Below, piece by piece: positions 1 to 64,000 of a stretch of DNA of 64,000 bases. Source of the DNA: Acidobacteriota bacterium. GTDB taxonomy: Bacteria > Acidobacteriota > Terriglobia > Bryobacterales > Bryobacteraceae. The notes beneath the pieces were generated by a model that worked only from the letters and a program-made list of their open reading frames with translations, did not search any database and was not told the DNA's origin. Numbering within the stretch: position 1 is the first letter of the stretch; each line of letters begins with the position of its first letter. The DNA is taken from assembly GCA_025350695.1 (NCBI GenBank), contig JANXXI010000324.1, positions 1 through 64,000 on the forward strand, in the 5' to 3' direction. The translations under genes and the position numbers were made by a program.

Positions 1-1
1 G

Positions 2-610
2 AAGGTCTTGCGCGGCGTGAAGCTGGACAAGTTTACTAGCGGCGGGAATTTGCTTTTTGTCCGACCTAAATCAGACACGTTATTTGAACTGACCTCGGCG
101 GATGGCACGCGACACTATGAAGCCACTGTCACCGCGGGTGAGGCGGCCAGCGCCATCACCATGGGGGATTTGCCGAAGAACCAAACGGGCGGCGCGCCTT
201 GGCCGGACGCGGATATATACGGGAAGTTGTTGTTTCACGGCCCGGCGTTCCAAGTGATTCAAAGCGTGGAAGGCCTTTCGAGCAACGGCATTGAAGGCAC
301 GCTGACTGGCACCGCGGATCGCAACTGGCATGATGGGAATCGTCATAGCGATGCGGCGATGTTGGACGGCGGCTTGCAACTGGCCCGGCTATGGGGTTAT
401 CACTCGTTGGGCAAACCGACGCTGCCTACCAGCATCGGCAGTTTGTGGTTACTGCGGCACGGCGTGGAATCGGAACCGATTCGTTGTGTGGTTTCGGCGC
501 GTGCGGTGGGATCAAGCAAGATTGTTTGTGACATCGGCTTTGTGAACGCCGGCGACGAGATGGTGGCCACCATGAGCGGCGTGGAAATGCACGCTGCTTC
601 CGGCTCATAA
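2..610 (+). CDS. pfaA: PUFA/secondary-lipid synthase subunit PfaA-like, C-terminal dehydratase domain (5' end outside window)
   Basis: The reading frame is open to the left edge, so this is the end of a longer protein. About 200 residues are visible and form one polyketide-synthase dehydratase (PS-DH) double-hotdog half: the motif LLFHGPAFQ and, further on, DAAMLDGGLQ, which carries the Asp and Gln typical of the C-terminal hotdog of PS-DH domains. In known polyunsaturated fatty acid synthases the KS-MAT-ACP-KR subunit ends in such a domain. The stop lies only 6 nt before the next gene, which encodes the KS-CLF-AT-DH subunit, so the two are surely one operon. Family knowledge: PS-DH removes water from the 3-hydroxyacyl-ACP intermediate. 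Inference: the missing upstream part holds KS, AT, tandem ACPs and KR. It could instead be the end of another type I PKS, but the neighbour makes that unlikely. Confidence 0.85.
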   Translation, partial: KVLRGVKLDKFTSGGNLLFVRPKSDTLFELTSADGTRHYEATVTAGEAASAITMGDLPKNQTGGAPWPDADIYGKLLFHGPAFQVIQSVEGLSSNGIEGTLTGTADRNWHDGNRHSDAAMLDGGLQLARLWGYHSLGKPTLPTSIGSLWLLRHGVESEPIRCVVSARAVGSSKIVCDIGFVNAGDEMVATMSGVEMHAASGS

Positions 611-616
611 GTCCGC

Positions 617-3600
617 ATGTTTGAACCAATCGCAATCGTAGGTAGAGGCGCCATTTTCCCTGGCGCCTTTTCGCCGCAAGACCTGTGGTCGCTGGTGGTG
701 GAAGGTCGCTACGCGGTATCGGCATGTCCGGAGGGGCGCTGGCGCATTCCTAAAGACGTGATGATGGATCCGGCGCGTACGGCGGAGCGTGTGCTCACAG
801 ACCAAGGCGGATACGTCAATGGCTTTGAGGACATCTTTGATCCTCAGGGTTTTCTGATTGGCGTCGAGGAAATTTCCCGCTACGACGAAATGGTTCAGTG
901 GATGCTTCACACCGCGCGCGGGGCTTTGCGTGAAGGTGGGATGGAGCTTGCTCCGGCACGCACGGGCGCTGTGATTGGACTGTTGGGTTTGCCTTCCGAC
1001 AAGCTGGCGCAGTTCGCTGAAGAAGTTTGGCTGGGACAAGATCCGGAGATTGCGCCGGAGAACCGGTTCATGTGCGGCTTCGCGGCTCAGACGGTTGCGC
1101 GAGCGCTGGGCTTGGACCAAGGCGCCTTTGCTTTGGATGCGGCGTGTGCCTCCTCTTTATACGCGATTAAGTTTGCCTGCGACGCATTACATGACCGACG
1201 GGCGGATGCGATGTTGGCCGGTGCGGTGAATCGGGCTGATGATTTGTTCCTGCATACCGGGTTCAGCACGCTGAAGGCGATGTCGCCCAGTGGGCAGACT
1301 CGGCCGTTTCATGCTGGGGCCGACGGCTTGATTCCGGCGGAGGGCGCGGCGTTCGTATTCTTAAAGCGCTTGGCGGATGCTGAGGCGGCGGGCGATAAAA
1401 TTATTGGCGTCATCCGCGGCGTTGGGGTTTCAAACGACGGGCGTACGGCGGGACTGCTCACGCCGTCGGAGGCGGGGCAGGAACAGGCCATCCGCATGGC
1501 TTACGAAGTTAGTGGCTTGAAGCCCTCGGACGTAACCATGGTGGAGTGCCACGCCACAGGCACCCCAGTTGGTGACGCTAGCGAAATTCGTAGCACTGGC
1601 AAAGTGTTTGCTGGGTTGAGCGGGGTGGCGATTGGCTCGGTGAAATCCAACATTGGGCATCCAATCACCGCCGCGGGTATGGCCAGTTTGCTGAAGGTGT
1701 TGGGTGCGATGGAAGCGGGCATTCGTCCGGCAACGTTGCATTTGGACCAACCGACACAAGCGATTGAGGGGTCGCCGTTTCGACTGTTGACGGCCAACGA
1801 GCCATGGACCGGCGAACGGCGGGCGGCAATTAGCGCATTTGGTTTCGGTGGCAATAACGCGCACATGATTGTGGAACAACACGCTAGTGCGAAGGCGACT
1901 GCCAATGCGGCCGCGTTAAAGCCAGTGGCGATTGTCGCAATGGGTGTGGTGGCTGGCGACGCGACGAATGCGCGGCAATTTGCCGAAGCTATTCTGGCTG
2001 GCGAACCGCGTGAGACTCGTATTGATGTTGCTTCGCTTGAAATGCAAGGACTGGGTTTTCCGCCAGCGGATCTTGAGCAAACTTTGCCGCAGCAGTTGGT
2101 GGCGCTCCAAGCGGCAGCCGAGGCAATTGGAAACGCGGGCCTTTTGAATAAGGCGAAGACTGGGGTCTTTGTTGGCATGGGCTGTGACGCCGAAGTGGCC
2201 CGTTACGGCTTGCGATGGCGCGCGCAGCAATGGACGGATGAGACAGTGCAAGACGCCGTTGCCCCGGTACTGACGCCCCCAGCAGTTGTAGGGCGTCTGG
2301 CGAACATCGTCGCTAATCGAATCTCCAGCAAGTTCGATTTGCGCGGGCCCAGTTTGGCCGTGATGTCGGAAGAGCTCTCCGGAATTGATGCACTGCGTTT
2401 GGCGCAAAGGGCAGTGGCTAACGGCGAGTTAGACGCAGCCATTGTTGGGGCGGTGGATCTATCGGTTGAGCTCGTGCACATCGCCGCGATAGCGTCGTTA
2501 TTGCCGCACAGAAAAGCGGGCGACGCCGCCGTCTTCTTAGTATTGAAGCGTGCGGAAGACGCCGGCGAACCACTGGCGCTGTTAGGCGGGGATGAAGGTG
2601 GCTTTGGGCTGCAGCCAGGCGTGCGTGCGCACGTTTTCGGGCACGCCCACGCGGCCTGCGGGTTGCTGGATGTTGCGGCGGAACTAGTCGCCATCAGCCA
2701 TGGAACACTGTTTACGGCGGCGATCACAACCACCAACGCGCTTGGCGGCCGCAGCGAATCCACCGCCTTGTTTGCATCAAAGAAGACGCAAGCTGTCGTG
2801 TCATCTCCGGCCCCCCGCATCTATCAAGAGGGACCGCTAGCTATCGTCGCCGCCACCGAAGAAGAACTGGCGTCCAAGCGGGAACGGGCGCTACAAGCTA
2901 TGGGGAAAGGCGGAACAAGTCTGGCGATGGACGGCATTTATTACCGCAAGGAGCCGATCGCCGGCGAGCTTGCATTCGTCTTTCCGGGTGCGGCTGCCGC
3001 CTATTCACGCATGGGGCGGGACTTCTTTCTAGCTTTCCCGGAATTGCTGAGTGAAGTACCCCCGGAGTTGCTCGAAGCAAGTCAGTGGCTGTTCGATCCG
3101 TTCGCGGAGGAACCCACCACCACGGAGAAACTCTGGGGCAGCTCGTTACTGTCGCAGGTACATGCACGGCTCACGCTCGGCAGGTTGGAGTTGAAGCCCA
3201 CGGCGGCAATCGGTATCAGCTCCGGCGAAACGAACAGCCTTGCCGCATTTGGAGCCTGGCGAGACATCGGTCGTTTCCATCACGAATTCACGGCGGCGGA
3301 AGTTTTTGAGCGCTACATCGGCGGCCAGTTTGAAACCACGAACGGTGTGATGTGGCAGACCTGGCGACTGAACACTTCTGAAGAGGAACTTCGTACGCTG
3401 CTTGCGTCCGCGCCGACATTGCGGCTCACTGCCATCCATTGCCCTGGCGACTACGTTGTGGCGGGCCCTGCTGATGCCATGCCAAAGGGCAGGGGCCAGC
3501 GAATTAATTACGATCTGGTTGTCCATTGCCCGGAATTCGCCCCGTTCGCGAAGACCTGGCATAGGCTACATTCCCGCGAGACATCGCCCGTGGCCGGCGT

Positions 3601-6600
3601 GCGATTCTATACGCATTCCACGAACACACACTATCAACCGACGCGTGACAAGATCGCCGATGCGTTGACGAATCAGGCTCAGCACACGTTGGACTTTCCC
3701 GCTGTAATCGAACGCGCCTATGCTGACGGCGTCCGCATCTTTCTTGAGCATGGTCCCCAAGGCGGCTCAACTTCGTGGATCCGGCGCATACTCGGTGATC
3801 GGGATCATATTGCTATATCGCTTGATCTGGCTAGTGTCGATGGCATCCGGCAGGCGCTCAACGCACAAGCTCAATTGTTGGCGGCTGGCGTGAAGTTCAC
3901 ACCTCTCCAACCGCCTAGTCCAAAACAAGAATCCGTATCGCGCCGATTAGTTTTTCCGGCACATGCTCCGCCATTTGAATTGCCCGCACCACCCACCACT
4001 CTTATGCCATCACGCACCAAGTCACTATTCGAACTGCACGCGCACACGCTGACCGAACAGCACCAACGCTTCCTCGAAATGGCGAGCGAACACAATCGGC
4101 AATTTCTGGAAATGTCGGAGCGGGCGTATGCGGCAGTGGCTGCTGGTGGAGCGCCCACGGCAACCGCCTTCGCGCCTGCTGCCCCTATCATGGCGCCTCC
4201 CCCGCCACCACCACCTCCTGCGGCGATGCCGGTTATCAGACAATCCGCACCTGTTGCGACAAAACCAGCGGCGAAAACACAGCAGCCAATTGCCCCGGTG
4301 ATTTCGACGGGCCGCACCTTCCCCCCTGCCAATTCAAAAACTCTTTCACGCACCGAACTGGAACAAATTTCATCAGGCCCCATCTCAGCAATCTTCGGCC
4401 CGCAATTCGCGAACATCGATCAATACCATCGTGTGGCTCGCATGCCCATGCCGCCGCTGTTGTTGGCCGATCGCATGACCGGCATTGATGCAGCGCCATG
4501 CTCCATGGGTCTCGGCACGATTTGGACCGAAACGGACGTGAAGTCCGACTCCTGGTATTTGTGGCGCAACCGGATGCCCGGCGGCATCATGATTGAAGCA
4601 GGTCAGGCCGATCTGCTGTTGATCTCCTGGCTTGGAATCGATCAACTAGTTAAGGGCGAACGCGCTTACCGGCTTCTTGGGTGCGACCTCACTTATCACG
4701 GTGGCCTGCCGCAACCCGGCGAAACTTTGCAGTACGAAATTGCGATAGACCAGCATGCTCGCCAAGGTGACATCCGCCTATTCTTCTTCCACTACGATTG
4801 CCACATCAATAACAAGGTGCGGCTTTCTGTTCGTAACGGTCAAGCGGGCTTCTTCACGGCCAAGGAACTGGCCGATTCCGCCGGCATCTTGTGGGCGCCG
4901 GACAAGGCTGACCCCACTCCCGGTGTCCAAGTGGCCAAGCCTCGCGTGGCCGGAATCTCGTCCAGCTTCACCCACGACAAAGTGCGTGCCGCGGCGGCAG
5001 GCAAAGCTTTCGAGTGCTTCGGCAAAGGTTTCGAGTTCGCCGCGCCTCATCAACGCTCCCCCGGTTTCGGCTCGCCCGACCTGTTGCTGTTCGACAACGT
5101 TACCGATCTGGATTTCACCGGTGGCCCCTGGAAGCGCGGCTACATGCGCGCCGAATTACCCATCCGCGACGACAACTGGTTCTTCGAAGGCCACTTCAAG
5201 AACGACCCCTGCATGCCCGGCACGCTGATGTTTGAAGGCTGCTTGCAAGCGATGGCGTTCTATATGATGGCCCTTGGCTTTACCACCGATAAAGACGGCT
5301 GGCGCTTTGAGCCAGTGCCTGAAATTGCTTACCCATTGCGCTGCCGCGGTCAGGTTATCCCTTCGTCGCGCAATCTGGTTTACGAGTTATTCGTTGACGA
5401 AGTCATCGATGGTCCCGAGCCGAAACTATTCGTCGACCTGCTCTGCACTATCGACGGATTAAAAGCGTTCCACTGTAAGCGCATGGGGCTGGCACTGACG
5501 CCAGGCTGCCCGCTGGATGAAATGCCTGTGCCCGATGCGAAGCTGGACGGCGATCGCGCCGTGGCAACAGTCAACAACGTGCCGCTCGATTATCGCGCGC
5601 TGCTCAACTGCGCCTGGGGCCCGCCTAGTCACGCGTTCGGCACGCCGTTCACCAAGTTCGATAGCGGCATGCGGCTGCCTCGGCTGCCTGGCCCGCCGTA
5701 TCATTTCATGACGCGCATCGCCAAGATCGACGGCGATTTCAACGTGGAGCGCATCGGTTGCTCAGTAGAAGCAGAATACGACATTGATCCGTCCGACTGG
5801 TATTTCCACGCGAACAGCCAGCCGACGATGCCGTATCCCGTGTTGCTCGAAGCCGCGCTGCAACCCTGTGGTTGGCTCGGTTCGTACGTTGGCATCGCGT
5901 TGCGCGCCGAGACCGAACTGGCGTTCCGCAACTTGGATGGAACGGCGTCCATGTTAGTCAATGTTCCCGCATCAAAGGGAACGATACGCACTAAGTCGAT
6001 CCTGACTAACGTAAGCCGTGCTGGCGGAATGACGCTGGTGTCGTTCGATGTAGTTTGCCACTTGAACGCCGAGAAAGTCTTCGAGATGAAGACCACTTTC
6101 GGCTTCTTCCGCGCAGAGGCTTTGGCGCGGCAGGTGGGCATCCCCGCGTCGCCGGACGAAAAGGCGCGGGTGAATGCGGCTTCCGATTTCCTAGTGGACT
6201 TGAAGGCTTCCCCGGATCGCTATTTTGCCGGCGCGCTGAAAATGCCAACCGGCAATGCATTGCTGATCGACCGAATCAACGGCCTGTGGCCCGCTGAAGA
6301 TGGGACCGTGCGGCTGCGCGCGGAGAAGGACGTCAACGCCGGCGAGTGGTTCTTCAAGGCACACTTTTATCAGGACCCGGTGCAGCCTGGTTCATTGGGG
6401 CTTGAGGCGCTGGTGCAGACGTTGCAGTTTTACACGATCCACATGGGCGCTGCGGAGGGCCTGAAGCGGCCGATGGTGTCACTTGAGAATCCGCACGAGT
6501 GGAAGTACCGCGGCCAAGTGGTTCCGTCGAACAGGAAGATTGTGTCGGAAGTGGAAGTGAAGCGGGTGGTGCGCGAAGGTGGCGCGGTGACGTTCAAGGC

Positions 6601-6673
6601 TGAAGGTTGGCTTTGGGTGGATGGGACGCGGATTTATTGGATGAGCTTTGGGCTGCGGGTGGCTGAGGGATAG
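617..6673 (+). CDS. pfaC: PfaC/Pfa3-like lipid synthase: KS-CLF-AT-DH-DH
   Basis: A 2018-residue cytoplasmic megasynthase. An active ketosynthase (residues ~1-420) has the triad Cys177 (DAACASS), His312 (HATGT) and His348 (NIGH). A second KS-like domain (~430-740) has Glu586 where the Cys should be, so it is a chain-length factor. An acyltransferase-like domain (~800-1110) reads GISSGE around Ser868. A Pro-rich linker (~1170-1260, with a run of prolines) follows, then four FabA-type hotdog folds: pseudo, active (His1526 in GHFKNDP), pseudo (Asn where His is expected, near 1733), active (His1916 in AHFYQDP). KS-CLF-AT-DH-DH in one chain matches the myxobacterial Pfa3 layout; marine PfaC lacks the AT. 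No acylglycerolphosphate acyltransferase tail is present. Family role: condensation and dehydration/isomerisation during polyunsaturated or related acyl chain synthesis. The enoyl reductase subunit is not in the window. The product cannot be read from the sequence. Confidence 0.93.
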   Translation: MFEPIAIVGRGAIFPGAFSPQDLWSLVVEGRYAVSACPEGRWRIPKDVMMDPARTAERVLTDQGGYVNGFEDIFDPQGFLIGVEEISRYDEMVQWMLHTARGALREGGMELAPARTGAVIGLLGLPSDKLAQFAEEVWLGQDPEIAPENRFMCGFAAQTVARALGLDQGAFALDAACASSLYAIKFACDALHDRRADAMLAGAVNRADDLFLHTGFSTLKAMSPSGQTRPFHAGADGLIPAEGAAFVFLKRLADAEAAGDKIIGVIRGVGVSNDGRTAGLLTPSEAGQEQAIRMAYEVSGLKPSDVTMVECHATGTPVGDASEIRSTGKVFAGLSGVAIGSVKSNIGHPITAAGMASLLKVLGAMEAGIRPATLHLDQPTQAIEGSPFRLLTANEPWTGERRAAISAFGFGGNNAHMIVEQHASAKATANAAALKPVAIVAMGVVAGDATNARQFAEAILAGEPRETRIDVASLEMQGLGFPPADLEQTLPQQLVALQAAAEAIGNAGLLNKAKTGVFVGMGCDAEVARYGLRWRAQQWTDETVQDAVAPVLTPPAVVGRLANIVANRISSKFDLRGPSLAVMSEELSGIDALRLAQRAVANGELDAAIVGAVDLSVELVHIAAIASLLPHRKAGDAAVFLVLKRAEDAGEPLALLGGDEGGFGLQPGVRAHVFGHAHAACGLLDVAAELVAISHGTLFTAAITTTNALGGRSESTALFASKKTQAVVSSPAPRIYQEGPLAIVAATEEELASKRERALQAMGKGGTSLAMDGIYYRKEPIAGELAFVFPGAAAAYSRMGRDFFLAFPELLSEVPPELLEASQWLFDPFAEEPTTTEKLWGSSLLSQVHARLTLGRLELKPTAAIGISSGETNSLAAFGAWRDIGRFHHEFTAAEVFERYIGGQFETTNGVMWQTWRLNTSEEELRTLLASAPTLRLTAIHCPGDYVVAGPADAMPKGRGQRINYDLVVHCPEFAPFAKTWHRLHSRETSPVAGVRFYTHSTNTHYQPTRDKIADALTNQAQHTLDFPAVIERAYADGVRIFLEHGPQGGSTSWIRRILGDRDHIAISLDLASVDGIRQALNAQAQLLAAGVKFTPLQPPSPKQESVSRRLVFPAHAPPFELPAPPTTLMPSRTKSLFELHAHTLTEQHQRFLEMASEHNRQFLEMSERAYAAVAAGGAPTATAFAPAAPIMAPPPPPPPPAAMPVIRQSAPVATKPAAKTQQPIAPVISTGRTFPPANSKTLSRTELEQISSGPISAIFGPQFANIDQYHRVARMPMPPLLLADRMTGIDAAPCSMGLGTIWTETDVKSDSWYLWRNRMPGGIMIEAGQADLLLISWLGIDQLVKGERAYRLLGCDLTYHGGLPQPGETLQYEIAIDQHARQGDIRLFFFHYDCHINNKVRLSVRNGQAGFFTAKELADSAGILWAPDKADPTPGVQVAKPRVAGISSSFTHDKVRAAAAGKAFECFGKGFEFAAPHQRSPGFGSPDLLLFDNVTDLDFTGGPWKRGYMRAELPIRDDNWFFEGHFKNDPCMPGTLMFEGCLQAMAFYMMALGFTTDKDGWRFEPVPEIAYPLRCRGQVIPSSRNLVYELFVDEVIDGPEPKLFVDLLCTIDGLKAFHCKRMGLALTPGCPLDEMPVPDAKLDGDRAVATVNNVPLDYRALLNCAWGPPSHAFGTPFTKFDSGMRLPRLPGPPYHFMTRIAKIDGDFNVERIGCSVEAEYDIDPSDWYFHANSQPTMPYPVLLEAALQPCGWLGSYVGIALRAETELAFRNLDGTASMLVNVPASKGTIRTKSILTNVSRAGGMTLVSFDVVCHLNAEKVFEMKTTFGFFRAEALARQVGIPASPDEKARVNAASDFLVDLKASPDRYFAGALKMPTGNALLIDRINGLWPAEDGTVRLRAEKDVNAGEWFFKAHFYQDPVQPGSLGLEALVQTLQFYTIHMGAAEGLKRPMVSLENPHEWKYRGQVVPSNRKIVSEVEVKRVVREGGAVTFKAEGWLWVDGTRIYWMSFGLRVAEG

Positions 6674-6817
6674 CTCAACCAAGTGGCTTTAACAATCCTT
6701 GTCGTTTTAATTTAACTATTTGGTGAAATAGTGGCTTCCGGCCTTTCGGTCGAGCTTCATAATTGCGCTTACGCTATGCGGGTTCAAGCGTCCGAATCGG
6801 CTTTCCTGTCGCCAAGC

Positions 6818-7045
6818 TTAATAAACGTCGGGACAAAAATCAACCCCATTCGGCCATACGATCGTCCCCGCTTCATCTTCGACACGAACCTGCTTGAAGA
6901 AAGCAACATCTTCAAGTTGACGAAAAACTCCGCCTCTACCAATCGCGCGGGGCTGAAGATCAATGGACGCTGTTAACCCGTTGGTGAAGCCTAACTCTAA
7001 TTCATACGCTTTCAGATGCCGTACTCGATTGATTCTTGGCGACAT
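6818..7045 (-). CDS. DUF2442 domain protein
   Basis: A 75-residue protein with the DUF2442 pattern: an N-terminal strand (VRHLKAYELELGFTNG), then VDL-like SIDLQP, a central LEDVAFFKQVRV segment and the closing VWPNGVDFCPDVY. Genes of this family usually sit next to DUF4160 genes, and together they are suspected toxin-antitoxin-like or regulatory pairs; no biochemical role is settled. Here the DUF4160 partner lies 42 nt upstream on the same strand but has a stop codon inside. A start at the internal Val-Arg-His is also possible. The family call is firm; the function is not known. Confidence 0.75.
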   Translation of the reverse strand: MSPRINRVRHLKAYELELGFTNGLTASIDLQPRAIGRGGVFRQLEDVAFFKQVRVEDEAGTIVWPNGVDFCPDVY

Positions 7046-7087
7046 TTTTATATCTACTCCAGCGGTTCAATGTTCTTTGGCGTTTCG

Positions 7088-7297
7088 CTATTCTGCAGAT
7101 GCCAGTTTTCGGTGCAGTACAGCCCATTCCCTCACCATCGATTGCGCCCGGCTTGGAAGCTCTCCTTCAATCAACTGAACTTTGTCGATCCCAATTTGCG
7201 CTTCCTTACCACCATAAATGGCATGAAAATGAGGCGGGTTGTGATCATCAAACTACATGCGAATCGAAATTCCAAAGAATCGTGAAATCTCGGGCAT
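7088..7297 (-). pseudogene. DUF4160 gene interrupted by a TAG codon
   Basis: Reading the minus strand from the ATG at 7297 gives MPEISRFFGISIRM, then TAG (7253-7255), then FDDHNPPHFHAIYGGKEAQ in the same frame, continuing to a natural stop at 7088-7090 (69 sense-length codons). The text on both sides of the TAG is textbook DUF4160, in which the motif reads I-x-M-Y-F-x-D-H-x-P-P-H-F-H; the stop falls exactly on the conserved Tyr (TAT or TAC changed to TAG). The gene is otherwise full length and sits 42 nt upstream of its usual DUF2442 partner. Either a point nonsense mutation or a base-calling error explains this. Confidence 0.72.
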
Positions 7298-7426
7298 CTA
7301 GCCGCCTTTTAGCATGTGGGCCTCACTCAAACAGATACATGGCCGGCAGATAGACCATTCGGGGGCCGAACTCGGCGGTGGCGCCACACCGCTAAGTGCT
7401 AAATTGAGGATGGCGGACCGAATTAA

Positions 7427-7788
7427 GTCAATCAGCCTCACGAACCAGCGGTCATCACTCCCCCTCCACACCAGCGATCCACTCCTCCTGCCGTCACGCT
7501 TTCCAAGGAAGCGGAAGAATTCGCGCGTCACCATCATGCCTCGAATATCTTGGCCCAAATTCAATCCCTGATATTAGACAACCACAGCTTGGCGGATTCG
7601 ATTTCGGTTGAGTTAGTCCCCGACCCTGAAATCGCCGACTACTCGCTGATCACATTCAAAGGGACAACTCATGCCACGGTTGATGAAGTTTCTGATTTTA
7701 ATTTAAGGAATTCCTGGATCGCGTCTTGTATGAACAGGGTTCGATTGATGAACAAGAACATTTTGTCGTCCTGTTCCAATACATCTGA
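7427..7788 (+). pseudogene. Small HEPN-partner protein with a frameshift
   Basis: From 7427 one frame reads ...VTLSKEAEEFARHHHASN... and later VELVPDPEIADYSLITF and ATVDEVSDF; after about position 7702 sense continues only in another frame, as KEFLDRVLYEQ, then GSIDEQEHFVVLFQYI and TGA at 7786-7788. The join restores a natural acidic C-terminus that ends 8 nt before the HEPN gene, so a one-base indel in the AT-rich stretch near 7697-7707 is the simplest reading. The start is unclear: an ATG at 7410 (MADRI...) lies in a third frame, which may mean a second lesion. Small proteins of this general shape commonly precede HEPN genes. I do not know its function. Confidence 0.55.
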
Positions 7789-7796
7789 GCACGCCG

Positions 7797-8198
7797 GTGA
7801 ACGCAAGAGATTTTCCTGAAATTGCGGACCGGTTCAAAGATTCCGCGAAAAAGTCGGAATGCAGAACAAGTATAGGTCGAAGCTACTACGGCCTCCTCAA
7901 TGTCCTCTTGGGCGCTCTAGCTGTTAAGGGAGTTCCTTTCCGGCAGCCGCACGATGACCATCATTTGCTAGTCGCCTATTTGACCAAGGCAAGCATCCAC
8001 AGGCATTTTAAAATCGGATCCAAACTAAAACGGCTTCGCTCATCCCGTAACGCGGCTGACTATGACATGAACTCAAAGGTAGAATCGACCAGGAGCCGTG
8101 ACGCTTACAGCGAAGCATCTATTGCCTTGCACTACTTTGATTCCTTATCGGAAGCCGAACTGGCTGCCATTGTTGCCAATATTCAAGCGCTTACTTGA
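7797..8198 (+). CDS. HEPN-domain protein
   Basis: A 133-residue all-helical protein starting at GTG, 8 nt after the reconstructed stop of its partner. The segment SIGRSYYGLLNVLLGALAVKG matches the HEPN helix in which an Arg precedes a Tyr-Tyr pair, and LRSSRNAADYDM fits the second conserved helix (Arg followed by ADYD). The classical R-x4-6-H ribonuclease motif is not present in canonical form, so this belongs to the variant class often paired with a small partner rather than to a proven RNase toxin. Family knowledge: HEPN proteins act in toxin-antitoxin and defence systems. Inference: with the upstream gene frameshifted, this member may be orphaned. It converges on the enolase-family gene with a 9-nt gap. 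Confidence 0.65.
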   Translation: MNARDFPEIADRFKDSAKKSECRTSIGRSYYGLLNVLLGALAVKGVPFRQPHDDHHLLVAYLTKASIHRHFKIGSKLKRLRSSRNAADYDMNSKVESTRSRDAYSEASIALHYFDSLSEAELAAIVANIQALT

Positions 8199-8207
8199 AT
8201 ACAAGCC

Positions 8208-9380
8208 TCACTCAAGCACATGTAGCGCCACCCGGTTCCGCTCAATAAATCCCCAATCATACTCCACTCCCAACCCAGGCCCATCGGGCACCGGGAAGCA
8301 CCCATCCTTCCCAACGCCCTCCAGCATGTCGCTGTACCCGCACTTATAAACCGGCGGCACAGCGTTCGGCGTACCCGGGCCCACCAACGCAACCTCATAA
8401 TAATTCGAGTTCCTCATGGCCGACATGCAGTGCCGATGCGCCGGGCCACTGGCATGCACCTCGCAGTCCGCGCCAAACGATTCGGCAAGGTGCGCGATCT
8501 TCATGCAGCCCGTGATCCCCATGTCGTACTCCGGATCGGCGCGTAGAAAGTCGGTGCCTTCGGCGATCAGGAAATCCGCCTTCGGCTCCAAGCCCCGCAC
8601 GTGCTCGGTTTGCAGTAGCGGCGTCTTGATCATCCCCCGTAGCTTCTTATGTGCAAACGCAGACACACCGGAATCTCGGAACGGATCTTCGTACCAGAAG
8701 TATTTCGCCTCATCACAGGCGCGGCCAACATACAGCGCATCGGCGAAGGTGCGTAACTGGCAGGCCGGGTCAATCATAAGCTCCATGGAATCGCCCACCG
8801 TGCGGCGCAGGTGCAAAACGTTCTGCGCCTCCTCGCGTTTGTCGCCTTCGTTCCAGCCATGAATCTTGTAGGCGCGATACCCAAGCTCACGGCACGCCAG
8901 CGCGAACTCGCCATGCGCTTCCTTCGATGACAGCACCCCATTGCGATCACTCATATAAGTGGAGGCATACGCGGGCAACCGCTTCCGATAGCCACCCAGC
9001 AACTCCGAAACCGAGGCGCCATACTTCTTGCCCGCCAGGTCCCACAAGGCAATGTCCAGCGGCCCATGCCCCATATGGTCGAACTGCCGGGCCTCACGCT
9101 TCAGGTCGTCGTAAATCCCTTCCCTATGTTCCGCATCGCGGCCAATCAAGTATGGCGCCAGCATTTGAGTCTGCCCCAGTGCCGATGCCGACCCCACCCA
9201 GTGAGTAACATACTCGCCCCGCAGCCCATTCGCAGTTTGAATCACTGTCGCGTACTTAGTAAGTCGAGTAACTGCGCCCTTCTTGCAGCCCAACGCGCCA
9301 ATCGTTGAGCCGCCAGCCGATCCCAGATTCATTGCGTCAAACTGGAAGACGTGGATTTCAACCCGATTGATCTTACTCAT
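8208..9380 (-). CDS. Enolase-superfamily (mandelate racemase/muconate lactonizing-type) enzyme
   Basis: A 390-residue enzyme. The N-terminal capping domain is followed by a barrel carrying a Lys-Ile-His motif (YKIHGW) as the base on the second strand, then metal ligands in MIDPAC (Asp) and WYEDPF (Glu), a third acidic position near QTEHV, and a His in CEVHASG. Most racemases and acid-sugar dehydratases have Lys-x-Lys; Lys-x-His is a subgroup variant, so I cannot name the substrate beyond an acid sugar or related carboxylate. The ATG at 9380 is preferred over the GTG at 9392 because GGTGA lies upstream and it follows the PQQ gene stop by 4 nt, which suggests translational coupling to that dehydrogenase. 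Confidence 0.85.
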   Translation of the reverse strand: MSKINRVEIHVFQFDAMNLGSAGGSTIGALGCKKGAVTRLTKYATVIQTANGLRGEYVTHWVGSASALGQTQMLAPYLIGRDAEHREGIYDDLKREARQFDHMGHGPLDIALWDLAGKKYGASVSELLGGYRKRLPAYASTYMSDRNGVLSSKEAHGEFALACRELGYRAYKIHGWNEGDKREEAQNVLHLRRTVGDSMELMIDPACQLRTFADALYVGRACDEAKYFWYEDPFRDSGVSAFAHKKLRGMIKTPLLQTEHVRGLEPKADFLIAEGTDFLRADPEYDMGITGCMKIAHLAESFGADCEVHASGPAHRHCMSAMRNSNYYEVALVGPGTPNAVPPVYKCGYSDMLEGVGKDGCFPVPDGPGLGVEYDWGFIERNRVALHVLE

Positions 9381-9384
9381 CGCA

Positions 9385-11685
9385 CTATTCACCCAAAGTA
9401 AACGCCATCACATTGCCGCCTGCCGCGATGGCCACATACTGCTTCCCCTTCACCGTGTAAGTCATGGGCGACGCTTTCCACGCCTGCCCCGTATTGAAAT
9501 GCCACAGCGTCTTGCCCGTCTTAGCATCAGCCGCCGCAAAGTCGCCGCCCGATTCGCCGAAGAACAGCAGACCACCCGCAGTGGAAAGCACCCCAGAATA
9601 GTTGCCCTCCGGCGCGCCAATTTGCTGCGCTTCCCACACTACTTTGCCCGTTTCGATATCCAATGCCCGCAGCACCTTCAACGGGGGATTCGCCGGATCG
9701 CTATAGGGCACAAACCAACTACCTGCCTGGCGATAGACGTTACAATCCTCAACTGCCATCACGTAGAACAGCCGCGCATCAGGATTGTATGCGGTCGAAT
9801 ACCAGTTCGTTGCGCCGCGCACTGCCGGGCACGTCTTCGTCCCACCCATTGTCGGCTTCGCGGCAGGATTCAAAATCGGGCGGCCCTTCGCGTCTAACCC
9901 CGTAGCCCACGTCAGCCGCTTTACGAATGGCGCGCCCAGCAGGAACTCGCCCGTAGTCCGGTCCAACACGTAGAAGAACCCATTGCGATTTGCTTGGAGC
10001 AGCAGCTTTCGATCACGCCCCTTGAACGGAGCATCCACCAATACAAGCGGTTCGGTTGCATCCCAATCCCACAAGTCGTGAGGAGTGAATTGGAAGTGCC
10101 ACTTTGGTTTGCCGGTCTTCGCATCCAAGGCAATCACGCAATCGGTATATAGGTTGTCCCCGGCCCGATCCGTGCCGTCCGTATCGGGATAGGGATTGCC
10201 CGTCGGCCAATACAGCGTGTCAGACTCCTGATCGTAAGAGCCTGTCAGCCACGTAGCCCCACCGCCCGCTTCAATCGCTTTGCCACCCCAAGTTTCCGAG
10301 CCCGCCTCGCCGCGTTTCGGAATGGTCTGAAAGCGCCACGCCTGTTCTCCGGTGGTTGCTTTGTAGGCCGCAAGAAAACCAAGCAATGGTGCGTCGCCAC
10401 CGCCAACTCCAGCGACAACCAAATCGCCTACAACCATTGGCGCCGCCGTCGCGCCATACACACCCGGCCCTTGCGGAGGCATGGACACGTCCCACATTAA
10501 CGCACCTGTCAGCCGGTTTAGCGCGATCAAGTGCGCGTCATCGGTGGTGAAAAAGATGCGATCGCCCAGCATCGCCACGCCTCGTTGCGCGCCCTTCGCC
10601 GCATCTCCCGACATCGATCGCGCATCGCCTCGCGTTCGCACGTAACACCAGATCTCGCGACCCGCGCTTGAATCGAGGGCACACACTTGATTCGGCGATG
10701 TGACGTACATCACGCCGTCGGCCACCAGCGGTGTGGTCTGCAAACTAGGATGCGGTAACGTGTAACTCCACGCCGGCTTCAGCTTCGACGCGTTCCCCAA
10801 ATTGATTTGCGTAAGCGCGCTGTGCCGGTTCGCACTGGGTAGACCATGATAGCCCGGCCACTCGCCAGCCACGGGCTGCACCACTTTACGCATCGATTCC
10901 GCACTTGCCGCGGTAAGCAAATCAGCGCGAGGCCCCACCTTGACTCCATCCAGGCCACCTATATAAGCGATCAAGTTCTTCCGTTCTTCGGCGTTCCCCT
11001 TGAACGGCGGCATGTAAGAACCGTTTTCCTCCCGCACCGCGACGTACTCCGCGGCGGTTAGTAAATGCATCCTTCCGTCGAAAGTCTGCAATTGCAGATC
11101 ATGCAACCCACGCCCGCGCGCAAAACCGCGCAACACGGCTCCAGTCTTCAGTTGAACGTTCACCACCGCCCAAGGCTCGCTAGGGCAGAACGCCCAACCA
11201 GGACACGACGCACCACTGTGCCGTCCTTTGCGAGATGCCGGATCGGTAAGCGTCTCATCGATCTCATTCACCGTCAGTTCTTTTGCGATATTCGATAGAT
11301 CCGGCCCGTTAGATCCTCCGGCGCCACGCACCATGTGACAAGTCAAGCACTGCACATCAAAAACGCGCTTACCCGCCGCCACATCGCCTACTGGCTTTGC
11401 GTCAAGCGCTGAAGCGTTCCAGGAACGCACGGCCCTAGCCAACACGTTGAGTTCCCCTTCGGCCAACGCAAAAGACGGCATGCCTGCGCGCGTGCCGTCC
11501 TTAATAATGTCGCGTATCCGCCCTTCCGATCGCGATCGTAACGACCGCGAACCAATCAATGTCGGCCCCCGATCCGTACCAGTTGCACGGTCCCCATGGC
11601 AGGCGGCACACAGTTTCCCGTAAGCGAGCGGAATCTCTTGCGCCACCAATCCTAAACTCAACGTCGCGAAAAGAAGTGTTTTCAT
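9385..11685 (-). CDS. Secreted PQQ-dependent dehydrogenase with two N-terminal heme c sites
   Basis: A 766-residue exported quinoprotein. Residues 1-20 form a signal peptide (MKTLLFATLSLGL). Two heme c motifs follow, CAACH at 26-30 and CLTCH at 113-117; the segment after the second has the V-x-L-K-x-G ... DLQLQTFDG pattern seen in heme-binding domains of Planctomycetes and Acidobacteria. The C-terminal two thirds form an eight-bladed PQQ propeller with tryptophan-docking repeats and the catalytic Asp pair in HDLWDWDAT. Family role: oxidation of an alcohol or sugar in the periplasm with electrons passed to the fused hemes. The ATG at 11685 starts the signal peptide; an upstream start at 11718 would disrupt it. 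It is co-transcribed with the enolase-family gene, which fits a sugar or acid-sugar oxidation route. The substrate is unknown. Confidence 0.9.
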   Translation of the reverse strand: MKTLLFATLSLGLVAQEIPLAYGKLCAACHGDRATGTDRGPTLIGSRSLRSRSEGRIRDIIKDGTRAGMPSFALAEGELNVLARAVRSWNASALDAKPVGDVAAGKRVFDVQCLTCHMVRGAGGSNGPDLSNIAKELTVNEIDETLTDPASRKGRHSGASCPGWAFCPSEPWAVVNVQLKTGAVLRGFARGRGLHDLQLQTFDGRMHLLTAAEYVAVREENGSYMPPFKGNAEERKNLIAYIGGLDGVKVGPRADLLTAASAESMRKVVQPVAGEWPGYHGLPSANRHSALTQINLGNASKLKPAWSYTLPHPSLQTTPLVADGVMYVTSPNQVCALDSSAGREIWCYVRTRGDARSMSGDAAKGAQRGVAMLGDRIFFTTDDAHLIALNRLTGALMWDVSMPPQGPGVYGATAAPMVVGDLVVAGVGGGDAPLLGFLAAYKATTGEQAWRFQTIPKRGEAGSETWGGKAIEAGGGATWLTGSYDQESDTLYWPTGNPYPDTDGTDRAGDNLYTDCVIALDAKTGKPKWHFQFTPHDLWDWDATEPLVLVDAPFKGRDRKLLLQANRNGFFYVLDRTTGEFLLGAPFVKRLTWATGLDAKGRPILNPAAKPTMGGTKTCPAVRGATNWYSTAYNPDARLFYVMAVEDCNVYRQAGSWFVPYSDPANPPLKVLRALDIETGKVVWEAQQIGAPEGNYSGVLSTAGGLLFFGESGGDFAAADAKTGKTLWHFNTGQAWKASPMTYTVKGKQYVAIAAGGNVMAFTLGE

Positions 11686-11726
11686 AGAACGAGTCGATTC
11701 TAGCGCACTTCGATACACTGGCTGTT

Positions 11727-11831
11727 ATGCGATTTCTTCCCGTCTTCGCGCCGCTGGCCTCCGTCCTTCAAGCTCAGTCGCGCCCCGCAAGGCACGCCGA
11801 TTTTCGACCGTTGGATGACAGAGCTCTTTAG
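11727..11831 (+). pseudogene. Remnant with signal-peptide-like start
   Basis: A 34-codon frame begins MRFLPVFAPLASVLQAQS, a plausible signal peptide, and stops at once after RPLDDRAL. It sits 41 nt from and divergent to the PQQ dehydrogenase. No domain follows. I read it as the 5' stub of a lost secreted protein. The rest of 11832-12143 shows no convincing gene. Confidence 0.3.
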
Positions 11832-12143
11832 GTCAACGGGCCCTGACCTTAACAACCGTGTCCTAGCCTGCACCGCCTACGGCCCGCTGACACAAAAGAA
11901 GACCTACTACACCTAAGAGTTTAGAGAAAAGGTAACAATCAAAATGGCTCCTCGAATTTCCGAAACTTGTGTTGCGCCATTGCACAGCGGTGCGAAGCGC
12001 TTGTTCGGCGCGATTGTTGGTCGGCTCAACGCCTTCTTCCTCGAAGAATCAGAAGAGCCGGCCGACGTATTGGCCGAAGAGATTTACCATGTTGGCAACT
12101 TCGCGAAACTCGCAATCCCACTGTCTAAACGGGCATTTCGACT

Positions 12144-12341
12144 AGCCCCCAAATCGGGGGATCGTTCAAAGTCCCAACAACATGACTTGGTTCGGAAGAA
12201 TCCCGCGATTCCCATTGTGGGCAAGTCGTGGGCTTGTCGACCGATTCTACGTGAACAGTGTTGCGACCAGCCCCCGATGAAAATCGGGGGATTATTCAAA
12301 GTCCCAAAAACGGCCCTGGATCGGAAGAATTCCCCGATTCC
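12144..12341. repeat. Two-copy direct repeat with G/C-rich hairpins
   Basis: Two related units, 12144-12212 and 12269-12341, lie about 125 nt apart. Each begins with a C-run/G-run hairpin followed by a shared TTCAAAGTCCCAA stretch and a GATTCC-containing tail. The second hairpin is perfect: an 8-bp stem CCCCCGAT/ATCGGGGG closing a GAAA tetraloop at 12271-12290; the first keeps only the five C:G pairs. The stretch from 11944 to 12372 is open in one frame, but no recognisable protein is seen and the repeat explains the pattern better. It may be a REP-like element. Confidence 0.6.
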
Positions 12342-12487
12342 TACCGGAGCTAGTCAGGCGCGTTCATTTTGACATCGGATGGCAAGCGAGAGAGGCGGCA
12401 CATTATTGGTCCGCACCCAATTCAATTTATCCGCTGCGCCAGATGGGTACGATACAATACGAGGCGCGGCTGGCGGCAAAAGTTGCC

Positions 12488-13621
12488 ATGCGCGCAAACC
12501 AATATTTCGGTAAGAACTCTGTGCAAACCAACCTTCCTATATCCAAAGCTTTATTAGCCGCCATGCTGACGGCGATCTGTCTTGAGGCCCAACCGAGGGG
12601 TGGACCGCCTCGTCTGCCAGACGGATCGGGCCGAGACCTCGTGCAACGCGTTTGCGGCACTACGTGTCACGGCCCTGAAATTGTGGCCGGCAAAGGGCAA
12701 GGGAAGGATCAATGGCTGGCCACCGTGAACAGCATGGTGAGCCGTGGGGCGAAAATCAGTGACGCCGAGTTTTCCCAAGTGATGGATTATCTGGTGTCAA
12801 GCCTTCCGCCAAAGGCGATGGCCAGCCCACCGCAGCGCGGGGGCGGCGGACTGACTGCCGGGGCCGATGACAACCATGTGGTCGACCGGGCTGCGTCAAC
12901 TCGCGGCCGCACAATCTACATTGCGGAATGCATTACGTGTCACGGCCCGAAGGCCCGTGGGGTGAGTGAGGGTCCGCCGGCAAATCAGGGAGCTGACGTG
13001 GTGCGCTCTTTGGTTGTTTTGAAAGATCGCTATGGCAGCACGGTGAGCGCCTTTATGAAGAAGGGCCACCCGATGCAGAGCGGCAACGCCAGCGCTGGCT
13101 TGTCTGCTGATCAGATGATTGATTTGGCGCACTTCCTGCATGACAAGGTTGGCGACACTCTGCGCAGTGGCCCTTACAACAAGATCCTGAATGTGCTGAC
13201 GGGTGACGCGAAGGCGGGCCAAGCGTATTTCAGCGGCGCCGGTGGTTGCACTAAATGTCATTCGACGACCGGTGATTTGAAAGGCGTGGGCGCGAAGTAT
13301 GATCCTCCGACACTGCAACAGAAATTCCTGTTCCCGCGCACGCAAGGCTTTGGACGCCGCGGCGGTGGTGGATTTGCAACTTCGAAGCCGGTTACCGTGG
13401 CTGTTACCGCGAACGGGCTGACCGTGAGTGGCGTGCTGGATAAGTTAGATGACTTCAATGTCTCTCTGCGCGATTCGGAAGGCGAGTACCGGTCGTTCAA
13501 GGTTACGAAAGACGTAAAAGTTGTGAAAAACGATCCATATCAGGCACATGCGGATCTGCTGGATAAGTACACCGATAAGAACATGCACGACATTGTGGCA
13601 TACCTGGAGAGCTTGAAATAA
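12488..13621 (+). CDS. Secreted triheme cytochrome c, PQQ-dehydrogenase partner
   Basis: A 377-residue exported protein. A hydrophobic signal (ISKALLAAMLTAICLEAQ) lies near residues 18-35. Heme sites: CGTTCH at 56-61, which has three residues between the cysteines instead of two; CITCH at 148-152; CTKCH at 254-258. The C-terminal part after the third heme is a beta-rich insert (VTVAVTANGLTVSGVLDKLD) and a closing helix, the same architecture seen in acidobacterial cytochrome partners of quinoproteins. The stop TAA shares a base with the ATG of the PQQ gene (TAATG), so the two are coupled and this is very likely its electron acceptor. The start is uncertain; GTG at 12521 would also keep the signal peptide. 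Confidence 0.85.
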   Translation: MRANQYFGKNSVQTNLPISKALLAAMLTAICLEAQPRGGPPRLPDGSGRDLVQRVCGTTCHGPEIVAGKGQGKDQWLATVNSMVSRGAKISDAEFSQVMDYLVSSLPPKAMASPPQRGGGGLTAGADDNHVVDRAASTRGRTIYIAECITCHGPKARGVSEGPPANQGADVVRSLVVLKDRYGSTVSAFMKKGHPMQSGNASAGLSADQMIDLAHFLHDKVGDTLRSGPYNKILNVLTGDAKAGQAYFSGAGGCTKCHSTTGDLKGVGAKYDPPTLQQKFLFPRTQGFGRRGGGGFATSKPVTVAVTANGLTVSGVLDKLDDFNVSLRDSEGEYRSFKVTKDVKVVKNDPYQAHADLLDKYTDKNMHDIVAYLESLK

Positions 13622-15189
13622 TGAAGACGCTGCGTGCATTCCTTCCTCTTTCGTTAGTTGTGTTCTCGCTTTATGGCCAAGGGCTTCCGCCGGCAAAGTG
13701 GCAGCAACCGCCGACCGATTCCTGGCCGATGTTTAATGGCGACTATTCGGGCCGCCGCTTCAGCCCGCTAAAAAAGATCAATGATCAGAATGTAGGGTCG
13801 CTGAGCCTTTCCTGGGTGTATCGCATCACAGCTCCGGGTGCGATCAAGGCTACGCCGATTGTTTCGGACGGCGTGATGTATTTCACTGTGCCGGATCATG
13901 TATGGGCGGTGGATGCACGCAATGGCCGCGAAATTTGGCACTTCCAATGGCCGTCGAAGGGCGGCATTCATATCGGAAATCGAGGGGTAGGTATTTACGG
14001 CAAGTGGCTCTATTTTGAAACTCCTGATTGCAATCTGGTGGCGCTGAACTTGAAGGACGGCAAGGAGCGTTGGCACAAGCCGATTTGCGAATTGGACCAA
14101 ATGTACTTTGGGAGTACGGCTCCCCTGATTGTGAAGAACCACATAATTGTTGGCGTTAGCGGCGATGATTTGGACGTGCCTGGTTATATTCAATCGCACG
14201 ATCCGGAAACAGGTGAGATGCAGTGGCGTTGGTACGCACATCCTCAGCCGGGAGATCCGGAAGCGAAGAGCTGGCCATCGGTGGAAACCATGCTGCACGG
14301 CGGCGGCATGGTTTGGGGCTCCACTACCTATGATCCTGAATTGAACCTGATTTACTTTGGCACGGGCAATCCTCAGCCTGTTATCGCGGGTGACGGGCGC
14401 ATGGGCGATAACCTCTATACGGAATCGATCGTGGCGATTAATCCTGACAACGGAAAGATGAAGTGGTACTTCCAACCATCGCCGCACGATACTCATGATT
14501 GGGATGCCATACAAACCCCAGTGTTGATTGATGGCGAGATCAACGGGCAGAAGCGAAAGCTGCTGGCGCAGGCCAGCCGCAACGGATACTTTTTTGTACT
14601 GGATAGAGCGACGGGGAAGAACGTAGTTACCTCGAAGTTCGCCAAAGCGAATTGGGCTAGTGGCATTGACGCCAAGGGCCAACCGATTCCCGACCCAAAG
14701 AAGTTCCCGCAAAAAGATGGCGCGCTGGTGGCTCCGAATCAAGCCGGCGCGGCGAACTGGCCGCCTCCCAGCTTTAGCCCCGATACGGGTTTGTTCTACA
14801 TCAACTCGGCGGATGCTTATAGCGTCTACTACATTTTCGACGAGGATCCGAAACCGGAAGGCTGGGGCGGAAATGATCGCGGGGGATGGTCGGAAGGAAT
14901 TCTGAAGGCGATTGACTATAAGACTGGTAAGACTCGCTGGAGCCATAAGTGGGAAGGGGCTGGCGGACCCAGGTCCGGAGTGTTGGCGACTGCGGGGAAT
15001 TTGGTGTTTGCCGGGGACCCGTCGAACAACTTTATTGCGTTGAATGCGAAGACGGGTGAGCCGTTGTGGCATGCGAACCTGGGAAACTCGTTGAGCAATG
15101 CGCCGATTAGTTTTGAGATGGATGGTTCGCAATATGTGATGGTTGGCGCTGGGGATACTGTGTGGAGCTTCGTGATGAACGGGAAGTAA
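13621..15189 (+). CDS. Secreted PQQ-dependent alcohol dehydrogenase, no fused heme
   Basis: A 522-residue periplasmic quinoprotein with signal peptide MKTLRAFLPLSLVVFSLYGQ. It is one PQQ propeller with several tryptophan-docking repeats (for example VWAVDARNGREIWHF), the GTGNPQP loop, and the active-site region PHDTHDWDAIQ, where Asp293 and Asp295 are the expected catalytic and calcium-site acids. It lacks the vicinal Cys pair of methanol dehydrogenases and has no heme motif; electrons presumably go to the triheme cytochrome encoded just upstream with a one-base overlap. The alcohol substrate cannot be deduced. Confidence 0.92.
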   Translation: MKTLRAFLPLSLVVFSLYGQGLPPAKWQQPPTDSWPMFNGDYSGRRFSPLKKINDQNVGSLSLSWVYRITAPGAIKATPIVSDGVMYFTVPDHVWAVDARNGREIWHFQWPSKGGIHIGNRGVGIYGKWLYFETPDCNLVALNLKDGKERWHKPICELDQMYFGSTAPLIVKNHIIVGVSGDDLDVPGYIQSHDPETGEMQWRWYAHPQPGDPEAKSWPSVETMLHGGGMVWGSTTYDPELNLIYFGTGNPQPVIAGDGRMGDNLYTESIVAINPDNGKMKWYFQPSPHDTHDWDAIQTPVLIDGEINGQKRKLLAQASRNGYFFVLDRATGKNVVTSKFAKANWASGIDAKGQPIPDPKKFPQKDGALVAPNQAGAANWPPPSFSPDTGLFYINSADAYSVYYIFDEDPKPEGWGGNDRGGWSEGILKAIDYKTGKTRWSHKWEGAGGPRSGVLATAGNLVFAGDPSNNFIALNAKTGEPLWHANLGNSLSNAPISFEMDGSQYVMVGAGDTVWSFVMNGK

Positions 15190-15712
15190 GCGGCACATCT
15201 TTTGTGGCCGGAGGACCAGCTCGGAGACTTGGGAGTTCAGATCGCTGTTAATGTCGATCCTACAAAGTGGCACGATCGGGACCTAGTCACGGAAATTCGA
15301 TCACTGTTCACCCTCGAACAGGTTATAGGTATAGCAGACACACTCGAAGATCAGGTCTATAACCGTGATCGGGTCTACATGCGTGCGCGGGAGAAAGAGC
15401 TAAATCGTCGACTGTATTGGAAAACGGGATAACCTGATCTCGCCTCGCTAACTAACCAACATACGGGGCAGTGCAAAAGAGATGCTTAAACGCCGGAGGT
15501 AGGCATTTTGGGTAACGCGGAAAAATTGTCCGCAGCGCTGCAGGATTACCGCAAGCTGCGCGGGCGCCTCCGCCGATTCCTGGTTCAATGCCAAACACTT
15601 CACAAACACCACCTCCGCCCCGGTGGCTGGTAGCCCCTCGACAAGTTCAGCACAGCTGCCGCGAGTGCCTCTGCCCAGGTAAACATGCGATAATTCGAAC
15701 AGGAACAACGCA
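15190..15712. other. Intergenic stretch without a convincing gene
   Basis: A TTG-started frame at 15202-15432 could encode 76 residues (LFTLEQVIGIADTLEDQ ... REKELNRRLYWKTG), mildly protein-like and without any family I recognise. No Shine-Dalgarno sequence precedes it. The remaining 280 nt up to nuoB hold only the nuoB leader, with AGGAA seven nt before its TTG start. Confidence 0.3.
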
Positions 15713-16258
15713 TTGGAACAGAAACTGCTGGCGACCGCCCCTTCCGATTTATTCACCAGAATTGACGCTGAAAACAACAGTGAGCTGCAGGACAGCATAC
15801 TGCTTACGACGCTTGATTCTGTGATCAATTGGGGACGGAAGAATTCCATTTGGCCAATGACGTTTGGCTTGGCATGCTGCGCAATTGAAATGATGGCGAT
15901 GAGCGCTTCGCGGTTCGACATTTCCCGTTTCGGCGCGGAAGTGTTCCGTGGCTCCCCTCGCCAGGCGGACCTCATGATTATCGCCGGTCGAGTTTCAAAC
16001 AAAATGGCGCCTGTGATCCGTCAGTTGTACCAGCAAATGCCGGAACCGAAGTGGGTTATTTCGATGGGGGCCTGCGCCACGTCGACGGGCGTGTTTAGCA
16101 ACTATGCATTAGTTCCCGTGAACCAGGTGATTCCGGTAGACGTTTACGTTCCTGGTTGCCCGCCTCGGCCTGAACAGCTGATTTATGCGATCACCCTGTT
16201 GCAGCGGAAGATTGAAACGGAAACCGGTACGGTTAAGCGCGTTTTAAACTTGGCGTAA
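15713..16258 (+). CDS. nuoB: NADH-quinone oxidoreductase subunit B (stand-alone copy)
   Basis: A 181-residue protein with the complete NuoB/PSST signature: the tandem cysteines in [11 protein letters not shown], a third in MGACATSTG and a fourth in VPGCPPRPE, which bind the terminal N2 4Fe-4S cluster of complex I, plus the conserved [20 protein letters not shown] stretch. It would sit in the peripheral arm on the cytoplasmic side next to the quinone site. The start is TTG with AGGAA upstream. No other nuo gene lies within the window, so this is an isolated copy; a second, operon-borne nuoB probably exists elsewhere in the genome. Confidence 0.95.
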
Positions 16259-16334
16259 TTTCCTCTCACACTTGCAATCCGCCTTCCGATAAGCTCCATA
16301 TCGAACCAGAATTTATTCGAAGATGGAGGCAAAT

Positions 16335-16607
16335 ATGGAGCTATATACCATCCGTCCCGTGGGGCCAGTAACGCCCACCGCGGACGCGCAAATAAATCCT
16401 CAGCAAAGATCTGAGAGAACGGCATTGGTACAGGCAGCGAAGACGCTAAATGACATTCAAGCTTTTGGACCATCGAGCGAGGTGACATTCAGCTTGGATC
16501 GGGTGACGCATAAGCCACTCCTTCAGATTGTGGACCGGCAGACCCGGGAGGTTCTCTCTCAGCTGCCGCCCGAGTATTTGCTGCGTATGGCTGCCCAAGT
16601 GAAATAG
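16335..16607 (+). CDS. flaG: FlaG family flagellar protein
   Basis: A 90-residue protein. The C-terminal half matches FlaG: FSLDRVTHKPLLQIVDRQT followed by REVLSQLPPEYLLRM, the usual V-D-x-x-T-x-E-V-x-x-Q-x-P-P pattern. Function is poorly defined; FlaG influences filament length or cap assembly in other bacteria. The ATG at 16335 is chosen because GGAGG sits five to six nt upstream; an ATG at 16323 lacks this. It precedes fliS by 93 nt, a usual flaG-fliS pairing, but fliD, which normally lies between or beside them, is absent here. Confidence 0.8.
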   Translation: MELYTIRPVGPVTPTADAQINPQQRSERTALVQAAKTLNDIQAFGPSSEVTFSLDRVTHKPLLQIVDRQTREVLSQLPPEYLLRMAAQVK

Positions 16608-16700
16608 AACAGCTCGCAAAGTGATGTAAAGGAACTTCGCGCGAGGACGATATGATCACTACACGCAGTGAATTGGGAAAGCCATACTTTGGGAATAACA

Positions 16701-17099
16701 ATGTCAAATCCTTACCAACAGAGTTTAGATCTTGAAGTATTGACAGCCAGCCCGATTGAATTGGTGGTGCTGCTTTACCAGGGCGCGATTGGAGCTGTAG
16801 ATGCGGCCAAACGAGGCCTTGCGGAGGGTGACATTAAGGAACGTTCCCGCCAAATCACAAAGGCTTGCTCGTTGTTAGGGGAATTGGCTGCTTCTCTAAA
16901 CTCGGCCATGGCGCCGGAGCTATCGGCGCATTTAAGGGACCTTTATGGCTATATGCATCGCCGCTTGTGCCAAGCCAACATTGAGCAAACAGTGGAACCG
17001 TTGGACGATGTGCGCAATTTGTTGTCCACGCTCCTTGAGGGTTGGCGCGCGGCGGCACAGCAGGAAACCGCCATTGAAGAAGCACAGCTTGTGGCTTAA
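16701..17099 (+). CDS. fliS: Flagellin chaperone FliS
   Basis: A 132-residue helical protein starting MSNPYQQSLDLEVLTASP; the N-terminal Tyr-Gln and the segment SPIELVVLLYQGAIGAVDAA are the FliS signature, and the length fits (about 125-135). FliS binds the disordered C-terminus of flagellin in the cytoplasm and prevents early polymerisation. The ATG at 16701 aligns with the family; a frame-open upstream ATG at 16668 would add eleven residues not found in the family. The gene follows flaG. Between its stop and 17364 there are only short meaningless frames. Confidence 0.88.
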   Translation: MSNPYQQSLDLEVLTASPIELVVLLYQGAIGAVDAAKRGLAEGDIKERSRQITKACSLLGELAASLNSAMAPELSAHLRDLYGYMHRRLCQANIEQTVEPLDDVRNLLSTLLEGWRAAAQQETAIEEAQLVA

Positions 17100-17364
17100 A
17101 CCTTACCTATGCGAGTGGAAATTAAATTTTAAGCGCCAGGATTATTCCATCTCGTCATCACGGAAGAAGCCCACAAGCGTCCAGTGCCAGGACTTACCTA
17201 ATTAGCGCTGCGCGTTGGTGGTAACTGCGGGCATGGCTTCGCAAGGCAACGTCTCGGTCAACGTGCAATAGGTGTTGTCTTAAACTTTTGCCGGCCACTG
17301 TTCGGCATCCTTCCCGATTCTTTGATTCGGATAGAATATCGCAACGAGAAGAGATGGAGGAGCG

Positions 17365-18141
17365 ATGTCGAACCGAATTTCGTGTATCGGGACATTCCTA
17401 TTAGCCGCGCCCGCCGCATTTACCCAACTACACCCTTCTCCGAAATCGTTCGAGGTGGCCTCGGTCAGACCGAATACGCTCAACGATCGCATCGTCACCA
17501 TCAATGTCGGGCCCGGCGGCAGATTCACCGCCAGAGGCTACACGCTGGTCCTTCTGATTCAGATGGCATACGGCGTAATGGACTGGAATGTAACCGGAGG
17601 ACCAGGATGGATCCGCTCGGACCGTTTTGATGTAACGGCCAGCGCAAGTGTTATGGGTAACCTCACGGAGCTGCAATTACAACCGATGCTGCAAGCGCTG
17701 TTGGCAGACCGTTTCAAGCTCAGGTTGCACAACACGTCGCGGGAGATGGCTGGTTACGCGCTGGCGATTGCCAAAGGCGGTCCGAAATTGAAAGCCTCAG
17801 CAGCCATCGAGGAGCAAACAGACTCGTTCCGGCTGAATTCCGAAGGACTCAGCGGGGAGGGAATAGCGATGGAAACCTTTGCTCGGTTCGTTGGAGGTAA
17901 ATTAGGTTTGGTGGCCCTAGACCAGACCGGATTGAAGGGATTGTATGATTTTAAGGTGACATGGAAAGTGGAGACAGATCCGTCTCCCAGCGGATCAGGC
18001 TTTGACTCCCGCGACGCTCTACGGTTCGCGGTAAGTGCTGCCATTCAGGACCAGCTTGGCTTGAGGTTGACTGCAAAAAAGATTCCGGTTCAGCTGCTCG
18101 AAATTGACCATGCGGAAAAGGCCTCTGCATCAGAGAACTGA
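17365..18141 (+). CDS. TIGR03435 family secreted protein
   Basis: A 258-residue exported protein typical of Solibacter-type Acidobacteria. After a signal region (MSNRISCIGTFLLAAPAAF) comes the family opening FEVASVRPN, then GGRFTARGYTLVLLIQMAYGV, GGPGWIRSDRFDV and LQALLADRFKLRLHN, ending with DQLGLRLTAKKIPVQLLEID. The function of this large, lineage-expanded family is unknown. A strong GGAGGAG Shine-Dalgarno sequence lies just before the ATG. The 260 nt after it hold no recognisable gene. Confidence 0.9.
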   Translation: MSNRISCIGTFLLAAPAAFTQLHPSPKSFEVASVRPNTLNDRIVTINVGPGGRFTARGYTLVLLIQMAYGVMDWNVTGGPGWIRSDRFDVTASASVMGNLTELQLQPMLQALLADRFKLRLHNTSREMAGYALAIAKGGPKLKASAAIEEQTDSFRLNSEGLSGEGIAMETFARFVGGKLGLVALDQTGLKGLYDFKVTWKVETDPSPSGSGFDSRDALRFAVSAAIQDQLGLRLTAKKIPVQLLEIDHAEKASASEN

Positions 18142-18401
18142 GGCGGGAAAGGTGGACTTTGCCGCCTCATCGTTCGGCGGCTCCGGTCACAACGACCGCG
18201 TCAAGGTCGGAAATTTCTCCTCGGTTGTCCTCCCCTGCAATAGCGGCGCGCAAAGGCGGCGGCCCGCAGCGAATTTTGCTGATGAACGTCGTGAGTCGAG
18301 TCTACCAAGCGTCCTGGCGGGTAGCTTAATCAAGTGCAATGCGGCGGTAATACAGCTTTTCATTAGGAAACGTCTAGCCGCGAAAGTGTGGTCCAGCAAC
18401 T

Positions 18402-19508
18402 TTATTGTGACAACGTGAAATTCACGTCAATCGTAGTCTGCACTTCTACCGGAGCACCGTTCAGCAGGGTAGGCCGATACACCCACAACTTGACCGCGTC
18501 TTGTGCCGCGGGAACCAAAAGTGGGTGGCCCGAAATAACCTGCAGCCAAATAATCTTGCCATCAAGTCCGATGATTGTGTTGAAGCGCACTGTGCCCTGA
18601 ATACGTGCCTGCTTGGCCAGCGGCGGGTAAACCGGCCGGGGCTGCTCAAGAAGATTTGCCTGTTGAACGTTGCCACCAACGCGAACCCTTGTTCCCGAAG
18701 CCGGCGCCGGTGGAGGGGGTGGCGGCGGCGGAGCCATTGACATGGTTGAACCGCCGTTCGAGCCCTTTGCCTTCTTAATCTCCAGCGTCTTTCGCACCAT
18801 TTCATCAGCGAGCTTAATCTCCGCGCGGTAACCGTCGGCAGACTCCTGAATGTCGGCGCGCTCCCGATGCAACAAGTTTAAGTAAGCCATCGCATCGTCA
18901 TACTCCGGATCAATTTCAATGGCCTTTTCCAACTTGGCGACCCCATCATTTACGATTGCCCAGTTTTGATTGGCTACATCGAAACGCACGCTTGGCGGCA
19001 ACGGCCCGGGATCTTCCGGCTTCATGCCAACCTTTTTCCTAGCCGCCATCCGCACCGGAAAAGCCTTCGACCAGGCGATCACTCCCAAGAAGTAGTAGGC
19101 AACCCTGTCGTTCGGCTCAAGCGTCAAAACCTTCTCGTTCAACGTTTTCGAATCATCGAGCTTCTTCTGATTGAAACTCAAACTAGCCAGCGATTTCACG
19201 GCAACAATGTTGTTTGGCTCCAGCGCGAGAACCCGTAGGAACTCACGTTCGGAGCTTGTGGCATGAAAATTATTTTCCGGCGAATCCGCGCCCGGGACCC
19301 ACTGCGCCAAATGCGCCATGGCAAGATAGAGATGCGCCGTAACATAATTTGGAGCCGCACTCGAGGCCCGTTCAAAGGCTGCAACCGCTTCGCTGTACTT
19401 AGCCTGTTTGAAGTCTCGAATGCCTTGGTTAAGTAAGTCTCGACCGTTGTCTTGCGCCACCAAAACGGGCGCGAAAAGGAATGGTAGGAAGAGTAATCTC
19501 ACAAGCAA
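18402..19508 (-). CDS. TPR protein with TonB C-terminal domain
   Basis: A 368-residue exported protein: signal peptide (MLVRLLFLPFLFAPVLVAQ), TPR units over ~25-235 (for example YSEAVAAFERASSAAPNYVTAHLYLAMAHL, cut here only by description), a linker with ten consecutive prolines near 265, and a C-terminal TonB-like domain (PVYPPLAKQARIQGTVRF ... VYRPTLLNGAPVEVQTTIDV). The TonB C-terminal fold normally contacts the TonB box of outer-membrane receptors. It is divergent to a TonB-dependent receptor gene 100 nt away, so they may share control. No N-terminal ExbB-interacting helix of a classical TonB is seen, so energy coupling is uncertain. Confidence 0.87.
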   Translation of the reverse strand: MLVRLLFLPFLFAPVLVAQDNGRDLLNQGIRDFKQAKYSEAVAAFERASSAAPNYVTAHLYLAMAHLAQWVPGADSPENNFHATSSEREFLRVLALEPNNIVAVKSLASLSFNQKKLDDSKTLNEKVLTLEPNDRVAYYFLGVIAWSKAFPVRMAARKKVGMKPEDPGPLPPSVRFDVANQNWAIVNDGVAKLEKAIEIDPEYDDAMAYLNLLHRERADIQESADGYRAEIKLADEMVRKTLEIKKAKGSNGGSTMSMAPPPPPPPPAPASGTRVRVGGNVQQANLLEQPRPVYPPLAKQARIQGTVRFNTIIGLDGKIIWLQVISGHPLLVPAAQDAVKLWVYRPTLLNGAPVEVQTTIDVNFTLSQ

Positions 19509-19578
19509 TAACCTCCGCTAACATCATTAGACCCCAATTGTCCACGAAAGTTCCAGTGCGCCCAGTTTTGAATTGACA

Positions 19579-19604
19579 TATAATCCTCATACATATTAAG
19601 GAGG
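19579..19604 (+). promoter_or_regulatory. Promoter -10 and strong RBS of the TonB-dependent receptor
   Basis: TATAAT at 19579-19584 directly abuts TTGACA at 19573-19578, too close to pair with each other; TATAAT is the likely -10 with a weak -35. AAGGAGG at 19598-19604 precedes the ATG at 19609 with ideal spacing. The 100-nt gap also carries the start of the divergent TPR-TonB gene. Confidence 0.45.
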
Positions 19605-19608
19605 TTTC

Positions 19609-22600
19609 ATGTCTCAGATTCGGTTCGTTCTGCTTACGATCTTCGCCACGTTGCCGCTTTACGCTCAAGGGGATCGCGGCATGATTGCCGGTGCGATTAC
19701 CGACGAAGCTGGCGCGGCGGTGGTCGGTGCCGCCGTCACGGCGACACACCTGGATACCGGCACTACTACCAAGACGAGCACAACCGCGACAGGCGAATTT
19801 AATCTGCCATCACTGGCGGTTGGCAGCTATCGGGTCACCCTAGAGAGACCGGGATTCAAGACGTTTAACCGCTCCAACATTCGACTGGAAGCGGGTACAA
19901 CCTTCCGGTTGGACACGAAACTGGAGTTGGGGGCGGTGCAGCAATCCATCAACGTTTCAGCGGAAAGCTCGCAGTTGCAAACTGACGACGCCAAAATCCA
20001 GAACACCATGTCGGACCAAATGATAGAAGGCCTGCCGACCGTGGTCAGCGGCAATATGCGTAGCCCCTTCGACTTGGCCGCGATCACTGCGCAAGTGCAG
20101 GGCGGCGATCAGGATTTTCGAATTGGCGGAGGGCAAGCCGGCTCCTTTGGCGTGATGTTGGATGGCGCTTCGGCGAATACGAATCGCGCTGGAGCAACAT
20201 CGTGGGCCGCGGTGAACTCCCCTTCGATTGACGCCATCACCCAGTTCACGGTTGAGACGAATGGCTTCAAAGCCGAGTTCGGCCGGGCGGGTGGCGGCAT
20301 GGTGTCCTTCGTATCTAAGTCAGGGGGGAATCAATACCACGGTACGGCCTTCGAGTTTATCCGAAACAATGCTTTCGATGCCCGTGGGTTTTTTAATAGC
20401 ACGACGCCTATTTACAGGCAGCACGATTTCGGCGGCACGGTGGGCGGGCCCATCCGTATTCCGAAGCTGTACAATGGCAAGAATCGTACGTTCTTCTTCT
20501 TTTCCTACGAAGGGTTCCGCAACCGCGTTGGAGGCAATACCAACGCGATCGCGCTTCCACCCGCCGAATTCTACAAGGGCGACTTCCGCAATGCCGTCAG
20601 CCGTACTCTTCAAAACGGCGCCTACATCCGCTACAACGTTTACGATCCCGCAACCACGCGCTTCAATCCAGCGGTGAATAATTATGTTCGCGATCCGTTC
20701 CCGGATAACATAGTGCCGCCGTCCCGGTTTGATTCCGTAAGCAAGAAGCTGGCTGACTTAGCCTCTGGGAGCATGACTTCTAACTTACGAACCGATGTAG
20801 CGCCTGGCACACCGCAGTATTGGTTGGAGAATTATTGGCAATCAGGCACGTCGATTAATCCGAATGACAAGTTCAGCGTGAAGTTCGACCACGTGCTGAG
20901 TGGAGCCCATCGAATTTCAGCCTACATTGCCTATTCCAAACGGCAAGCAATCCCCGGGCCTAGCGGTGCGCCGGGCATTCCGGGTATCCTGAATCCATTT
21001 CAGAAATTGGAAGATACCGCTCCGGTTTACCGTGGCAGTTGGGACGCGACAATATCTCCCCGGCTCCACAATCGTTTTTATTTCGGGATCAATATTTTCC
21101 ACGACAGCAATTTTCCGCTTTCCGAAGGCGGCCATTGGCAGGACAAGCTTTGCGTTCCGAACGTTCCAGCCTGTGATCGCAACCTGCCTATCCTTAATAT
21201 TTCCGACTTTACCGCTTGGGGGGGCAATGGATTTAACGGGTCTGAGAATCCCACTTATTCTTTCAACGATGACTTGAGTTGGACGAAGGGCAAGCACATC
21301 ATCAAGGCTGGATACCTGTTTGAATTTGCACCTTATGTTGGCCTCGGTCAGCAGGCCGGAGCAGGGAACGTTACCTTCAGCACGGCCAACACTGCGTTGC
21401 CGGCGCAAAGCAATCGCAACGTTGGAGGCGGCATGGGATTCGCTTCTTTCCTGCTTGGCGAATCAAGTGCCGCCACAATCAACACTCCCCGCCGCGTGGG
21501 AATGCTGTGGCGCTACAACGCCATGTACGTGCAAGACGACTGGCGCATCACTCCGCGGCTGACGATCAACATCGGAACCCGCTACGAGTATAATTTGCCG
21601 GCGCTGAACGAGAACAACCAGTGCGCCGACTTTGATCCGACGCGGGCGAATCCTGGAGCCAACGGCCGATTGGGTGCGCTCGTATTCTGCGGGACAGGCG
21701 AGGGCCGCATTGGCCGAAACACCATTCCTTCAGGCTGGTATGGCGGCATCGGGCCCCGGTTGGGTTTTTCCTGGAATGTATCGAACAAGATGGTGATTCG
21801 CGGCTCTTCGGGTATCAGTTATGCTCCCGTTAAATCGATCGGGGGGTCGGCTCACTTCCAAGGCTTCGCGCAAATCCTTACGTTCCCAGACCAAACCGGC
21901 GGCATTACGCCGGTGTTCAAGTTAGAACAGGGTGTGCCGGCTTGGCCTAAGCCGCCGTTCATTGACCCAACTTTTTCAAACAACGGCGACGTGGATTGGT
22001 GGCAAGGAAAAGAAGCAAACCGTTTACCGCGGATGCTTTCCTGGTCGTTGACGATGCAACGAGAAGTTAAAGGGAAGATGCTTCTTGAGGCAGGATACAG
22101 CGCCATTGTCGGGACGCATCTGATCGCAAACCTGCTCTCCTACAATCAGGCAAATATCAACACGCTCCCGGCAAACCTGAACATCTTTACGCAGACCGGG
22201 CGGAATATTCTGAACACGACGTTCAATAACAGTAGCCAACTGGTGCAGAATGCCGGTTACTCGAAGCCCTATCCCCAGTTCCCGGATACCTCAAACTTGG
22301 CCCGTGCGCTGAAGCCGTATCCGCAGTACAACAACGTCATTACAGGTTCAGGTGGCGATCATAGCGGCCATTCCAGCTATCATTCGCTGATCGTCAAAGT
22401 GAATCGGCGCTATGCCAAGGATCTGATCCTTGACGCCTCGTACGTCTTCTCGAAAATGTTCACTGATTCTGATTCCATGTGGGGTAGTGGCGCGGCGCTC
22501 GATCAATACAACCGGCGTTTGGATAAAGCTCTTTCCGCGTCAGACCGGACGCATGAGGCAAAGGTGAATTGGGTTTACAATTTCCCGATCGGGAAAGGGC

Positions 22601-23154
22601 AGCGTTGGTTGAACCGCGGCTTCCTTTCGCAAGCAATTGGCGGCTGGCGCGCCGGTGTAGTGGAACGTTACGCCAGTGGGACGCCGTTGGCTTTTACTGG
22701 AGCTTTTGGTTTCCCGATCATTGGCAACCGTCCGACCATTACCAGCTACGAGGATTGGCGCGGGCCCGTAGCCGGCGACAAATTTGATCCCTACGTGGAC
22801 CGTTACTTCAAAAGCGTGACGACCGCGAATTGGAATGGCGATGTGGCGACCATCACTAGCCAAGGTTGGTTCCCTTTGCAACTTCGCGACCGGATAGGCA
22901 ACATGACCAAGAACAATCCGAAGATGCGCAATTTTGCTCTGTTTAACGAAGACGTTTCGCTGGCTAAATCATTCACCCTGTCCGAAGCCAAACGGACCAC
23001 AGTTGATCTTCGCTTTGAAGCATTCAACGTGCTGAACCGGACAATATTTTCCGCGCCGAATACAAACCTGAGCGATGCGGCGAATTTCGGGTTGGTCCGA
23101 AATCAATCGAATTCCCCAAGGCGGATGCAATTCGCGCTGAAGTTGAACTGGTGA
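19609..23154 (+). CDS. Oar-like TonB-dependent receptor with carboxypeptidase-regulatory domain
   Basis: A 1181-residue outer-membrane protein. After a signal peptide (LLTIFATLPLYAQ) there is a carboxypeptidase-regulatory-like beta domain (~25-105, GAITDEAGAAVVGAAVTAT), a plug domain (~120-250) and a long beta-barrel ending in aromatic-terminated FALKLNW. The motif sequence SPRRMQFALK is the usual end of acidobacterial Oar-type receptors, which are abundant in Bryobacterales and thought to import oligosaccharides or other bulky substrates. It is divergent to the TPR-TonB gene. The ligand is unknown. The length (about 1100-1200) is normal for this group. Confidence 0.92.
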   Translation: MSQIRFVLLTIFATLPLYAQGDRGMIAGAITDEAGAAVVGAAVTATHLDTGTTTKTSTTATGEFNLPSLAVGSYRVTLERPGFKTFNRSNIRLEAGTTFRLDTKLELGAVQQSINVSAESSQLQTDDAKIQNTMSDQMIEGLPTVVSGNMRSPFDLAAITAQVQGGDQDFRIGGGQAGSFGVMLDGASANTNRAGATSWAAVNSPSIDAITQFTVETNGFKAEFGRAGGGMVSFVSKSGGNQYHGTAFEFIRNNAFDARGFFNSTTPIYRQHDFGGTVGGPIRIPKLYNGKNRTFFFFSYEGFRNRVGGNTNAIALPPAEFYKGDFRNAVSRTLQNGAYIRYNVYDPATTRFNPAVNNYVRDPFPDNIVPPSRFDSVSKKLADLASGSMTSNLRTDVAPGTPQYWLENYWQSGTSINPNDKFSVKFDHVLSGAHRISAYIAYSKRQAIPGPSGAPGIPGILNPFQKLEDTAPVYRGSWDATISPRLHNRFYFGINIFHDSNFPLSEGGHWQDKLCVPNVPACDRNLPILNISDFTAWGGNGFNGSENPTYSFNDDLSWTKGKHIIKAGYLFEFAPYVGLGQQAGAGNVTFSTANTALPAQSNRNVGGGMGFASFLLGESSAATINTPRRVGMLWRYNAMYVQDDWRITPRLTINIGTRYEYNLPALNENNQCADFDPTRANPGANGRLGALVFCGTGEGRIGRNTIPSGWYGGIGPRLGFSWNVSNKMVIRGSSGISYAPVKSIGGSAHFQGFAQILTFPDQTGGITPVFKLEQGVPAWPKPPFIDPTFSNNGDVDWWQGKEANRLPRMLSWSLTMQREVKGKMLLEAGYSAIVGTHLIANLLSYNQANINTLPANLNIFTQTGRNILNTTFNNSSQLVQNAGYSKPYPQFPDTSNLARALKPYPQYNNVITGSGGDHSGHSSYHSLIVKVNRRYAKDLILDASYVFSKMFTDSDSMWGSGAALDQYNRRLDKALSASDRTHEAKVNWVYNFPIGKGQRWLNRGFLSQAIGGWRAGVVERYASGTPLAFTGAFGFPIIGNRPTITSYEDWRGPVAGDKFDPYVDRYFKSVTTANWNGDVATITSQGWFPLQLRDRIGNMTKNNPKMRNFALFNEDVSLAKSFTLSEAKRTTVDLRFEAFNVLNRTIFSAPNTNLSDAANFGLVRNQSNSPRRMQFALKLNW

Positions 23155-23158
23155 GCCG

Positions 23159-23268
23159 AAAAACGGGGATTGACGAAACTGACATCTTTTTTCGCTGACG
23201 CAGGGGGTTGATTTTTCTGAAAGGTAATTTGCGAAAAAAGGCTGTCTGTTCCGTCAGTCCCCGTTTTT
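23159..23268. repeat. Palindromic repeat element, copy A
   Basis: About 110 nt framed by arms AAAAACGGGGATTGACG ... and ... CGTCAGTCCCCGTTTTT. Inside, TTTTTTCGC and GCGAAAAAA repeat the inverted order, giving imperfect arms of about 37 nt around a 30-nt loop. The same element occurs in reverse orientation at 51205-51304 with near-identical arms and an unrelated loop. It starts a few nt after the receptor stop. Size and structure fit a MITE or REP-like dispersed element. Confidence 0.8.
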
Positions 23269-23412
23269 CAACTAGCTCCTCGGTTAGCGGAGGCGGGGCG
23301 CACGGCCAACTTTACCCTGGCGCGGTTGGCGGCTTCCGGCAGGGCCGGCCATGCCTCGTAGCCACGAGGTAACAACGGCAACGCGGCTCTGACTGACCGC
23401 ATCCGAACGTCT

Positions 23413-23892
23413 CTATTTGTCCTTTGCGATTGCAGTGTAACGCGCGTTGACAGCACGGCGGTAATCATCCGGCGCGATCAGAATCTGAAGACCTCTCTGC
23501 CCGGCCGAGATCGAAATTACGTCATGGAGAATCGCCGTCTCGTCCAACCAAACGGGGTAATCTTTCTTTGCCGCAAGCGCGGTTACTCCACCGCGGATGT
23601 ATCCCGTAAGCGGCAGCACTTCGTTAAGCGAAACCGTATCCACGCTTCGGTCGCCCGTCACCTTAGCCAACGCCTTTAGGTCCAGCAGCGAGTTACCGGG
23701 GATCACGGCCATCACCACGCCATTACGATCGCCGCGCGCCACTAGTGTTTTGAATACTTGCTCCGGCGGCATTCCTACCTTTGCCGCCACGGTCTCAGCG
23801 GCCAAGTCGTTCGGGTCCACATCATATTCCCTAAGTTCGTAGGATATTCCTAGTTGGTCCAGGATTCGGATTGCATTTGTCTTGGCGGCCAT
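23413..23892 (-). CDS. ybaK: YbaK/EbsC-family Cys-tRNA(Pro) deacylase
   Basis: A 159-residue cytoplasmic protein of the YbaK/ProX family: start AAKTNAIRILDQLGISYE, the segment PPEQVFKTLVARGD, the central PGNSLLDLKALAKVTGD and GYIRGGVTALAAKKDYPVWLDE, with the loop Gly-Gly-Val-(T/S) and the conserved Lys (VFKTL) used for tRNA editing. It hydrolyses Cys mischarged onto tRNA-Pro. The ATG at 23892 is favoured over one at 23925 that adds eleven residues outside the family. Divergent to the alcohol dehydrogenase with a 46-nt gap. Confidence 0.93.
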   Translation of the reverse strand: MAAKTNAIRILDQLGISYELREYDVDPNDLAAETVAAKVGMPPEQVFKTLVARGDRNGVVMAVIPGNSLLDLKALAKVTGDRSVDTVSLNEVLPLTGYIRGGVTALAAKKDYPVWLDETAILHDVISISAGQRGLQILIAPDDYRRAVNARYTAIAKDK

Positions 23893-23938
23893 CTTTACTA
23901 TCCTCGCATCGGACTTGCGATACACTCAAGAGAAACAA

Positions 23939-24961
23939 ATGAAAGCTACTTTTTACGAAGGAAACCAAGCGATTTCGGTTGGTCCATGCATTTCCGTCCC
24001 TCCGACCGCCGGACAAGTGCAGATCCGCGTTTCACATTGCGGAATCTGCGGAACAGACCTCCACATCTACCTGGGCCACATGGACAAGCGCGTCAAAATG
24101 CCGCAGATCATGGGGCACGAAATGTCAGGCGTTATTGAAGCTTTAGGCGAAGAGGTCAGCGGCTGGAAGACGGGTGATCGCGTTACGGTGCGCCCTCTCG
24201 ATGCGTGCGGGGCGTGCCCAGCATGCAAGGCTGGAAACGGCCACGTCTGCCAGAAATTGAAGTTCATCGGCATCGACACGCCGGGGGCCATGCAAGCGCT
24301 TTGGACTGTTCCCGCGCATACTCTTCATCGCTTGCCCGCGGGCCTTTCGTTGGCCCACGCGGCGCTGATTGAACCGATAGCCGTCGCTTGCCACGACGTT
24401 CGCCTCGGCGAAGTGAAGCCTGGCGAATACTGTGTCGTGTTGGGTGGCGGACCCATTGGCGTCCTGGTCGCGCTAGTTGCCAAAAGCAAAGGCGCACGCG
24501 TTGTGGTGAGCGAAATCAACCCGTTCCGCATTGAACTCTGCAAGCAGTTGGGGCTTGATGCCGTCGATCCGCGCGAAATTGATTTGGTGGAAAAGGTGAA
24601 CTCCGAAACGGGCGACGCTGGAGCTGACGTCGTGTTTGAAGTTTCCGGTTCAAACCCTGGGGCGGAAATGATGACTAAGCTTCCGCGCGTTCGTGGACGG
24701 ATTGTGCTCGTGGCCATCTTTGCTCAACCCACGCCCGTCGATCTTTTCCGTTTCTTCTGGCGGGAAGTAAAGCTTATTGGCGCCCGCGTATACGAACCGC
24801 GGGACTTTGACGAAGCCATCGCGCTGCTGGCGGCCGGCCAAGTTCCGTTTACCAAAATCATAACCGACACATACCCTTTAAGCGAACTGAAGAAAGGCTT
24901 CGAGCAAATGGCATCGGGCGGCAACGTCATGAAGATTTTGCTTGATTGCGCGGAGGCTTAA
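23939..24961 (+). CDS. Zinc-dependent medium-chain dehydrogenase
   Basis: A 340-residue cytosolic MDR enzyme. Catalytic zinc ligands are Cys37 (CGICGTD), His60 and Glu61 (GHE); the structural zinc site is Cys90, Cys93, Cys96 and Cys104. The nucleotide-binding loop GGGPIGVLVALVA follows. It resembles threonine/sorbitol/butanediol dehydrogenase relatives, so it oxidises a polyol, sugar or related secondary alcohol with NAD(P). The start at 23939 aligns to the family. It is followed after 4 nt by the KduD-like gene and a mutarotase-like gene, suggesting a sugar or uronate oxidation operon. Confidence 0.9.
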   Translation: MKATFYEGNQAISVGPCISVPPTAGQVQIRVSHCGICGTDLHIYLGHMDKRVKMPQIMGHEMSGVIEALGEEVSGWKTGDRVTVRPLDACGACPACKAGNGHVCQKLKFIGIDTPGAMQALWTVPAHTLHRLPAGLSLAHAALIEPIAVACHDVRLGEVKPGEYCVVLGGGPIGVLVALVAKSKGARVVVSEINPFRIELCKQLGLDAVDPREIDLVEKVNSETGDAGADVVFEVSGSNPGAEMMTKLPRVRGRIVLVAIFAQPTPVDLFRFFWREVKLIGARVYEPRDFDEAIALLAAGQVPFTKIITDTYPLSELKKGFEQMASGGNVMKILLDCAEA

Positions 24962-24965
24962 ACGG

Positions 24966-25736
24966 ATGAACGTATTCGATCTATTCAAGCTGGACGGAAA
25001 GACCGCACTGGTTACTGGTTGCCGCCGCGGCATTGGCATGGGCATGGCTCAAGCACTGGCCGAAGCGGGCGCGAATATCGTCGGCGTGAGCGCGCAGATG
25101 GAAGGAGCCGAAAGCGAAATCGGCAAGTATGTTACCGGTTTAGGCCGCAAATTCTGGGGCTACTCTTGCGATTTCAGCGACCGCAAGGCTCTCTACGCAT
25201 TCGTCGAAAAGGTGAATCGCGAAGTTCCGCCCATTGACATCCTGGTCAACAACGCCGGCACGATTCTACGCAAACCAGCGGCGGAGCACCCCGACGAATA
25301 TTGGGACAAAGTAATTGAAACGAACCTGAGCGCGCAGTTCGTACTCACGCGCGAAATCGGCAAGAAGATGGTCGAGCGCGGCTCGGGCAAGATAATATTC
25401 ACCGCATCATTGTTGACGTTTCAGGGCGGTATAACCGTGCCTGGATATGCGGCAGCCAAGGGCGGCATTGGGACGTTGACTAAGGCATTCGCCAACGAAT
25501 GGGCGTCTAAGGGGGTCAACGTGAATGCAATTGCGCCGGGCTACGTTGCTACTGACAACACAGCTGCTCTGCAGGCAGATCCGGTGCGCAATCCGGCGAT
25601 TCTTTCACGTATTCCGGCTGGACGCTGGGGCACACCGGAGGATTTTAAGGGCGTCGCTGTCTTCCTCGCCTCGCGCGCATCGGACTATATGTCAGGCGAA
25701 GTGGTCACAGTCGATGGCGGATGGATGGGTAGATGA
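24966..25736 (+). CDS. kduD: Short-chain dehydrogenase, KduD/gluconate 5-dehydrogenase type
   Basis: A 256-residue SDR. Cofactor loop TGCRRGIGMGMA, NNAGTILRKPA (the exact NNAG-T-x-x-R-x-P-A pattern of KduD and gluconate dehydrogenases), and catalytic Ser148, Tyr161 and Lys165. KduD interconverts 2-dehydro-3-deoxy-D-gluconate and its 5-keto form during pectin or alginate breakdown; related enzymes reduce gluconate, so the exact substrate is uncertain. ATG at 24966 is 4 nt after the dehydrogenase stop, and its own stop overlaps the next ATG (ATGA). Confidence 0.87.
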   Translation: MNVFDLFKLDGKTALVTGCRRGIGMGMAQALAEAGANIVGVSAQMEGAESEIGKYVTGLGRKFWGYSCDFSDRKALYAFVEKVNREVPPIDILVNNAGTILRKPAAEHPDEYWDKVIETNLSAQFVLTREIGKKMVERGSGKIIFTASLLTFQGGITVPGYAAAKGGIGTLTKAFANEWASKGVNVNAIAPGYVATDNTAALQADPVRNPAILSRIPAGRWGTPEDFKGVAVFLASRASDYMSGEVVTVDGGWMGR

Positions 25737-26623
25737 TCGAACGTGTTAGCTGGGGCGGTTGGCCGAATTGCTACCGCCTCACCGACGGACGCAGTGAGGT
25801 GATCGCGACATCCGACATAGGACCGCGCATATTACGTTACGGATGCGTTGGCGGGCAGAACTTCATGTTGGAGCGTCCTCTAGAACAGGGAACCACGGGC
25901 GAAGCGGACTTCGTACTTCGAGGCGGCCATCGCTTGTGGGTTGCGCCCGAGCGCCGCGAAGGCACCTACAAAGCCGATAACTTACCCTGCGATGTTAACA
26001 TTCACGACGACGTGATAGAGCTTACCGGTACGTTGGAAGCGGGTACGGGTTTTCGCAAACAGCTGCGATTGAGCATCGACGAAAAGGGCGAACTGAAGGT
26101 GGTCCACGGTCTTCTGAACACTTTGCAATGGGACGTGAATGTGTCCATTTGGGCCCTAACCATGATGACCCCAGGCGGCCACGGCATTACTGGTTTTCCA
26201 CCACGCGGTACGCATCCGGAACATCTGGAGCCAACAAATCCACTGGTGATGTGGGCTTTCACTGATCTAACTGATCCGCGCCTAACCTTTACGCCGAAGC
26301 ATCTTGTAGTAAGGCAGGATCCGTCGCGAACCGCGCCTTTCAAGCTGGGCCACTTCAACGTGAACAGCTGGGGGGCCTATCTGTTGCGCGATGAGTTGTT
26401 CGTCAAACGCTACCGGGCATTCGAAGAATCCACTTATCCCGATTTCGGCTGCTCGTTTGAAATCTGGACAAATGGCGACACGCTGGAACTCGAAACTCTT
26501 AGCCCGCTAACCCAACTTGAGCCGGGGGCATGGTTGTCGCACACCGAACTATGGAGTTTGCGCACTGACGTTGCGATCAAAGAGTGGAACGATGAGTCGA
26601 TTGATTCCTTGATGGGCTCATGA
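25733..26623 (+). CDS. Mutarotase-like (galactose-mutarotase fold) protein
   Basis: A 296-residue soluble protein starting 4 nt inside the KduD-like gene. The pattern is that of the beta-sandwich aldose-epimerase superfamily: ATSDIGPRILRYG near the N-terminus, GGHRLWVAPE, a central strand region with WALTMMTPGGH, and SPLTQLEPGAWLSHTELWSL near the end. No precise family function is known to me; such proteins often bind or epimerise sugars. Its operon with two sugar dehydrogenases supports a role in the same carbohydrate pathway. It converges with the methyltransferase gene, 6 nt apart. Confidence 0.7.
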   Translation: MIERVSWGGWPNCYRLTDGRSEVIATSDIGPRILRYGCVGGQNFMLERPLEQGTTGEADFVLRGGHRLWVAPERREGTYKADNLPCDVNIHDDVIELTGTLEAGTGFRKQLRLSIDEKGELKVVHGLLNTLQWDVNVSIWALTMMTPGGHGITGFPPRGTHPEHLEPTNPLVMWAFTDLTDPRLTFTPKHLVVRQDPSRTAPFKLGHFNVNSWGAYLLRDELFVKRYRAFEESTYPDFGCSFEIWTNGDTLELETLSPLTQLEPGAWLSHTELWSLRTDVAIKEWNDESIDSLMGS

Positions 26624-26629
26624 ACCCGC

Positions 26630-27406
26630 TCATGGCTGCACGGCGATTTGCTTGCGAGCGAAAATCCACAGGACGATAGGCTGCGTGCCTTGCTCCACTA
26701 TGTCGAACTTAAGCGTGCGCAATGCTGTGGTCCACCGTTCCATTTTAGGAGTGCCGGAGTGCAGCCAGATCGGTCCTAAAACGAACTTTAGCCACGCATC
26801 CTTGCTTAACACCACCAGCAAAAACTCGCCGCCTGGTCTGATAACCCGCGAGGCTTCCTTGAGCGCGACGCCTGCCCCTTTCGAGCCAAGGTGGTCAATT
26901 GCGGCGACGCTGACAATGGCGTCAAAGGTAGCGTCAGGGTAAGGAATTTGACGCATATCGCCCTGCTTGATGGTGGCCCGTTCGGCCACGCCGGCGGAGC
27001 GAAGATTTGCCAGCAGCCGCGCTTGACCAGCCGCTGAGTCTTCGTGAAAATGTTCGGTGTAGCTCTCCGCGAAACTATCGAGCGCGACCAGAGTGGCCTT
27101 CGGTCGACTTTCAAGCACCATCAATGCCGAGCGCCCCGAACCCGCGCCCATATCGAGCACCGAGCCCTCCCCGGCCTTGAAGAACTGTTCCGTCGGCAAC
27201 TTCATGCGGCTATTGATGCCGGCAACAAAGTTCAATATTGCAAACGCCGCGAATGACCATAGGGCAATCGCGGCAATCGCGCCCGTCAACAGTTTCGGCC
27301 ATCTCCGTTTCAGCGCCAGATACAGCAACGGCGCGGTGATAGCGGTGACGATCAAATGCCCGTACACATAAATGGGGGCGTATCCAAAGTCGACTTGTGA
27401 CTGCAT
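26630..27406 (-). CDS. Membrane-anchored SAM-dependent methyltransferase
   Basis: A 258-residue protein with two N-terminal transmembrane helices (about 10-32 and 40-62) and then a class I methyltransferase domain: motif I SVLDMGAGSGRSALMVL, an acidic residue at the end of strand 2 (LVALDSF), GDMRQIPYPDATFDAIVSVAAIDH and a late motif PGGEFLLVVLS. Substrate unknown. The ATG at 27406 lies 2 nt after the stop of the S4-domain gene, so the two are one operon. The membrane anchor is uncommon and suggests a lipid or membrane substrate, but this is inference. Confidence 0.85.
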   Translation of the reverse strand: MQSQVDFGYAPIYVYGHLIVTAITAPLLYLALKRRWPKLLTGAIAAIALWSFAAFAILNFVAGINSRMKLPTEQFFKAGEGSVLDMGAGSGRSALMVLESRPKATLVALDSFAESYTEHFHEDSAAGQARLLANLRSAGVAERATIKQGDMRQIPYPDATFDAIVSVAAIDHLGSKGAGVALKEASRVIRPGGEFLLVVLSKDAWLKFVLGPIWLHSGTPKMERWTTALRTLKFDIVEQGTQPIVLWIFARKQIAVQP

Positions 27407-27408
27407 GA

Positions 27409-27798
27409 CTAAGTATTAAATCCTCGGGTCTGAAATCGGTCCATCCGCCGGCGATCTTGCTTCGAGGGTTTGCCTTCGCGCATGGCCTCGAAATGCGGCA
27501 TGGTCTTCCGCTCTTCCGCCACTTTCGCTCGAAGCGACCGGCTTTCTTCCGTCTCGCGATACAGTGTTTGAGCCGCTGCGGACGGTCCGCGCATTTCGCT
27601 CAACTGTAGCACCTCCACGGTAAAGTCACCGCCGCCGTTCTTGACCAGAAGCATGTCACCTACTTTGACGTCTTTCGCCGCTTTCGCCGCCTGCCCACTG
27701 GATTGAATTCGGTTCAACTCACACGCCTTCACCGCCAGCGCGCGTGTTTTGAAAAATCGCGCCGCCCACAACCACTTGTCCATTCTTACGCGGTCCAT
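27409..27798 (-). CDS. hslR: S4-domain RNA-binding protein, Hsp15-like
   Basis: A 129-residue basic cytoplasmic protein: S4 domain MDKWLWAARFFKTRALAVKACE at the N-terminus and a Lys/Arg-rich tail (KPSKQDRRRMDRF), as in heat shock protein 15, which binds 50S subunits carrying stalled nascent chains. Start could also be ATG at 27783. The downstream methyltransferase gene begins 2 nt after its stop. Confidence 0.9.
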   Translation of the reverse strand: MDRVRMDKWLWAARFFKTRALAVKACELNRIQSSGQAAKAAKDVKVGDMLLVKNGGGDFTVEVLQLSEMRGPSAAAQTLYRETEESRSLRAKVAEERKTMPHFEAMREGKPSKQDRRRMDRFQTRGFNT

Positions 27799-27823
27799 GA
27801 TCTATTCTCGTATGGACTGTCCG

Positions 27824-28615
27824 TTACCCCAGTCGAAGCAAAGGCTGCCGGACGTACTCAGTCGCAAGTGAAACGACTGGTTCCTCCAATTTCACTCCAA
27901 CTTTTCGTCGCCCCACCGCTCGCATATATCCGAGATATTCGCCCTTGTCTTTTTCGAGGGCCTCAATCTCCGGATGGTTATTTGGGGCAATCACCTGATG
28001 CCACTGCAACCAATGCCGCCAGCCATCCGCCATCGAGTCCGCCAACTCTACATCGACGATGCCCGTAAGCTCCCAGTGCCGGCGCCACCAAGCCGCGGAG
28101 TGCAAGCAAGTCATGTTCGGCTCCCACCAAGCTTTCAACGCTTCTGGAATTGGTCCGTCGATTTCCCGCAGCAACGCAGCTCCGCCAATCCCGATCGGTC
28201 CACCGGGCTTCACGAAGCGAGCCAGATAATTCAAGTAACTGTCATCGGTGCCGTAGTATGGAAACGAATCAATCGAAACAATCGCATCGAAAAACTCATT
28301 GGCGAAGGGCAGGGCGCGGGCTTCAGCGTGAATTGGAAACACTCCGTCTTCAACCCCTGCATCGCGGATTCGCTCCAGGTTTTCCGAAGCGCTGCACCAC
28401 AAGTCCGTAGCCCATACTTGTACGCCAAACTCACGGTGAAGAAAGATCGAGGACATGGCCCGACCGCAACCCAAATCGAGCACGCGCATTCCCGGGCGCA
28501 GATTCAGGGCAGGGGCCAACCACTCGGTCAACCACAGTGGATTCGCCCCGCCGCTGACACCGGCAATCACCCATTCAGGATTGTATCCGTTTGATCGCGG
28601 GAAGCTATCGTTCAT
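27824..28615 (-). CDS. SAM-dependent methyltransferase, cyclopropane-synthase-like
   Basis: A 263-residue class I methyltransferase. Motif I is VLDLGCGRAMSSIFL (residues 45-59), followed by WATDLW, ALPFANEFFDAIVSIDSFPYYG and the late FVKPGGPIGIGG. The His-rich active-site style of mycolic/cyclopropane synthases is not obvious, so the substrate is open. The frame stays open upstream to 29104, but that part overlaps the divergent cysteine-synthase-like gene on the other strand; the ATG at 28615 has a GGATAGGCGG leader and gives a normal family N-terminus. Confidence 0.85.
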   Translation of the reverse strand: MNDSFPRSNGYNPEWVIAGVSGGANPLWLTEWLAPALNLRPGMRVLDLGCGRAMSSIFLHREFGVQVWATDLWCSASENLERIRDAGVEDGVFPIHAEARALPFANEFFDAIVSIDSFPYYGTDDSYLNYLARFVKPGGPIGIGGAALLREIDGPIPEALKAWWEPNMTCLHSAAWWRRHWELTGIVDVELADSMADGWRHWLQWHQVIAPNNHPEIEALEKDKGEYLGYMRAVGRRKVGVKLEEPVVSLATEYVRQPLLRLG

Positions 28616-28687
28616 CAGCCGCCTATCCAAATTCGTCACCTCAGCGCGATTATACCCTAGCACCCCTGCTACGCTGAAATCACATAC

Positions 28688-29617
28688 ATGAGTATTCAAG
28701 CATACCTTGGCCGCATCAACCCCACACCCCTGGTTCCCATCTCCGTTTCTGGCTCGCCGCGCATTTGGGCGAAGCTTGATTTCTTGAACGCCTCGGGCTC
28801 CACCAAGGATCGCATCGCCCGTTTCATCCTGGAAAAGGCCATGCGTCAAGGCCTGCTGGTACCCGGCCAACACGTGGTTGAAGCCTCCAGTGGATCCACT
28901 TCTATTGCGATGGCTCTGGTGTGCGCCCAACTCGGCTTGCGCTTCACGGCGGTTATGCCCGAAGGAGTCAGCAACGAAAGAGGGCTGATTATCCGCGCAT
29001 ACGGCGGCCATTTGAAATTCACTCCGCGCGCGGAAGGTATTCGGGGAGCCATCGCCGAGACGCAATGCATGGCCGCTGAGCAGCAAGCGTTCCTGCCACA
29101 TCAATTCTCAAACCCCGATAACGCTCTGGCTCACCGCATGGGCACCGCGCGTGAAATTCTGGACCAAATTCCAGGAGGCACGGTGGCAGCGGCCGTCAGT
29201 GGTGTGGGCACCGGCGGCACGCTTGTCGGTCTTCATCAAGGATTCGCCGATGCCGGTTGTTCCGCCATTCCAGTGCTGGCCAAGCCCATTTCCTACGAAA
29301 TGATTTCCGACGTCGAATGTTGCAGCTTCAGCGCGCGTATACCGGGAGTGGTGGACAACCTCTCGACGATTTTCCGCGAGGAAGACATGCCCACGCTGTT
29401 GACCATTGATGTGCCAGACAGCGAAGCGATTGACGTGGCCCGCGAGTTGATGCGTCAAGGGTTCCCCGTCGGCCCTAGCTCCGGCCTAAATTTCCGTGCT
29501 GCGTGGATGGCCGCCGAGCGTTTGAAGATTCAAGGCAACATTGTGACTGTATTCCCCGATCGTATGGAGCGTTACTTTACTACCGAGATGTTCGCGCCCT
29601 ACCGCTCAGTAAAGTGA
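28688..29617 (+). CDS. PLP-dependent cysteine synthase-family enzyme
   Basis: A 309-residue fold type II PLP enzyme. Lys40 in SGSTKDRIA is the Schiff-base lysine, SSGSTSIAMA binds the substrate carboxylate, and GVGTGGTLVG holds the phosphate. This is the CysK/CysM shape, forming cysteine from an activated serine and sulfide, but several residues differ from housekeeping O-acetylserine sulfhydrylase (NAS-G-STKD rather than NPGGSVKDR), so a CysM-like or other beta-replacement enzyme is possible. Divergent to the methyltransferase gene (72 nt). Confidence 0.85.
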   Translation: MSIQAYLGRINPTPLVPISVSGSPRIWAKLDFLNASGSTKDRIARFILEKAMRQGLLVPGQHVVEASSGSTSIAMALVCAQLGLRFTAVMPEGVSNERGLIIRAYGGHLKFTPRAEGIRGAIAETQCMAAEQQAFLPHQFSNPDNALAHRMGTAREILDQIPGGTVAAAVSGVGTGGTLVGLHQGFADAGCSAIPVLAKPISYEMISDVECCSFSARIPGVVDNLSTIFREEDMPTLLTIDVPDSEAIDVARELMRQGFPVGPSSGLNFRAAWMAAERLKIQGNIVTVFPDRMERYFTTEMFAPYRSVK

Positions 29618-29619
29618 AG

Positions 29620-29730
29620 CTCTTGCAAGATTCGGGTTTGTTAATTTGCTCGTTTTGCAATGCCAATCAAATGAACACGAGTTCGGCGAGCGGTGACCGT
29701 AAGGGAGCGGTATTCGGAATTTTGCAAGAG
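29620..29730. repeat. Inverted-repeat element after the cysteine-synthase-like gene
   Basis: Arms CTCTTGCAAGATTCGG (29620-29635) and CGGAATTTTGCAAGAG (29715-29730) are inverted repeats with two to three mismatches, enclosing about 80 nt. The body contains GAGCGGTGACCGTAAGGGAGCGG, a mini inverted region. It begins 2 nt after a stop codon. It might terminate transcription or be a small mobile element; I see only one copy here. Confidence 0.45.
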
Positions 29731-29828
29731 GTTCAAGTAGCTGTATTTTCATGCTCAGGATTTGCGAGAGTTTGGTCCTGGTGGGCTTCGGTTGTGGAGT
29801 TGGTTCTTGCGAAGGGGTGCGAAGGGAA

Positions 29829-30614
29829 ATGATGCGATTGATTCTGATAGCCACGGCGCTTGCCGCCTTGGCGCATGCACAACAGCCGTTTCTGACGGAC
29901 GACGCCGATACCGCGCCACTGCGCCACTTCCATGTGGAATTCATCAGTGAGTACGACAGCCTGCAAAGAACTGCCTATCCCACCATTCGGCAGAGTACGA
30001 CGCGGGCCCAGGTGACTTACGGATTGCTCGAGAAACTGGAGATCGGATTCGACGTACCGTTGCTCGCAATCTACAACGCGAACGGTTCGGGATCGCCGAA
30101 TGCGTTCGGTCTTGGCGATTTTGACCTGCAGTTGAAATACAGATTGCGCGAGGAAAACGAACACGCCCGATTGCCTGCCGTAACCGTTGGACTATACATC
30201 GAATTGCCCACGGGCAAAACACAAAACCAGCTTGGCTCCGGAAAAGCGGATTACTGGTTGAATGGTATCTTGCAGAAAAAACTTTCGCCCCGAGTAACAT
30301 ATCGGCTGAATTCCGGCATTTTGTTTTCGGGCAATACTCTGACTGGGGCGATTGGTATCCGTTCAGCGCGCGGGCGCGTGTTTACGGGCGCGTCCTCAGT
30401 GACCTACCAGCTCTCACCGAAGCTGCTGATTGGTGGTGAGGTGGCAGGCGCTTTTACACAGCAGTTCGATTTAGGAAAGGCGCAGCTACAGACATTGTTT
30501 GGAGGCAAGTATGCAATCACCAAGCTGGTGGGTTTGGACCTCGCCATAACGGGCGGCAAGTTCGAAGGCAGTCCCCGAGTTGGAGCCGCGTTCGGTATCT
30601 CGTTCGATTTTTAG
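29829..30614 (+). CDS. Outer-membrane transporter-like beta-barrel protein
   Basis: A 261-residue exported protein: signal peptide MMRLILIATALAALAHAQ, then FLTDDADTAPLRHFHVEFISEY, GLLEKLEIGFDVPL, GDFDLQLKYRLRE and PAVTVGLYIELPTGK, ending in a barrel strand FGISFDF with terminal Phe. This is the pattern of the 'transporter' family related to MetA-pathway outer-membrane channels for hydrophobic compounds. Two ATGs (29829, 29832) follow a GAAGGGA leader; the frame upstream to 29751 is not part of it. Substrate unknown. Confidence 0.75.
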   Translation: MMRLILIATALAALAHAQQPFLTDDADTAPLRHFHVEFISEYDSLQRTAYPTIRQSTTRAQVTYGLLEKLEIGFDVPLLAIYNANGSGSPNAFGLGDFDLQLKYRLREENEHARLPAVTVGLYIELPTGKTQNQLGSGKADYWLNGILQKKLSPRVTYRLNSGILFSGNTLTGAIGIRSARGRVFTGASSVTYQLSPKLLIGGEVAGAFTQQFDLGKAQLQTLFGGKYAITKLVGLDLAITGGKFEGSPRVGAAFGISFDF

Positions 30615-30624
30615 GTGGATCAAA

Positions 30625-31221
30625 TCAATCGCCGCTAGAAATCGCCGTGCGTCCGGTACCCCGCACCTTCGATTCGCTGGCAGTCCGAGTGTGACGGTCG
30701 TTCGGCGAGACACCCCGTTTCGCTTCAAGCCGATTCTCGCCGCGCAACCATTCCGAAAGCGGCCGAGTTCCAATGCGGATTTGCGCCCTTCGCAACATCG
30801 AACTCAAGAATCGCACCTCCGCCGGCAGGTTTCTCTCCGGATGTCCGCGCGCCTGTCGCTTCACCGTCACTTGGCCCTTTGCCACCCATAACAGTCCCCA
30901 CTTCGGAGGCAAATCCTTGACCTGAATCACCTCAACAGGAGACAAATAATAGCGCCGTTGTCCCATTCCCGTGGCGGGTTCCTTGCGGACCCCCTTCTGA
31001 GAATCCCGCAAGAAATCGGCACGGCTGAGCTTGCATTCAATCAGCACGGAGCCAGCCTCGGGAGCCCACCCGATCACATCGGGATTCTCCTCGGCGGCCG
31101 TGGCAAATTCGTAGAACACCACTGAGCATTGCCGCTCAAGCCAGCGGACACCCATCGCAACTAAAGTTGAATGCTGCATCGTCTCAAAACATTGTAGCGC
31201 TGGAATGTTCCCCAAGGCCAA
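30625..31221 (-). CDS. PD-(D/E)XK nuclease-like protein
   Basis: A 198-residue soluble protein. The key segments are NPDVIGWAPEAGSVLIECKLSRADF, in which Asp (NPDV) and Glu-x-Lys (IECK) fit the PD-(D/E)XK core, and then GMGQRRYYLSPVEVIQVKDLP and WGLLWVAKG. A conserved helical stretch precedes the core (GVRWLERQCSVVFYEFA). Similar short proteins are widespread and unannotated; repair or restriction roles are guesses. The real start may be ATG at 31179. The C-terminal ~40 residues are low-complexity and basic. Confidence 0.55.
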   Translation of the reverse strand: MALGNIPALQCFETMQHSTLVAMGVRWLERQCSVVFYEFATAAEENPDVIGWAPEAGSVLIECKLSRADFLRDSQKGVRKEPATGMGQRRYYLSPVEVIQVKDLPPKWGLLWVAKGQVTVKRQARGHPERNLPAEVRFLSSMLRRAQIRIGTRPLSEWLRGENRLEAKRGVSPNDRHTRTASESKVRGTGRTAISSGD

Positions 31222-31266
31222 GTTCTCAGGCGGCGCGATAACACGCAGCTGATCGCGCAGAGGCTT

Positions 31267-31653
31267 TCAGGCAGGAAGAATATAGTGAAAACGTACCATG
31301 TAGACGTTGTCGCCGGAACCGTGTTTTGCTACTTTCAGCAAATCCGCCCGGCTCTCGAAGCCTGATTCCGTCGCCAAATCATGAGTGATGTCTTGGAGCG
31401 AAATAACCTCGATGGAATCGATCAAGATTTCACCTTCATCCATCCGGTACCGCCCCCCCACCTTGACGTGCGGGTGTTTCCAGATACGCACGCTGCAAGT
31501 TATAAACCCGCGGCGCACACCTTCCCGTAAACGTTTCGTGAAAACCATTGGCGCTAAGAACAGTTTATACCGCACTTGGAAGCCATGAAGGAGGTGGGTG
31601 AACCATTGCCTGAGCCCAGCGCCGACGTTCGGTTTCGTCGAACTTGAGCCCAT
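31267..31653 (-). CDS. ASCH-domain-like protein
   Basis: A 128-residue protein whose core matches ASCH/PUA-like domains: FTKRLREGVRRGFITCSVRIWKHPHVKVGGRYRM, cut by description here into a G-x-K-x-x-T/S-R-like entry (VFTKRLREGVRRG), then VGGRYRMDEGEILIDSIEVI and a helix. Such domains bind RNA or modified nucleobases. The frame is open upstream to 31950, but that part overlaps the DUF104-like gene on the opposite strand and does not resemble protein; the ATG at 31653 is chosen. It lies 45 nt upstream of the PD-(D/E)XK-like gene on the same strand. Confidence 0.6.
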   Translation of the reverse strand: MGSSSTKPNVGAGLRQWFTHLLHGFQVRYKLFLAPMVFTKRLREGVRRGFITCSVRIWKHPHVKVGGRYRMDEGEILIDSIEVISLQDITHDLATESGFESRADLLKVAKHGSGDNVYMVRFHYILPA

Positions 31654-31789
31654 CGCCTCCTGACCCGTCTGCTCGTCATCTTCAGGCGGGGCAGTATCCG
31701 GGTCAACTTCACATCCTGACTGTATCACTAGAGCCAAACACGCAAGCACATCTAATCCGAAGACTCCCGAAATGTTAGGATCTAGGCAA

Positions 31790-32112
31790 ATGACCAAGCA
31801 GGTGGAAGTAGTCTTCGAACAGGGTGTACTTCGCCCCCCTGGAAGCACTTCCTTCTCCGAAAAAGAACACCTTTTTATTACTGTCAGCGATCTTCCAAAA
31901 CCAACCACTGATCGAGCCAAGGAACAATTTTGGCTGGACGCCAACAGCACCCGCTATCAAGGCATTGGGTCGCGCTCCACAACGGAACGCTTCTAAGCCA
32001 CGGCTCTAATGCCCGCGAAGTTTTGGAGAATGCGTGGAGTCAAGGAGTGGAAGCTCCATTCTTGATCCACATCCCACTGGCAGGACCAGAGCTACCTTTT
32101 GGCGGCTGGTAA
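31790..32112 (+). pseudogene. DUF104/AF2212-DUF5678-type antitoxin-like gene with frameshift
   Basis: The first part, MTKQVEVVFEQGVLRPPG ... EHLFITVSDLP, is the AF2212-like/DUF104 antitoxin module. It continues to FWLDANSTRYQG and then changes frame: the original message resumes as HWVALHNGTLLSHG, NAREVLENAWSQGVEAPFLIHIP and FGGW, a DUF5678 domain, ending at TAA 32110-32112. Inserting one C in CAAGGCATTGG at about 31962 repairs the frame. The family pairs with a retropepsin-like gene, found 1 nt downstream. Function: presumed small toxin-antitoxin-like or proteolytic pair, not proven. Confidence 0.68.
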
Positions 32113-32113
32113 T

Positions 32114-32370
32114 ATGCTCCACCATCTCCGTTTTTCCAAAGCGCACGAATACTCGTCAAGACGGGAAGGGCTTACCGTACCCGTTATCCTTGGTTCGGGA
32201 GGCAAGAACGTGGGCCCTACAGCAAGCATCGACACTGGGGCCACTCACAGTTTATTTGAGCGAGCTACGCGGAAGCCTTGCGGATTTACCTTGAGCAAGG
32301 CGAGCGAATGAATTTCAGAACTGCCAGTAACCGTTTTGACGCCTTCGGCCACGAAGTAATTGTAAACGTA
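32114..32370 (+). pseudogene. Retropepsin-like aspartic protease gene, frameshifted and truncated
   Basis: The start MLHHLRFSKAHEYSSRREGL leads to VPVILG and ASIDTGATHSLFER, with the catalytic Asp-Thr-Gly of a retropepsin. At about 32265 the frame shifts; sense resumes as YAEALRIYLEQGERMNFRT and NRFDAFGHEV. After VNV near 32370 the family C-terminus (the flap and last strand) is missing and sequence becomes unrelated. It begins 1 nt after the DUF5678 stop, the common order of this pair. So both members of the pair are broken. Confidence 0.66.
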
Positions 32371-32855
32371 AGCCGAAAACTCATCACAAACGATTCAAAA
32401 TCCCTAACCCCCACCACACCAATCACTTGCCATGCCCCGCACCCAAACCCCTTCCCTCCACCTGCTACGCTTTTAACCAGAGAGATAATTTCTGCGCAGA
32501 ATGCTCTTTTTAGAAGTCCTCCCCTAACAAGGAGGCAGCCCTTGGATCGATTCAAGAAGCTCTTAAACAATGTAATTGGTGGAACCGGCAATACGAAATA
32601 CTCGAAACAGCCTTCCTGGTTATGATTTGGCCAGGGAAGCCGAGCCTGTAAAGCAGGCTAAGCTGCTTGGCGGCAGCTGAAATCGGGTGAAGTGCGGCCG
32701 GTTCCATCAATTCATAAAATCGAAACACCCCAACCCCCCGCAGAAGTGTGTCTGGACAAACCTGAAATCAAAAATACCCCAATTATTTGTCAATCTAATT
32801 GCAACAAAGTTAACAATATTGACGTCTAAGCTAATTCGTACAAAGAGGAGCGTGC
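32371..32855. other. Intergenic stretch before the HlyD operon
   Basis: No gene is seen. The first 200 nt look like divergent tail of the broken retropepsin. A nested hairpin lies near 32640-32678 (AGCCTG/CAGGCT inside GCCGAGC/GCTTGGC). The last 120 nt are AT-rich and should hold the operon promoter; GAGGAG precedes the start at 32856. Confidence 0.4.
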
Positions 32856-33929
32856 ATGTCGCGGGAACTCTGGTTTCGCACAATCGTCGTTTCTGTGCTG
32901 GCATTCGCCGCCGTGTACCTTGGGTTGGCGCGCCCGGAAAAACCTCCCACAGCGCAAGCATCCTCGCCGCCTCCACCCACCCCGTCCTCGCCTCCCAAAG
33001 ACGCTGGCGTTGTCCGCGCCACCGGCATCGTCCAGGCCCTCGAATGGCAGTCCATCCGCGTACCGGAATTGTCCGGCGTGAATAACTTTGAAATTGTTCT
33101 CACCAAAATAATTCCCAACGGCTCCAAGGTCACAAAAGGCGACGTGCTGGCCGAATTCGACCGCCTTAACCTCCTTGACCAAGCCCGCGATGCTAAAGTC
33201 GTTCAGGAAGATCTGGCGTTTCAATTAGAGGAACGCAAGGCGCAGACCCGCAGCCTTTCCGCCACACGCGGCTCGCAGATCCGGGAAGCGCAGGCCGATC
33301 TTGAAAGGGCTCAACTGCAATTGCGCAAAGGGCCCGTGCTCAGTGATCTGGATCGTCAGAAAAACGAAGCCAAAGCTGCGAACGCGCAGTTGCGCTTGCC
33401 CAGCTTGAAGAAGTCCGATGCACTCCGCGCCAGTTCGGAGGAGGCCTCTGTCCGCATCCTCGAACTGAAGCTGCAGCGTCAAGGTGTGGTGATTGAGCGG
33501 TTACGCACCAACCTCGATCACCTCATTGTCAAATCGCCGCTCAACGGCATGATAGCGCATGAAACCGTTTGGAGGCAGGGCTCCATGGGGCCGCCCCAGG
33601 CCGGGGATCGTATGTGGTCCGGAATGCCCGTGGTTCGCGTATTTAACCCGGGCCGCATGGTTGTGCAGGCCACTGTCGACGAGCCCGATTTCGCCGTGGT
33701 GTCCAAAGCGGCCCACGCGCGAATTTATCTCGATGCTTATCCCAACGAAGCTTTCGATGCGACGCTGCAATCGGCCAGCCCCGTCGCCAATGCCGGACTA
33801 GATAGTCCCGTGCGAAATTTCATGGCCGTCTTTCTGATCCAGCAACAGAGTCCGCGATTGCTTCCCGATCTTTCGGCGTCGCTTGAAGTGGAACGGCCGC
33901 CGCAGGCCGCCGCTCAGGTGACGAAATGA
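32856..33929 (+). CDS. HlyD-family periplasmic adaptor, first of three
   Basis: A 357-residue membrane-fusion protein: one N-terminal transmembrane helix (TIVVSVLAFAAVYLGL), Pro-rich spacer, a lipoyl half-domain (VTKGDVLAEFDRLNLLDQA), a long coiled coil (~115-220, Glu/Lys/Ala-rich), the second lipoyl half (LDHLIVKSPLNGMIAH) and a beta-barrel part with GDRMWSGMPVVRVFNP. It would bridge an inner-membrane transporter and an outer-membrane channel. Start: ATG with GAGGAG upstream. Its stop overlaps the next gene by 4 nt (ATGA). Confidence 0.87.
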   Translation: MSRELWFRTIVVSVLAFAAVYLGLARPEKPPTAQASSPPPPTPSSPPKDAGVVRATGIVQALEWQSIRVPELSGVNNFEIVLTKIIPNGSKVTKGDVLAEFDRLNLLDQARDAKVVQEDLAFQLEERKAQTRSLSATRGSQIREAQADLERAQLQLRKGPVLSDLDRQKNEAKAANAQLRLPSLKKSDALRASSEEASVRILELKLQRQGVVIERLRTNLDHLIVKSPLNGMIAHETVWRQGSMGPPQAGDRMWSGMPVVRVFNPGRMVVQATVDEPDFAVVSKAAHARIYLDAYPNEAFDATLQSASPVANAGLDSPVRNFMAVFLIQQQSPRLLPDLSASLEVERPPQAAAQVTK

Positions 33930-35209
33930 ATCAGTTCAGCCCCGCGAAGGACCGTGCCCGAACTGTTGTCGCCTGGCTTTCCGCCCTCCTCGCATTGGCC
34001 GGTGCGGTGGCGCTCGCCAACCTTGCCTTTCGTCCGGTTAACGCGAAGACATCCAACACACTGCCCTTGGCCACGGCGCGGCGCGGCGAGTTCCTCGTCA
34101 CTGTCACTTGCAGAGGCGAATTGGTTGCTCAAAGCTCAGTTCAAATCACCGCCCCTCACGTTCCAAATTTGACGATCGTGTGGATGGCTCCTAGTAATTC
34201 CGCCGTCAAAGAAGGGGATCCGGTAATCCGTTTCGATCCAAGTGGAGCCCAGCGGCAATTGAAGGAAAAGGAAGCGGCGTTGGCTCAGGCTGTCGCCTCG
34301 CTCCATCAAGCCAAGGCGCAAGCAGCCATCACCAATGAACAGGATAAGCTGGAAATCGCGGGGCTGAACCAGGTCGCCGAACTGGCCCGTATTGAAGCAT
34401 CGAAGGCCGAAATACTGAGCGCCATTCAGGGTGAGGATAATCGCATCACCCTCTCCCTCGCCGAAGACAAGCTGCGAGTGAAACAGGCCGCGGCCGAGTT
34501 CAATTCCGCATCAGCGCGTTCCAAAGTTGGATCAGCCGATAGCCAACGCAAGAAGGCGCAGTCGGAGGTGGACCTTATCAAAGGTCGTCTGGCTGAGACC
34601 GAGATCCGCTCGCCCGGTGGTGGCGTGGTGAACTATCTGATGAACTATTCGCAAGGTTGGATGAACGCCAAGCCATTCAAGATCGGCGACAGTGTTTGGC
34701 CCGGAAGCGCCGTGGCGGAAATTCCTAACCTTGAAACAATGCGTCTCAAAGGCAAGGCGGAAGAGATCGATCGCGGGCGAATGATGGCGGGGCAGGACGT
34801 GCGTGTTACGCTCGATCCGTTTCCGGAAAAGACGTTTACAGGCAAGCTGGAACGTGTTTCGGCGCTCACCGAGCAGAGTTTTGAATGGCCCCCCACGCGG
34901 TCTTTTCGCGCCTATGCAACGCTCGGGGAAGGCGACGCGCGCTTAAGGCCCCAAATGAATGGGCGCACGGATATCGTTGTAGATAGGCTTCCCAATGCAA
35001 TCAGTGTGCCGTCAAAAGCCATTTTCGCCCGCGATGGCAGGCCTGTGGTGCTCTTGCTAGGGAAGGAAGGTCTACGGGCCACGGCGGTGGAAGTGCTGGC
35101 TCGCAATCCTGATGAAGTGGCGGTGCGCGGTATCGAAGCCGGAGCACAGGTGGCTCTGGTCGATGATCCAAAAGACAAGAGCACGCAAGATACAGGAGCG
35201 AAGAAGTGA
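33926..35209 (+). CDS. HlyD-family periplasmic adaptor, second of three
   Basis: A 427-residue adaptor: transmembrane helix near 12-32 (VVAWLSALLALAGAVALANL), lipoyl half with VKEGDPVIRFDPSGAQ, coiled coil ~110-210 with KLEIAGLNQVAELARIEASKAE style heptads, lipoyl return (AETEIRSPGGGVVNYLMN), barrel region (GQDVRVTLDPFPEKTFTGKLERV) and a C-terminal membrane-proximal domain (ISVPSKAIFARDGRPVVLLLG). It is the longest and most complete of the three, similar to MacA-like exporters' adaptors. It overlaps both neighbours by 4 nt, so it is strictly co-translated. Confidence 0.87.
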   Translation: MNQFSPAKDRARTVVAWLSALLALAGAVALANLAFRPVNAKTSNTLPLATARRGEFLVTVTCRGELVAQSSVQITAPHVPNLTIVWMAPSNSAVKEGDPVIRFDPSGAQRQLKEKEAALAQAVASLHQAKAQAAITNEQDKLEIAGLNQVAELARIEASKAEILSAIQGEDNRITLSLAEDKLRVKQAAAEFNSASARSKVGSADSQRKKAQSEVDLIKGRLAETEIRSPGGGVVNYLMNYSQGWMNAKPFKIGDSVWPGSAVAEIPNLETMRLKGKAEEIDRGRMMAGQDVRVTLDPFPEKTFTGKLERVSALTEQSFEWPPTRSFRAYATLGEGDARLRPQMNGRTDIVVDRLPNAISVPSKAIFARDGRPVVLLLGKEGLRATAVEVLARNPDEVAVRGIEAGAQVALVDDPKDKSTQDTGAKK

Positions 35210-36381
35210 AACCGCTTCCACGCGCTATCCTTCTTCTTGCTCTGCTCACCGCCCTTGCCAGTGGCGCCCGTTACGTTCCCCGTTTGTTTGAGAAATTCGC
35301 CGCCGAACAGCCTGTCACACTCCCCTCCACCTTGGTAAGAACTGGTGATGTAACGTTCACCGTTACAGCCAACGGCGCGCTGCAGGGTGGGAATTCGCGG
35401 ATGCTAACCGCCCCGATGGCTGGCGGCGGCTCCCTTACAATGACCGAACTCCGCAAGGCTGGCGAGCTGGTGAAGAAGGGCGATGTGGTTGCCCAGTTCG
35501 ACCCCACCGATGAGAAGTATAAGTTGCGCGAAGCTGAGGCCGATTTGGAAGAAGCCGAACAACAGGTGCTGCAAGCGCGGAACGAAGCCAAAGCCAAGGA
35601 AGAGGATCTTGAATATGAACTGATCACGGCTCGAGAAGAACTCAAACAGGCTGAGATTGAAGCCACCGCCAACGAAATACGAGCGGCGTTGACGGCCAAG
35701 CAGAACAACATCACGCTCGAAGGGGCCAAAACCAAGCTTGCGAAACTGGAGCGGGACTACCCGCAACGCAAAGCAGCCGCCGCGGCGTCCGTCGCCATTC
35801 AGGAAGCTTCTCGCGGAAAGGCGAAGATGTTGGCCGATACCGCCCGCCGCAATATCGACATGATGACGTTGAAGGCCCCGGCCGACGGCTACGTCAACGT
35901 GGAACGCAACACCAACACGAATTTCTTCTTTTCTGGAATGGTTCTTCCAGCCTTTCAAATCGGTGACCAAGTGCGGCCGGGCATGGCGGTGGCGCAAATT
36001 CCAGACCTGAATAGCTGGGACGTGCTCGCGCAGATTGCCGAAACGGATCGCGGACACCTCTCGGTGGGTCAGGTGGCTGAACTTCGGGTTGTGGCCTTGC
36101 CGGGGCATAAGTTTTCAGCCAAGGTGAAGGATCTTGGAGGCACTGCGGGGCCGCCTTGGGATAGGCGATTCGAGTGCAAACTTGCTCTGCTTCAGTCAAC
36201 CCCGGAACTACGGCCGGGCATGAGCGCGCAAATCGTCGTGACGCTTGAGACCTTGAAAAACGTCACTTGGCTTCCTGCTCAGGCGCTCTTCGAGCAAGGC
36301 GGTCGGACGTTTGTCTATGCTCGTCAGGGCGAACGGTTTCTAGCCAAGGATGTGAAGTTGGTCCGTCGAGGCGAAAGCTAG
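35206..36381 (+). CDS. HlyD-family periplasmic adaptor, third of three, with premature TAG
   Basis: A 391-residue product starts at GTG, overlapping the previous stop (GTGA). It has a signal/anchor (AILLLALLTALASGARYVP), a lipoyl half (VKKGDVVAQFDPTDEKY), an acidic coiled coil (~100-200), lipoyl return (MTLKAPADGYVNVER) and barrel. At 36379-36381 a TAG ends it, but the same frame continues for 39 sense codons (VVIEGVRQGDEIALASPD, Lys-rich tail) to a TGA at 36499-36501 that overlaps the permease ATG by the same ATGA pattern used elsewhere in this operon. The tail parallels the end of the second adaptor (GIEAGAQVALVDDPKDK). So the gene once ended at 36501 and has acquired a stop; the truncated protein may still work. 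Confidence 0.85.
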   Translation: MKPLPRAILLLALLTALASGARYVPRLFEKFAAEQPVTLPSTLVRTGDVTFTVTANGALQGGNSRMLTAPMAGGGSLTMTELRKAGELVKKGDVVAQFDPTDEKYKLREAEADLEEAEQQVLQARNEAKAKEEDLEYELITAREELKQAEIEATANEIRAALTAKQNNITLEGAKTKLAKLERDYPQRKAAAAASVAIQEASRGKAKMLADTARRNIDMMTLKAPADGYVNVERNTNTNFFFSGMVLPAFQIGDQVRPGMAVAQIPDLNSWDVLAQIAETDRGHLSVGQVAELRVVALPGHKFSAKVKDLGGTAGPPWDRRFECKLALLQSTPELRPGMSAQIVVTLETLKNVTWLPAQALFEQGGRTFVYARQGERFLAKDVKLVRRGES

Positions 36382-36497
36382 GTTGTTATCGAAGGTGTGC
36401 GCCAAGGCGATGAAATTGCGCTCGCCAGTCCCGACCAGAAGGACCAGAAGAGCGACAAGAAGAAAGCCTCCGGACCGCCAACCGGAGGAGTTCCGAA

Positions 36498-37781
36498 ATG
36501 ACTCCAGCTTTGCCCAACGATTCTCGCCCGCGCCGCGCATTTCTCGCCGTCTTCTCTGATTTCGGAGAAGCCGTCCGCAACCTGCGCGCTCAAAAAATGC
36601 GGACGCTATTGACGGCGCTCGGCATCGTTTTCGGCGTTGGCTCGGTGATCGGAATGTTATCCATCGGAGCAGGAGCCCGCGAGCAGTCCCTACAATTCAT
36701 TGAGCGCCTCGGGGTCCGAAACATCTTGGTCGATTCACGGCCAGTCACCACCCGCGAGGAACTCCAGCAGCGCCGCCGAATTTCCCCCGGTCTGACCGAA
36801 CGCGATGTGCGAATTCTCGAATCGAATCTAGACGAACTTGAGACCCTTTCCCCGCGGCGATGGCTGCATCCGGCGCGCGTATTGCCAAAGCCTGCCGGGG
36901 CGGTCCCCGAAATGCTCGGCGTTCGCGCATCTTACGAAGTCATTCACAATCTCCACTCCATCGAAGGCCGGTTTCTTAACGCGGAGGATAACGAATCGAG
37001 CGCCTCGGTCTGCGTCTTGGGGATGAACGCCAAGATCGGATTGTTGGGTTACGGACGAGCCGAAGGAAAATTCGTCAAGGTGAACGACACGTGGCTGCGC
37101 GTTGTCGGCGTCCTGGGAGAACAGGTGGCCGACTCTGGTGGTGGCGGACGCGTGATCGATCGCAACAACGCCATATTCATCCCGATCAACACGTTTCGCT
37201 ATCGGTTCTGGGATTCATCAAGCTATTTGAAAGACGAACTGGACGGAGTGGATATACGTTTGAAGCCGGCCGCTGACAGCGTCGCCGTAGCCAAGATCGT
37301 CACTGCGATTCTGGGCTCAACGCATCACGAAGCCGAGGATTTCACCGTCACCATCCCCGCCGCTTTACTCGCCCAACAGAAGCGAACGCAATCGATCTTC
37401 ACCTACGTAATGGTGGCCATTGCGGCACTGTTATTGCTGGTCGGAGGAATCGGCATCATGAACATTGTGCTTGCCACGGTGATGGAGCGAACACGCGAAA
37501 TCGGCATACGGCGGGCGATTGGCGCACGGCGGGTGGACATCCGCCGTCAGTTTCTAATCGAGTCCATCGTAATCTCGGTTTCGGGAGGATTGCTGGGCGT
37601 GGGATTCGGTTTGTTCCTCGCGTGGGCAATCGCAACCGTCGCTGAGTGGAAGACCATCGTTACCACGGCTTCGGTGCTTGTGGCCTTCGGAGTTTCAGTG
37701 CTGGTGGGCGTTGTGTTCGGTATTTATCCGGCCATGAAAGCAGCCAGCATCGACCCGATTGAGGCGCTGCGTTACGAGTAA
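36498..37781 (+). CDS. MacB-like FtsX-family ABC permease (no ATPase domain)
   Basis: A 427-residue membrane protein with the four-helix MacB/FtsX topology: helix 1 near 35-58 (LLTALGIVFGVGSVIGMLSIG), a periplasmic domain of ~220 residues, then three helices (~295-420; FTYVMVAIAALLLLVGGIGIMN ..., described by position only) with the family motif MERTREIGIRRAIGARR and the closing YPAMKAASIDPIEALRYE. True MacB has an N-terminal ATPase of ~220 residues; here none, and no separate ATPase gene occurs in the operon. The ATPase must come from elsewhere. The stop abuts the convergent PQQ gene with no gap. Confidence 0.9.
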   Translation: MTPALPNDSRPRRAFLAVFSDFGEAVRNLRAQKMRTLLTALGIVFGVGSVIGMLSIGAGAREQSLQFIERLGVRNILVDSRPVTTREELQQRRRISPGLTERDVRILESNLDELETLSPRRWLHPARVLPKPAGAVPEMLGVRASYEVIHNLHSIEGRFLNAEDNESSASVCVLGMNAKIGLLGYGRAEGKFVKVNDTWLRVVGVLGEQVADSGGGGRVIDRNNAIFIPINTFRYRFWDSSSYLKDELDGVDIRLKPAADSVAVAKIVTAILGSTHHEAEDFTVTIPAALLAQQKRTQSIFTYVMVAIAALLLLVGGIGIMNIVLATVMERTREIGIRRAIGARRVDIRRQFLIESIVISVSGGLLGVGFGLFLAWAIATVAEWKTIVTTASVLVAFGVSVLVGVVFGIYPAMKAASIDPIEALRYE

Positions 37782-39575
37782 CTACAACCCAAAACAGAGA
37801 ATGTTCGGTCCAGCGGCAACCGCGACATACTGCTTGCCCTTCACCGTGAACGTCATCGGTGGAGCCTTCATTCGAACGTTCGTATCGAAGTGCCACAGCG
37901 TCTTTCCGTTCCGTTGATCCACGGCCTCAAAGCCCCCGTTGGGCTTTCCGTAGAAGAGCATCCCGCCGGCCGTAGCCAACACGCCGGTCCAAGTTTTGGC
38001 CCGCGCCGGCCCTGGCTGCGGAACTTCCCAAACAATTTCGCCGGTCTCAATATTGAGCGCTCTCAGATGGCGTTGACCGGTCTGCTCAGGGTATCCCGTG
38101 GGTTTCCCGACACACTCTTCAAGCGCCATGAAATAGTAAAGACCAGTGGTTGGCGAAAACGCGGCTGCGTCCCAATTCGCCGCATCAGCGGGGCAACCAA
38201 GTTCATCCTTAACCACCGGCTTGCCATCGGGTCCAATGCCTGATGCCCAATCCACGCGCCGCAGGAATGGTTTGGCCAAGAGAAGCTTTCCATTCGTTCG
38301 ATCAAGCACATAAAAGAACCCATTGCGGTCAGCATGTAACAACAGCTTGGAGGGCTTCCCCTTGTACACGGTATCCACCAACACATTTGGCTCGGTGGCA
38401 TCACGATCCTTGCGGTCGTGCGGAGTGAATTGGTAATGCCATTTGAGCTCCCCGGTCTTAGCATTCAGCGCCAACACCGAGTCGGTGTAAAGGTTATCCC
38501 CTGGCCGATCTGTATCGTCGCGAGACGGAAACGGATTGCCAGTGGCCCAATAAAGCGTGTCAGTCGACGGGTCGTAAGATCCGGTCAGCCAACTGGATCC
38601 ACCGCCATGGAGCGGCTCTTTGCCTTTCCAGGTTTCGATGCCCGGCTCACCGCTCCGCGGAACGGTCCATCTGCGCCATACGAGGGAACCATCCTCCGGT
38701 TTGAACGCAGCGATAAAACCACGGATACCTTCATCGGCCCCCGCCACGCCAACAATCACCATATCGTTGACGATCAGCGGCGCAAGGGTGCCGCCGTAAG
38801 TATGACGCTCCCCTGGCGCACTCGGGGCCATCGGCTTTTCCCAAAGCAGTTTTCCGGTGGCTCGATCGAGCGCCAACAAACGCGCGTTGTCGGTGACAAA
38901 GAAAACCTTGTCGCGCAAAATAGCAACGCCTTTGTTTGTGCCCAATCTCGAATCGCCAACCAGGCCAGGACTCTGCGGCCTAGAATAAGTCCACAACGGA
39001 TTCCCGTTCACGGCATCCAAAGCAAACACCTGATTCGGACCGGTGACATACATCACTCCATCGGCGGCAAGCGGAGTCACTTCCAGCCCAAAATAAGAAA
39101 TCGGAAAAACCCATTTCAACTTCAGGGAAGACACGTTAGAGTTTGTAATCTGCTTCAGCGGGCTATAGCGATTGGCCGAGTAATTACCATCGTAGGTGAG
39201 CCAGTCACCGGGTTGGGGTGCGCCCCAAGTGATCTTGCGCGACGGACCCGCCGCCGCATTTACGGGACCCACGATCATCTCCACATTGAGCCGCCGCAGA
39301 TGCCTCGAAATCGTCATCAATTCATCGGCCGGCAGATCGGCGAACGAAGGCATACCGGCTCCCGAATTGCCTCGTTCGATATAGGCGCGGATCTGCTCCA
39401 CCGATTGCTCGGCCACTCGCGGATTCATTCCCAGTCCCGGCCCTTTCGCCGAACCTCGCCCGTCCTCTCCGTGGCAACCTCCGCAGCGGCTGGCAAAAAG
39501 CTGTTGCGGGGGCGCCTGTTGCGCCCATGCCTCCAGAGAAATCAGCATGAGTCCCGTCTTCAATAACTTTTGCAT
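37782..39575 (-). CDS. Secreted PQQ-dependent dehydrogenase with one N-terminal heme c
   Basis: A 597-residue exported quinoprotein. Signal peptide MQKLLKTGLMLISLEAWAQ, heme motif CGGCH at 31-35 with MPSF as likely axial Met region (~60-65), then the PQQ propeller with ATGNPFPS and several Trp-docking repeats. The active-site loop reads PHDRKDRDATEP, where the two Asp are kept but the usual Trp residues (as in HDLWDWDAT of the diheme paralogue in this window) are replaced by Arg/Lys. That may alter the pocket. Substrate unknown. The ATG at 39575 starts the signal peptide; an upstream start at 39596 would add seven residues. Confidence 0.9.
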   Translation of the reverse strand: MQKLLKTGLMLISLEAWAQQAPPQQLFASRCGGCHGEDGRGSAKGPGLGMNPRVAEQSVEQIRAYIERGNSGAGMPSFADLPADELMTISRHLRRLNVEMIVGPVNAAAGPSRKITWGAPQPGDWLTYDGNYSANRYSPLKQITNSNVSSLKLKWVFPISYFGLEVTPLAADGVMYVTGPNQVFALDAVNGNPLWTYSRPQSPGLVGDSRLGTNKGVAILRDKVFFVTDNARLLALDRATGKLLWEKPMAPSAPGERHTYGGTLAPLIVNDMVIVGVAGADEGIRGFIAAFKPEDGSLVWRRWTVPRSGEPGIETWKGKEPLHGGGSSWLTGSYDPSTDTLYWATGNPFPSRDDTDRPGDNLYTDSVLALNAKTGELKWHYQFTPHDRKDRDATEPNVLVDTVYKGKPSKLLLHADRNGFFYVLDRTNGKLLLAKPFLRRVDWASGIGPDGKPVVKDELGCPADAANWDAAAFSPTTGLYYFMALEECVGKPTGYPEQTGQRHLRALNIETGEIVWEVPQPGPARAKTWTGVLATAGGMLFYGKPNGGFEAVDQRNGKTLWHFDTNVRMKAPPMTFTVKGKQYVAVAAGPNILCFGL

Positions 39576-39611
39576 GTAAGTAAGATTGTAGTCCAATAGA
39601 GAGGAACACCC

Positions 39612-40127
39612 ATGGAATTGGATCTAACCATTTACGGCCCTGTGGCGCACGACATGTTAATCGCCGCCGGATACCCTCAGCGTCGCATGCCCCTTGTCAT
39701 CGGCGATTGTTCCGCCCCGGACGTGCGCGCCCAGCTCAAGAACAAGAAGGCTTCGGCAATCTTCCCCATGGCTTCCCATCCTGAAGCCGCACTTAGCGGC
39801 CTGTACCTATATATAGGCTGTTTCGAGGAAGCTCACTTGATCGCTCAGGATATCAAGGACGCCGATGGAAGCTACTGGCACGCCATTTTGCATCGTCAGG
39901 AACCGGACGCTTTTAACGCAGGCTATTGGTTCAACCGGGTAGGTCGGCACCCGTTGTTCTCCGCGCTGGCAGACGAAGCCGAAGCGCTGGGTTATGGGTC
40001 GGGCGGGGAGTGGGATCCGATTGCATTTATCCGTTACGCGGAACATTCAGGTAACCGAAACATTGCAACCGAAGTCCAACATGCCGAGTGGCAATTGTTG
40101 TGGCGCCATTGCGCGAAATCGAAATAG
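39612..40127 (+). CDS. Conserved hypothetical protein
   Basis: A 171-residue soluble protein I do not recognise by function. It has GAGAGGA just before the ATG and normal amino-acid composition. Notable segments: GYPQRRMPLVIGDCSAPDVRAQL, HPEAALSGLYLYIGCFEEAH, DGSYWHAILHRQEPD and NAGYWFNRVGRHPLFSAL. The Trp/His-rich C-terminal half (AEWQLLWRHC) suggests a compact helical fold. No signal peptide, no known motif. Divergent to the PQQ gene, convergent with the AlgH-family gene. Confidence 0.7.
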   Translation: MELDLTIYGPVAHDMLIAAGYPQRRMPLVIGDCSAPDVRAQLKNKKASAIFPMASHPEAALSGLYLYIGCFEEAHLIAQDIKDADGSYWHAILHRQEPDAFNAGYWFNRVGRHPLFSALADEAEALGYGSGGEWDPIAFIRYAEHSGNRNIATEVQHAEWQLLWRHCAKSK

Positions 40128-40134
40128 TGAAGTT

Positions 40135-40692
40135 TCACGCGCGCCGCGCAAGCATGGTTTCCATGCTCGCTAGGAACCGGTCCCACAATGTGGTGGGCTT
40201 AGAATCATAGACAGCCGAAGACTGAAACGGTTTCAAGAGCCAGCCGCCAAGCTCGATTTCTTTCTCGAGTTGCCCCTTGCCCCACCCCGCATACCCAGAG
40301 TAGATGCGAAGACCTGAAGATCCAGAGTAGAGATCCAGTGCTTTACTCAGCTGTTTTTGTTCAGTCACCAACGCGATATCCCCACACACCGTTTTCGCGT
40401 TGGAATCGCGTGATAATCCCACCATGCCACCACGTTCCACGGGGCCACCGTAGTAGACCGGATCGCTGACTTTCTTGGCTCCAGCAAACACGCGCGAGAT
40501 GGGAACATTCGGCAGAGGCCTGTTCAGCACTAAGCCCAGGACTCCGGTTTTCCGCACTTCGACGACGAGCACCACGGTCTTCGAAAAGTTTGGGTCGCCC
40601 AGCGCGCGGGCGGCGATGAGCAGTTGGCAAGGCTCAATCGCGGCGAGGGGTAGAGCCACCAGTGAGTAGAAGATAAGTCGCGTGATATCCAT
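40135..40692 (-). CDS. YqgE/AlgH-family protein
   Basis: A 185-residue protein of the YqgE/AlgH (DUF179) family: LLIAARALGDPNFSKTVVLVVE, GVLGLVLNRPLPNVP, VYYGGPVERGGMVGLSR and GLRIYSGYAGWGKGQLEKEIELGGW. Function is unclear; it was linked to alginate regulation in Pseudomonas. Unlike most members it starts with a hydrophobic, signal-like stretch (ITRLIFYSLVALPLAA), so it may be exported. The ATG at 40692 gives this form; a longer start at 40737 is less likely. Confidence 0.85.
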   Translation of the reverse strand: MDITRLIFYSLVALPLAAIEPCQLLIAARALGDPNFSKTVVLVVEVRKTGVLGLVLNRPLPNVPISRVFAGAKKVSDPVYYGGPVERGGMVGLSRDSNAKTVCGDIALVTEQKQLSKALDLYSGSSGLRIYSGYAGWGKGQLEKEIELGGWLLKPFQSSAVYDSKPTTLWDRFLASMETMLARRA

Positions 40693-40737
40693 GTATTTCG
40701 CCAAACCGAATCTAGGAAAAGTATATGACAAATCCAT

Positions 40738-41050
40738 TTGGATAAGTTCTTAAGGATAATCAAAAAGCACAGAGACACAGGATAACGTCGGTCGCCGGAA
40801 ACACCGAGTTGCCTTGAATCATCGGTGAAACCGTAGGCAAATTCGTTCGTGTAATTCTTCCCAAGGGCCCCAGCTGGTGGGTACTCAAATCCGATATCAA
40901 GGTCAGTGAGAACGCTACTCGACCTGATTTGTTTGAAGCACCGGCTCTGTCTTGCACGACTTTTAGCTTTTGCCTTATCGAAAAGCGCGGAGGTCACCGA
41001 GTAGAATCAGAATACGCTAGGTCGCGCCTTCATTCTACCCATGTTATTCA
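40738..41050. other. Intergenic stretch without a recognised gene
   Basis: About 310 nt between the AlgH-family gene start and the end of the nrfD gene, both on the minus strand. Open frames on the minus strand (for example 40530-40997) overlap the AlgH gene out of frame and look random. I see no RNA gene or clear terminator. Confidence 0.4.
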
Positions 41051-42262
41051 TCAGGCTATAAATCTCTTGCGACCGAGTTCAATAGGGATGGCAGCCTTGG
41101 CCAGCACCGTAAATACAAACGCGCCGAGCGCCCAAATTCCCAGGCTGACTGTCAGCTCAATCCAGGTAGGCACATACTCATCAATGCGTCCCCAGGGTTC
41201 GGGAATGAAGCCGGGGATGATAGTGCCTAGCCCCTTTTCGAGCAAAATGCCGAGGAACAAAAGCACGCAGGCGGTATTGCGCCAACCCACGCGCTTCCGC
41301 AGCGGATGGAGGGTCAAGACCAGAGTTGCCATCAGTACCATGCCAACGGAAAGCCAAATGAATGGCTTCAAACTGGCTTTGCCATCCAAACCGAAATAGA
41401 GGTACTGGGCGCTCAAGGAATGATGCGTGGGAAAGTAGAACTCCTTAAACAATTCAGAGAGCAGCATGATAACGCTGATCTGCGCGGCGACGGTGACCAC
41501 TAGCGAAAGTTTGTGAATGGTGGCGTCGCCTACATCGAAATCAGTCTTGCGACGAATGACTTCAAGGATCAAGATCATCAACGCCGGTCCGGCGGCGAAA
41601 GCCGTGGCGAGGAAGCGAGGCCCCATCAGAGCATTGTTCCAATAGGGACGCGAGGCCAACCCGGCATATAGAAACGCTGTGACGAGGTGGAGCGATACGG
41701 CCCAGAAAATGGAGAGCATGACGAAGGGTACATAGCGGCGCTTATCGGGCTGCCGCCCTTGATAGTGGGCCAGCAAAATGTAGAGAGGAATGCAAAAGTT
41801 CATCACCAAATAACCGTTCAACACGATGATGTCCCAGGCCAGCATCGATTGAGGCCAGTTGAGCAGACCGATGCCAGGGATGGCATGCCACAATCGCGCC
41901 GGACCGCCAACATCCACCACCACAAAGCTGATCGCCATGATGACGGCGGACACCGCCACAGCTTCACCCATTAGGACGGCTCGTCCAAAATCGACGTCAT
42001 CCAAAACATATGCGGGCAGAACCAACACAACCGCCGCCGCGGCCACGCCCACCAGGAAGGTGAAGTTGGAAATGTACAGGCCCCAACTAACGTGATCGTG
42101 CATGCCGGTAACCGCGAGCCCTGCTCGCAGTTGAACGGAGTAACTATAGGCGCCGAGGCACATCAAAGCAGTCAGCACGCCCATCCAAATATGGTAGGAG
42201 CGGTTGCCGGTGGTGGTTTCCTCGAACGCGTCACGGATGAATTGCTTTAGAACAGTGGCCAT
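41051..42262 (-). CDS. nrfD: NrfD/PsrC-type membrane quinol subunit
   Basis: A 403-residue integral membrane protein with about ten helices, matching NrfD: SYHIWMGVLTALMCLGAYSY at the N-terminus, GLYISNFTFLVGVAAAAVV, a Gly/Pro-rich loop GGPARLWHAIPGIGLLNWPQSM, ALMGPRFLATAFAAGPAL and FEPEPWGR-like loop IPEPWGRIDEY. NrfD subunits take electrons from (or pass them to) quinol and dock to an NrfC-type Fe-S protein. ATG at 42262 chosen (TVLKQF). It is last in the nap-type operon, 5 nt after the Fe-S gene, implying that it feeds electrons toward the NapA-like enzyme. Confidence 0.88.
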   Translation of the reverse strand: MATVLKQFIRDAFEETTTGNRSYHIWMGVLTALMCLGAYSYSVQLRAGLAVTGMHDHVSWGLYISNFTFLVGVAAAAVVLVLPAYVLDDVDFGRAVLMGEAVAVSAVIMAISFVVVDVGGPARLWHAIPGIGLLNWPQSMLAWDIIVLNGYLVMNFCIPLYILLAHYQGRQPDKRRYVPFVMLSIFWAVSLHLVTAFLYAGLASRPYWNNALMGPRFLATAFAAGPALMILILEVIRRKTDFDVGDATIHKLSLVVTVAAQISVIMLLSELFKEFYFPTHHSLSAQYLYFGLDGKASLKPFIWLSVGMVLMATLVLTLHPLRKRVGWRNTACVLLFLGILLEKGLGTIIPGFIPEPWGRIDEYVPTWIELTVSLGIWALGAFVFTVLAKAAIPIELGRKRFIA

Positions 42263-42267
42263 TTTGC

Positions 42268-43272
42268 TCAGTCCATGTAGTACCAAAATTTCGGTTCGGT
42301 ACCCAAGTCCTCCTTCAGGCGGAATACTTTCTTATTGGCGAGAATCCATCGGATCTCGCTATCGGGGTCGAGCAAATTGCCGAACACCCGCGCGCCGGTT
42401 GGGCAAGCTTCCACGCACGCGGGATTTCGGCCATCGCGGGAACGTTGAATACAGAAGGTGCATTTTTCCACCACGCCTTTCTTGCGCGGACGGTTACCTA
42501 AGTAATGCTGATTGGGATTTACTTCCTGTTCCGGCACTTGAGGTTCGGCCCAATTGAAGCGGCGCGCATCGTACGGGCAGGCGGCCATGCAGTAGCGGCA
42601 TCCAATGCACCAATCGTAATCCACCACCACTATTCCATCGGGCTCCATCCAGGTGGCGCCTACCGGACAGACGGGTACGCATGGAGGATTTTGGCAGTGG
42701 AAGCATTGTGTCCCCATATAGAAATGACCAGCGGCTGGAACTTCGTGGAAGAAATCGTCTTGAGCGTGTTCGAAGTTCATCTCGCCTTTGGCGTGCTCGT
42801 GAATGCGAATGTACTTCATGTCGCTTGCCCGGTCCTGGTTGTTTTCCTTGGTACAGGCGCGGACGCAATCCATATAGCCACGGCACTTGGAGACATTGAA
42901 GGCGTAGCCGTAGAGCACCTTTTCCTTTGGCTCGGCGGCTGATACGCGAACGGTCTTACCGGTGTGCAATTCATGCGAGCGCTGCAGTCGCTCCACGGTG
43001 TTTTTCTTTTCATCCTCCGTCATCAGCCGGTAATTTCCCTGAAAAATGGCTTCCCAATCAAGATGGGCTTGTTCCTTTTCGCTGGCTGATGCGGTGATGG
43101 AACACGAGGTACTGAGCAATCCCATACCTGCTACCAATGCGCCAGCCATCACGCCCGCTGCCGTGCGCCTGTCCATCGGGCGGTCCAGTAATTGTTTGGC
43201 GCCAGATGGTTTCGAGCAACATTCCTGTGGCGGGGCGATATTGTTCAGGATCGGAAACAGGTCCGGCTTCAT
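42268..43272 (-). CDS. NrfC/DsrO-like periplasmic Fe-S electron-transfer protein
   Basis: A 334-residue protein with a twin-arginine-like region (DRRTAAGVMAGALVAGMGLL, residues 34-53), so probably exported folded. Cysteine groups: Cys130/136/140, Cys190/193/198/202, Cys222/225/229/232 and Cys271/274/286/290. The last three are full four-Cys sets for 4Fe-4S clusters; the first group shows CRGYMDC, spaced five not two and missing one Cys, so it may hold a 3Fe-4S or a differently ligated cluster. Role: link between NrfD and the multiheme proteins. ATGA overlap with the upstream tetraheme gene stop. Confidence 0.87.
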   Translation of the reverse strand: MKPDLFPILNNIAPPQECCSKPSGAKQLLDRPMDRRTAAGVMAGALVAGMGLLSTSCSITASASEKEQAHLDWEAIFQGNYRLMTEDEKKNTVERLQRSHELHTGKTVRVSAAEPKEKVLYGYAFNVSKCRGYMDCVRACTKENNQDRASDMKYIRIHEHAKGEMNFEHAQDDFFHEVPAAGHFYMGTQCFHCQNPPCVPVCPVGATWMEPDGIVVVDYDWCIGCRYCMAACPYDARRFNWAEPQVPEQEVNPNQHYLGNRPRKKGVVEKCTFCIQRSRDGRNPACVEACPTGARVFGNLLDPDSEIRWILANKKVFRLKEDLGTEPKFWYYMD

Positions 43273-43895
43273 CGAGTCACCTCATCCACGGTCGTATTTT
43301 CTTTTCTCGCGGGTAATCGGGATTCGACGGCCGGACGGTGCGGGTTGTGGCAGGCTGCGCAGTTGTTGACTACTCGCGGTGGAGCCCATCCGCCCAGGCG
43401 TTTTCCATGCGCTCCACCGGCCCAATCTTTTATCTGCTTACTGTGACATTGGCCACATACTTGGTAGCTATGATTCATGTTGACAGTGGCTCCGTTCAAG
43501 GTCACAAGTTCGTCCATTTTGTCTTCTCCGTGGCAGGTTTTGCATGCCATGGTATTGGCTGGAGCATGTTGTAAAGTGAGGCTCCAGTGGGCCTTTTTTC
43601 CTTCGTCCGCGCTGCGCTGGACCAGTTTGGACAAAGGTTGATCGTGGCAGCGGCCACAAGGAAATCGCTCGATCTTGGGAGTTCGCGAGGCGACGAAGAA
43701 TTCGGGCATTTGAGGAAACCCTTTCGCCTTCACTCGCTCTACCCCGTCTAAGAATTGTTCGCCGGTCACTCCGGCATTGGAGTTCGGTTCAGTTGCTTCC
43801 TTGATTAACTCCAACAAGTGTTGGCCGTGACCTGGTACTTCTTTGCGTGAACAGGAGCCCAGGCAGATCAGAAGCAAAAGAAACAGCCGGTTCAT
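43269..43895 (-). CDS. Tetraheme c-type cytochrome lipoprotein
   Basis: A 208-residue protein with lipobox LGSC (Cys15) and four CXXCH motifs at 80-84 (CGRCH), 118-122 (CKTCH), 147-151 (CGQCH) and 179-183 (CAACH). Between them are distal His residues (HWSLTLQH, NHSYQ, GAHGKR) that could be second axial ligands. It should be tethered to a membrane in the periplasm. In the operon it lies between the NapB-like tetraheme gene (4-nt overlap, ATGA) and the Fe-S gene (4-nt overlap). Inference: a relay replacing NapC. The ATG at 43895 is fixed by the overlap; the longer frame to 43970 is rejected. Confidence 0.87.
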   Translation of the reverse strand: MNRLFLLLLICLGSCSRKEVPGHGQHLLELIKEATEPNSNAGVTGEQFLDGVERVKAKGFPQMPEFFVASRTPKIERFPCGRCHDQPLSKLVQRSADEGKKAHWSLTLQHAPANTMACKTCHGEDKMDELVTLNGATVNMNHSYQVCGQCHSKQIKDWAGGAHGKRLGGWAPPRVVNNCAACHNPHRPAVESRLPARKENTTVDEVTR

Positions 43896-44578
43896 TGGGT
43901 TAATCTCCAATCGTCTACAAATCCTGGCTGCTGTTTTCCTTCTTCTGTGGCAGCATGACACTGGCGGCAATTCACTCGACTGGGATGAGTGGTGCGAATT
44001 TCTTTAGGCGCCGAGGGTCCCGCGTGGCATGCCAGGCAGTTATTGCGCATCGCCAGCGTGTGAGGAATCGGCGGGGGACTTCCGGGCAACGCGGCGCCGC
44101 CAATGGCAGGGGCTTTTTCAGCAATGAAGGACGTTGGGCGGAACGGCGCAACAATTTCTTTCGCCACGTGACACTGTTTGCAATTGGTCCACTCCGGATG
44201 CGGCGTGACGGGTGCGTAAGCCTTAAGCTTCGGCACGAACTCGCCTTCGGCATGACAAGCCAAGCAGCCTTTGCCGCCAAATCCCTTTTCATCGAAGATC
44301 TCGTGCGGGATCACCGGCGGGGCCCCAGTATAAGCGCGCCGACTGTAATACTGTTTTAGAGTCCTATTCCCTTGGTTTTTCTCGGATTGCACATAGGCCA
44401 ACGCCCGCGGCGCTCGGCTGAAGACCCCGCTTTCAATCGGCGTGGAAAATGCCTGAACTGATTTAGATTCGACGGGCAACGGGTGTTGCCATTCGGCGCG
44501 CATGCTTTCGCCAACCACAGCCACTGCCGCGAGAAACAAGACTGAGACGAGTGCGATAATCCCAACGCGCGTCTTCAT
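43892..44578 (-). CDS. napB: NapB-like tetraheme cytochrome (duplicated diheme module)
   Basis: A 228-residue protein with an N-terminal anchor/signal (TRVGIIALVSVLFLAAVAVVG). Hemes: CLACH 105-109, CKQCH 133-137, CLACH 181-185, CRQCH 204-208. The first pair sits in a classical NapB setting (YTGAPPVIPHEIF ... HPEWTNCKQCH); the second repeats it (PPPIPHTLAMRNNCLACH ... HPSRVNCRQCH). Ordinary NapB is a ~150-residue diheme protein, so this looks like an internal duplication. Family role: hands electrons to NapA in the periplasm. Located 3 nt after the NapA-like gene. Confidence 0.85.
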   Translation of the reverse strand: MKTRVGIIALVSVLFLAAVAVVGESMRAEWQHPLPVESKSVQAFSTPIESGVFSRAPRALAYVQSEKNQGNRTLKQYYSRRAYTGAPPVIPHEIFDEKGFGGKGCLACHAEGEFVPKLKAYAPVTPHPEWTNCKQCHVAKEIVAPFRPTSFIAEKAPAIGGAALPGSPPPIPHTLAMRNNCLACHAGPSAPKEIRTTHPSRVNCRQCHAATEEGKQQPGFVDDWRLTQ

Positions 44579-44581
44579 GGT

Positions 44582-46915
44582 CTATGCGAGTTCCACTCGT
44601 ACGGCGCACTTCTTGTAATCAGGCTGCTTGGATATTGGACAGAACGCGTCAAGCGTCAGTTCGTTGATTAGCAGGTTTTCGTCGAAGAACGGTACGAAAA
44701 CCATACCTCTGGGCGGACGGCCGCGCTTGTCTATTGCGACGGGAAGCACGAGCGATCCCCGACGTGAAGTCAACTTTACCTTGCCGCCGTTCTTCACGCC
44801 GAGCGTTTTGGCATCGTCTGGATGCAGTTCGGCGTAAGCGTTCGGCATGGCTTGGTGCAATACACTGATGCGACGGGTCATCGAGCCGGTGTGCCAATGC
44901 TCCACCACGCGCCCAGTGTTCAGCCAAAACGGATACTCTTTATCTGGCGATTCAGCAGGTGGCTCATAGGGACGGAACCAGATCCAGGCTCGCTTATCGG
45001 GCTTACCGTAGAAGTTCCAATCGTCGCGGCCTTTAGGGTTATAACCCGCCGTTGCCGGATCGTACTTCTTGTTAAAGCGCCACTTAGTTTCCTTGCCGTT
45101 GACATAAGGCCACATGACGCCGGGGTTCCTCTTCAGTTCCTCATAGGTGGCCATGTTGTGCCGCGGACCGGCTTGAAACTTCCCGTACTCTCTCCATATT
45201 TCCTGAATGTGATTTTCATACTTCCAAGGGAATTGTTTTTCGTATCCCAAACGCCGGGCTACTTCGATCAGCTGCCAAGTGTCACTCATGGCCTCGCCCG
45301 GCGGCTGCAACATCTGTTCGAAGTGTTGAGTACGCCGCTCGCTGTTGCCGAACATTCCTTCGCGTTCAATCCACATGGCCGAGGGCAGAACCACATCAGC
45401 CACTTCAGTTGTGGGCGTGGGATAGACGTCACTAACCACGATGAAGCTGGATTCTTTCTTCGCCGCATCGCGATAGCGTTTCAGTTTTGGCATGGTTACC
45501 ATGGGGTTGGTCACCTGAATCCACATGAACTTGATCTGTCCGCGATCCATGGCGCGGAACATTTCCACGGTGTGGAAGGTGGGCTTGGCTGAAATGTTTT
45601 CAACCGGAACACCCCAAATCTCCGCCGCCATTTCCCGGTCGTGTTCGTTGGTCACTTCGCCATGTGGCAGGCGGTTGGTAAGCGTTCCAACTTCGCGAAC
45701 AGTGCCGCAAGCGCTTGGCTGCCCGGTTAGCGAGAAGGGCGAATTTCCCGGAGTCGAGATCTTACCCAGCAGTAAGTGGATGTTATACACCAGATTGTTA
45801 ATCCAAGTGCCACGGACGTGCTGGTTGAAACCCATGCACCAGTAACTGACTACCTTGCGGCGCGGGTCCCCATAAAGGGAAGCAAGGTAGCGGATGTCGT
45901 TGGCGGAGACGCCGGAAATCAGTTCGGCTTTCTCGGGCGTGTAGTCAGCCAGCATTGCCTTGTACTTGGCAAGGTCGATGGTTTCGGCTTTTTCTTCAAA
46001 CTTAAAGTTATCTTCCGTGCCGTATCCAATGTTGGTTTTACCGGTATGGAAGCTGACGTTCTTCTCAAGGAAATCGCGATTTTCCCAGCCATTGCGTAGG
46101 ATTTCGTGGCAAATCGCGTTGGCAATCGCCAGATCGGCGCCGGGTTTGAATAGAATGGACCGGTCAGAGGCGATGCTGGTGCGCGTTGAGCGTGTGGCAA
46201 GGTCGATAATCTTGATGTCAGAATTTTTCAAACGGCGATCGAGCATACGGGAGAACAAGACCGGATGCATTTCCGCCATGTTGTTGCCCCAGAGGATGAA
46301 GGTGTTGGCGTGATCTATGTCGTCGTAACAACCCATGGGTTCATCGAGGCCAAAGCTGGTCATGAATCCAGTTACAGCGCTGGACATGCACAGCCGCGCG
46401 TTTCCTTCCACGTTGTTAGTGCCGATGCAACCTTTGAACAACTTACTGGCGACATACCCATCGGGAATGGTCCATTGGCCGGAGCCATAAATGGAGACCG
46501 CGTCCTTGCCATGGTCCTTGATGGTTTGCTTCATCTTCGCGGCCACAAGATCGAGGGCCTCTTTCATGGGAACGGGCGTCAACCTGCCGTTCTTCCGGAC
46601 GAGGGCAGTTTTTAGGCGATCAGAGCCGTAGAGCGCCATGATGGAGTGATACCCTTTCACGCAGGCCAAGCCCTGATTCACGGGACTGGCTGGGTCACCC
46701 TTCACGGCCACGGCGCGGTTTTCCTTGATCCCGACCAATAAGCCGCAACCCGTACCGCAGAAGCGGCAGGGCGTCTTTTTCCAGTCAACGCCGGGCAGGT
46801 TGGCTTCCACCTTCGACGCCGCGCCAAATGAAATTCCTGGAAACATGGCTTCCGCCGCGGTAATGGCAGCGCCTGTGATCAATTGTTTGATGGCGTCTCT
46901 TCTATGCGTGGGCAT
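44582..46915 (-). CDS. napA: NapA-type periplasmic molybdoenzyme (nitrate reductase catalytic subunit)
   Basis: A 777-residue exported Mo-bisMGD protein. N-terminal twin Arg in THRRDAIKQLITGAA (Tat signal). The 4Fe-4S ligands are Cys50, Cys53, Cys57 and Cys85 (CRFCGTGC ... LACVKG). The Mo ligand is Cys176 in GNARLCMSSAVTGF, and the text around it (GLDEPMGCYDDI, NNMAEMHPVLFSRM) is very close to well-studied NapA. So nitrate reduction is the likely reaction; a related oxyanion cannot be excluded. The ATG at 46915 overlaps the end of napD by 14 nt. The operon has no napC, napF, napG or napH. Confidence 0.92.
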   Translation of the reverse strand: MPTHRRDAIKQLITGAAITAAEAMFPGISFGAASKVEANLPGVDWKKTPCRFCGTGCGLLVGIKENRAVAVKGDPASPVNQGLACVKGYHSIMALYGSDRLKTALVRKNGRLTPVPMKEALDLVAAKMKQTIKDHGKDAVSIYGSGQWTIPDGYVASKLFKGCIGTNNVEGNARLCMSSAVTGFMTSFGLDEPMGCYDDIDHANTFILWGNNMAEMHPVLFSRMLDRRLKNSDIKIIDLATRSTRTSIASDRSILFKPGADLAIANAICHEILRNGWENRDFLEKNVSFHTGKTNIGYGTEDNFKFEEKAETIDLAKYKAMLADYTPEKAELISGVSANDIRYLASLYGDPRRKVVSYWCMGFNQHVRGTWINNLVYNIHLLLGKISTPGNSPFSLTGQPSACGTVREVGTLTNRLPHGEVTNEHDREMAAEIWGVPVENISAKPTFHTVEMFRAMDRGQIKFMWIQVTNPMVTMPKLKRYRDAAKKESSFIVVSDVYPTPTTEVADVVLPSAMWIEREGMFGNSERRTQHFEQMLQPPGEAMSDTWQLIEVARRLGYEKQFPWKYENHIQEIWREYGKFQAGPRHNMATYEELKRNPGVMWPYVNGKETKWRFNKKYDPATAGYNPKGRDDWNFYGKPDKRAWIWFRPYEPPAESPDKEYPFWLNTGRVVEHWHTGSMTRRISVLHQAMPNAYAELHPDDAKTLGVKNGGKVKLTSRRGSLVLPVAIDKRGRPPRGMVFVPFFDENLLINELTLDAFCPISKQPDYKKCAVRVELA

Positions 46916-47159
46916 GAGCTTCCTCCGACATTTCCCCGCAATAACCGGAGACAAGAGACATATTCCCGAACCCGCTCAGCGAAGCGATTGCTTGTTCGAG
47001 TTGTTCGTCTTCTTCGAGTGAGGATGTGGAGGTAATCAGGATGAACGCGTCGCGATTGTCCGCCGGAATGATCTCGCACTGAGGCATCAGGCTAAGGACG
47101 TGAAGTAATTCATCGCGCCAACCGGGACGCGGGGATACAATGTAACTCTTCAGCAGCAT
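46902..47159 (-). CDS. napD: NapD-like Tat-signal chaperone
   Basis: An 85-residue protein: MLLKSYIVSPRPGWRDELLHVL, then a beta strand CEIIPADNRDAFILITST and acidic helix LEEDEQLEQAIASLSG, the ferredoxin-like shape of NapD, which binds the NapA twin-arginine signal before export. Size and position (first gene, directly before napA with overlap) support this. Sequence similarity is modest, as is usual for NapD. Confidence 0.8.
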   Translation of the reverse strand: MLLKSYIVSPRPGWRDELLHVLSLMPQCEIIPADNRDAFILITSTSSLEEDEQLEQAIASLSGFGNMSLVSGYCGEMSEEAHAHA

Positions 47160-47176
47160 GGCTGCTAATGTTGGGG

Positions 47177-47194
47177 CAAGTGGGTCTCCACTTG
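47177..47194. promoter_or_regulatory. Perfect palindrome upstream of napD
   Basis: CAAGTGG-GTCT-CCACTTG, two 7-bp arms around 4 nt, 17 nt upstream of the napD ATG. It could be an operator half-site pair or a leader hairpin that hides the ribosome site. It does not match the FNR/NNR consensus. The rest of 47195-47429 has G/C-rich inverted fragments but no gene. Confidence 0.4.
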
Positions 47195-47429
47195 AAACGT
47201 TGCAAACAAGCCGGCCAGAGGTTTGGCAGTGGGTGAAAACTCACAGAGGTGGGGGATTTGACTCAGCGTTTAGTCTCCGAACGGAGCGTTGCGGGATCTC
47301 CGATTTCGAGGCCTTTTCCGTTACCCGAGCAGTCGGGCCAGGGGGCCCTCCGCAGACCAGGGGGTCCGCCCCACTGCACACCGGAGCTTTCCAAAGTTCG
47401 GAAGAGTTTTCTTGAAGGTTCCCTTGGGG

Positions 47430-48737
47430 CTATATAACTCCAAAGCTCCAAAGTGCCTCGAACGTGCGCAATAAAAATCGGCCATCGCTTGGCACTAACG
47501 TGGAGTTCGTTTCTTCTCCAATTGAATTCACGGCAATCACTTCAAACTTCGGAGCGGCGCGGAACACAAATGAATCGCCCGCCTGATTGGTGGCGTACAG
47601 CTTATCTCCGTTGCGAATGATCGACGACCAAATATCCGCTTTACCGCCTGTGGACCGCAGCCGTTCGGTCCAAACGGCCTTGCCCGTGGCGAGGTCAATG
47701 CACTGAGCGATTCCGGCGTTCTCGATCCAATACAGATGGTTCTGATAAATGACACCGGTGCCAATTGTGTTCTTCGTGTTTGGTTTGTGCCACAAGCGAT
47801 GGGTGGCGGTGACGTCGCCCGAGCCTCCAAGTTTCACCAGCATCGCTGATCCGGTGAAGCCTCCAATCACGGCCACAACAGGATCGCCGTTCAACTCGCC
47901 GTACATTGGCGAGGCGTATTGCAGATCGCTTGCGCCACGGCAAAACCAGAGCACCTTGCCGGTTGCCGGATCCAGCCCACGCAATTGGCGTGACGCTTGG
48001 AAGATGAGTTGGTCTTTCCCCTTCACGGCAACGATCAGCGGAGTGGACCAGGCGCCGTAGAGCAACGAGACAAAGTTCGGATCTGAATTGTTGCCGGGGA
48101 TTTGCCAGCCGGAATCGTCTTTCAAACCCGTCGTGTTGGCCTGTGCCGAATTGTCTGGAATGTCGAAGGACCAAGCTTCTTTGCCTGTCTTTTTGTCAAA
48201 TGCTACAAGTCGGCTACCTTCACCGGGGCCAAAGTTGAGAATCACCAGATCCCGCCATAACACGGGCGACGAGCCGATGCCCCAATCATGCTTCACCGGG
48301 CCTAACGCTACTTTCCATTTTTCCTTACCATCGAAATCGTAGGCGACGAGGCCGGCTGACCCAAAGAACGCGAACACGGTTTGACCGTCGGTGACGGGCG
48401 AGCTCGCAGCAAAGGTATTACGATCGTGCTTGGGTTCCTTACCTTCGTAGACCAACCCCTTCTTCCATAGCAACTTTCCGTTGGCTTTGTCGAAGCAGTA
48501 AAGCAGGCGCTGCTTGCCTTCTGACTGATTCAGAAAAACGCGGCCACCCCAGAGGATGGGCGTGGAGTTGCCGCCCTCGGGAAGGGGAGTGCGCCAGGTG
48601 ACGTTGGTCTTAGCGTCCCACGAGGTGGGAAGGCGCAGGTCTTTCGATAGATTATCCGCGGACGGCCCGCGCCAGTTGGGCCAGTCTTCGGCGAAGAGGG
48701 CAGGAGTGAGCAAGGCAAGAAAAAGGAACACGCGCAT
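47430..48737 (-). CDS. Secreted PQQ-like beta-propeller protein (WPNWRGP family)
   Basis: A 435-residue exported protein: signal peptide MRVFLFLALLTPALFA followed at once by DWPNWRGPSADN, the hallmark of a propeller family abundant in Planctomycetes and Acidobacteria. Several docking-type repeats follow (for example RLVAFDKKTGKEAWSF, RGLDPATGKVLWF). The enzymatic Asp pair of PQQ dehydrogenases is absent, so it may bind no PQQ and act as a scaffold or unknown enzyme. Start at 48737 is preferred over 48746. Confidence 0.8.
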   Translation of the reverse strand: MRVFLFLALLTPALFAEDWPNWRGPSADNLSKDLRLPTSWDAKTNVTWRTPLPEGGNSTPILWGGRVFLNQSEGKQRLLYCFDKANGKLLWKKGLVYEGKEPKHDRNTFAASSPVTDGQTVFAFFGSAGLVAYDFDGKEKWKVALGPVKHDWGIGSSPVLWRDLVILNFGPGEGSRLVAFDKKTGKEAWSFDIPDNSAQANTTGLKDDSGWQIPGNNSDPNFVSLLYGAWSTPLIVAVKGKDQLIFQASRQLRGLDPATGKVLWFCRGASDLQYASPMYGELNGDPVVAVIGGFTGSAMLVKLGGSGDVTATHRLWHKPNTKNTIGTGVIYQNHLYWIENAGIAQCIDLATGKAVWTERLRSTGGKADIWSSIIRNGDKLYATNQAGDSFVFRAAPKFEVIAVNSIGEETNSTLVPSDGRFLLRTFEALWSFGVI

Positions 48738-48776
48738 GTGCATCATTCAAACATGATACGGCTTGCGGCGCCGGCC

Positions 48777-49757
48777 TCACTTGAATATTGCTTTGGGGAT
48801 CATGGCGTGAATCCCTTTCGTTCGATCGACTACTTGAGTTACACGAAAATCAACGGCTGTGGATGCCAGCATGTATGCATCGGCGCGCGACATCTGCTTT
48901 GTCTCCACCAGGAAATTCACGGTCTCTTCGGCCGCAAGGCGCATAGCCTTATTCAGATCTTCATCAAGGCCCATCACAATCCAATGCGTAGGCGTCTCGG
49001 CGCGGGGCCAACGGAGCGTCATCCCTTTTTGCACGACGAACCGCAGCCTTCCTTCCATATGAGTCTCAAGCGCTGTTACATCTATCTCTCCATCGCCCTG
49101 CGCTGCGTGTCCGTCTCCGATGAAGAAGAGGGCGCCTTTCACTTGCACCGGAATGTACAGTTTGGTACCCGCGACCAACTCTTTGTTATCGAGGTTGCCG
49201 GCATGCACGCCAGGAGGAACGCTGCTGATCTTCCCGCTGGGTGGAGCCACGCCCATGCTGCCGAAAAATGGACGTAGCGGAATTTCGATGCCCGGCGCGA
49301 ATCGGCCGATACGATTGGGCACGTCGAGTTCAATCAGCTTAGAGGCGGGCTGCGGAAAAAGATCGGCAAGGGCGCCGGCGCGGCCGAGTCCGTTATAAGC
49401 GTAGGGCACGGGTGGACGAACATCAAGGATCTGCACTTCAAGTGTATCGCCCGGTTCCGCGGTTTCAATGAAGATGGGCCCTGTAAGAAAGTGGCCGCTA
49501 GCGTTTGGGTTGGCGGCGACAACTGCGCGGAGGGCTACGAGGTACTTGCTTTCGGGAACGTTCAGCGCCTTCCATCGTTCCAAACCCACGGCGCCAAGAG
49601 TTTCCACCTCGACGATGTCGCCTGATGCGATACGCAGGGCCGGTGCGGCGGCAGCATCGTAAGAGCCAACCACGACCGTGCGTGCTGAGGCGGGTAGCTT
49701 GTGAGTGGATTGGGCGATGGCGGGAAGGGTGAGGAGCAGCAGCGTTGTAAGTCGCAT
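48777..49757 (-). CDS. Acetamidase/formamidase-family protein, exported
   Basis: A 326-residue protein with signal peptide MRLTTLLLLTLPAIAQ. The FmdA/AmdA pattern is clear: SGDIVEVETLG, TGPIFIETAEPGDTLEVQILDV, GVHAGNLDNKELVAGTKLYIPV and GDGHAAQGDGEIDVTALE, the last being the conserved His/Asp/Glu-rich metal region. Family reaction: hydrolysis of formamide or short amides to ammonia. Periplasmic location is inferred from the signal peptide. Substrate unproven. Confidence 0.85.
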   Translation of the reverse strand: MRLTTLLLLTLPAIAQSTHKLPASARTVVVGSYDAAAAPALRIASGDIVEVETLGAVGLERWKALNVPESKYLVALRAVVAANPNASGHFLTGPIFIETAEPGDTLEVQILDVRPPVPYAYNGLGRAGALADLFPQPASKLIELDVPNRIGRFAPGIEIPLRPFFGSMGVAPPSGKISSVPPGVHAGNLDNKELVAGTKLYIPVQVKGALFFIGDGHAAQGDGEIDVTALETHMEGRLRFVVQKGMTLRWPRAETPTHWIVMGLDEDLNKAMRLAAEETVNFLVETKQMSRADAYMLASTAVDFRVTQVVDRTKGIHAMIPKAIFK

Positions 49758-49790
49758 TATGGCTTACTATAGCAGTCAAGCCGGGAATAA

Positions 49791-49813
49791 GCGGGGCTGC
49801 TTGCAGCCCCCGC
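49791..49813 (-). terminator. Hairpin after the MocA-family gene
   Basis: GGGGCTGC-TT-GCAGCCCC, an 8-bp perfect G/C stem 11 nt past the stop of the oxidoreductase gene and before the formamidase gene. There is no long T-run, so factor-independent termination is only possible, not certain. Confidence 0.45.
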
Positions 49814-49823
49814 CTACTTAGTC

Positions 49824-51089
49824 CTACGAAACGAAACGATACTTTTGTGTCTTAGTATCCCACAGCACCTTTTTGTTATTGCGCAAGGAAAGCGTCGCCA
49901 TGTGACCGCTTACAGCCGCCTGCTGTCCGACTTCAATGGGAGCAATCAGCTTTGCCTTTCCTTGGATGGCTTCGATGAAATTCCGCACATGGCCTTGCAC
50001 GGCGTTTACATCGTTGCCTGGCAAGTCGACCACTTCGTCCTTGCGCGCGGCGATGTGCGCCGGCGCTTTGCCTGCGAATTTTTCGGTTGTGAACTTGAGT
50101 TGCTGGCGGTTTAGCACTTCAATTGTGCCCTCGTTGCCCATGAACTGTTCGCCATAACCAAACTGCACATTGCCGAAGTAGCAGGAGTAGTTGATATGGA
50201 AGCGGTCTGGATATTCGTAAATGGCCGAAAGCGTATCGGGCACCTCGCGGTCGTCATTATCGGTCCAGCGATAGATGCCGCCCGAGGCCATGCAGGACAG
50301 AGGCTCCACTTTGCCACAAACGAAGTTGGTGATATCGGTTTGGTGCACCAGCAAATCGGTAGAGATCCCGCCCGAGTAATCCCAATACAAACGCCATTGA
50401 TGGTAGCGCTGTTTGTCGAAGGCGCGCTTTGGGGCGTCGCCCAGGAAGCGTTTCCAATCGGTGTTGCTTTCGTCGGTGTCCTTCGGAATATTGTAGCGCC
50501 AAGCCGGATTGTCGGGGAGCGAATTGCGGTACCAGAAAGCGCGGACATAATGGACCTCGCCGATCATGCCCTTAGCCACCATCTCTTTGGCTTTGATGTA
50601 GAGGGAGTTGGAGCGGTTCTGCGTGCCCACCTGCACAACCTTGCCGGATTTCTTTGCGGCCTGCACCAGTTCGGCGCCTTCTTCGATGGTGTGGGCCAGC
50701 GGCTTTTCAACGTAGATGTGCTTACCGGCGGCGAGCGCGGCCAGTGTCATTTCGCGATGGAGGTGTTCGGGCGTGGTAATGAAGACTGCGTCGATGGACT
50801 TGTCGGCCAGTAGTTCTTTGTAGTCGACGTAGGTCTTGGGAGTGTTTTTTCCCAGCGTTTGAATTTGATCTTTCCCTTTGGCGAGGTTGCCGGCATAAGT
50901 GTCGCAAGTGGCGGTCACGACGACGCCTTCGGGCACGCCCTTGTACATCATGTTCATGACATGCATGCCGCGCGCGCCGGTGCCGATCCAACCGATTTGG
51001 ATTTTGTCATTGGCCGCGACAGCCGGTGTGGCGGCGAGCGCGGCTCCGGCGGCGACTACGAAATTGCGTCTGGAAAGATCTTCGTTCAT
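49824..51089 (-). CDS. Gfo/Idh/MocA-family oxidoreductase with Tat signal
   Basis: A 421-residue protein with a twin-arginine signal SRRNFVVAAGAALAATPAVA. Nucleotide motif GWIGTGARGMH, then the family sequence YVEKPLAHTIEEGAEL (EKP motif with catalytic Lys), GTQNRSNSLY and GGISTDLLVHQTDI (His pair). Exported members of this family are common in Acidobacteria and Planctomycetes and act on sugars or inositol-like compounds, probably with a tightly bound NAD(P). Substrate unknown. Length is normal. Confidence 0.9.
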   Translation of the reverse strand: MNEDLSRRNFVVAAGAALAATPAVAANDKIQIGWIGTGARGMHVMNMMYKGVPEGVVVTATCDTYAGNLAKGKDQIQTLGKNTPKTYVDYKELLADKSIDAVFITTPEHLHREMTLAALAAGKHIYVEKPLAHTIEEGAELVQAAKKSGKVVQVGTQNRSNSLYIKAKEMVAKGMIGEVHYVRAFWYRNSLPDNPAWRYNIPKDTDESNTDWKRFLGDAPKRAFDKQRYHQWRLYWDYSGGISTDLLVHQTDITNFVCGKVEPLSCMASGGIYRWTDNDDREVPDTLSAIYEYPDRFHINYSCYFGNVQFGYGEQFMGNEGTIEVLNRQQLKFTTEKFAGKAPAHIAARKDEVVDLPGNDVNAVQGHVRNFIEAIQGKAKLIAPIEVGQQAAVSGHMATLSLRNNKKVLWDTKTQKYRFVS

Positions 51090-51204
51090 GGGAGACTCCT
51101 TAGTTCAGTGGGGGCTTTTGTATTTGAAGTTACAGGATATCAAAACAGGTGTGCTGGAGGCGGGGATTCGAGCAGAGTGCGAAGTATCACAGAGGAGTGG
51201 TGTT

Positions 51205-51304
51205 GAAAGACGGGGACTGCCGGAACAGACAGCCTTTTTTCGCAATTTGCCCTTGTAGTTAGCGATAGCGAAAAAAGATGTCAGTTTCGTCAGTCCCCGT
51301 TTTC
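51205..51304. repeat. Palindromic repeat element, copy B
   Basis: GACGGGGACTGCCGGAACAG ... CTTTTTTCGC, loop, GCGAAAAAAG ... TTTCGTCAGTCCCCGTTTTC. Compared with the reverse complement of 23159-23268 the arms agree almost base for base while the loop differs. It sits upstream of the 681-residue protein gene. Together the two copies define a dispersed family of inverted-repeat elements about 100-110 nt long. Confidence 0.8.
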
Positions 51305-51350
51305 AACCTTGACCGGCAAGGGGCGGGCCGCATTTGATACAACATAGCGT

Positions 51351-53396
51351 ATGCGAATGATTGCCTTTCCCTTCTTGTTCGCGCTGCTTGATGCGGCGCC
51401 AATTTCGCTTGACCTCGCTTTGGTCAAACCCTTCGGTCCAGTCACCGTAATTCGCGAAGGCGCTACGGCGGTCATCCGGTGGCCCGACGAAACGAAGCGG
51501 CCGTGGGAAGCTGTCTTCAACCTTGAATCAACCCGTCCCTTGATCGCCTCGATTCGCGTGAACGGCAAGCCTATCCTTGAAAACGCCGTGCCTCTCTTCA
51601 ATTGCCAAACGGGGAAGCGGCGAGGCGGATTTGACGAATTCTTCGATTTTCCACCAAGCCACCCCGATGGCACGCGCGCCTTTCAAGGCAAGTTTGAACC
51701 CACAACGGCGCGCGCCGTGACCATGGGTGATCGCGTCGAAATTTCGTTCGACGGTTTTCACATGGGCATTTTTTCCGGCTCAATCCGATTCAAGTTTTTC
51801 CCGGGCAGCCGCCTTATCGAACAAGCCGCCGTTGCCTCCACCAATGAGCCGGATACAGCTTACTTCTATGACACTGGTTTGCGGACGGCCGTTCCGCGCG
51901 ATAGCCGGCCCGGCAATAACATGGATTCCGAGATCAGTTACTACGATACGGCGGGGAAGTTCCGGACCGCGCGGCCAAATCAATCGGAAAGAGTACCGGT
52001 AGAAGTTCGATATCGCACGATGGCGGCGCGTGTGCAGGGTGGCTCGTTGGCAGTTTTCCCTTCGCCTCATAAATATTTCATGCCGCGTGATTTCACTACA
52101 AATATGGGCTATTTGTGGCACTCAGCCTTTCGCGGACAACTATCGCTCGGCATTCGGCAACTGCCCGATGACAACTCGCGTTTCTATCCGTGGATGAACG
52201 CACCCCCTGGCACGGAGCAACGCATGAACGTTTTCTACTTAGTAAGTGACGGCCCCGTGCGCCCACTGTTGGACGAAGTTACCCGTTACACGAATAAAGA
52301 CCGTTTCCAACATTTGGACAGTTACGTTACCGTGGCGCCGCATTGGCATTTCGCCTACACGGGGCAGGCAGTGGCGAAGCCCAAAAGCTGGGTTCCTCCT
52401 TTTATCCCCGTGCTTCGCGACATGGGCGTGGATGCTGCGATAATCGCCGATTTCCACGGTGACGGCCATCCGCAGGATCTGACCGAAGTGCGTCTTCAAG
52501 AGTTGAAGGCCTACTACGATCATTGCCGCATGCAGTCCGATTCGAGGTTCCTTCTGATTCCGTCCGAGGAAGCGAATGTTCATTACGGAGGCCACTGGGC
52601 GGTGACCTTCCCTGTCCCGGTCTATTGGTTCATGGCTCCTGCTGGGGCGGAATCATCGAGCAAGACTATGCCTGGATACGGCGAGGTCTTTACTATTGGC
52701 AGCCCAACAGCGCTGCTCGATATGGTTAAGCGGAAGCAGGGGTTTGTTTATCAAACGCACCCACGCACCAAAGGATCGAAGGGGTTTCCGGACAAGATCA
52801 AAGACTCGGCGCATTTCCTGGACGGCACTTACTTTGGGGCGGGTTGGAAGCAGATGCCGGCGGATATGTCATCACCGCGTCTAGGAGAACGCTCCCTTAC
52901 TCTGTTGGACGACATGAGTAACTGGGGCTTAAAGAAGAAGCTTCTTTCCGAAGTCGACGTTTTTCAAATCGACGCTACACACGAACTCTATGCGCATATG
53001 AACATCAACTATGTAAAGGCGGATAAATTACCGCCGTTTGACTATTACGGCGAGCTGTTGCACACGATGGAGCGCGGCGAGTTCTTCCTGTCTACCGGGG
53101 AAGTGCTGATGCCTGAGCATTCGATTCACGAGATTAAGCCGGGAGTTCTTAAGGTGACGGCGAAGATTATGAACACTTTTCCATTGCAGTTTGCGGAACT
53201 CGTGTGGGGCGATGGTAAGAAAATCCATCGATCCTTGCTCTCACTCGAAGATATCCATCAGTTTCAGAAGTTGGAGATCAATATGACGAATGTAGAGGCG
53301 CCCGGTTGGCGTTGGGCGCGTTTGGCTGTTTGGGACGTAGCGGGCAATGGCGCTTTCGCCAATCCCGTTTATTCGGCGCCTTCGAGCAATCGGTAG
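51351..53396 (+). CDS. Exported CehA/McbA-like metallohydrolase
   Basis: A 681-residue protein starting with a weak signal (MRMIAFPFLFALLDAAP). The N-terminal ~300 residues form a beta-rich domain (VRFKFFPGSRLIEQA-like strands). The rest has a PHP-type segment: AAIIADFHGDGHP (Asp-x-His-x-Asp-x-His), SRFLLIPSEEANVHYGGHW (Glu-Glu, Gly-His) and FVYQTHPRT, matching CehA/McbA-type phosphodiesterase or carbamate hydrolase domains. Substrate unknown. Its 3' end overlaps the convergent MBL gene by 28 nt. Confidence 0.65.
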   Translation: MRMIAFPFLFALLDAAPISLDLALVKPFGPVTVIREGATAVIRWPDETKRPWEAVFNLESTRPLIASIRVNGKPILENAVPLFNCQTGKRRGGFDEFFDFPPSHPDGTRAFQGKFEPTTARAVTMGDRVEISFDGFHMGIFSGSIRFKFFPGSRLIEQAAVASTNEPDTAYFYDTGLRTAVPRDSRPGNNMDSEISYYDTAGKFRTARPNQSERVPVEVRYRTMAARVQGGSLAVFPSPHKYFMPRDFTTNMGYLWHSAFRGQLSLGIRQLPDDNSRFYPWMNAPPGTEQRMNVFYLVSDGPVRPLLDEVTRYTNKDRFQHLDSYVTVAPHWHFAYTGQAVAKPKSWVPPFIPVLRDMGVDAAIIADFHGDGHPQDLTEVRLQELKAYYDHCRMQSDSRFLLIPSEEANVHYGGHWAVTFPVPVYWFMAPAGAESSSKTMPGYGEVFTIGSPTALLDMVKRKQGFVYQTHPRTKGSKGFPDKIKDSAHFLDGTYFGAGWKQMPADMSSPRLGERSLTLLDDMSNWGLKKKLLSEVDVFQIDATHELYAHMNINYVKADKLPPFDYYGELLHTMERGEFFLSTGEVLMPEHSIHEIKPGVLKVTAKIMNTFPLQFAELVWGDGKKIHRSLLSLEDIHQFQKLEINMTNVEAPGWRWARLAVWDVAGNGAFANPVYSAPSSNR

Positions 53397-54391
53397 ATCC
53401 GGCCAATTTCGATATCCAACACGCCCGGCGCGGTCAGTTGAAACTTGGCGAAGGCGGAATACTTCGATAAATCCAACCTCGCCTTGGCTTCTTTGGCCGA
53501 TAGCTTAGCGTCGTGGAAGCTCTTCACTTGCGCCCAGTATTGGCGAATATAGGCTTGGTTGAAATCAATCTGGGCACGATCGCGAATCAGCGGCCCGTGT
53601 CCACCGGCCGCAACGGTGAACGGCAATTTCTTCAAGTTTTCCAATGTCTGAACGAAATCCGTGGGATAGGCGTCGCCCAAATAAGGAGCTCCATTAAAGA
53701 ATAGGTCGCCAGTGAAAATCACCTTTTCTTGGGGAAGGTAAACCACTAGGTCGCCAGCGGTATGGGCCCGGCCCAAGTGCAAAATCTGTATCTCGCGCGA
53801 GCCCCGATACAGCGTCAACTTGTTGGTCACCGTCACGTTGGGAGGCGTCGGCTTCACTTCGGCCAACTCCTGAATGTGCCGCTTCAAAGTGGCCAATTGA
53901 GCCTCCAGCTTAGTCTTATCGTCCCCGCTGGCTTTGGCGATCTGCACCTCAAGGGGAGCCACTCCGCGCTGTTGCGTGGCTGGGCTGCCGTTGTTTAAGT
54001 AAGTGGCTTCGTGCAGCACATCCCCCAGCAGTTTCTTGCGAGTAAATTCGTGGCCGATGATATCCACTTCTTTGCCGAACACCTGATTGCCGTTCGAATG
54101 ATCGTAATGGTAGTGGCTGTTGACCACGGTGCGAATGGGTTTCGGCGTCAACGTCTTCACGGAAGCAATCAGAGCCCTGGCCGCTTCCGGCGAGATATGG
54201 GAATCCACCACAAGCACGTCATTTTCGTTTACCACCACCAGACCATTACTGCCCACATTGACCTTATCGCCACCGGTTGCGAAGAACACGCCAGGGGCAA
54301 TTTCGGCGAATTTATGGGTTGCCGTTTGCCTTACATCGTATGCATGAGCCAACAGAAGAACGAAAGGAACAAGAAGGAAGACGCGTTTCAT
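53369..54391 (-). CDS. Exported metallo-beta-lactamase-fold hydrolase
   Basis: A 340-residue protein: signal peptide MKRVFLLVPFVLLLAHA, then the MBL fold with His93-x-His95-x-Asp97-His98 (SHYHYDHSNG), a metal Asp in VIFTGDLFFNG and a His in AAGGHGPLIRD. A helical insert of ~60 residues (GDDKTKLEAQLATLKRHIQELA) separates the halves. Family role: hydrolysis of ester, lactone or thioester bonds with two zinc ions; not a proven beta-lactamase. Tail overlaps the CehA-like gene. Confidence 0.87.
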   Translation of the reverse strand: MKRVFLLVPFVLLLAHAYDVRQTATHKFAEIAPGVFFATGGDKVNVGSNGLVVVNENDVLVVDSHISPEAARALIASVKTLTPKPIRTVVNSHYHYDHSNGNQVFGKEVDIIGHEFTRKKLLGDVLHEATYLNNGSPATQQRGVAPLEVQIAKASGDDKTKLEAQLATLKRHIQELAEVKPTPPNVTVTNKLTLYRGSREIQILHLGRAHTAGDLVVYLPQEKVIFTGDLFFNGAPYLGDAYPTDFVQTLENLKKLPFTVAAGGHGPLIRDRAQIDFNQAYIRQYWAQVKSFHDAKLSAKEAKARLDLSKYSAFAKFQLTAPGVLDIEIGRIYRLLEGAE

Positions 54392-54427
54392 ACATTGTGC
54401 ATCCTATCAAACTTATAGAATTGAGTA

Positions 54428-55663
54428 GTGAAGAATCTTTTGCCGGACCTTGCGCCCCTCAAACGGTCTAGCGATTTCCGGCTTCTCTATTTTGGCCAGC
54501 TGATATCGAGCTTCGGCTCCGCCGTGACGTATGTTACGCTTCCGGTTCAAATGTACCAACTTACTAAGTCCACCGTGATGGTTGGACTACTTGGCGTGGC
54601 GGAATTCTTCCCAATGTTGCTGGTGGCGTTTCTGGGCGGCGCGCTGGCCGATCGTTTCGACCGGCGCAAGTTGATTCTTCTAACCGACACTGTTATGGCC
54701 GTCGTGTTACTGGGGTTGACCTACAACGCTTCCCTTCCCCGTCCGCTGGTGTGGCCGTTGTTCACGGCAGCCTCCATTCTTGCGGCGCTGAACTCGATTC
54801 ATCGGCCGTCGATGGAAGCGATGACACAGCAGCTAGTACTGCCTGAAGAAATGACTGCGGTAGGCGCGCTCACCTCTATCCGCTATTGCATAGCTTATAT
54901 TGCGGGTCCGGGGCTTGCGGGTTGGATTGCGGTGACATTCGGCGCGGCTTTGGCGTTTGGTTTCGATGCGATCACTTACCTGCTGGGCGCGACGGTGTTG
55001 TTAATGATGCATCGCGCCACGTTTCACGGTGGCGAGGAAGGCGGCATCACTTGGCACACTTTGGTTGAAGGCTGGCGTTACGCATTGGAGCGCAAAGATC
55101 TGTTGGGGACCTATCTCATCGATTTGAACGCCATGTTCTTCGGTATGCCGAACGCTTTGTTTCCGGCTTTCGGAGATCTTTACGGCGCGCAGAACGTGGG
55201 ACTGCTTTATTCGGCAGGCGCCGTTGGAGCATTGCTTCTTAGCCTTACTTCGGGCTGGACGAAGAAAGTATCTCGCCATGGGTTGGCCATTGCTTGGGCG
55301 GCTTCAATCTGGGGGTTGGCGATCATCGGCTTTGGGTTTTCGTCAAACCTCTGGCCGGCATTGCTGTTCCTTGGAGTGGCGGGCGCGGCTGATAATGTTA
55401 GCGCCATTTTTCGGGGAACGATTTGGAACCAGACGATTCCGGCGAGACTGCGTGGACGGACTGCGGCGATTGAGATGGTCAGCTATTTAAGCGGGCCGTA
55501 CTTGGGCAACGCCGAAGCCGGCTTTGCGGCTAAGCTACTGGGGTTGGGACCATCGGTGGCAATGGGCGGGGCCATTTGCGTACTTGGATCATTGCTGATC
55601 ACGTGGGCACTTCCGGATTTCAGACGTTACGTAGCCCCTGCTGTGGAAGCGAGTGGTGAATAG
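54428..55663 (+). CDS. MFS transporter, EntS/enterobactin-exporter-like
   Basis: A 411-residue membrane protein with about twelve helices, starting at GTG. N-terminal FRLLYFGQLISSFGSAVTYVTLPVQMYQLTKS is the typical EntS/DHA3 opening (shown in shortened form: LLYFGQLISSFGSAV), and FLGGALADRFDRRKLILLTD is the loop 2-3 motif. Members export siderophores or drugs. No partner genes are nearby. Family call firm, substrate open. Confidence 0.88.
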   Translation: MKNLLPDLAPLKRSSDFRLLYFGQLISSFGSAVTYVTLPVQMYQLTKSTVMVGLLGVAEFFPMLLVAFLGGALADRFDRRKLILLTDTVMAVVLLGLTYNASLPRPLVWPLFTAASILAALNSIHRPSMEAMTQQLVLPEEMTAVGALTSIRYCIAYIAGPGLAGWIAVTFGAALAFGFDAITYLLGATVLLMMHRATFHGGEEGGITWHTLVEGWRYALERKDLLGTYLIDLNAMFFGMPNALFPAFGDLYGAQNVGLLYSAGAVGALLLSLTSGWTKKVSRHGLAIAWAASIWGLAIIGFGFSSNLWPALLFLGVAGAADNVSAIFRGTIWNQTIPARLRGRTAAIEMVSYLSGPYLGNAEAGFAAKLLGLGPSVAMGGAICVLGSLLITWALPDFRRYVAPAVEASGE

Positions 55664-55682
55664 GTGTTTTGTCCGAAAGTTT

Positions 55683-55717
55683 GGCAGGGGAGGAGCCGTG
55701 AGGTTCCCCCCTGTGCC
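55683..55717. terminator. Imperfect hairpin between convergent genes
   Basis: GGCAGGGG pairs with CCCC-TG-TGCC around a 15-nt loop (two bulged bases). It lies between the MFS stop (55663) and the end of the HAF-repeat gene (55738), where a bidirectional terminator would be expected. No T-run. Confidence 0.35.
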
Positions 55718-55737
55718 GATTTGGCGTGCTGCAAGTT

Positions 55738-58203
55738 TTACTTGAAGTTTGCCGTCACCGATTTATCACTGGTCATCGTCAACGTGCATGTAGTTGCAGT
55801 TCCAGCGCAAGCTCCGGCCCAACCAACCCAAGGGGAACCTGGGTCAGGAGTTGCCGTTAGGACTACAACCGTTCCACTTGCATAAGTTGCGGCATTAGGA
55901 TTGGCCGTGACCGTTCCCTTCCCGGTCTTACTGGTAGTGATCTTGAAGGGTCCGGCTGTGCTTCCGCCACCGCCTCCACCACCACCGCCGGTACCGCCCG
56001 AAACGCTAATCGTCACAGGAGCGGATGCTTGACCGCCATTTGAGTTCCAAACGGTTATGGTTGCCGGAGTAGTGGGTATCAGGATTGACCCAGTGAACAC
56101 GCCAAGCTTCAATTGCATTGTGCCGAAGGCCACGCCATTTGCCCCAAACGTGAGAGTGCTGTTGGCGTAGGACGTGGTCGCATCGATCTTGAGCAATTGC
56201 AGTGCCGGTTTATAGTCGGCCAGCAGAATGGTGACACTGGGAATCGGGTCGAGCGTGATGGATGAGGATGCCTGCGATCCGTTATAGCTGGCACTGAGCG
56301 CCACATTGCGGATTGCCGGCACAACGGTGGTGGTCGCCGTGAAGTACCCAGTATAGGAGCCCTGCGGGATGACTACTGTGGCCGGCAATTGCACCGAAGG
56401 GTCGACGCTGGAAAGAGTGACGGTTGCACCACCGGCCCCGCGGGCGAAGTTGTTCAACGTAACGGCGCCGTTGATCGATTGTCCGCCAACCACTGAACTG
56501 GCGCTGATGGATGAAAGCGAGATGACTGGACCTGGATTCAAAGTGAAATTGGCGGTTGCTGTTGTCCCATTGACGGTCACTGTGACAGGAACAGATGTGA
56601 TAGCCGTTACCGCGGATGTGGTAGCCGTAAACTGGAAAGTGCTGTAGCCCGAAAAGGTGGTAACCGTGGCTGGAACCTGCAGTAAAGCTGGATTACCGCT
56701 AACTAAATTGATCATTGTTCCTATTTGAGCGGGAATGGTTAGGACCACGGTTCCGTAGGAATTTAAGCCTCCTTCCACAGGATTTGCGGTAACCGAGGCA
56801 ACCTTCACGACAGGGGTGACCGTAAAGAATACGCTTCTGCTGGCAGCCCCATCAGAGACGAACAACTTACCTGTTGTTGGGGTTGTGAGGGTGCTGCCCA
56901 AAACGGTCAACGGCACTGTGATGCTGCTTTGTCCGCCAGGAATTGTGACGGCAGCGGGGGTGGCCATCATAGCCAGATTAGTGCTGAGGAAAGTGAGGTT
57001 TACGCCGCTTGCCGGCGCCGCGCTGCTAAGTGTGATGGTGGCCTGCACGGTGGAATCAGGGGCAGGTTTGGCCGTCGAGAATGTGAGCGAAGTGAGCGAA
57101 GCCGCCGGCGCTTGGCCAGGGGCGAACACAACGGCAATGGTATCAGCTCCGATAGCCAAACCATAGACAGGGGTATTGTAGGCGTAGCCAACCACATTGC
57201 CATTAGCGTCAACACCGGTAGCCACCGCGTGGGTGTAACCTGCCGGCAGATATTGATTCAAGTCGACGAAGCTTGCGGCCGAACCGGACCACATCATGGC
57301 ATGACGAACGGAGCCGGCGGTTCCTGGAGTTCCAACCCAACCCTCACCGACTTGGATAGTCGCGGTCATCGCAGTCACGGCCGAATCGGTATAGCCGGCC
57401 GGGTGTAAATCCACGGCGCTACCGGAAGTGCCGGACCACAACGTGGCGTGCCTGCCGCCATTTGCTAGAAGATAGGCCCAGCCACCCTGTTGCGAACCAT
57501 TGGTTGCCAGCGCTTCTGAAGCATCGAAACCTGCCGGATGTAGGACAACGTAGCTAGCAGCCGTGCCATTCCACAAAAGAGCCTTGCTGGTGGAGTGAAC
57601 GCCAGGATAATCGCCATACGTGTAAACGGTGGTTGAACCGTATCCCACTTGCTGCCCACTCTTAAGACCCATTACGCGAGAGAAGGAATACGCAAGCGGA
57701 TGCAGATCAATGGCGACGGGGCTGCCATTCCACAACATGGCGTGCGAGGCCGCGATGAAATAAGATTGCTGTTCAGCAAAGCCGCCCTGCTGACCATTGT
57801 CAACGCTGGTGCAATAGGAAAAATTGTATCCACTGGGATGTAGATCCACGGCGGAAGAGGAACTGCCGGACCATTTCATGGCGTGAATGCCGCCCAGGCT
57901 TGAACCGCTGTAGCCGCATTGTTCCACGCCATCAGTTGAAGTCGCCATGGAACTGTAGTAACCGGTTGCCGGGTGCAGGTCAACGGCGGAAAGAGCGTTC
58001 CCGCTGAGCAGGTACGCGTGGCTGTTACCGCCTCCACCAACCTGCTTGCCCTGGGAAGCTCCTTGAAGCTTGCCGGAGTTTGCGGAGGGAGGAGTGAGAT
58101 CGTTTGAATAATATTGTGAATAGCCTGGAATCGTTAGCAAAGCGAAACCCGCTAGAATTGGCAAGCGGCTGAATATGGAATTCCGCACTGTGAGTGGTTG
58201 CAT
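55738..58203 (-). CDS. Large exported HAF-repeat surface protein
   Basis: An 821-residue protein. Signal region (SIFSRLPILAGFALLTIPGYSQ near residues 9-30), then six repeats of 40-55 residues whose core reads (H)AxLWSG...AVDLHPAGY...S...(G)QQGG, covering about 60-340; this is a HAF-type 7-bladed-like repeat array. Next come three to four Ig-like domains of ~85 residues with LTFLSTNLAMM/VTLSSVDPSV style strands, a Gly-rich linker (nine Gly), and a C-terminal divergent InlB B-repeat (VTANPNAATYASGTVVVLTATPD). No catalytic motif. Likely secreted or surface-bound; adhesion or scaffolding is inference. The start at 58203 fits the signal; 58239 adds twelve residues. Confidence 0.8.
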   Translation of the reverse strand: MQPLTVRNSIFSRLPILAGFALLTIPGYSQYYSNDLTPPSANSGKLQGASQGKQVGGGGNSHAYLLSGNALSAVDLHPATGYYSSMATSTDGVEQCGYSGSSLGGIHAMKWSGSSSSAVDLHPSGYNFSYCTSVDNGQQGGFAEQQSYFIAASHAMLWNGSPVAIDLHPLAYSFSRVMGLKSGQQVGYGSTTVYTYGDYPGVHSTSKALLWNGTAASYVVLHPAGFDASEALATNGSQQGGWAYLLANGGRHATLWSGTSGSAVDLHPAGYTDSAVTAMTATIQVGEGWVGTPGTAGSVRHAMMWSGSAASFVDLNQYLPAGYTHAVATGVDANGNVVGYAYNTPVYGLAIGADTIAVVFAPGQAPAASLTSLTFSTAKPAPDSTVQATITLSSAAPASGVNLTFLSTNLAMMATPAAVTIPGGQSSITVPLTVLGSTLTTPTTGKLFVSDGAASRSVFFTVTPVVKVASVTANPVEGGLNSYGTVVLTIPAQIGTMINLVSGNPALLQVPATVTTFSGYSTFQFTATTSAVTAITSVPVTVTVNGTTATANFTLNPGPVISLSSISASSVVGGQSINGAVTLNNFARGAGGATVTLSSVDPSVQLPATVVIPQGSYTGYFTATTTVVPAIRNVALSASYNGSQASSSITLDPIPSVTILLADYKPALQLLKIDATTSYANSTLTFGANGVAFGTMQLKLGVFTGSILIPTTPATITVWNSNGGQASAPVTISVSGGTGGGGGGGGGSTAGPFKITTSKTGKGTVTANPNAATYASGTVVVLTATPDPGSPWVGWAGACAGTATTCTLTMTSDKSVTANFK

Positions 58204-58339
58204 GAAGGGTAGGACACGGCTACCTACCCGGCGGAACAAGGAAGATGTAAACTGTGGTCGTTACTATTTTGGGAGTTTTGACTCAGAAAACAGATGCGAA
58301 GAGGCCATCGTTTGGCCGGGCCTCTCCGCATCGAAAGAG

Positions 58340-59773
58340 CTACAAGTTTTTAAAGAAAGTCAGACTTGGGGCGAAGAAGTATTCTCCTCCCCGCATAGTG
58401 ACAAAATTCGCGAAGTTAAATGGCTCCGTGGCGGTGGCCGGGTCGTCCCAAGTCACCGGCCAGGTTTGAAGGACGGAGGCGCCGGGACCCTGACCGATGA
58501 TCGGATCCGCACCCACTCCGGTGCTTGGAAAGTTCTTTTCATTTGCCCAAGACTTTTGCGTGAAAACGAATTGATTCGTCAGGTTGGAATTATACGCCAT
58601 GAATAGCAACCCGACACCACCCGTCGGAAGGTCGTCCTTCACATTGTCATCGAAATCTTTCAAATCCTTCGAACCGGGCAAATCGGAGGGATGAACTTTG
58701 CGAGCAACATCCGTGAAGGGAATGCCACGCCGGGGCATGATATGAGCCCGTTCTGAGGCCACATCATGCCGCGGGTTTACCTTGCGAATATGCGCATGGA
58801 AAGGACAGCGATTGCCCGCGGCATCGTTTTCATAGTTGAAGTCGTTCGGTGGGTTTGCGCCTTTGGCTTCATCGGTAAGCGTGACCGGCGTGCCGTCTTC
58901 AAATCGACCGACGACCAATGCGCCCGCCAACTCTCGTTTTTCTGCGTCTTTGAACTTCAGCTTCGTGGCAAGAACCTGTTCCTGCCGCTTGAAACCCTGA
59001 ACGTTCTGTTCCAACTTGCGGAAGATGAAATAGCTGCCGAAGCTCACAGTGTCAGTTACTGACGGGTCCTTTACTAGAGCAGCTCCAAGGCTAAACGCCG
59101 GATCCCATCTAACGCTGCCGGCTGTATTTGCCTCCCGCTCAATGTCTTCCACCAAGAGCAGGGGCTGGCTGCGGCCATCCACATAGCCAAAATGCTCAAT
59201 GCCATCGTTGGCCTTATTCTTAACCGCGCTGCCGATTTGTTCGTGGACTATGGTGGCGCCGCCTTCCTTGAGCAGTTTTGCCACGGCGTCCCGCTTGAAC
59301 TGCACCAACCGGCGATCGTTGTCGCCGACCAGGATCATGCCGTCAATCTGCTGATTAAAGCCTGCTTCCCAATCGGTCAATTTGTCGCTTACGGCGGCGA
59401 CGCTGGTTGCGTGCCTCATGCCTTTCTTGAAGAATTGCGGCTCGGTGGTAGGAGCTTGAGCCGTTAACCCCAGCGCGGAATAGCCAGTGGCGGAAATAAA
59501 GACTGAAACGAATGTCAAGCCCGGCTTGCCACCTTTATGGAAGTCTTCTGTTTCCCTCAACTGATGATCAGCGGATGTGATGTGATAGTTGGCCAGTTCC
59601 CGCAGCGCTCGCTTCATTTCCAGAGCTTTGAGCGGATCTATCTTGAAAAAGATATTCACGGTTTCCGTTCGTCCGTGCCCTTTTAGGATGTTTCCTTGCA
59701 GGCACTGAAGCATCTTCTGTTCTTCCGTCGATGCGGCTTTCCAAGCCAGTGGTTTACTTAAATCGATAGCCAA
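58340..59773 (-). CDS. DyP-type heme peroxidase
   Basis: A 477-residue protein with the DyP signature: GYVDG at 196-200 (GXXDG, Asp199 as the acid-base residue) and the proximal heme ligand His328 in RCPFHAHIRKVNP, plus the C-terminal GGVGLLFMAYNSNLTNQF. It oxidises dyes, phenols or other compounds with hydrogen peroxide. No signal peptide, so cytoplasmic, and no encapsulin gene beside it. Length is typical for the longer subgroup (C/D). Upstream of its start lies a 210-nt gap with a small ACGCTC/GAGCGT inverted repeat. Confidence 0.92.
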   Translation of the reverse strand: MAIDLSKPLAWKAASTEEQKMLQCLQGNILKGHGRTETVNIFFKIDPLKALEMKRALRELANYHITSADHQLRETEDFHKGGKPGLTFVSVFISATGYSALGLTAQAPTTEPQFFKKGMRHATSVAAVSDKLTDWEAGFNQQIDGMILVGDNDRRLVQFKRDAVAKLLKEGGATIVHEQIGSAVKNKANDGIEHFGYVDGRSQPLLLVEDIEREANTAGSVRWDPAFSLGAALVKDPSVTDTVSFGSYFIFRKLEQNVQGFKRQEQVLATKLKFKDAEKRELAGALVVGRFEDGTPVTLTDEAKGANPPNDFNYENDAAGNRCPFHAHIRKVNPRHDVASERAHIMPRRGIPFTDVARKVHPSDLPGSKDLKDFDDNVKDDLPTGGVGLLFMAYNSNLTNQFVFTQKSWANEKNFPSTGVGADPIIGQGPGASVLQTWPVTWDDPATATEPFNFANFVTMRGGEYFFAPSLTFFKNL

Positions 59774-59986
59774 ATAGCGTCTCCTTGCCCCCTCTAGGGG
59801 GATTTTCTCCTGATCTGATACCGTACAGGTTCACAATCCAAAGCTGGGGGGCACAAGTAATGTGACGCTCAGTGGCCGAGCGTTTCATCCTTCTTTCTAT
59901 TTCTTTGAATGGTCCGTACTTTCCCTTCCCTCCAGCAGAATCTGGTCAGCAAACCCCACCACATTAGCGTTACAATCCAAAAACGC

Positions 59987-61183
59987 ATGTCCAACACCGC
60001 AATGATCCGTGAAGCCCTCGCCGCAGGCGACGGCGTCGTCCGTCTGGCCCCCTGTTGGGTCCCCCGTTCTTTCCTCATGCCCGGAGGCCGCCTCAAACTC
60101 GACCCGCAAGACCTCTACGCCTACGGCGCCCACCGAGGCGGCATTGACGAACGCTGGTTCTCGTCCACCACCAACGCCGCCAACGGCCCGGGCACTCCCG
60201 CCGACGAAGGTCTCAGCTACATCGATTTCAACGGCAAACGCGCCCTGTTGAAGGAAGCGGTAGAAACCTCCGGCGACGCCTTCCTTGGCGCCGACGTCAT
60301 GTCGCGCGAAGGCGGTTGGAACGTGCTCTGCAAGTTTTTCGATAACGCCGGTCCCATTCCGCACCACATGCACCAGAATGAGGAGTTCGCCAAGCGCGTG
60401 GGCCAAAAAGGCAAGCCCGAAGCCTACTACTTCCCGCCCCAATACAATTTCAAAGGCAACAATTTTCCCTACACGTTCATGGGTCTTGAACCCGGCACCA
60501 CGCGCGAAGACGTCCACAAATGCCTGGAACGCTGGAACGAAGGCGACAACGGCATTCTCTATCTTTCGAAGGCTTACAAATTGAAGCCCGGCTCCGGCTG
60601 GCAGATCGATGCCGGTATTCTGCACGCCCCCGGCTCGCTGGTAACCTACGAACCTCAAGTAAATTCCGACGTGTTCGGCATGTTCCAGTCGATGGTGGAA
60701 GGCCGCGCCGTACCGTGGGATTTGCTGGTGAAGGACGTGCCTAAGGAACATCATCAGGATCTGGATTACATCCTGGACATGCTGGATTGGGAAGCCAACG
60801 TCGATCCCGAGTTCGCTAAGCATCGCCTGTTTGAACCGAAGCGCGCCCGTGGCGACGAACGCTATCACGAAAACTGGGTGGTCTACTCAACCGGCTATTA
60901 CTCAGCCAAAGAACTGACGATCTACCCCAAGCAGACCGTCGTTGTTAAGGATGCTTCGGCCTATGGCCTGATTCTAACCAGCGGCTGGGGCCGGTTCGGC
61001 AACTTTGAAGTGGAGACACCATCGCTGATCCGCTTCGGCCAGATGACTCGTGATGAGTTGTTCGTAAGCGCACCCGCGGCAAGCCATGGCATCAGCATCA
61101 CCAACAAAAGCGAAACAGAAAACCTGGTGATGTTGAAACACTTCGGCCCCGGCAACCCCGACGCAACTGGCGTGACGAAGTAG
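59987..61183 (+). CDS. Cupin-fold protein, sugar-phosphate-isomerase-like
   Basis: A 398-residue protein with a double-cupin look: the first cupin has PIPHHMHQNEEF (metal-binding His126/127, His129 and Glu132/133), with YYFPPQYNFKGNNFPYTFMGL after it, and the second (~300-380) is degenerate, ending in an acid-rich strand pair. It resembles mannose-6-phosphate-isomerase-type cupins, but the substrate is unclear. The start at 59987 gives an ordinary N-terminus; the frame is open to 59909. Followed, after 136 nt, by the epimerase-like gene, and the pair probably works on the same sugar. Confidence 0.75.
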   Translation: MSNTAMIREALAAGDGVVRLAPCWVPRSFLMPGGRLKLDPQDLYAYGAHRGGIDERWFSSTTNAANGPGTPADEGLSYIDFNGKRALLKEAVETSGDAFLGADVMSREGGWNVLCKFFDNAGPIPHHMHQNEEFAKRVGQKGKPEAYYFPPQYNFKGNNFPYTFMGLEPGTTREDVHKCLERWNEGDNGILYLSKAYKLKPGSGWQIDAGILHAPGSLVTYEPQVNSDVFGMFQSMVEGRAVPWDLLVKDVPKEHHQDLDYILDMLDWEANVDPEFAKHRLFEPKRARGDERYHENWVVYSTGYYSAKELTIYPKQTVVVKDASAYGLILTSGWGRFGNFEVETPSLIRFGQMTRDELFVSAPAASHGISITNKSETENLVMLKHFGPGNPDATGVTK

Positions 61184-61227
61184 GGCTTGTCTACGGGCAA
61201 CTGTAATGCAAAGTAGGGCAGGTCTGC

Positions 61228-61247
61228 GGCTGGCCCCCTGGCCAGCC
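61228..61247. other. Perfect intergenic hairpin
   Basis: GGCTGGCC-CCCT-GGCCAGCC, an 8-bp G/C stem with a 4-nt loop between the cupin and epimerase genes. It may attenuate transcription or protect the message; no T-run follows. Similar short palindromes occur elsewhere in this window. Confidence 0.45.
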
Positions 61248-61319
61248 TGTTGAAGAGTCGGAAACGCTCCCATTTAAAGTCCATCCCCATCGAAGAATAT
61301 CACCAGTAAGGAACCACAC

Positions 61320-62171
61320 ATGAAAATCGGAATCAACGCATTTCTCTGGACCGCGGGCTTTCAAAAGGAAGACTGCTCCCTCTTCCCCAAAATCAAGGAA
61401 GGCGGCCTAGACGGCATCGAACTCGTAGGTTTCGACTTCGCCAATTTCCCAGCCGCCGAAGTGCGCCGCGAACTAGCCGCCAGCGGCATCACCGCGACGT
61501 TTTGCACCGCCCTAACCGGCCAACAAAACATGGGCTCCGACGACCCCGCCGTGCGCGCCTCCACCCGCCAATTCCTGGCCGACGCCATTAAGACCGCCGC
61601 CGAAAGCGGAGCCGAAGTTCTTGCCGGCCCGTTCTTCTCGGCCGTGGGCTATCTCCCCGGACGCCGCCGCACCACCGACGAATGGAAGCATGCGGTGGAA
61701 GGGCTGCGCTCGTTAGGCGAAGTGTGCGAAGCCAGTAAAATCGACTTGGCCATTGAACCGCTGAACCGCTTCGAATGCTTTACGCTGAACACGGCCGACG
61801 ACGCCGTGAAGCTCTGCGATGAAATCAACCATCCGCGCATTGGCCTGCTGTTCGATACTTTCCACGCCAATATCGAAGAGAAGAACCTGCCCGCCGCATT
61901 CACCAAAGTGTCGAGGCATTTGAAGCACGTTCATACCTGTGAGAACGATCGTGGCACGCCGGGCACTGGCCACGTGGATTGGGACGGCGTCTTGAGGTCA
62001 ATCGTCGCGTCCGGTTATGACCGCTGGCTTACGATCGAAAGCTTCGGCCCGGCAGTTAAAGAAATCGCCGCAGCCGCATGCGTGTGGCGCGACTTCGCTT
62101 CTTCACCGGAGGACATCGCCTTCAACGGTGGAAAGTTTCTGCGCCAACGTTTGGTAGCCATCAAAAAATAA
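61320..62171 (+). CDS. Sugar isomerase/epimerase, D-tagatose-3-epimerase type
   Basis: A 283-residue TIM-barrel protein. Metal ligands Glu146 (AIEPLNR), Asp179 (LLFDTFH), His205 (HVHTCEND) and Glu240 (TIESFGP) form the Glu-Asp-His-Glu set of the D-tagatose/psicose 3-epimerase family. It should interconvert ketose epimers or a related sugar. Lone ATG with AAGGAACC upstream. It is followed by decayed sequence. Confidence 0.9.
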   Translation: MKIGINAFLWTAGFQKEDCSLFPKIKEGGLDGIELVGFDFANFPAAEVRRELAASGITATFCTALTGQQNMGSDDPAVRASTRQFLADAIKTAAESGAEVLAGPFFSAVGYLPGRRRTTDEWKHAVEGLRSLGEVCEASKIDLAIEPLNRFECFTLNTADDAVKLCDEINHPRIGLLFDTFHANIEEKNLPAAFTKVSRHLKHVHTCENDRGTPGTGHVDWDGVLRSIVASGYDRWLTIESFGPAVKEIAAAACVWRDFASSPEDIAFNGGKFLRQRLVAIKK

Positions 62172-62231
62172 TTCAACCCCGTTCAGCTACTTTCATAAGA
62201 TACATGCCTCTCTTAACCATGCCACTGATGA

Positions 62232-62401
62232 TCAATAACTCCTAACTAATAGGAGATAGTTGGTCCGCATGGCAGTCCCCACGGCTTCGATGTAAACTTT
62301 GCTCGGTGGGCCGTCGCCGGTAGGTGCAATGGCCGCGTTATTAATGAGAAGGTCGAGTTTGCCAAACTGCTTCCGAATACCTATGCGGCGATTGCAGATT
62401 A
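62232..62401 (-). pseudogene. Remnant of a short-chain dehydrogenase gene
   Basis: The minus strand reads NRRIGIRKQFGKLDLLINNAA, then IAPTGDGPPSKVYIEAVGTAMRTN and a short end at TGA. LLINNAA is the SDR NNAG motif, and a coenzyme-binding half should precede it but is missing; after RTN the frame stops at once. So only the middle of the gene survives. Confidence 0.6.
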
Positions 62402-62419
62402 ACGCAAGTACGCTCTAGC

Positions 62420-62530
62420 GAGTTGGCATTCTTCGTCGACGCTGGCGTCTCAAAACCAAGCGGTCTGCCACCGTCTGCTGAGATCATCGATGCCAGTGTC
62501 CGGCAGCTCCGCGAAGCATTACATACGAAC
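62420..62530 (+). pseudogene. Fragment resembling a SIR2-like protein N-terminus
   Basis: One frame reads ELAFFVDAGVSKPSGLPP then SAEIIDASVRQLREAL. FF-x-x-AGVS-x-PSGLP matches the first nucleotide-binding motif of SIR2/sirtuin-like proteins (usually GAGVS), many of which serve in phage defence. No start codon and no continuing domain are present. A short match, so tentative. Confidence 0.3.
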
Positions 62531-62633
62531 TGCCATGTGACGCTTCATTCCCCAGTGATTTTGGCATCCGACTCCGGTTCGAATACTTCTGCCAGAGCCT
62601 AGCCGAACTTTCGCAGTTCAGACTGATTTTGGC

Positions 62634-63540
62634 CTAAAAGGACCCGAATCGTACCTGTAACTCCTTCGCTATCAATAAAACATCACGGCCCAATTCTTTT
62701 AGCACTTTCATCACTTGACCCACTGCCGAATCCACCCCTGAAACCAAGTGGTAACAGGTACGAGCATCCTTCTCAAAGTAGGCGTCTGTGCCGTCACCCC
62801 AAGCTTCCGAATCAAGTCCGTTTAAAGATTTTCGGATAAAGTCCGGTTGTGCCTCATAATCGGCACGGGTCTGCGTTACCGGTTTTCTTACCACCGCAGT
62901 TTTGTATGTGTCTGGTCGATCTGGATCGAAAACATTCCAACGTCCGTGGGGCTCTTTGAAGTGCGGCGCCATACAAAACGGATTGTCTTGCTCTAGGGAC
63001 CGCAGAAATCCTTCAGCCTTCTCTACCATCAACGATGTAAGATACTTCGGCTTATCATCAACACGTTGGAGGAAGTTGATGCTTTGTGGGAATCCATACC
63101 AGAAATCGAATTGGTCCTTGGGCAAAGCAAGGCCAGGATGTTTCGTAGGATTTCCGATTGCATACTTTCCCCAAAGTGCGGTTCGATAACCGGCCTTCCG
63201 CAGTTGTGCCATGTAAGTGTTAGAAAACTGGGATTCTGAAAGAGGCTGATCAAAATTCTCGACACTATGTCTTCTCATGTGTTGTCCTGTTAGCGCAGAG
63301 GCACGACTGCAACAACAAATGGCAGTAGTCACGAAGGAGTTCCGAAAGAAGATGCCTTCTTTTGCAAGCTGGTCAATATTAGGTGTCTGAATAGTCTTGT
63401 TTCCAGCACAGCCTAAGCCATCAAATCTCTGGTCGTCGGTCAGTATGAATAAAATGTTTGGCCGCTTCCCGGTAGAGAAAGCGGCTCATACCACCTGCAG
63501 CCAATACGGTTTGTGTAAATGCTCTTCGCGAAAGTTTCAT
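62634..63540 (-). pseudogene. Sulfatase gene, frameshifted and 3'-truncated
   Basis: From ATG 63540 the frame gives a Tat-like start MKLSRRAFTQTVLAAGGM, then the message moves to another frame near 63485: AAFSTGKRPNILFILTDDQRF, GCAGNKTIQTPNIDQLAKEG and then CCCSRASALTGQHMRRH, where Cys-x-(S/A)-x-Arg (here CSRAS) is the formylglycine site of sulfatases. The C-terminus breaks off after VMKVLKELGRD, where family members go on to a DNG motif and 150 more residues. So both ends are damaged. Read-alone length in one frame is 232 residues. Confidence 0.72.
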
Positions 63541-63560
63541 TTTTCTAATTTGACCCCTAA

Positions 63561-64000
63561 CTAAAACTGCGCTCGAAACGCAACCTGAATGATTCGTGGA
63601 CTGCTGGCAGCCGTGTACGATCCAAAGCTAGCGTTCACTTGCCGGCCTTGTGCGTCAAACCTGGCTGTTGTGTCAATTGCGGTGAATTGCGTATGGTTAA
63701 AGGCGTTGTACATTTCGCCGCGCAACTGCAATTTGAAAGGTTCCCGCACCGAGATATTCTTGATCACCGAAATGTCAAAATTACTGACGCCCGGTCCGCG
63801 GATTAAATATTTAGACGCATTGCCGATGGTGCCGACAGCCGGAACTGTAAACACATCCGTATTGAAGTTACGGGCGAATGTCCGCTCACCAGAAGGCAGT
63901 TTGGGATTTCCAGTAACCACGATACGCGCTGCAAGGTCGGAGGTACCTGTGATGTCTTTGCTGGTCACCAGACTATAACCCACTCCCAATGGTGCGCCGG
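63561..64000 (-). CDS. TonB-dependent receptor, C-terminal part (runs off the window)
   Basis: About 145 residues of an outer-membrane barrel end, open to the right edge, with the Oar-type tail: NPKLPSGERTFARNFNT, GPGVSNFDISVIKNISV, LQLRGEMYNAFNHTQF and final VAFRAQF with a terminal Phe. It is the second such receptor here. Its stop lies 20 nt before the sulfatase start on the same strand, so receptor and sulfatase were one operon, a usual layout for import and desulfation of sulfated glycans; the sulfatase is now broken. Confidence 0.85.
   Translation of the reverse strand, partial: GAPLGVGYSLVTSKDITGTSDLAARIVVTGNPKLPSGERTFARNFNTDVFTVPAVGTIGNASKYLIRGPGVSNFDISVIKNISVREPFKLQLRGEMYNAFNHTQFTAIDTTARFDAQGRQVNASFGSYTAASSPRIIQVAFRAQF

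Follow-up and report, generated by a model that had tools for sequence, protein, structure and literature searches.

Six genes, each with an ATG start, lie on the minus strand between positions 41051 and 47159 of the window, the 64,000-nucleotide stretch of Acidobacteriota DNA analysed here. The series opens with a gene for a NapD-like chaperone (47159–46902, 85 aa) and with napA, encoding the catalytic subunit of a periplasmic nitrate reductase (46915–44582, 777 aa, RR near the start), and continues with a gene for a doubled NapB with four predicted hemes (44578–43892), recognised by PF03892 and its CXXCH motifs, and one for a tetraheme c-type cytochrome (43895–43269), whose window copy carries a lipoprotein-like signal. 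The remaining two genes encode a DsrO-like periplasmic Fe-S protein (43272–42268) with four cluster sites and an RR signal, and a DsrP-like membrane subunit of the NrfD family (42262–41051), which has 10 hydrophobic segments and is likely to oxidise quinol. napD and napA overlap by 14 nt and a 3 nt gap precedes the doubled NapB gene; this gene overlaps the tetraheme gene by 4 nt, as the tetraheme gene does the Fe-S gene, and 5 nt separate the Fe-S and NrfD-family genes. The gene order and single strand described in an earlier note on this DNA are borne out, with overlaps of 4–14 nt and gaps of 3–5 nt. There is no gene for NapC or NapGH among the six, and a scan of 47160–47429 for FNR boxes with up to two mismatches returned no site.

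The window NapA exceeds the cut-offs of both NCBIfam NapA equivalog models (964.8 versus 904 bits and 935.9 versus 930.55 bits), the latter model, TIGR01706, by only ~5 bits, and its top matches in the PDB are periplasmic nitrate reductases. Cys50, Cys53, Cys57 and Cys85, which we take to be the 4Fe-4S site, are kept in 98% of 44 aligned sequences, and Cys176, presumably the Mo ligand, in 100%. Clustering of NapA with assimilatory or non-nitrate enzymes would, in the earlier note's terms, have spoken against its reading; the Nap models score it at 936–965 bits versus 355 bits for the assimilatory NasC model, and the trees described below held no assimilatory enzyme. The window NapD falls under the PF03927 cut-off (22 versus 28 bits) and has no NCBIfam match. 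Taken together with 19 proteins from the same position elsewhere, 18 of the 20 sequences match Pfam NapD at E ≤ 0.01, and the profile of these same-position proteins matches only NapD chains in the PDB; the frame at the napD position of Tenacibaculum caenipelagi, searched singly, gave no Pfam match at 0.001.

PF03892 covers only the first half of the doubled NapB (34.3 bits, cut-off 25.1). When the two halves are aligned to each other they score 105, against a mean of 24.6 (s.d. 4.8, maximum 50) for 500 shuffles; the doubling is real, with two NapB-like units in one protein. Four CXXCH motifs and four further histidines are invariant in 27 sequences, the motif count being four in 42 of 44 sequences and five in the other two, and the family profile matches only NapB in the PDB. 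The AlphaFold model begins with a helix spanning residues 2–31 (block mean pLDDT 90–98 over residues 1–30), and the N-terminus is possibly an uncleaved anchor. The tetraheme protein also has four CXXCH motifs in the window, with four further histidines invariant in 26 sequences; 41 of 44 sequences have four motifs, two have six and one has three, and a lipobox-like motif is present in 29 of the 44. Four CXXCH motifs in each of the two cytochromes therefore predict eight hemes, as the earlier note had proposed. The AlphaFold models of these cytochromes (mean pLDDT 73 and 78) found no match in the PDB at E ≤ 0.001.

The Fe-S protein passes the DsrO model just over its cut-off (200.7 versus 200 bits) and fails the NrfC equivalog (129.5 versus 377.6 bits). 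The membrane subunit matches Pfam NrfD (123.8 bits, cut-off 25.8) and the DsrP model (398.3 bits, cut-off 350) and fails the NrfD equivalog (17.2 versus 347.6 bits); this genome has two other matches to the DsrP model, both under the cut-off. NrfCD proper was rejected as an identity for the pair on the failure of both equivalog models. The RR motif of the Fe-S protein is found in all 44 sequences, and in all 44 the second cysteine of cluster motif 1 is replaced by Tyr or Phe, so the first of the four sites is probably [3Fe-4S]. The number of conserved cysteines in this protein is 15 rather than 16. In the membrane subunit Y63, D117, S139 and D144, which match all four of the DsrP quinone-site residues listed in Table 2 of PMC8076601 (as far as the consulted part of that source goes), each occur in 95% or more of the nap-linked sequences compared (39 in all) and also in two DsrP proteins.

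The operon probably encodes a membrane-bound quinol:nitrate oxidoreductase, in which electrons are predicted to pass from menaquinol through the DsrP-like, DsrO-like and tetraheme proteins to the doubled NapB and NapA. The DsrP-like subunit would oxidise (mena)quinol at the periplasmic face, and the electrons would travel by way of four clusters in the DsrO-like subunit to the tetraheme protein and thence to the four hemes of the doubled NapB. From there they would reach the 4Fe-4S cluster and the Mo site of NapA, where nitrate would be reduced to nitrite; NapD would mature NapA. The reading is supported by gene content, the identity of NapA, joint inheritance in several phyla, the absence of the usual donors from several carriers and a nitrate-reducing carrier species, while we infer the electron order, the physical complex, the quinone type and any energy coupling; a single respiratory complex built from the six gene products is plausible. 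The trio of tetraheme, Fe-S and NrfD-family proteins would fill the place that NapC or NapGH has in known Nap systems, just as NrfBCD replaces NrfH for nitrite reductase. The earlier note had put an NrfC/NrfD pair plus a heme lipoprotein in this role: a module of cytochrome, Fe-S protein and NrfD-family protein does seem to fill it, but the resemblance to NrfCD holds at the superfamily level only and the nearest characterised relatives are DsrO and DsrP.

Of 588 confirmed stretches, the best 80 by resemblance to the window NapA supplied loci from elsewhere; these were labelled type A, before any tree was made, when matches to the tetraheme and Fe-S proteins were present. This gave 43 type-A loci, 42 from the best 80 of 588 plus that of genome G015 (L024). 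A further labelled locus, L042, was excluded for its different gene order and its octaheme gene, and neither its NapA nor its NrfD belongs to the clades described below; L156, which ends inside NapA, was not counted. Within this sample (best 80 of 588 plus G015) the co-occurrence check proposed by the earlier note finds the five-gene core in the same order and on the same strand in 42 of the 43 homologous loci, the 43rd stopping at a contig edge, and all six genes in 34; with several phyla represented, the gene order recurs beyond chance. The hosts, for the same best 80 of 588 plus G015, are Bacteroidota, Desulfobacterota, Gemmatimonadota, Acidobacteriota, Chloroflexota and Dadabacteria. Bacteroidota account for 25 of the 43 loci, and 21 are labelled Flavobacteriaceae, marine ones among them, so the suggestion of a complex peculiar to Acidobacteriota falls. 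Molybdenum-cofactor genes or a Crp/FNR-type regulator, families read by eye, lie near some of these loci (5 to 8 of 43 each; best 80 of 588 plus G015).

Type-A NapA forms one clade in a quick tree of 99 sequences (45 sequences, SH-aLRT 100), and in a careful tree of 46 chosen from those 99 all 16 type-A sequences group together (100/100). The clade sits beside proteobacterial and Geobacteraceae NapA, in midpoint-rooted trees that included neither an assimilatory enzyme nor a characterised NapA by name. In the quick NapA tree Desulfobulbaceae are joined by two MAGs that carry a Pseudomonadota label. Type-A NrfD likewise forms a separate clade (39 sequences, support 98) in a quick tree rooted on ActC, from which 5 of 44 type-A sequences had been dropped as short or truncated; long branches were flagged in the quick trees for L042, L037 and L029, and for L222 and ActC. 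The NapA distance matrix correlates with those of the other four core proteins at r = 0.76–0.80, with 0 of 999 permutations as high, and at r = 0.63–0.84 when Bacteroidota are left out. The quick NapA and NrfD trees conflict in their Flavobacteriaceae parts, so an exchange of napA within the operon is probable there.

Carrier genomes were chosen for each profile search (21 for the NapC family and NrfA, 22 for NapH, 15 for NarG and nine for the molybdopterin family). A separate conserved napC or napGH operon, envisaged in the earlier note, did not emerge as a pattern: none of the 22 type-A genomes searched for NapH has a match over its cut-off, and the NapC family (PF03264) has no match in 9 of 21. 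Nine of the 12 carriers with a PF03264 match have one adjoining NrfA, as NrfH would. NarG was found at E ≤ 1e-30 in one of the 15. Arenibacter certesii, like T. caenipelagi, has neither a NapC-family nor a NarG match. These absences are soft because some carriers are incomplete MAGs. There are exceptions: a Desulfocapsa genome (G414) has NapH-like and NapC-like genes ~4 kb apart on another contig than the operon, and L119, with a NapH-like gene ~3 kb off on the opposite strand, is the only type-A locus with a NapH-like neighbour above 100 bits (best 80 of 588 plus G015). An octaheme-fed Nap was rejected, no octaheme match above 150 bits being found in type-A loci (best 80 of 588 plus G015). 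In the genome of the window itself there is no match to NrfA; a further molybdoenzyme there, a point against the quinol:nitrate reading, lies between the models for Fdh and NasC and clears the cut-off of neither.

The indirect case for nitrate reduction comes from T. caenipelagi CECT 8283, which we take to be the type strain. Its genome has no NapC-family match, no NapH over the cut-off and no NarG. Its three molybdopterin-family matches are the type-A NapA (944.7 versus 930.55 bits), an FdhF/YdeP-type protein (856.1 versus 582.15 bits) and an ActB read by eye, so that among these the type-A NapA is its only plausible nitrate reductase. Table A2 of PMC7763822, in the part of that source consulted, scores the type strain '+' for reducing nitrate. 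With a carrier species that is listed as nitrate-reducing and has no better candidate enzyme, type-A NapA may well reduce nitrate. This weighs against the notion that the main substrate of the NapA-like enzyme is something else, such as selenate or another oxyanion, as does the fact that both equivalog models, and the nearest PDB structures too, point to Nap. A sequence cannot reveal its substrate and the TIGR01706 margin is slim, but we give this notion very little credence.

Two further accounts concern the source of electrons. The trio could be a co-transcribed general quinol:cytochrome c module, with NapA fed mainly by a NapC/CymA-like protein or a shared periplasmic cytochrome pool. Indeed, the tetraheme, Fe-S and NrfD-family genes also occur apart from nap in many Acidobacteriota (35 of 36 regions hold all three and none holds NapA), so the trio may serve other acceptors too, and on another contig of this genome a NapC/NirT-domain pentaheme frame (25.9 bits, cut-off 24.1) could feed NapA. 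We nevertheless consider a general module unlikely, as nap-linked NrfD forms its own clade with distances that track NapA across phyla, and a NapC-family match is lacking in nine of the 21 carriers searched. More improbable still is a sulfur-linked role, in which the electron source would be not quinol but either a reduced sulfur compound or a cytochrome of the periplasm, with a DsrJOP-like module delivering to NapA, the quinone pool or both. The operon lacks DsrM and DsrK, its cytochrome has four predicted hemes against three in two DsrJ proteins, and Bacteroidota, for which we know of no Dsr metabolism, make up 25 of 43 carriers (best 80 of 588 plus G015). In its favour are the order of cytochrome, DsrO and DsrP, which matches DsrJOP as in two loci read by eye as dsrMKJOP (L218 and L219), and the subunit scores over the DsrO and DsrP cut-offs; that the operon copy is the only DsrP-model match of this genome over its cut-off counts on the other side.

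The proposed quinol:nitrate oxidoreductase shares with known Nap systems NapA, a NapD-like gene, a NapB-type cytochrome and periplasmic nitrate reduction that is presumably quinol-fed, but differs in its doubled, four-heme NapB and in having a tetraheme protein and DsrO/DsrP-like subunits in place of NapC or NapGH. With DsrMKJOP it has in common the gene order of DsrJOP, the DsrO and DsrP matches and the listed quinone-site residues, whereas its cytochrome is tetraheme and not triheme, Tyr or Phe stands in cluster 1 and the partner is NapA. NrfABCD, the E. coli-type nitrite reductase, follows the same logic, a multiheme cytochrome, Fe-S protein and NrfD-family protein replacing the NrfH/NapC-type donor (PMC12285233, part consulted), with NrfA and not NapA as the enzyme. 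The operon for Cbc4 (CbcSTU) of Geobacter likewise brings together a c-type cytochrome with an Fe-S protein and a quinone subunit in the membrane (PMC11434368, part consulted). We keep this as an analogy and do not press close kinship, the best NrfD match in three Geobacteraceae genomes, which may or may not carry cbcSTU, being 62 bits. Nor are the six genes the actABCDEF set of alternative complex III (ACIII); the apparent ACIII of this genome lies on contig C364. Clusters of NrfD, Fe-S and cytochrome genes have been described near nap in the Oslofjord MAGs OFTM8 and OFTM33, where they resemble ACIII, include actD and come downstream of genes for Nap and Nxr (PMC10732223), and in Thermosulfurimonas dismutans (TDIS_0606–0609), adjoining napMADGH and with a HaoA-like multiheme protein (PMC5276818); the six-gene operon is absent from the consulted parts of both descriptions. 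Full-text searches of open-licence literature yielded no description of it, and subscription reviews of nap operons may mention it. Surveys of Nap keyed on NapC or NapGH would score these organisms as incomplete, and the existence of a distinct Nap lineage that brings a quinol module of its own alters the annotation of nitrate respiration.

NrfD-family proteins have been proposed as ion translocators in the consulted part of PMC8076601, and the operon therefore makes energy conservation at the quinol step of Nap testable. Coupling of DsrP-like quinol oxidation to proton translocation in a membrane complex, which would build proton-motive force unlike NapC-fed Nap, is a tentative and on balance doubtful extension of the reading. 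The residues that might serve it can be traced: counterparts of nine of the 16 half-channel residues in the same Table 2 are kept in at least 95% of the 39 nap-linked sequences, namely Y74, E89, Y136, H176 and T179 on the N-side and R200, E254, H266 and a lysine taken as 329 on the P-side.

The window's minus strand carries six genes at 41051-47159 that overlap or are separated by short gaps throughout, bearing out the single-strand nap operon described in an earlier note. In Pfam and NCBIfam searches NapA exceeds both equivalog cut-offs and other genes match a NapB-type cytochrome, an Fe-S protein and an NrfD-family membrane protein, while the tetraheme protein has no clear family. The NapD match is weak (22 bits, cut-off 28) with zero NCBIfam matches; 18 of 20 sequences from the equivalent position, the window's included, match NapD. 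The nearest flanks, a PQQ-type propeller upstream and an AlgH-like protein downstream, seem unrelated.

The Fe-S and membrane subunits had been named NrfC and NrfD, a naming that applies only at superfamily level: they fail these equivalog models (129.5 against a cut-off of 377.6 for NrfC; 17.2 against 347.6 for NrfD) and instead pass those for DsrO (200.7, cut-off 200) and DsrP (398.3, cut-off 350). For comparison we used two Desulfobacterota loci assigned by eye as dsrMKJOP. Their DsrP proteins are 41-43% identical to the window's NrfD-family protein, and their J-O-P gene order is that of the operon's tetraheme-FeS-NrfD trio, but DsrJ in both is a triheme protein where the operon's cytochrome has four hemes. 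Across 39 nap-linked sequences, 34 polar positions are at least 95% conserved, and 24 of these are common to both DsrP proteins. Among the 24 are Y63, D117, S139 and D144. These are the counterparts of Tyr52, Asp106, Ser124 and Asp129, the residues to which Table 2 of PMC8076601 assigns quinone binding in DsrP (numbering matched via the two Desulfobacterota DsrP rows rather than directly to the Desulfovibrio protein). Nine of the 16 half-channel residues proposed in that paper also have counterparts. The Fe-S subunit has 15 conserved cysteines, and the second Cys position of its first cluster is occupied by Tyr in 42 rows and by Phe in two, which suggests a [3Fe-4S] cluster there.

The NapB-like protein, NapB4, is made up of two NapB units, and both show the pattern IPH-CXXCH-HP-CXXCH; its halves align with a score of 105, compared with 24.6 (sd 4.8) for shuffles, and a PDB search with the family profile found NapB alone (three entries). 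Across 27 rows (the window and 26 relatives) neither the four CXXCH motifs nor four additional His vary, which fits four bis-His hemes. The structure model places residues 1-31 in a single helix (block mean pLDDT 90-98), so NapB4 may be membrane-anchored. CXXCH counts are four in 42 and five in two of 44 NapB rows, and four in 41, six in two and three in one of 44 tetraheme rows. The tetraheme protein likewise has four further invariant His (26 rows). Its description as a lipoprotein agrees with a lipobox-like motif in 29 of 44 rows but is not general, since the Desulfobacterota rows of the 26-row alignment lack the motif (judged by eye).

Using a NapA alignment of two rows, we scanned 84,980 species, one genome each, and took the best 80 of 588 loci. 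Type-A loci, in which tetraheme and Fe-S genes adjoin napA, made up 42 of these, and the Acidobacteriota genome G015 brought the set to 43; the mixed cluster L042 also has the adjoining genes and was set apart since its gene order differs. The order napA-napB4-tetraheme-FeS-NrfD on one strand is found in 42 of the 43, the contig of the remaining locus (L129) ending within NrfD, and all six genes including NapD are in order in 34 at the BLAST cut-off used. The arrangement is not confined to Acidobacteriota, the phylum in which the earlier note saw a possibly distinct complex. By label, 25 of the 43 are from Bacteroidota (21 Flavobacteriaceae), five from Thermodesulfobacteriota (one a Dadabacteria MAG), three from Gemmatimonadota, two from Pseudomonadota (MAGs), one from Chloroflexota and two plus G015 from Acidobacteriota; four are unlabelled. 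Type A is rare within Acidobacteriota: NapB4 matches 21 of 396 genomes, and among the regions fetched only the window and G015 are type A, although the contigs of L025, L027 and L032 are too short to reveal a module. The tetraheme protein matches 53 of the 396 at E < 1e-13, the window's own counted.

In a 99-row quick tree the type-A NapA sequences group as one clade (45 rows, SH-aLRT 100, counting the incomplete NapA of L156), which a careful tree built on 46 chosen rows recovers as well (16/16 rows, 100/100, all 200 bootstrap trees). Type-A NrfD likewise forms a clade in a quick tree (39 rows, support 98). NapA distances correlate with those of four partners (r 0.76-0.80, reached by 0 of 999 permutations; r 0.63-0.84 with Bacteroidota removed). 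These clades and correlations argue that the operon has largely moved and diverged as a unit. Within Flavobacteriaceae, two NapA lineages (L118, L145 and others; ~69-71% and 62-65% identical to the window's) occupy the same operon, and the NrfD quick tree does not follow them, which suggests that napA was replaced in place.

The earlier note had the module stand where NapC or NapGH is usual, and a search for separate napC or napGH genes largely agrees. NapH scored over cut-off in none of 22 chosen type-A genomes (sub-threshold matches in 22/22, as in 12/14 controls), and PF03264 (NapC/NirT family) had no match in nine of 21. In nine of the 12 positive genomes one match adjoins NrfA, as expected of NrfH; in G411 a match below cut-off (22.7 bits) is the operon's own tetraheme gene. 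The exceptions are Desulfocapsa G414, with NapH-like (103.6 bits, cut-off 213.05) and NapC-like genes ~4 kb apart on a contig other than the operon's, and L119, with a NapH-like gene close by on the opposite strand. NarG was found in one of 15 chosen type-A genomes, a Caldilineaceae MAG. The window's own genome lacks an NrfA match; it has a single pentaheme frame with a NapC/NirT domain, within a multiheme cluster away from the operon. This cluster (L114; contig C218, 1454-7993) has frames with 10, 10, 5 and 1 CXXCH, the two 10-heme frames overlapping each other; the five-heme frame bears the domain match, and next to these frames is a 626-aa protein resembling an outer-membrane barrel, an arrangement reminiscent of extracellular electron transfer.

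The type strain of Tenacibaculum caenipelagi, a carrier species, is listed as positive for nitrate reduction (Table A2, PMC7763822). Its genome has three molybdopterin-family matches: the operon NapA, an FdhF/YdeP-type protein and ActB, the last assigned by reading its sequence. In the same table T. soleae isolates are positive, the type strain and the sequenced UCD-KL19 being 'NA', and a passage of PMC5561996 ascribes T. maritimum nitrate reduction to NapAB. Type-A carriers G398 and G399 each have a further molybdoenzyme (in G399 between the Fdh and NasC models, below both cut-offs), so nitrate reduction there is not assignable to Nap alone. In the proposed mechanism, the DsrP-like subunit would oxidise quinol, and electrons would reach NapA by way of the DsrO-like clusters and then eight hemes. 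A parallel to this role of the trio is NrfBCD, described in PMC12285233 as standing in for NrfH with nitrite reductase. Quinol oxidation might also be coupled to proton translocation, making this an energy-conserving Nap, given that conservation covers the quinone-site residues and roughly half of those proposed for the half-channels; we regard this coupling as rather unlikely.

PMC8076601 catalogues NrfD-containing complexes, and in its main text no word starts with 'Nap'. Two published clusters differ, in the passages available, from the six-gene operon: one is ACIII-like, contains NrfD and lies downstream of Nap and Nxr genes in a pair of MAGs (PMC10732223), and the other is an NrfD cluster close to napMADGH (PMC5276818). 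Nothing closer was found in open-licence full texts.

Related arrangements were also observed. The trio occurs without nap in L074-L109 (all three genes in 35 of 36 fetched regions, NapA in none). L042 (genome G319) has tetraheme-FeS-NrfD-octaheme genes, followed by napA, a cytochrome with four hemes and a NapH-resembling Fer4_5 protein, its NapA and NrfD lying outside the type-A clades. In the Desulfobulbaceae genome G419 (L222), consecutive tetraheme, Fe-S, NrfD-family and octaheme genes resemble a four-gene locus of Thermosulfurimonas dismutans; this NrfD is only a distant relative of the operon's. Acidobacteriota, Planctomycetota and Myxococcota also show another unusual Nap arrangement, in which a Rieske protein, an octaheme cytochrome, napA and the same four-heme NapB as in the operon cluster together. 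Of the 28 loci outside type A that have NapA and NapB4, 18 show both octaheme and Rieske matches (L026, L028-L031, L033-L035, L038, L039, L158, L161, L164, L166-L169 and L173), and NapA there may draw its electrons from a bc-type quinol module. Pfam confirmed cytochrome b in both L038 and L167, the octaheme protein (PF13447) in the former and the Rieske protein in the latter.
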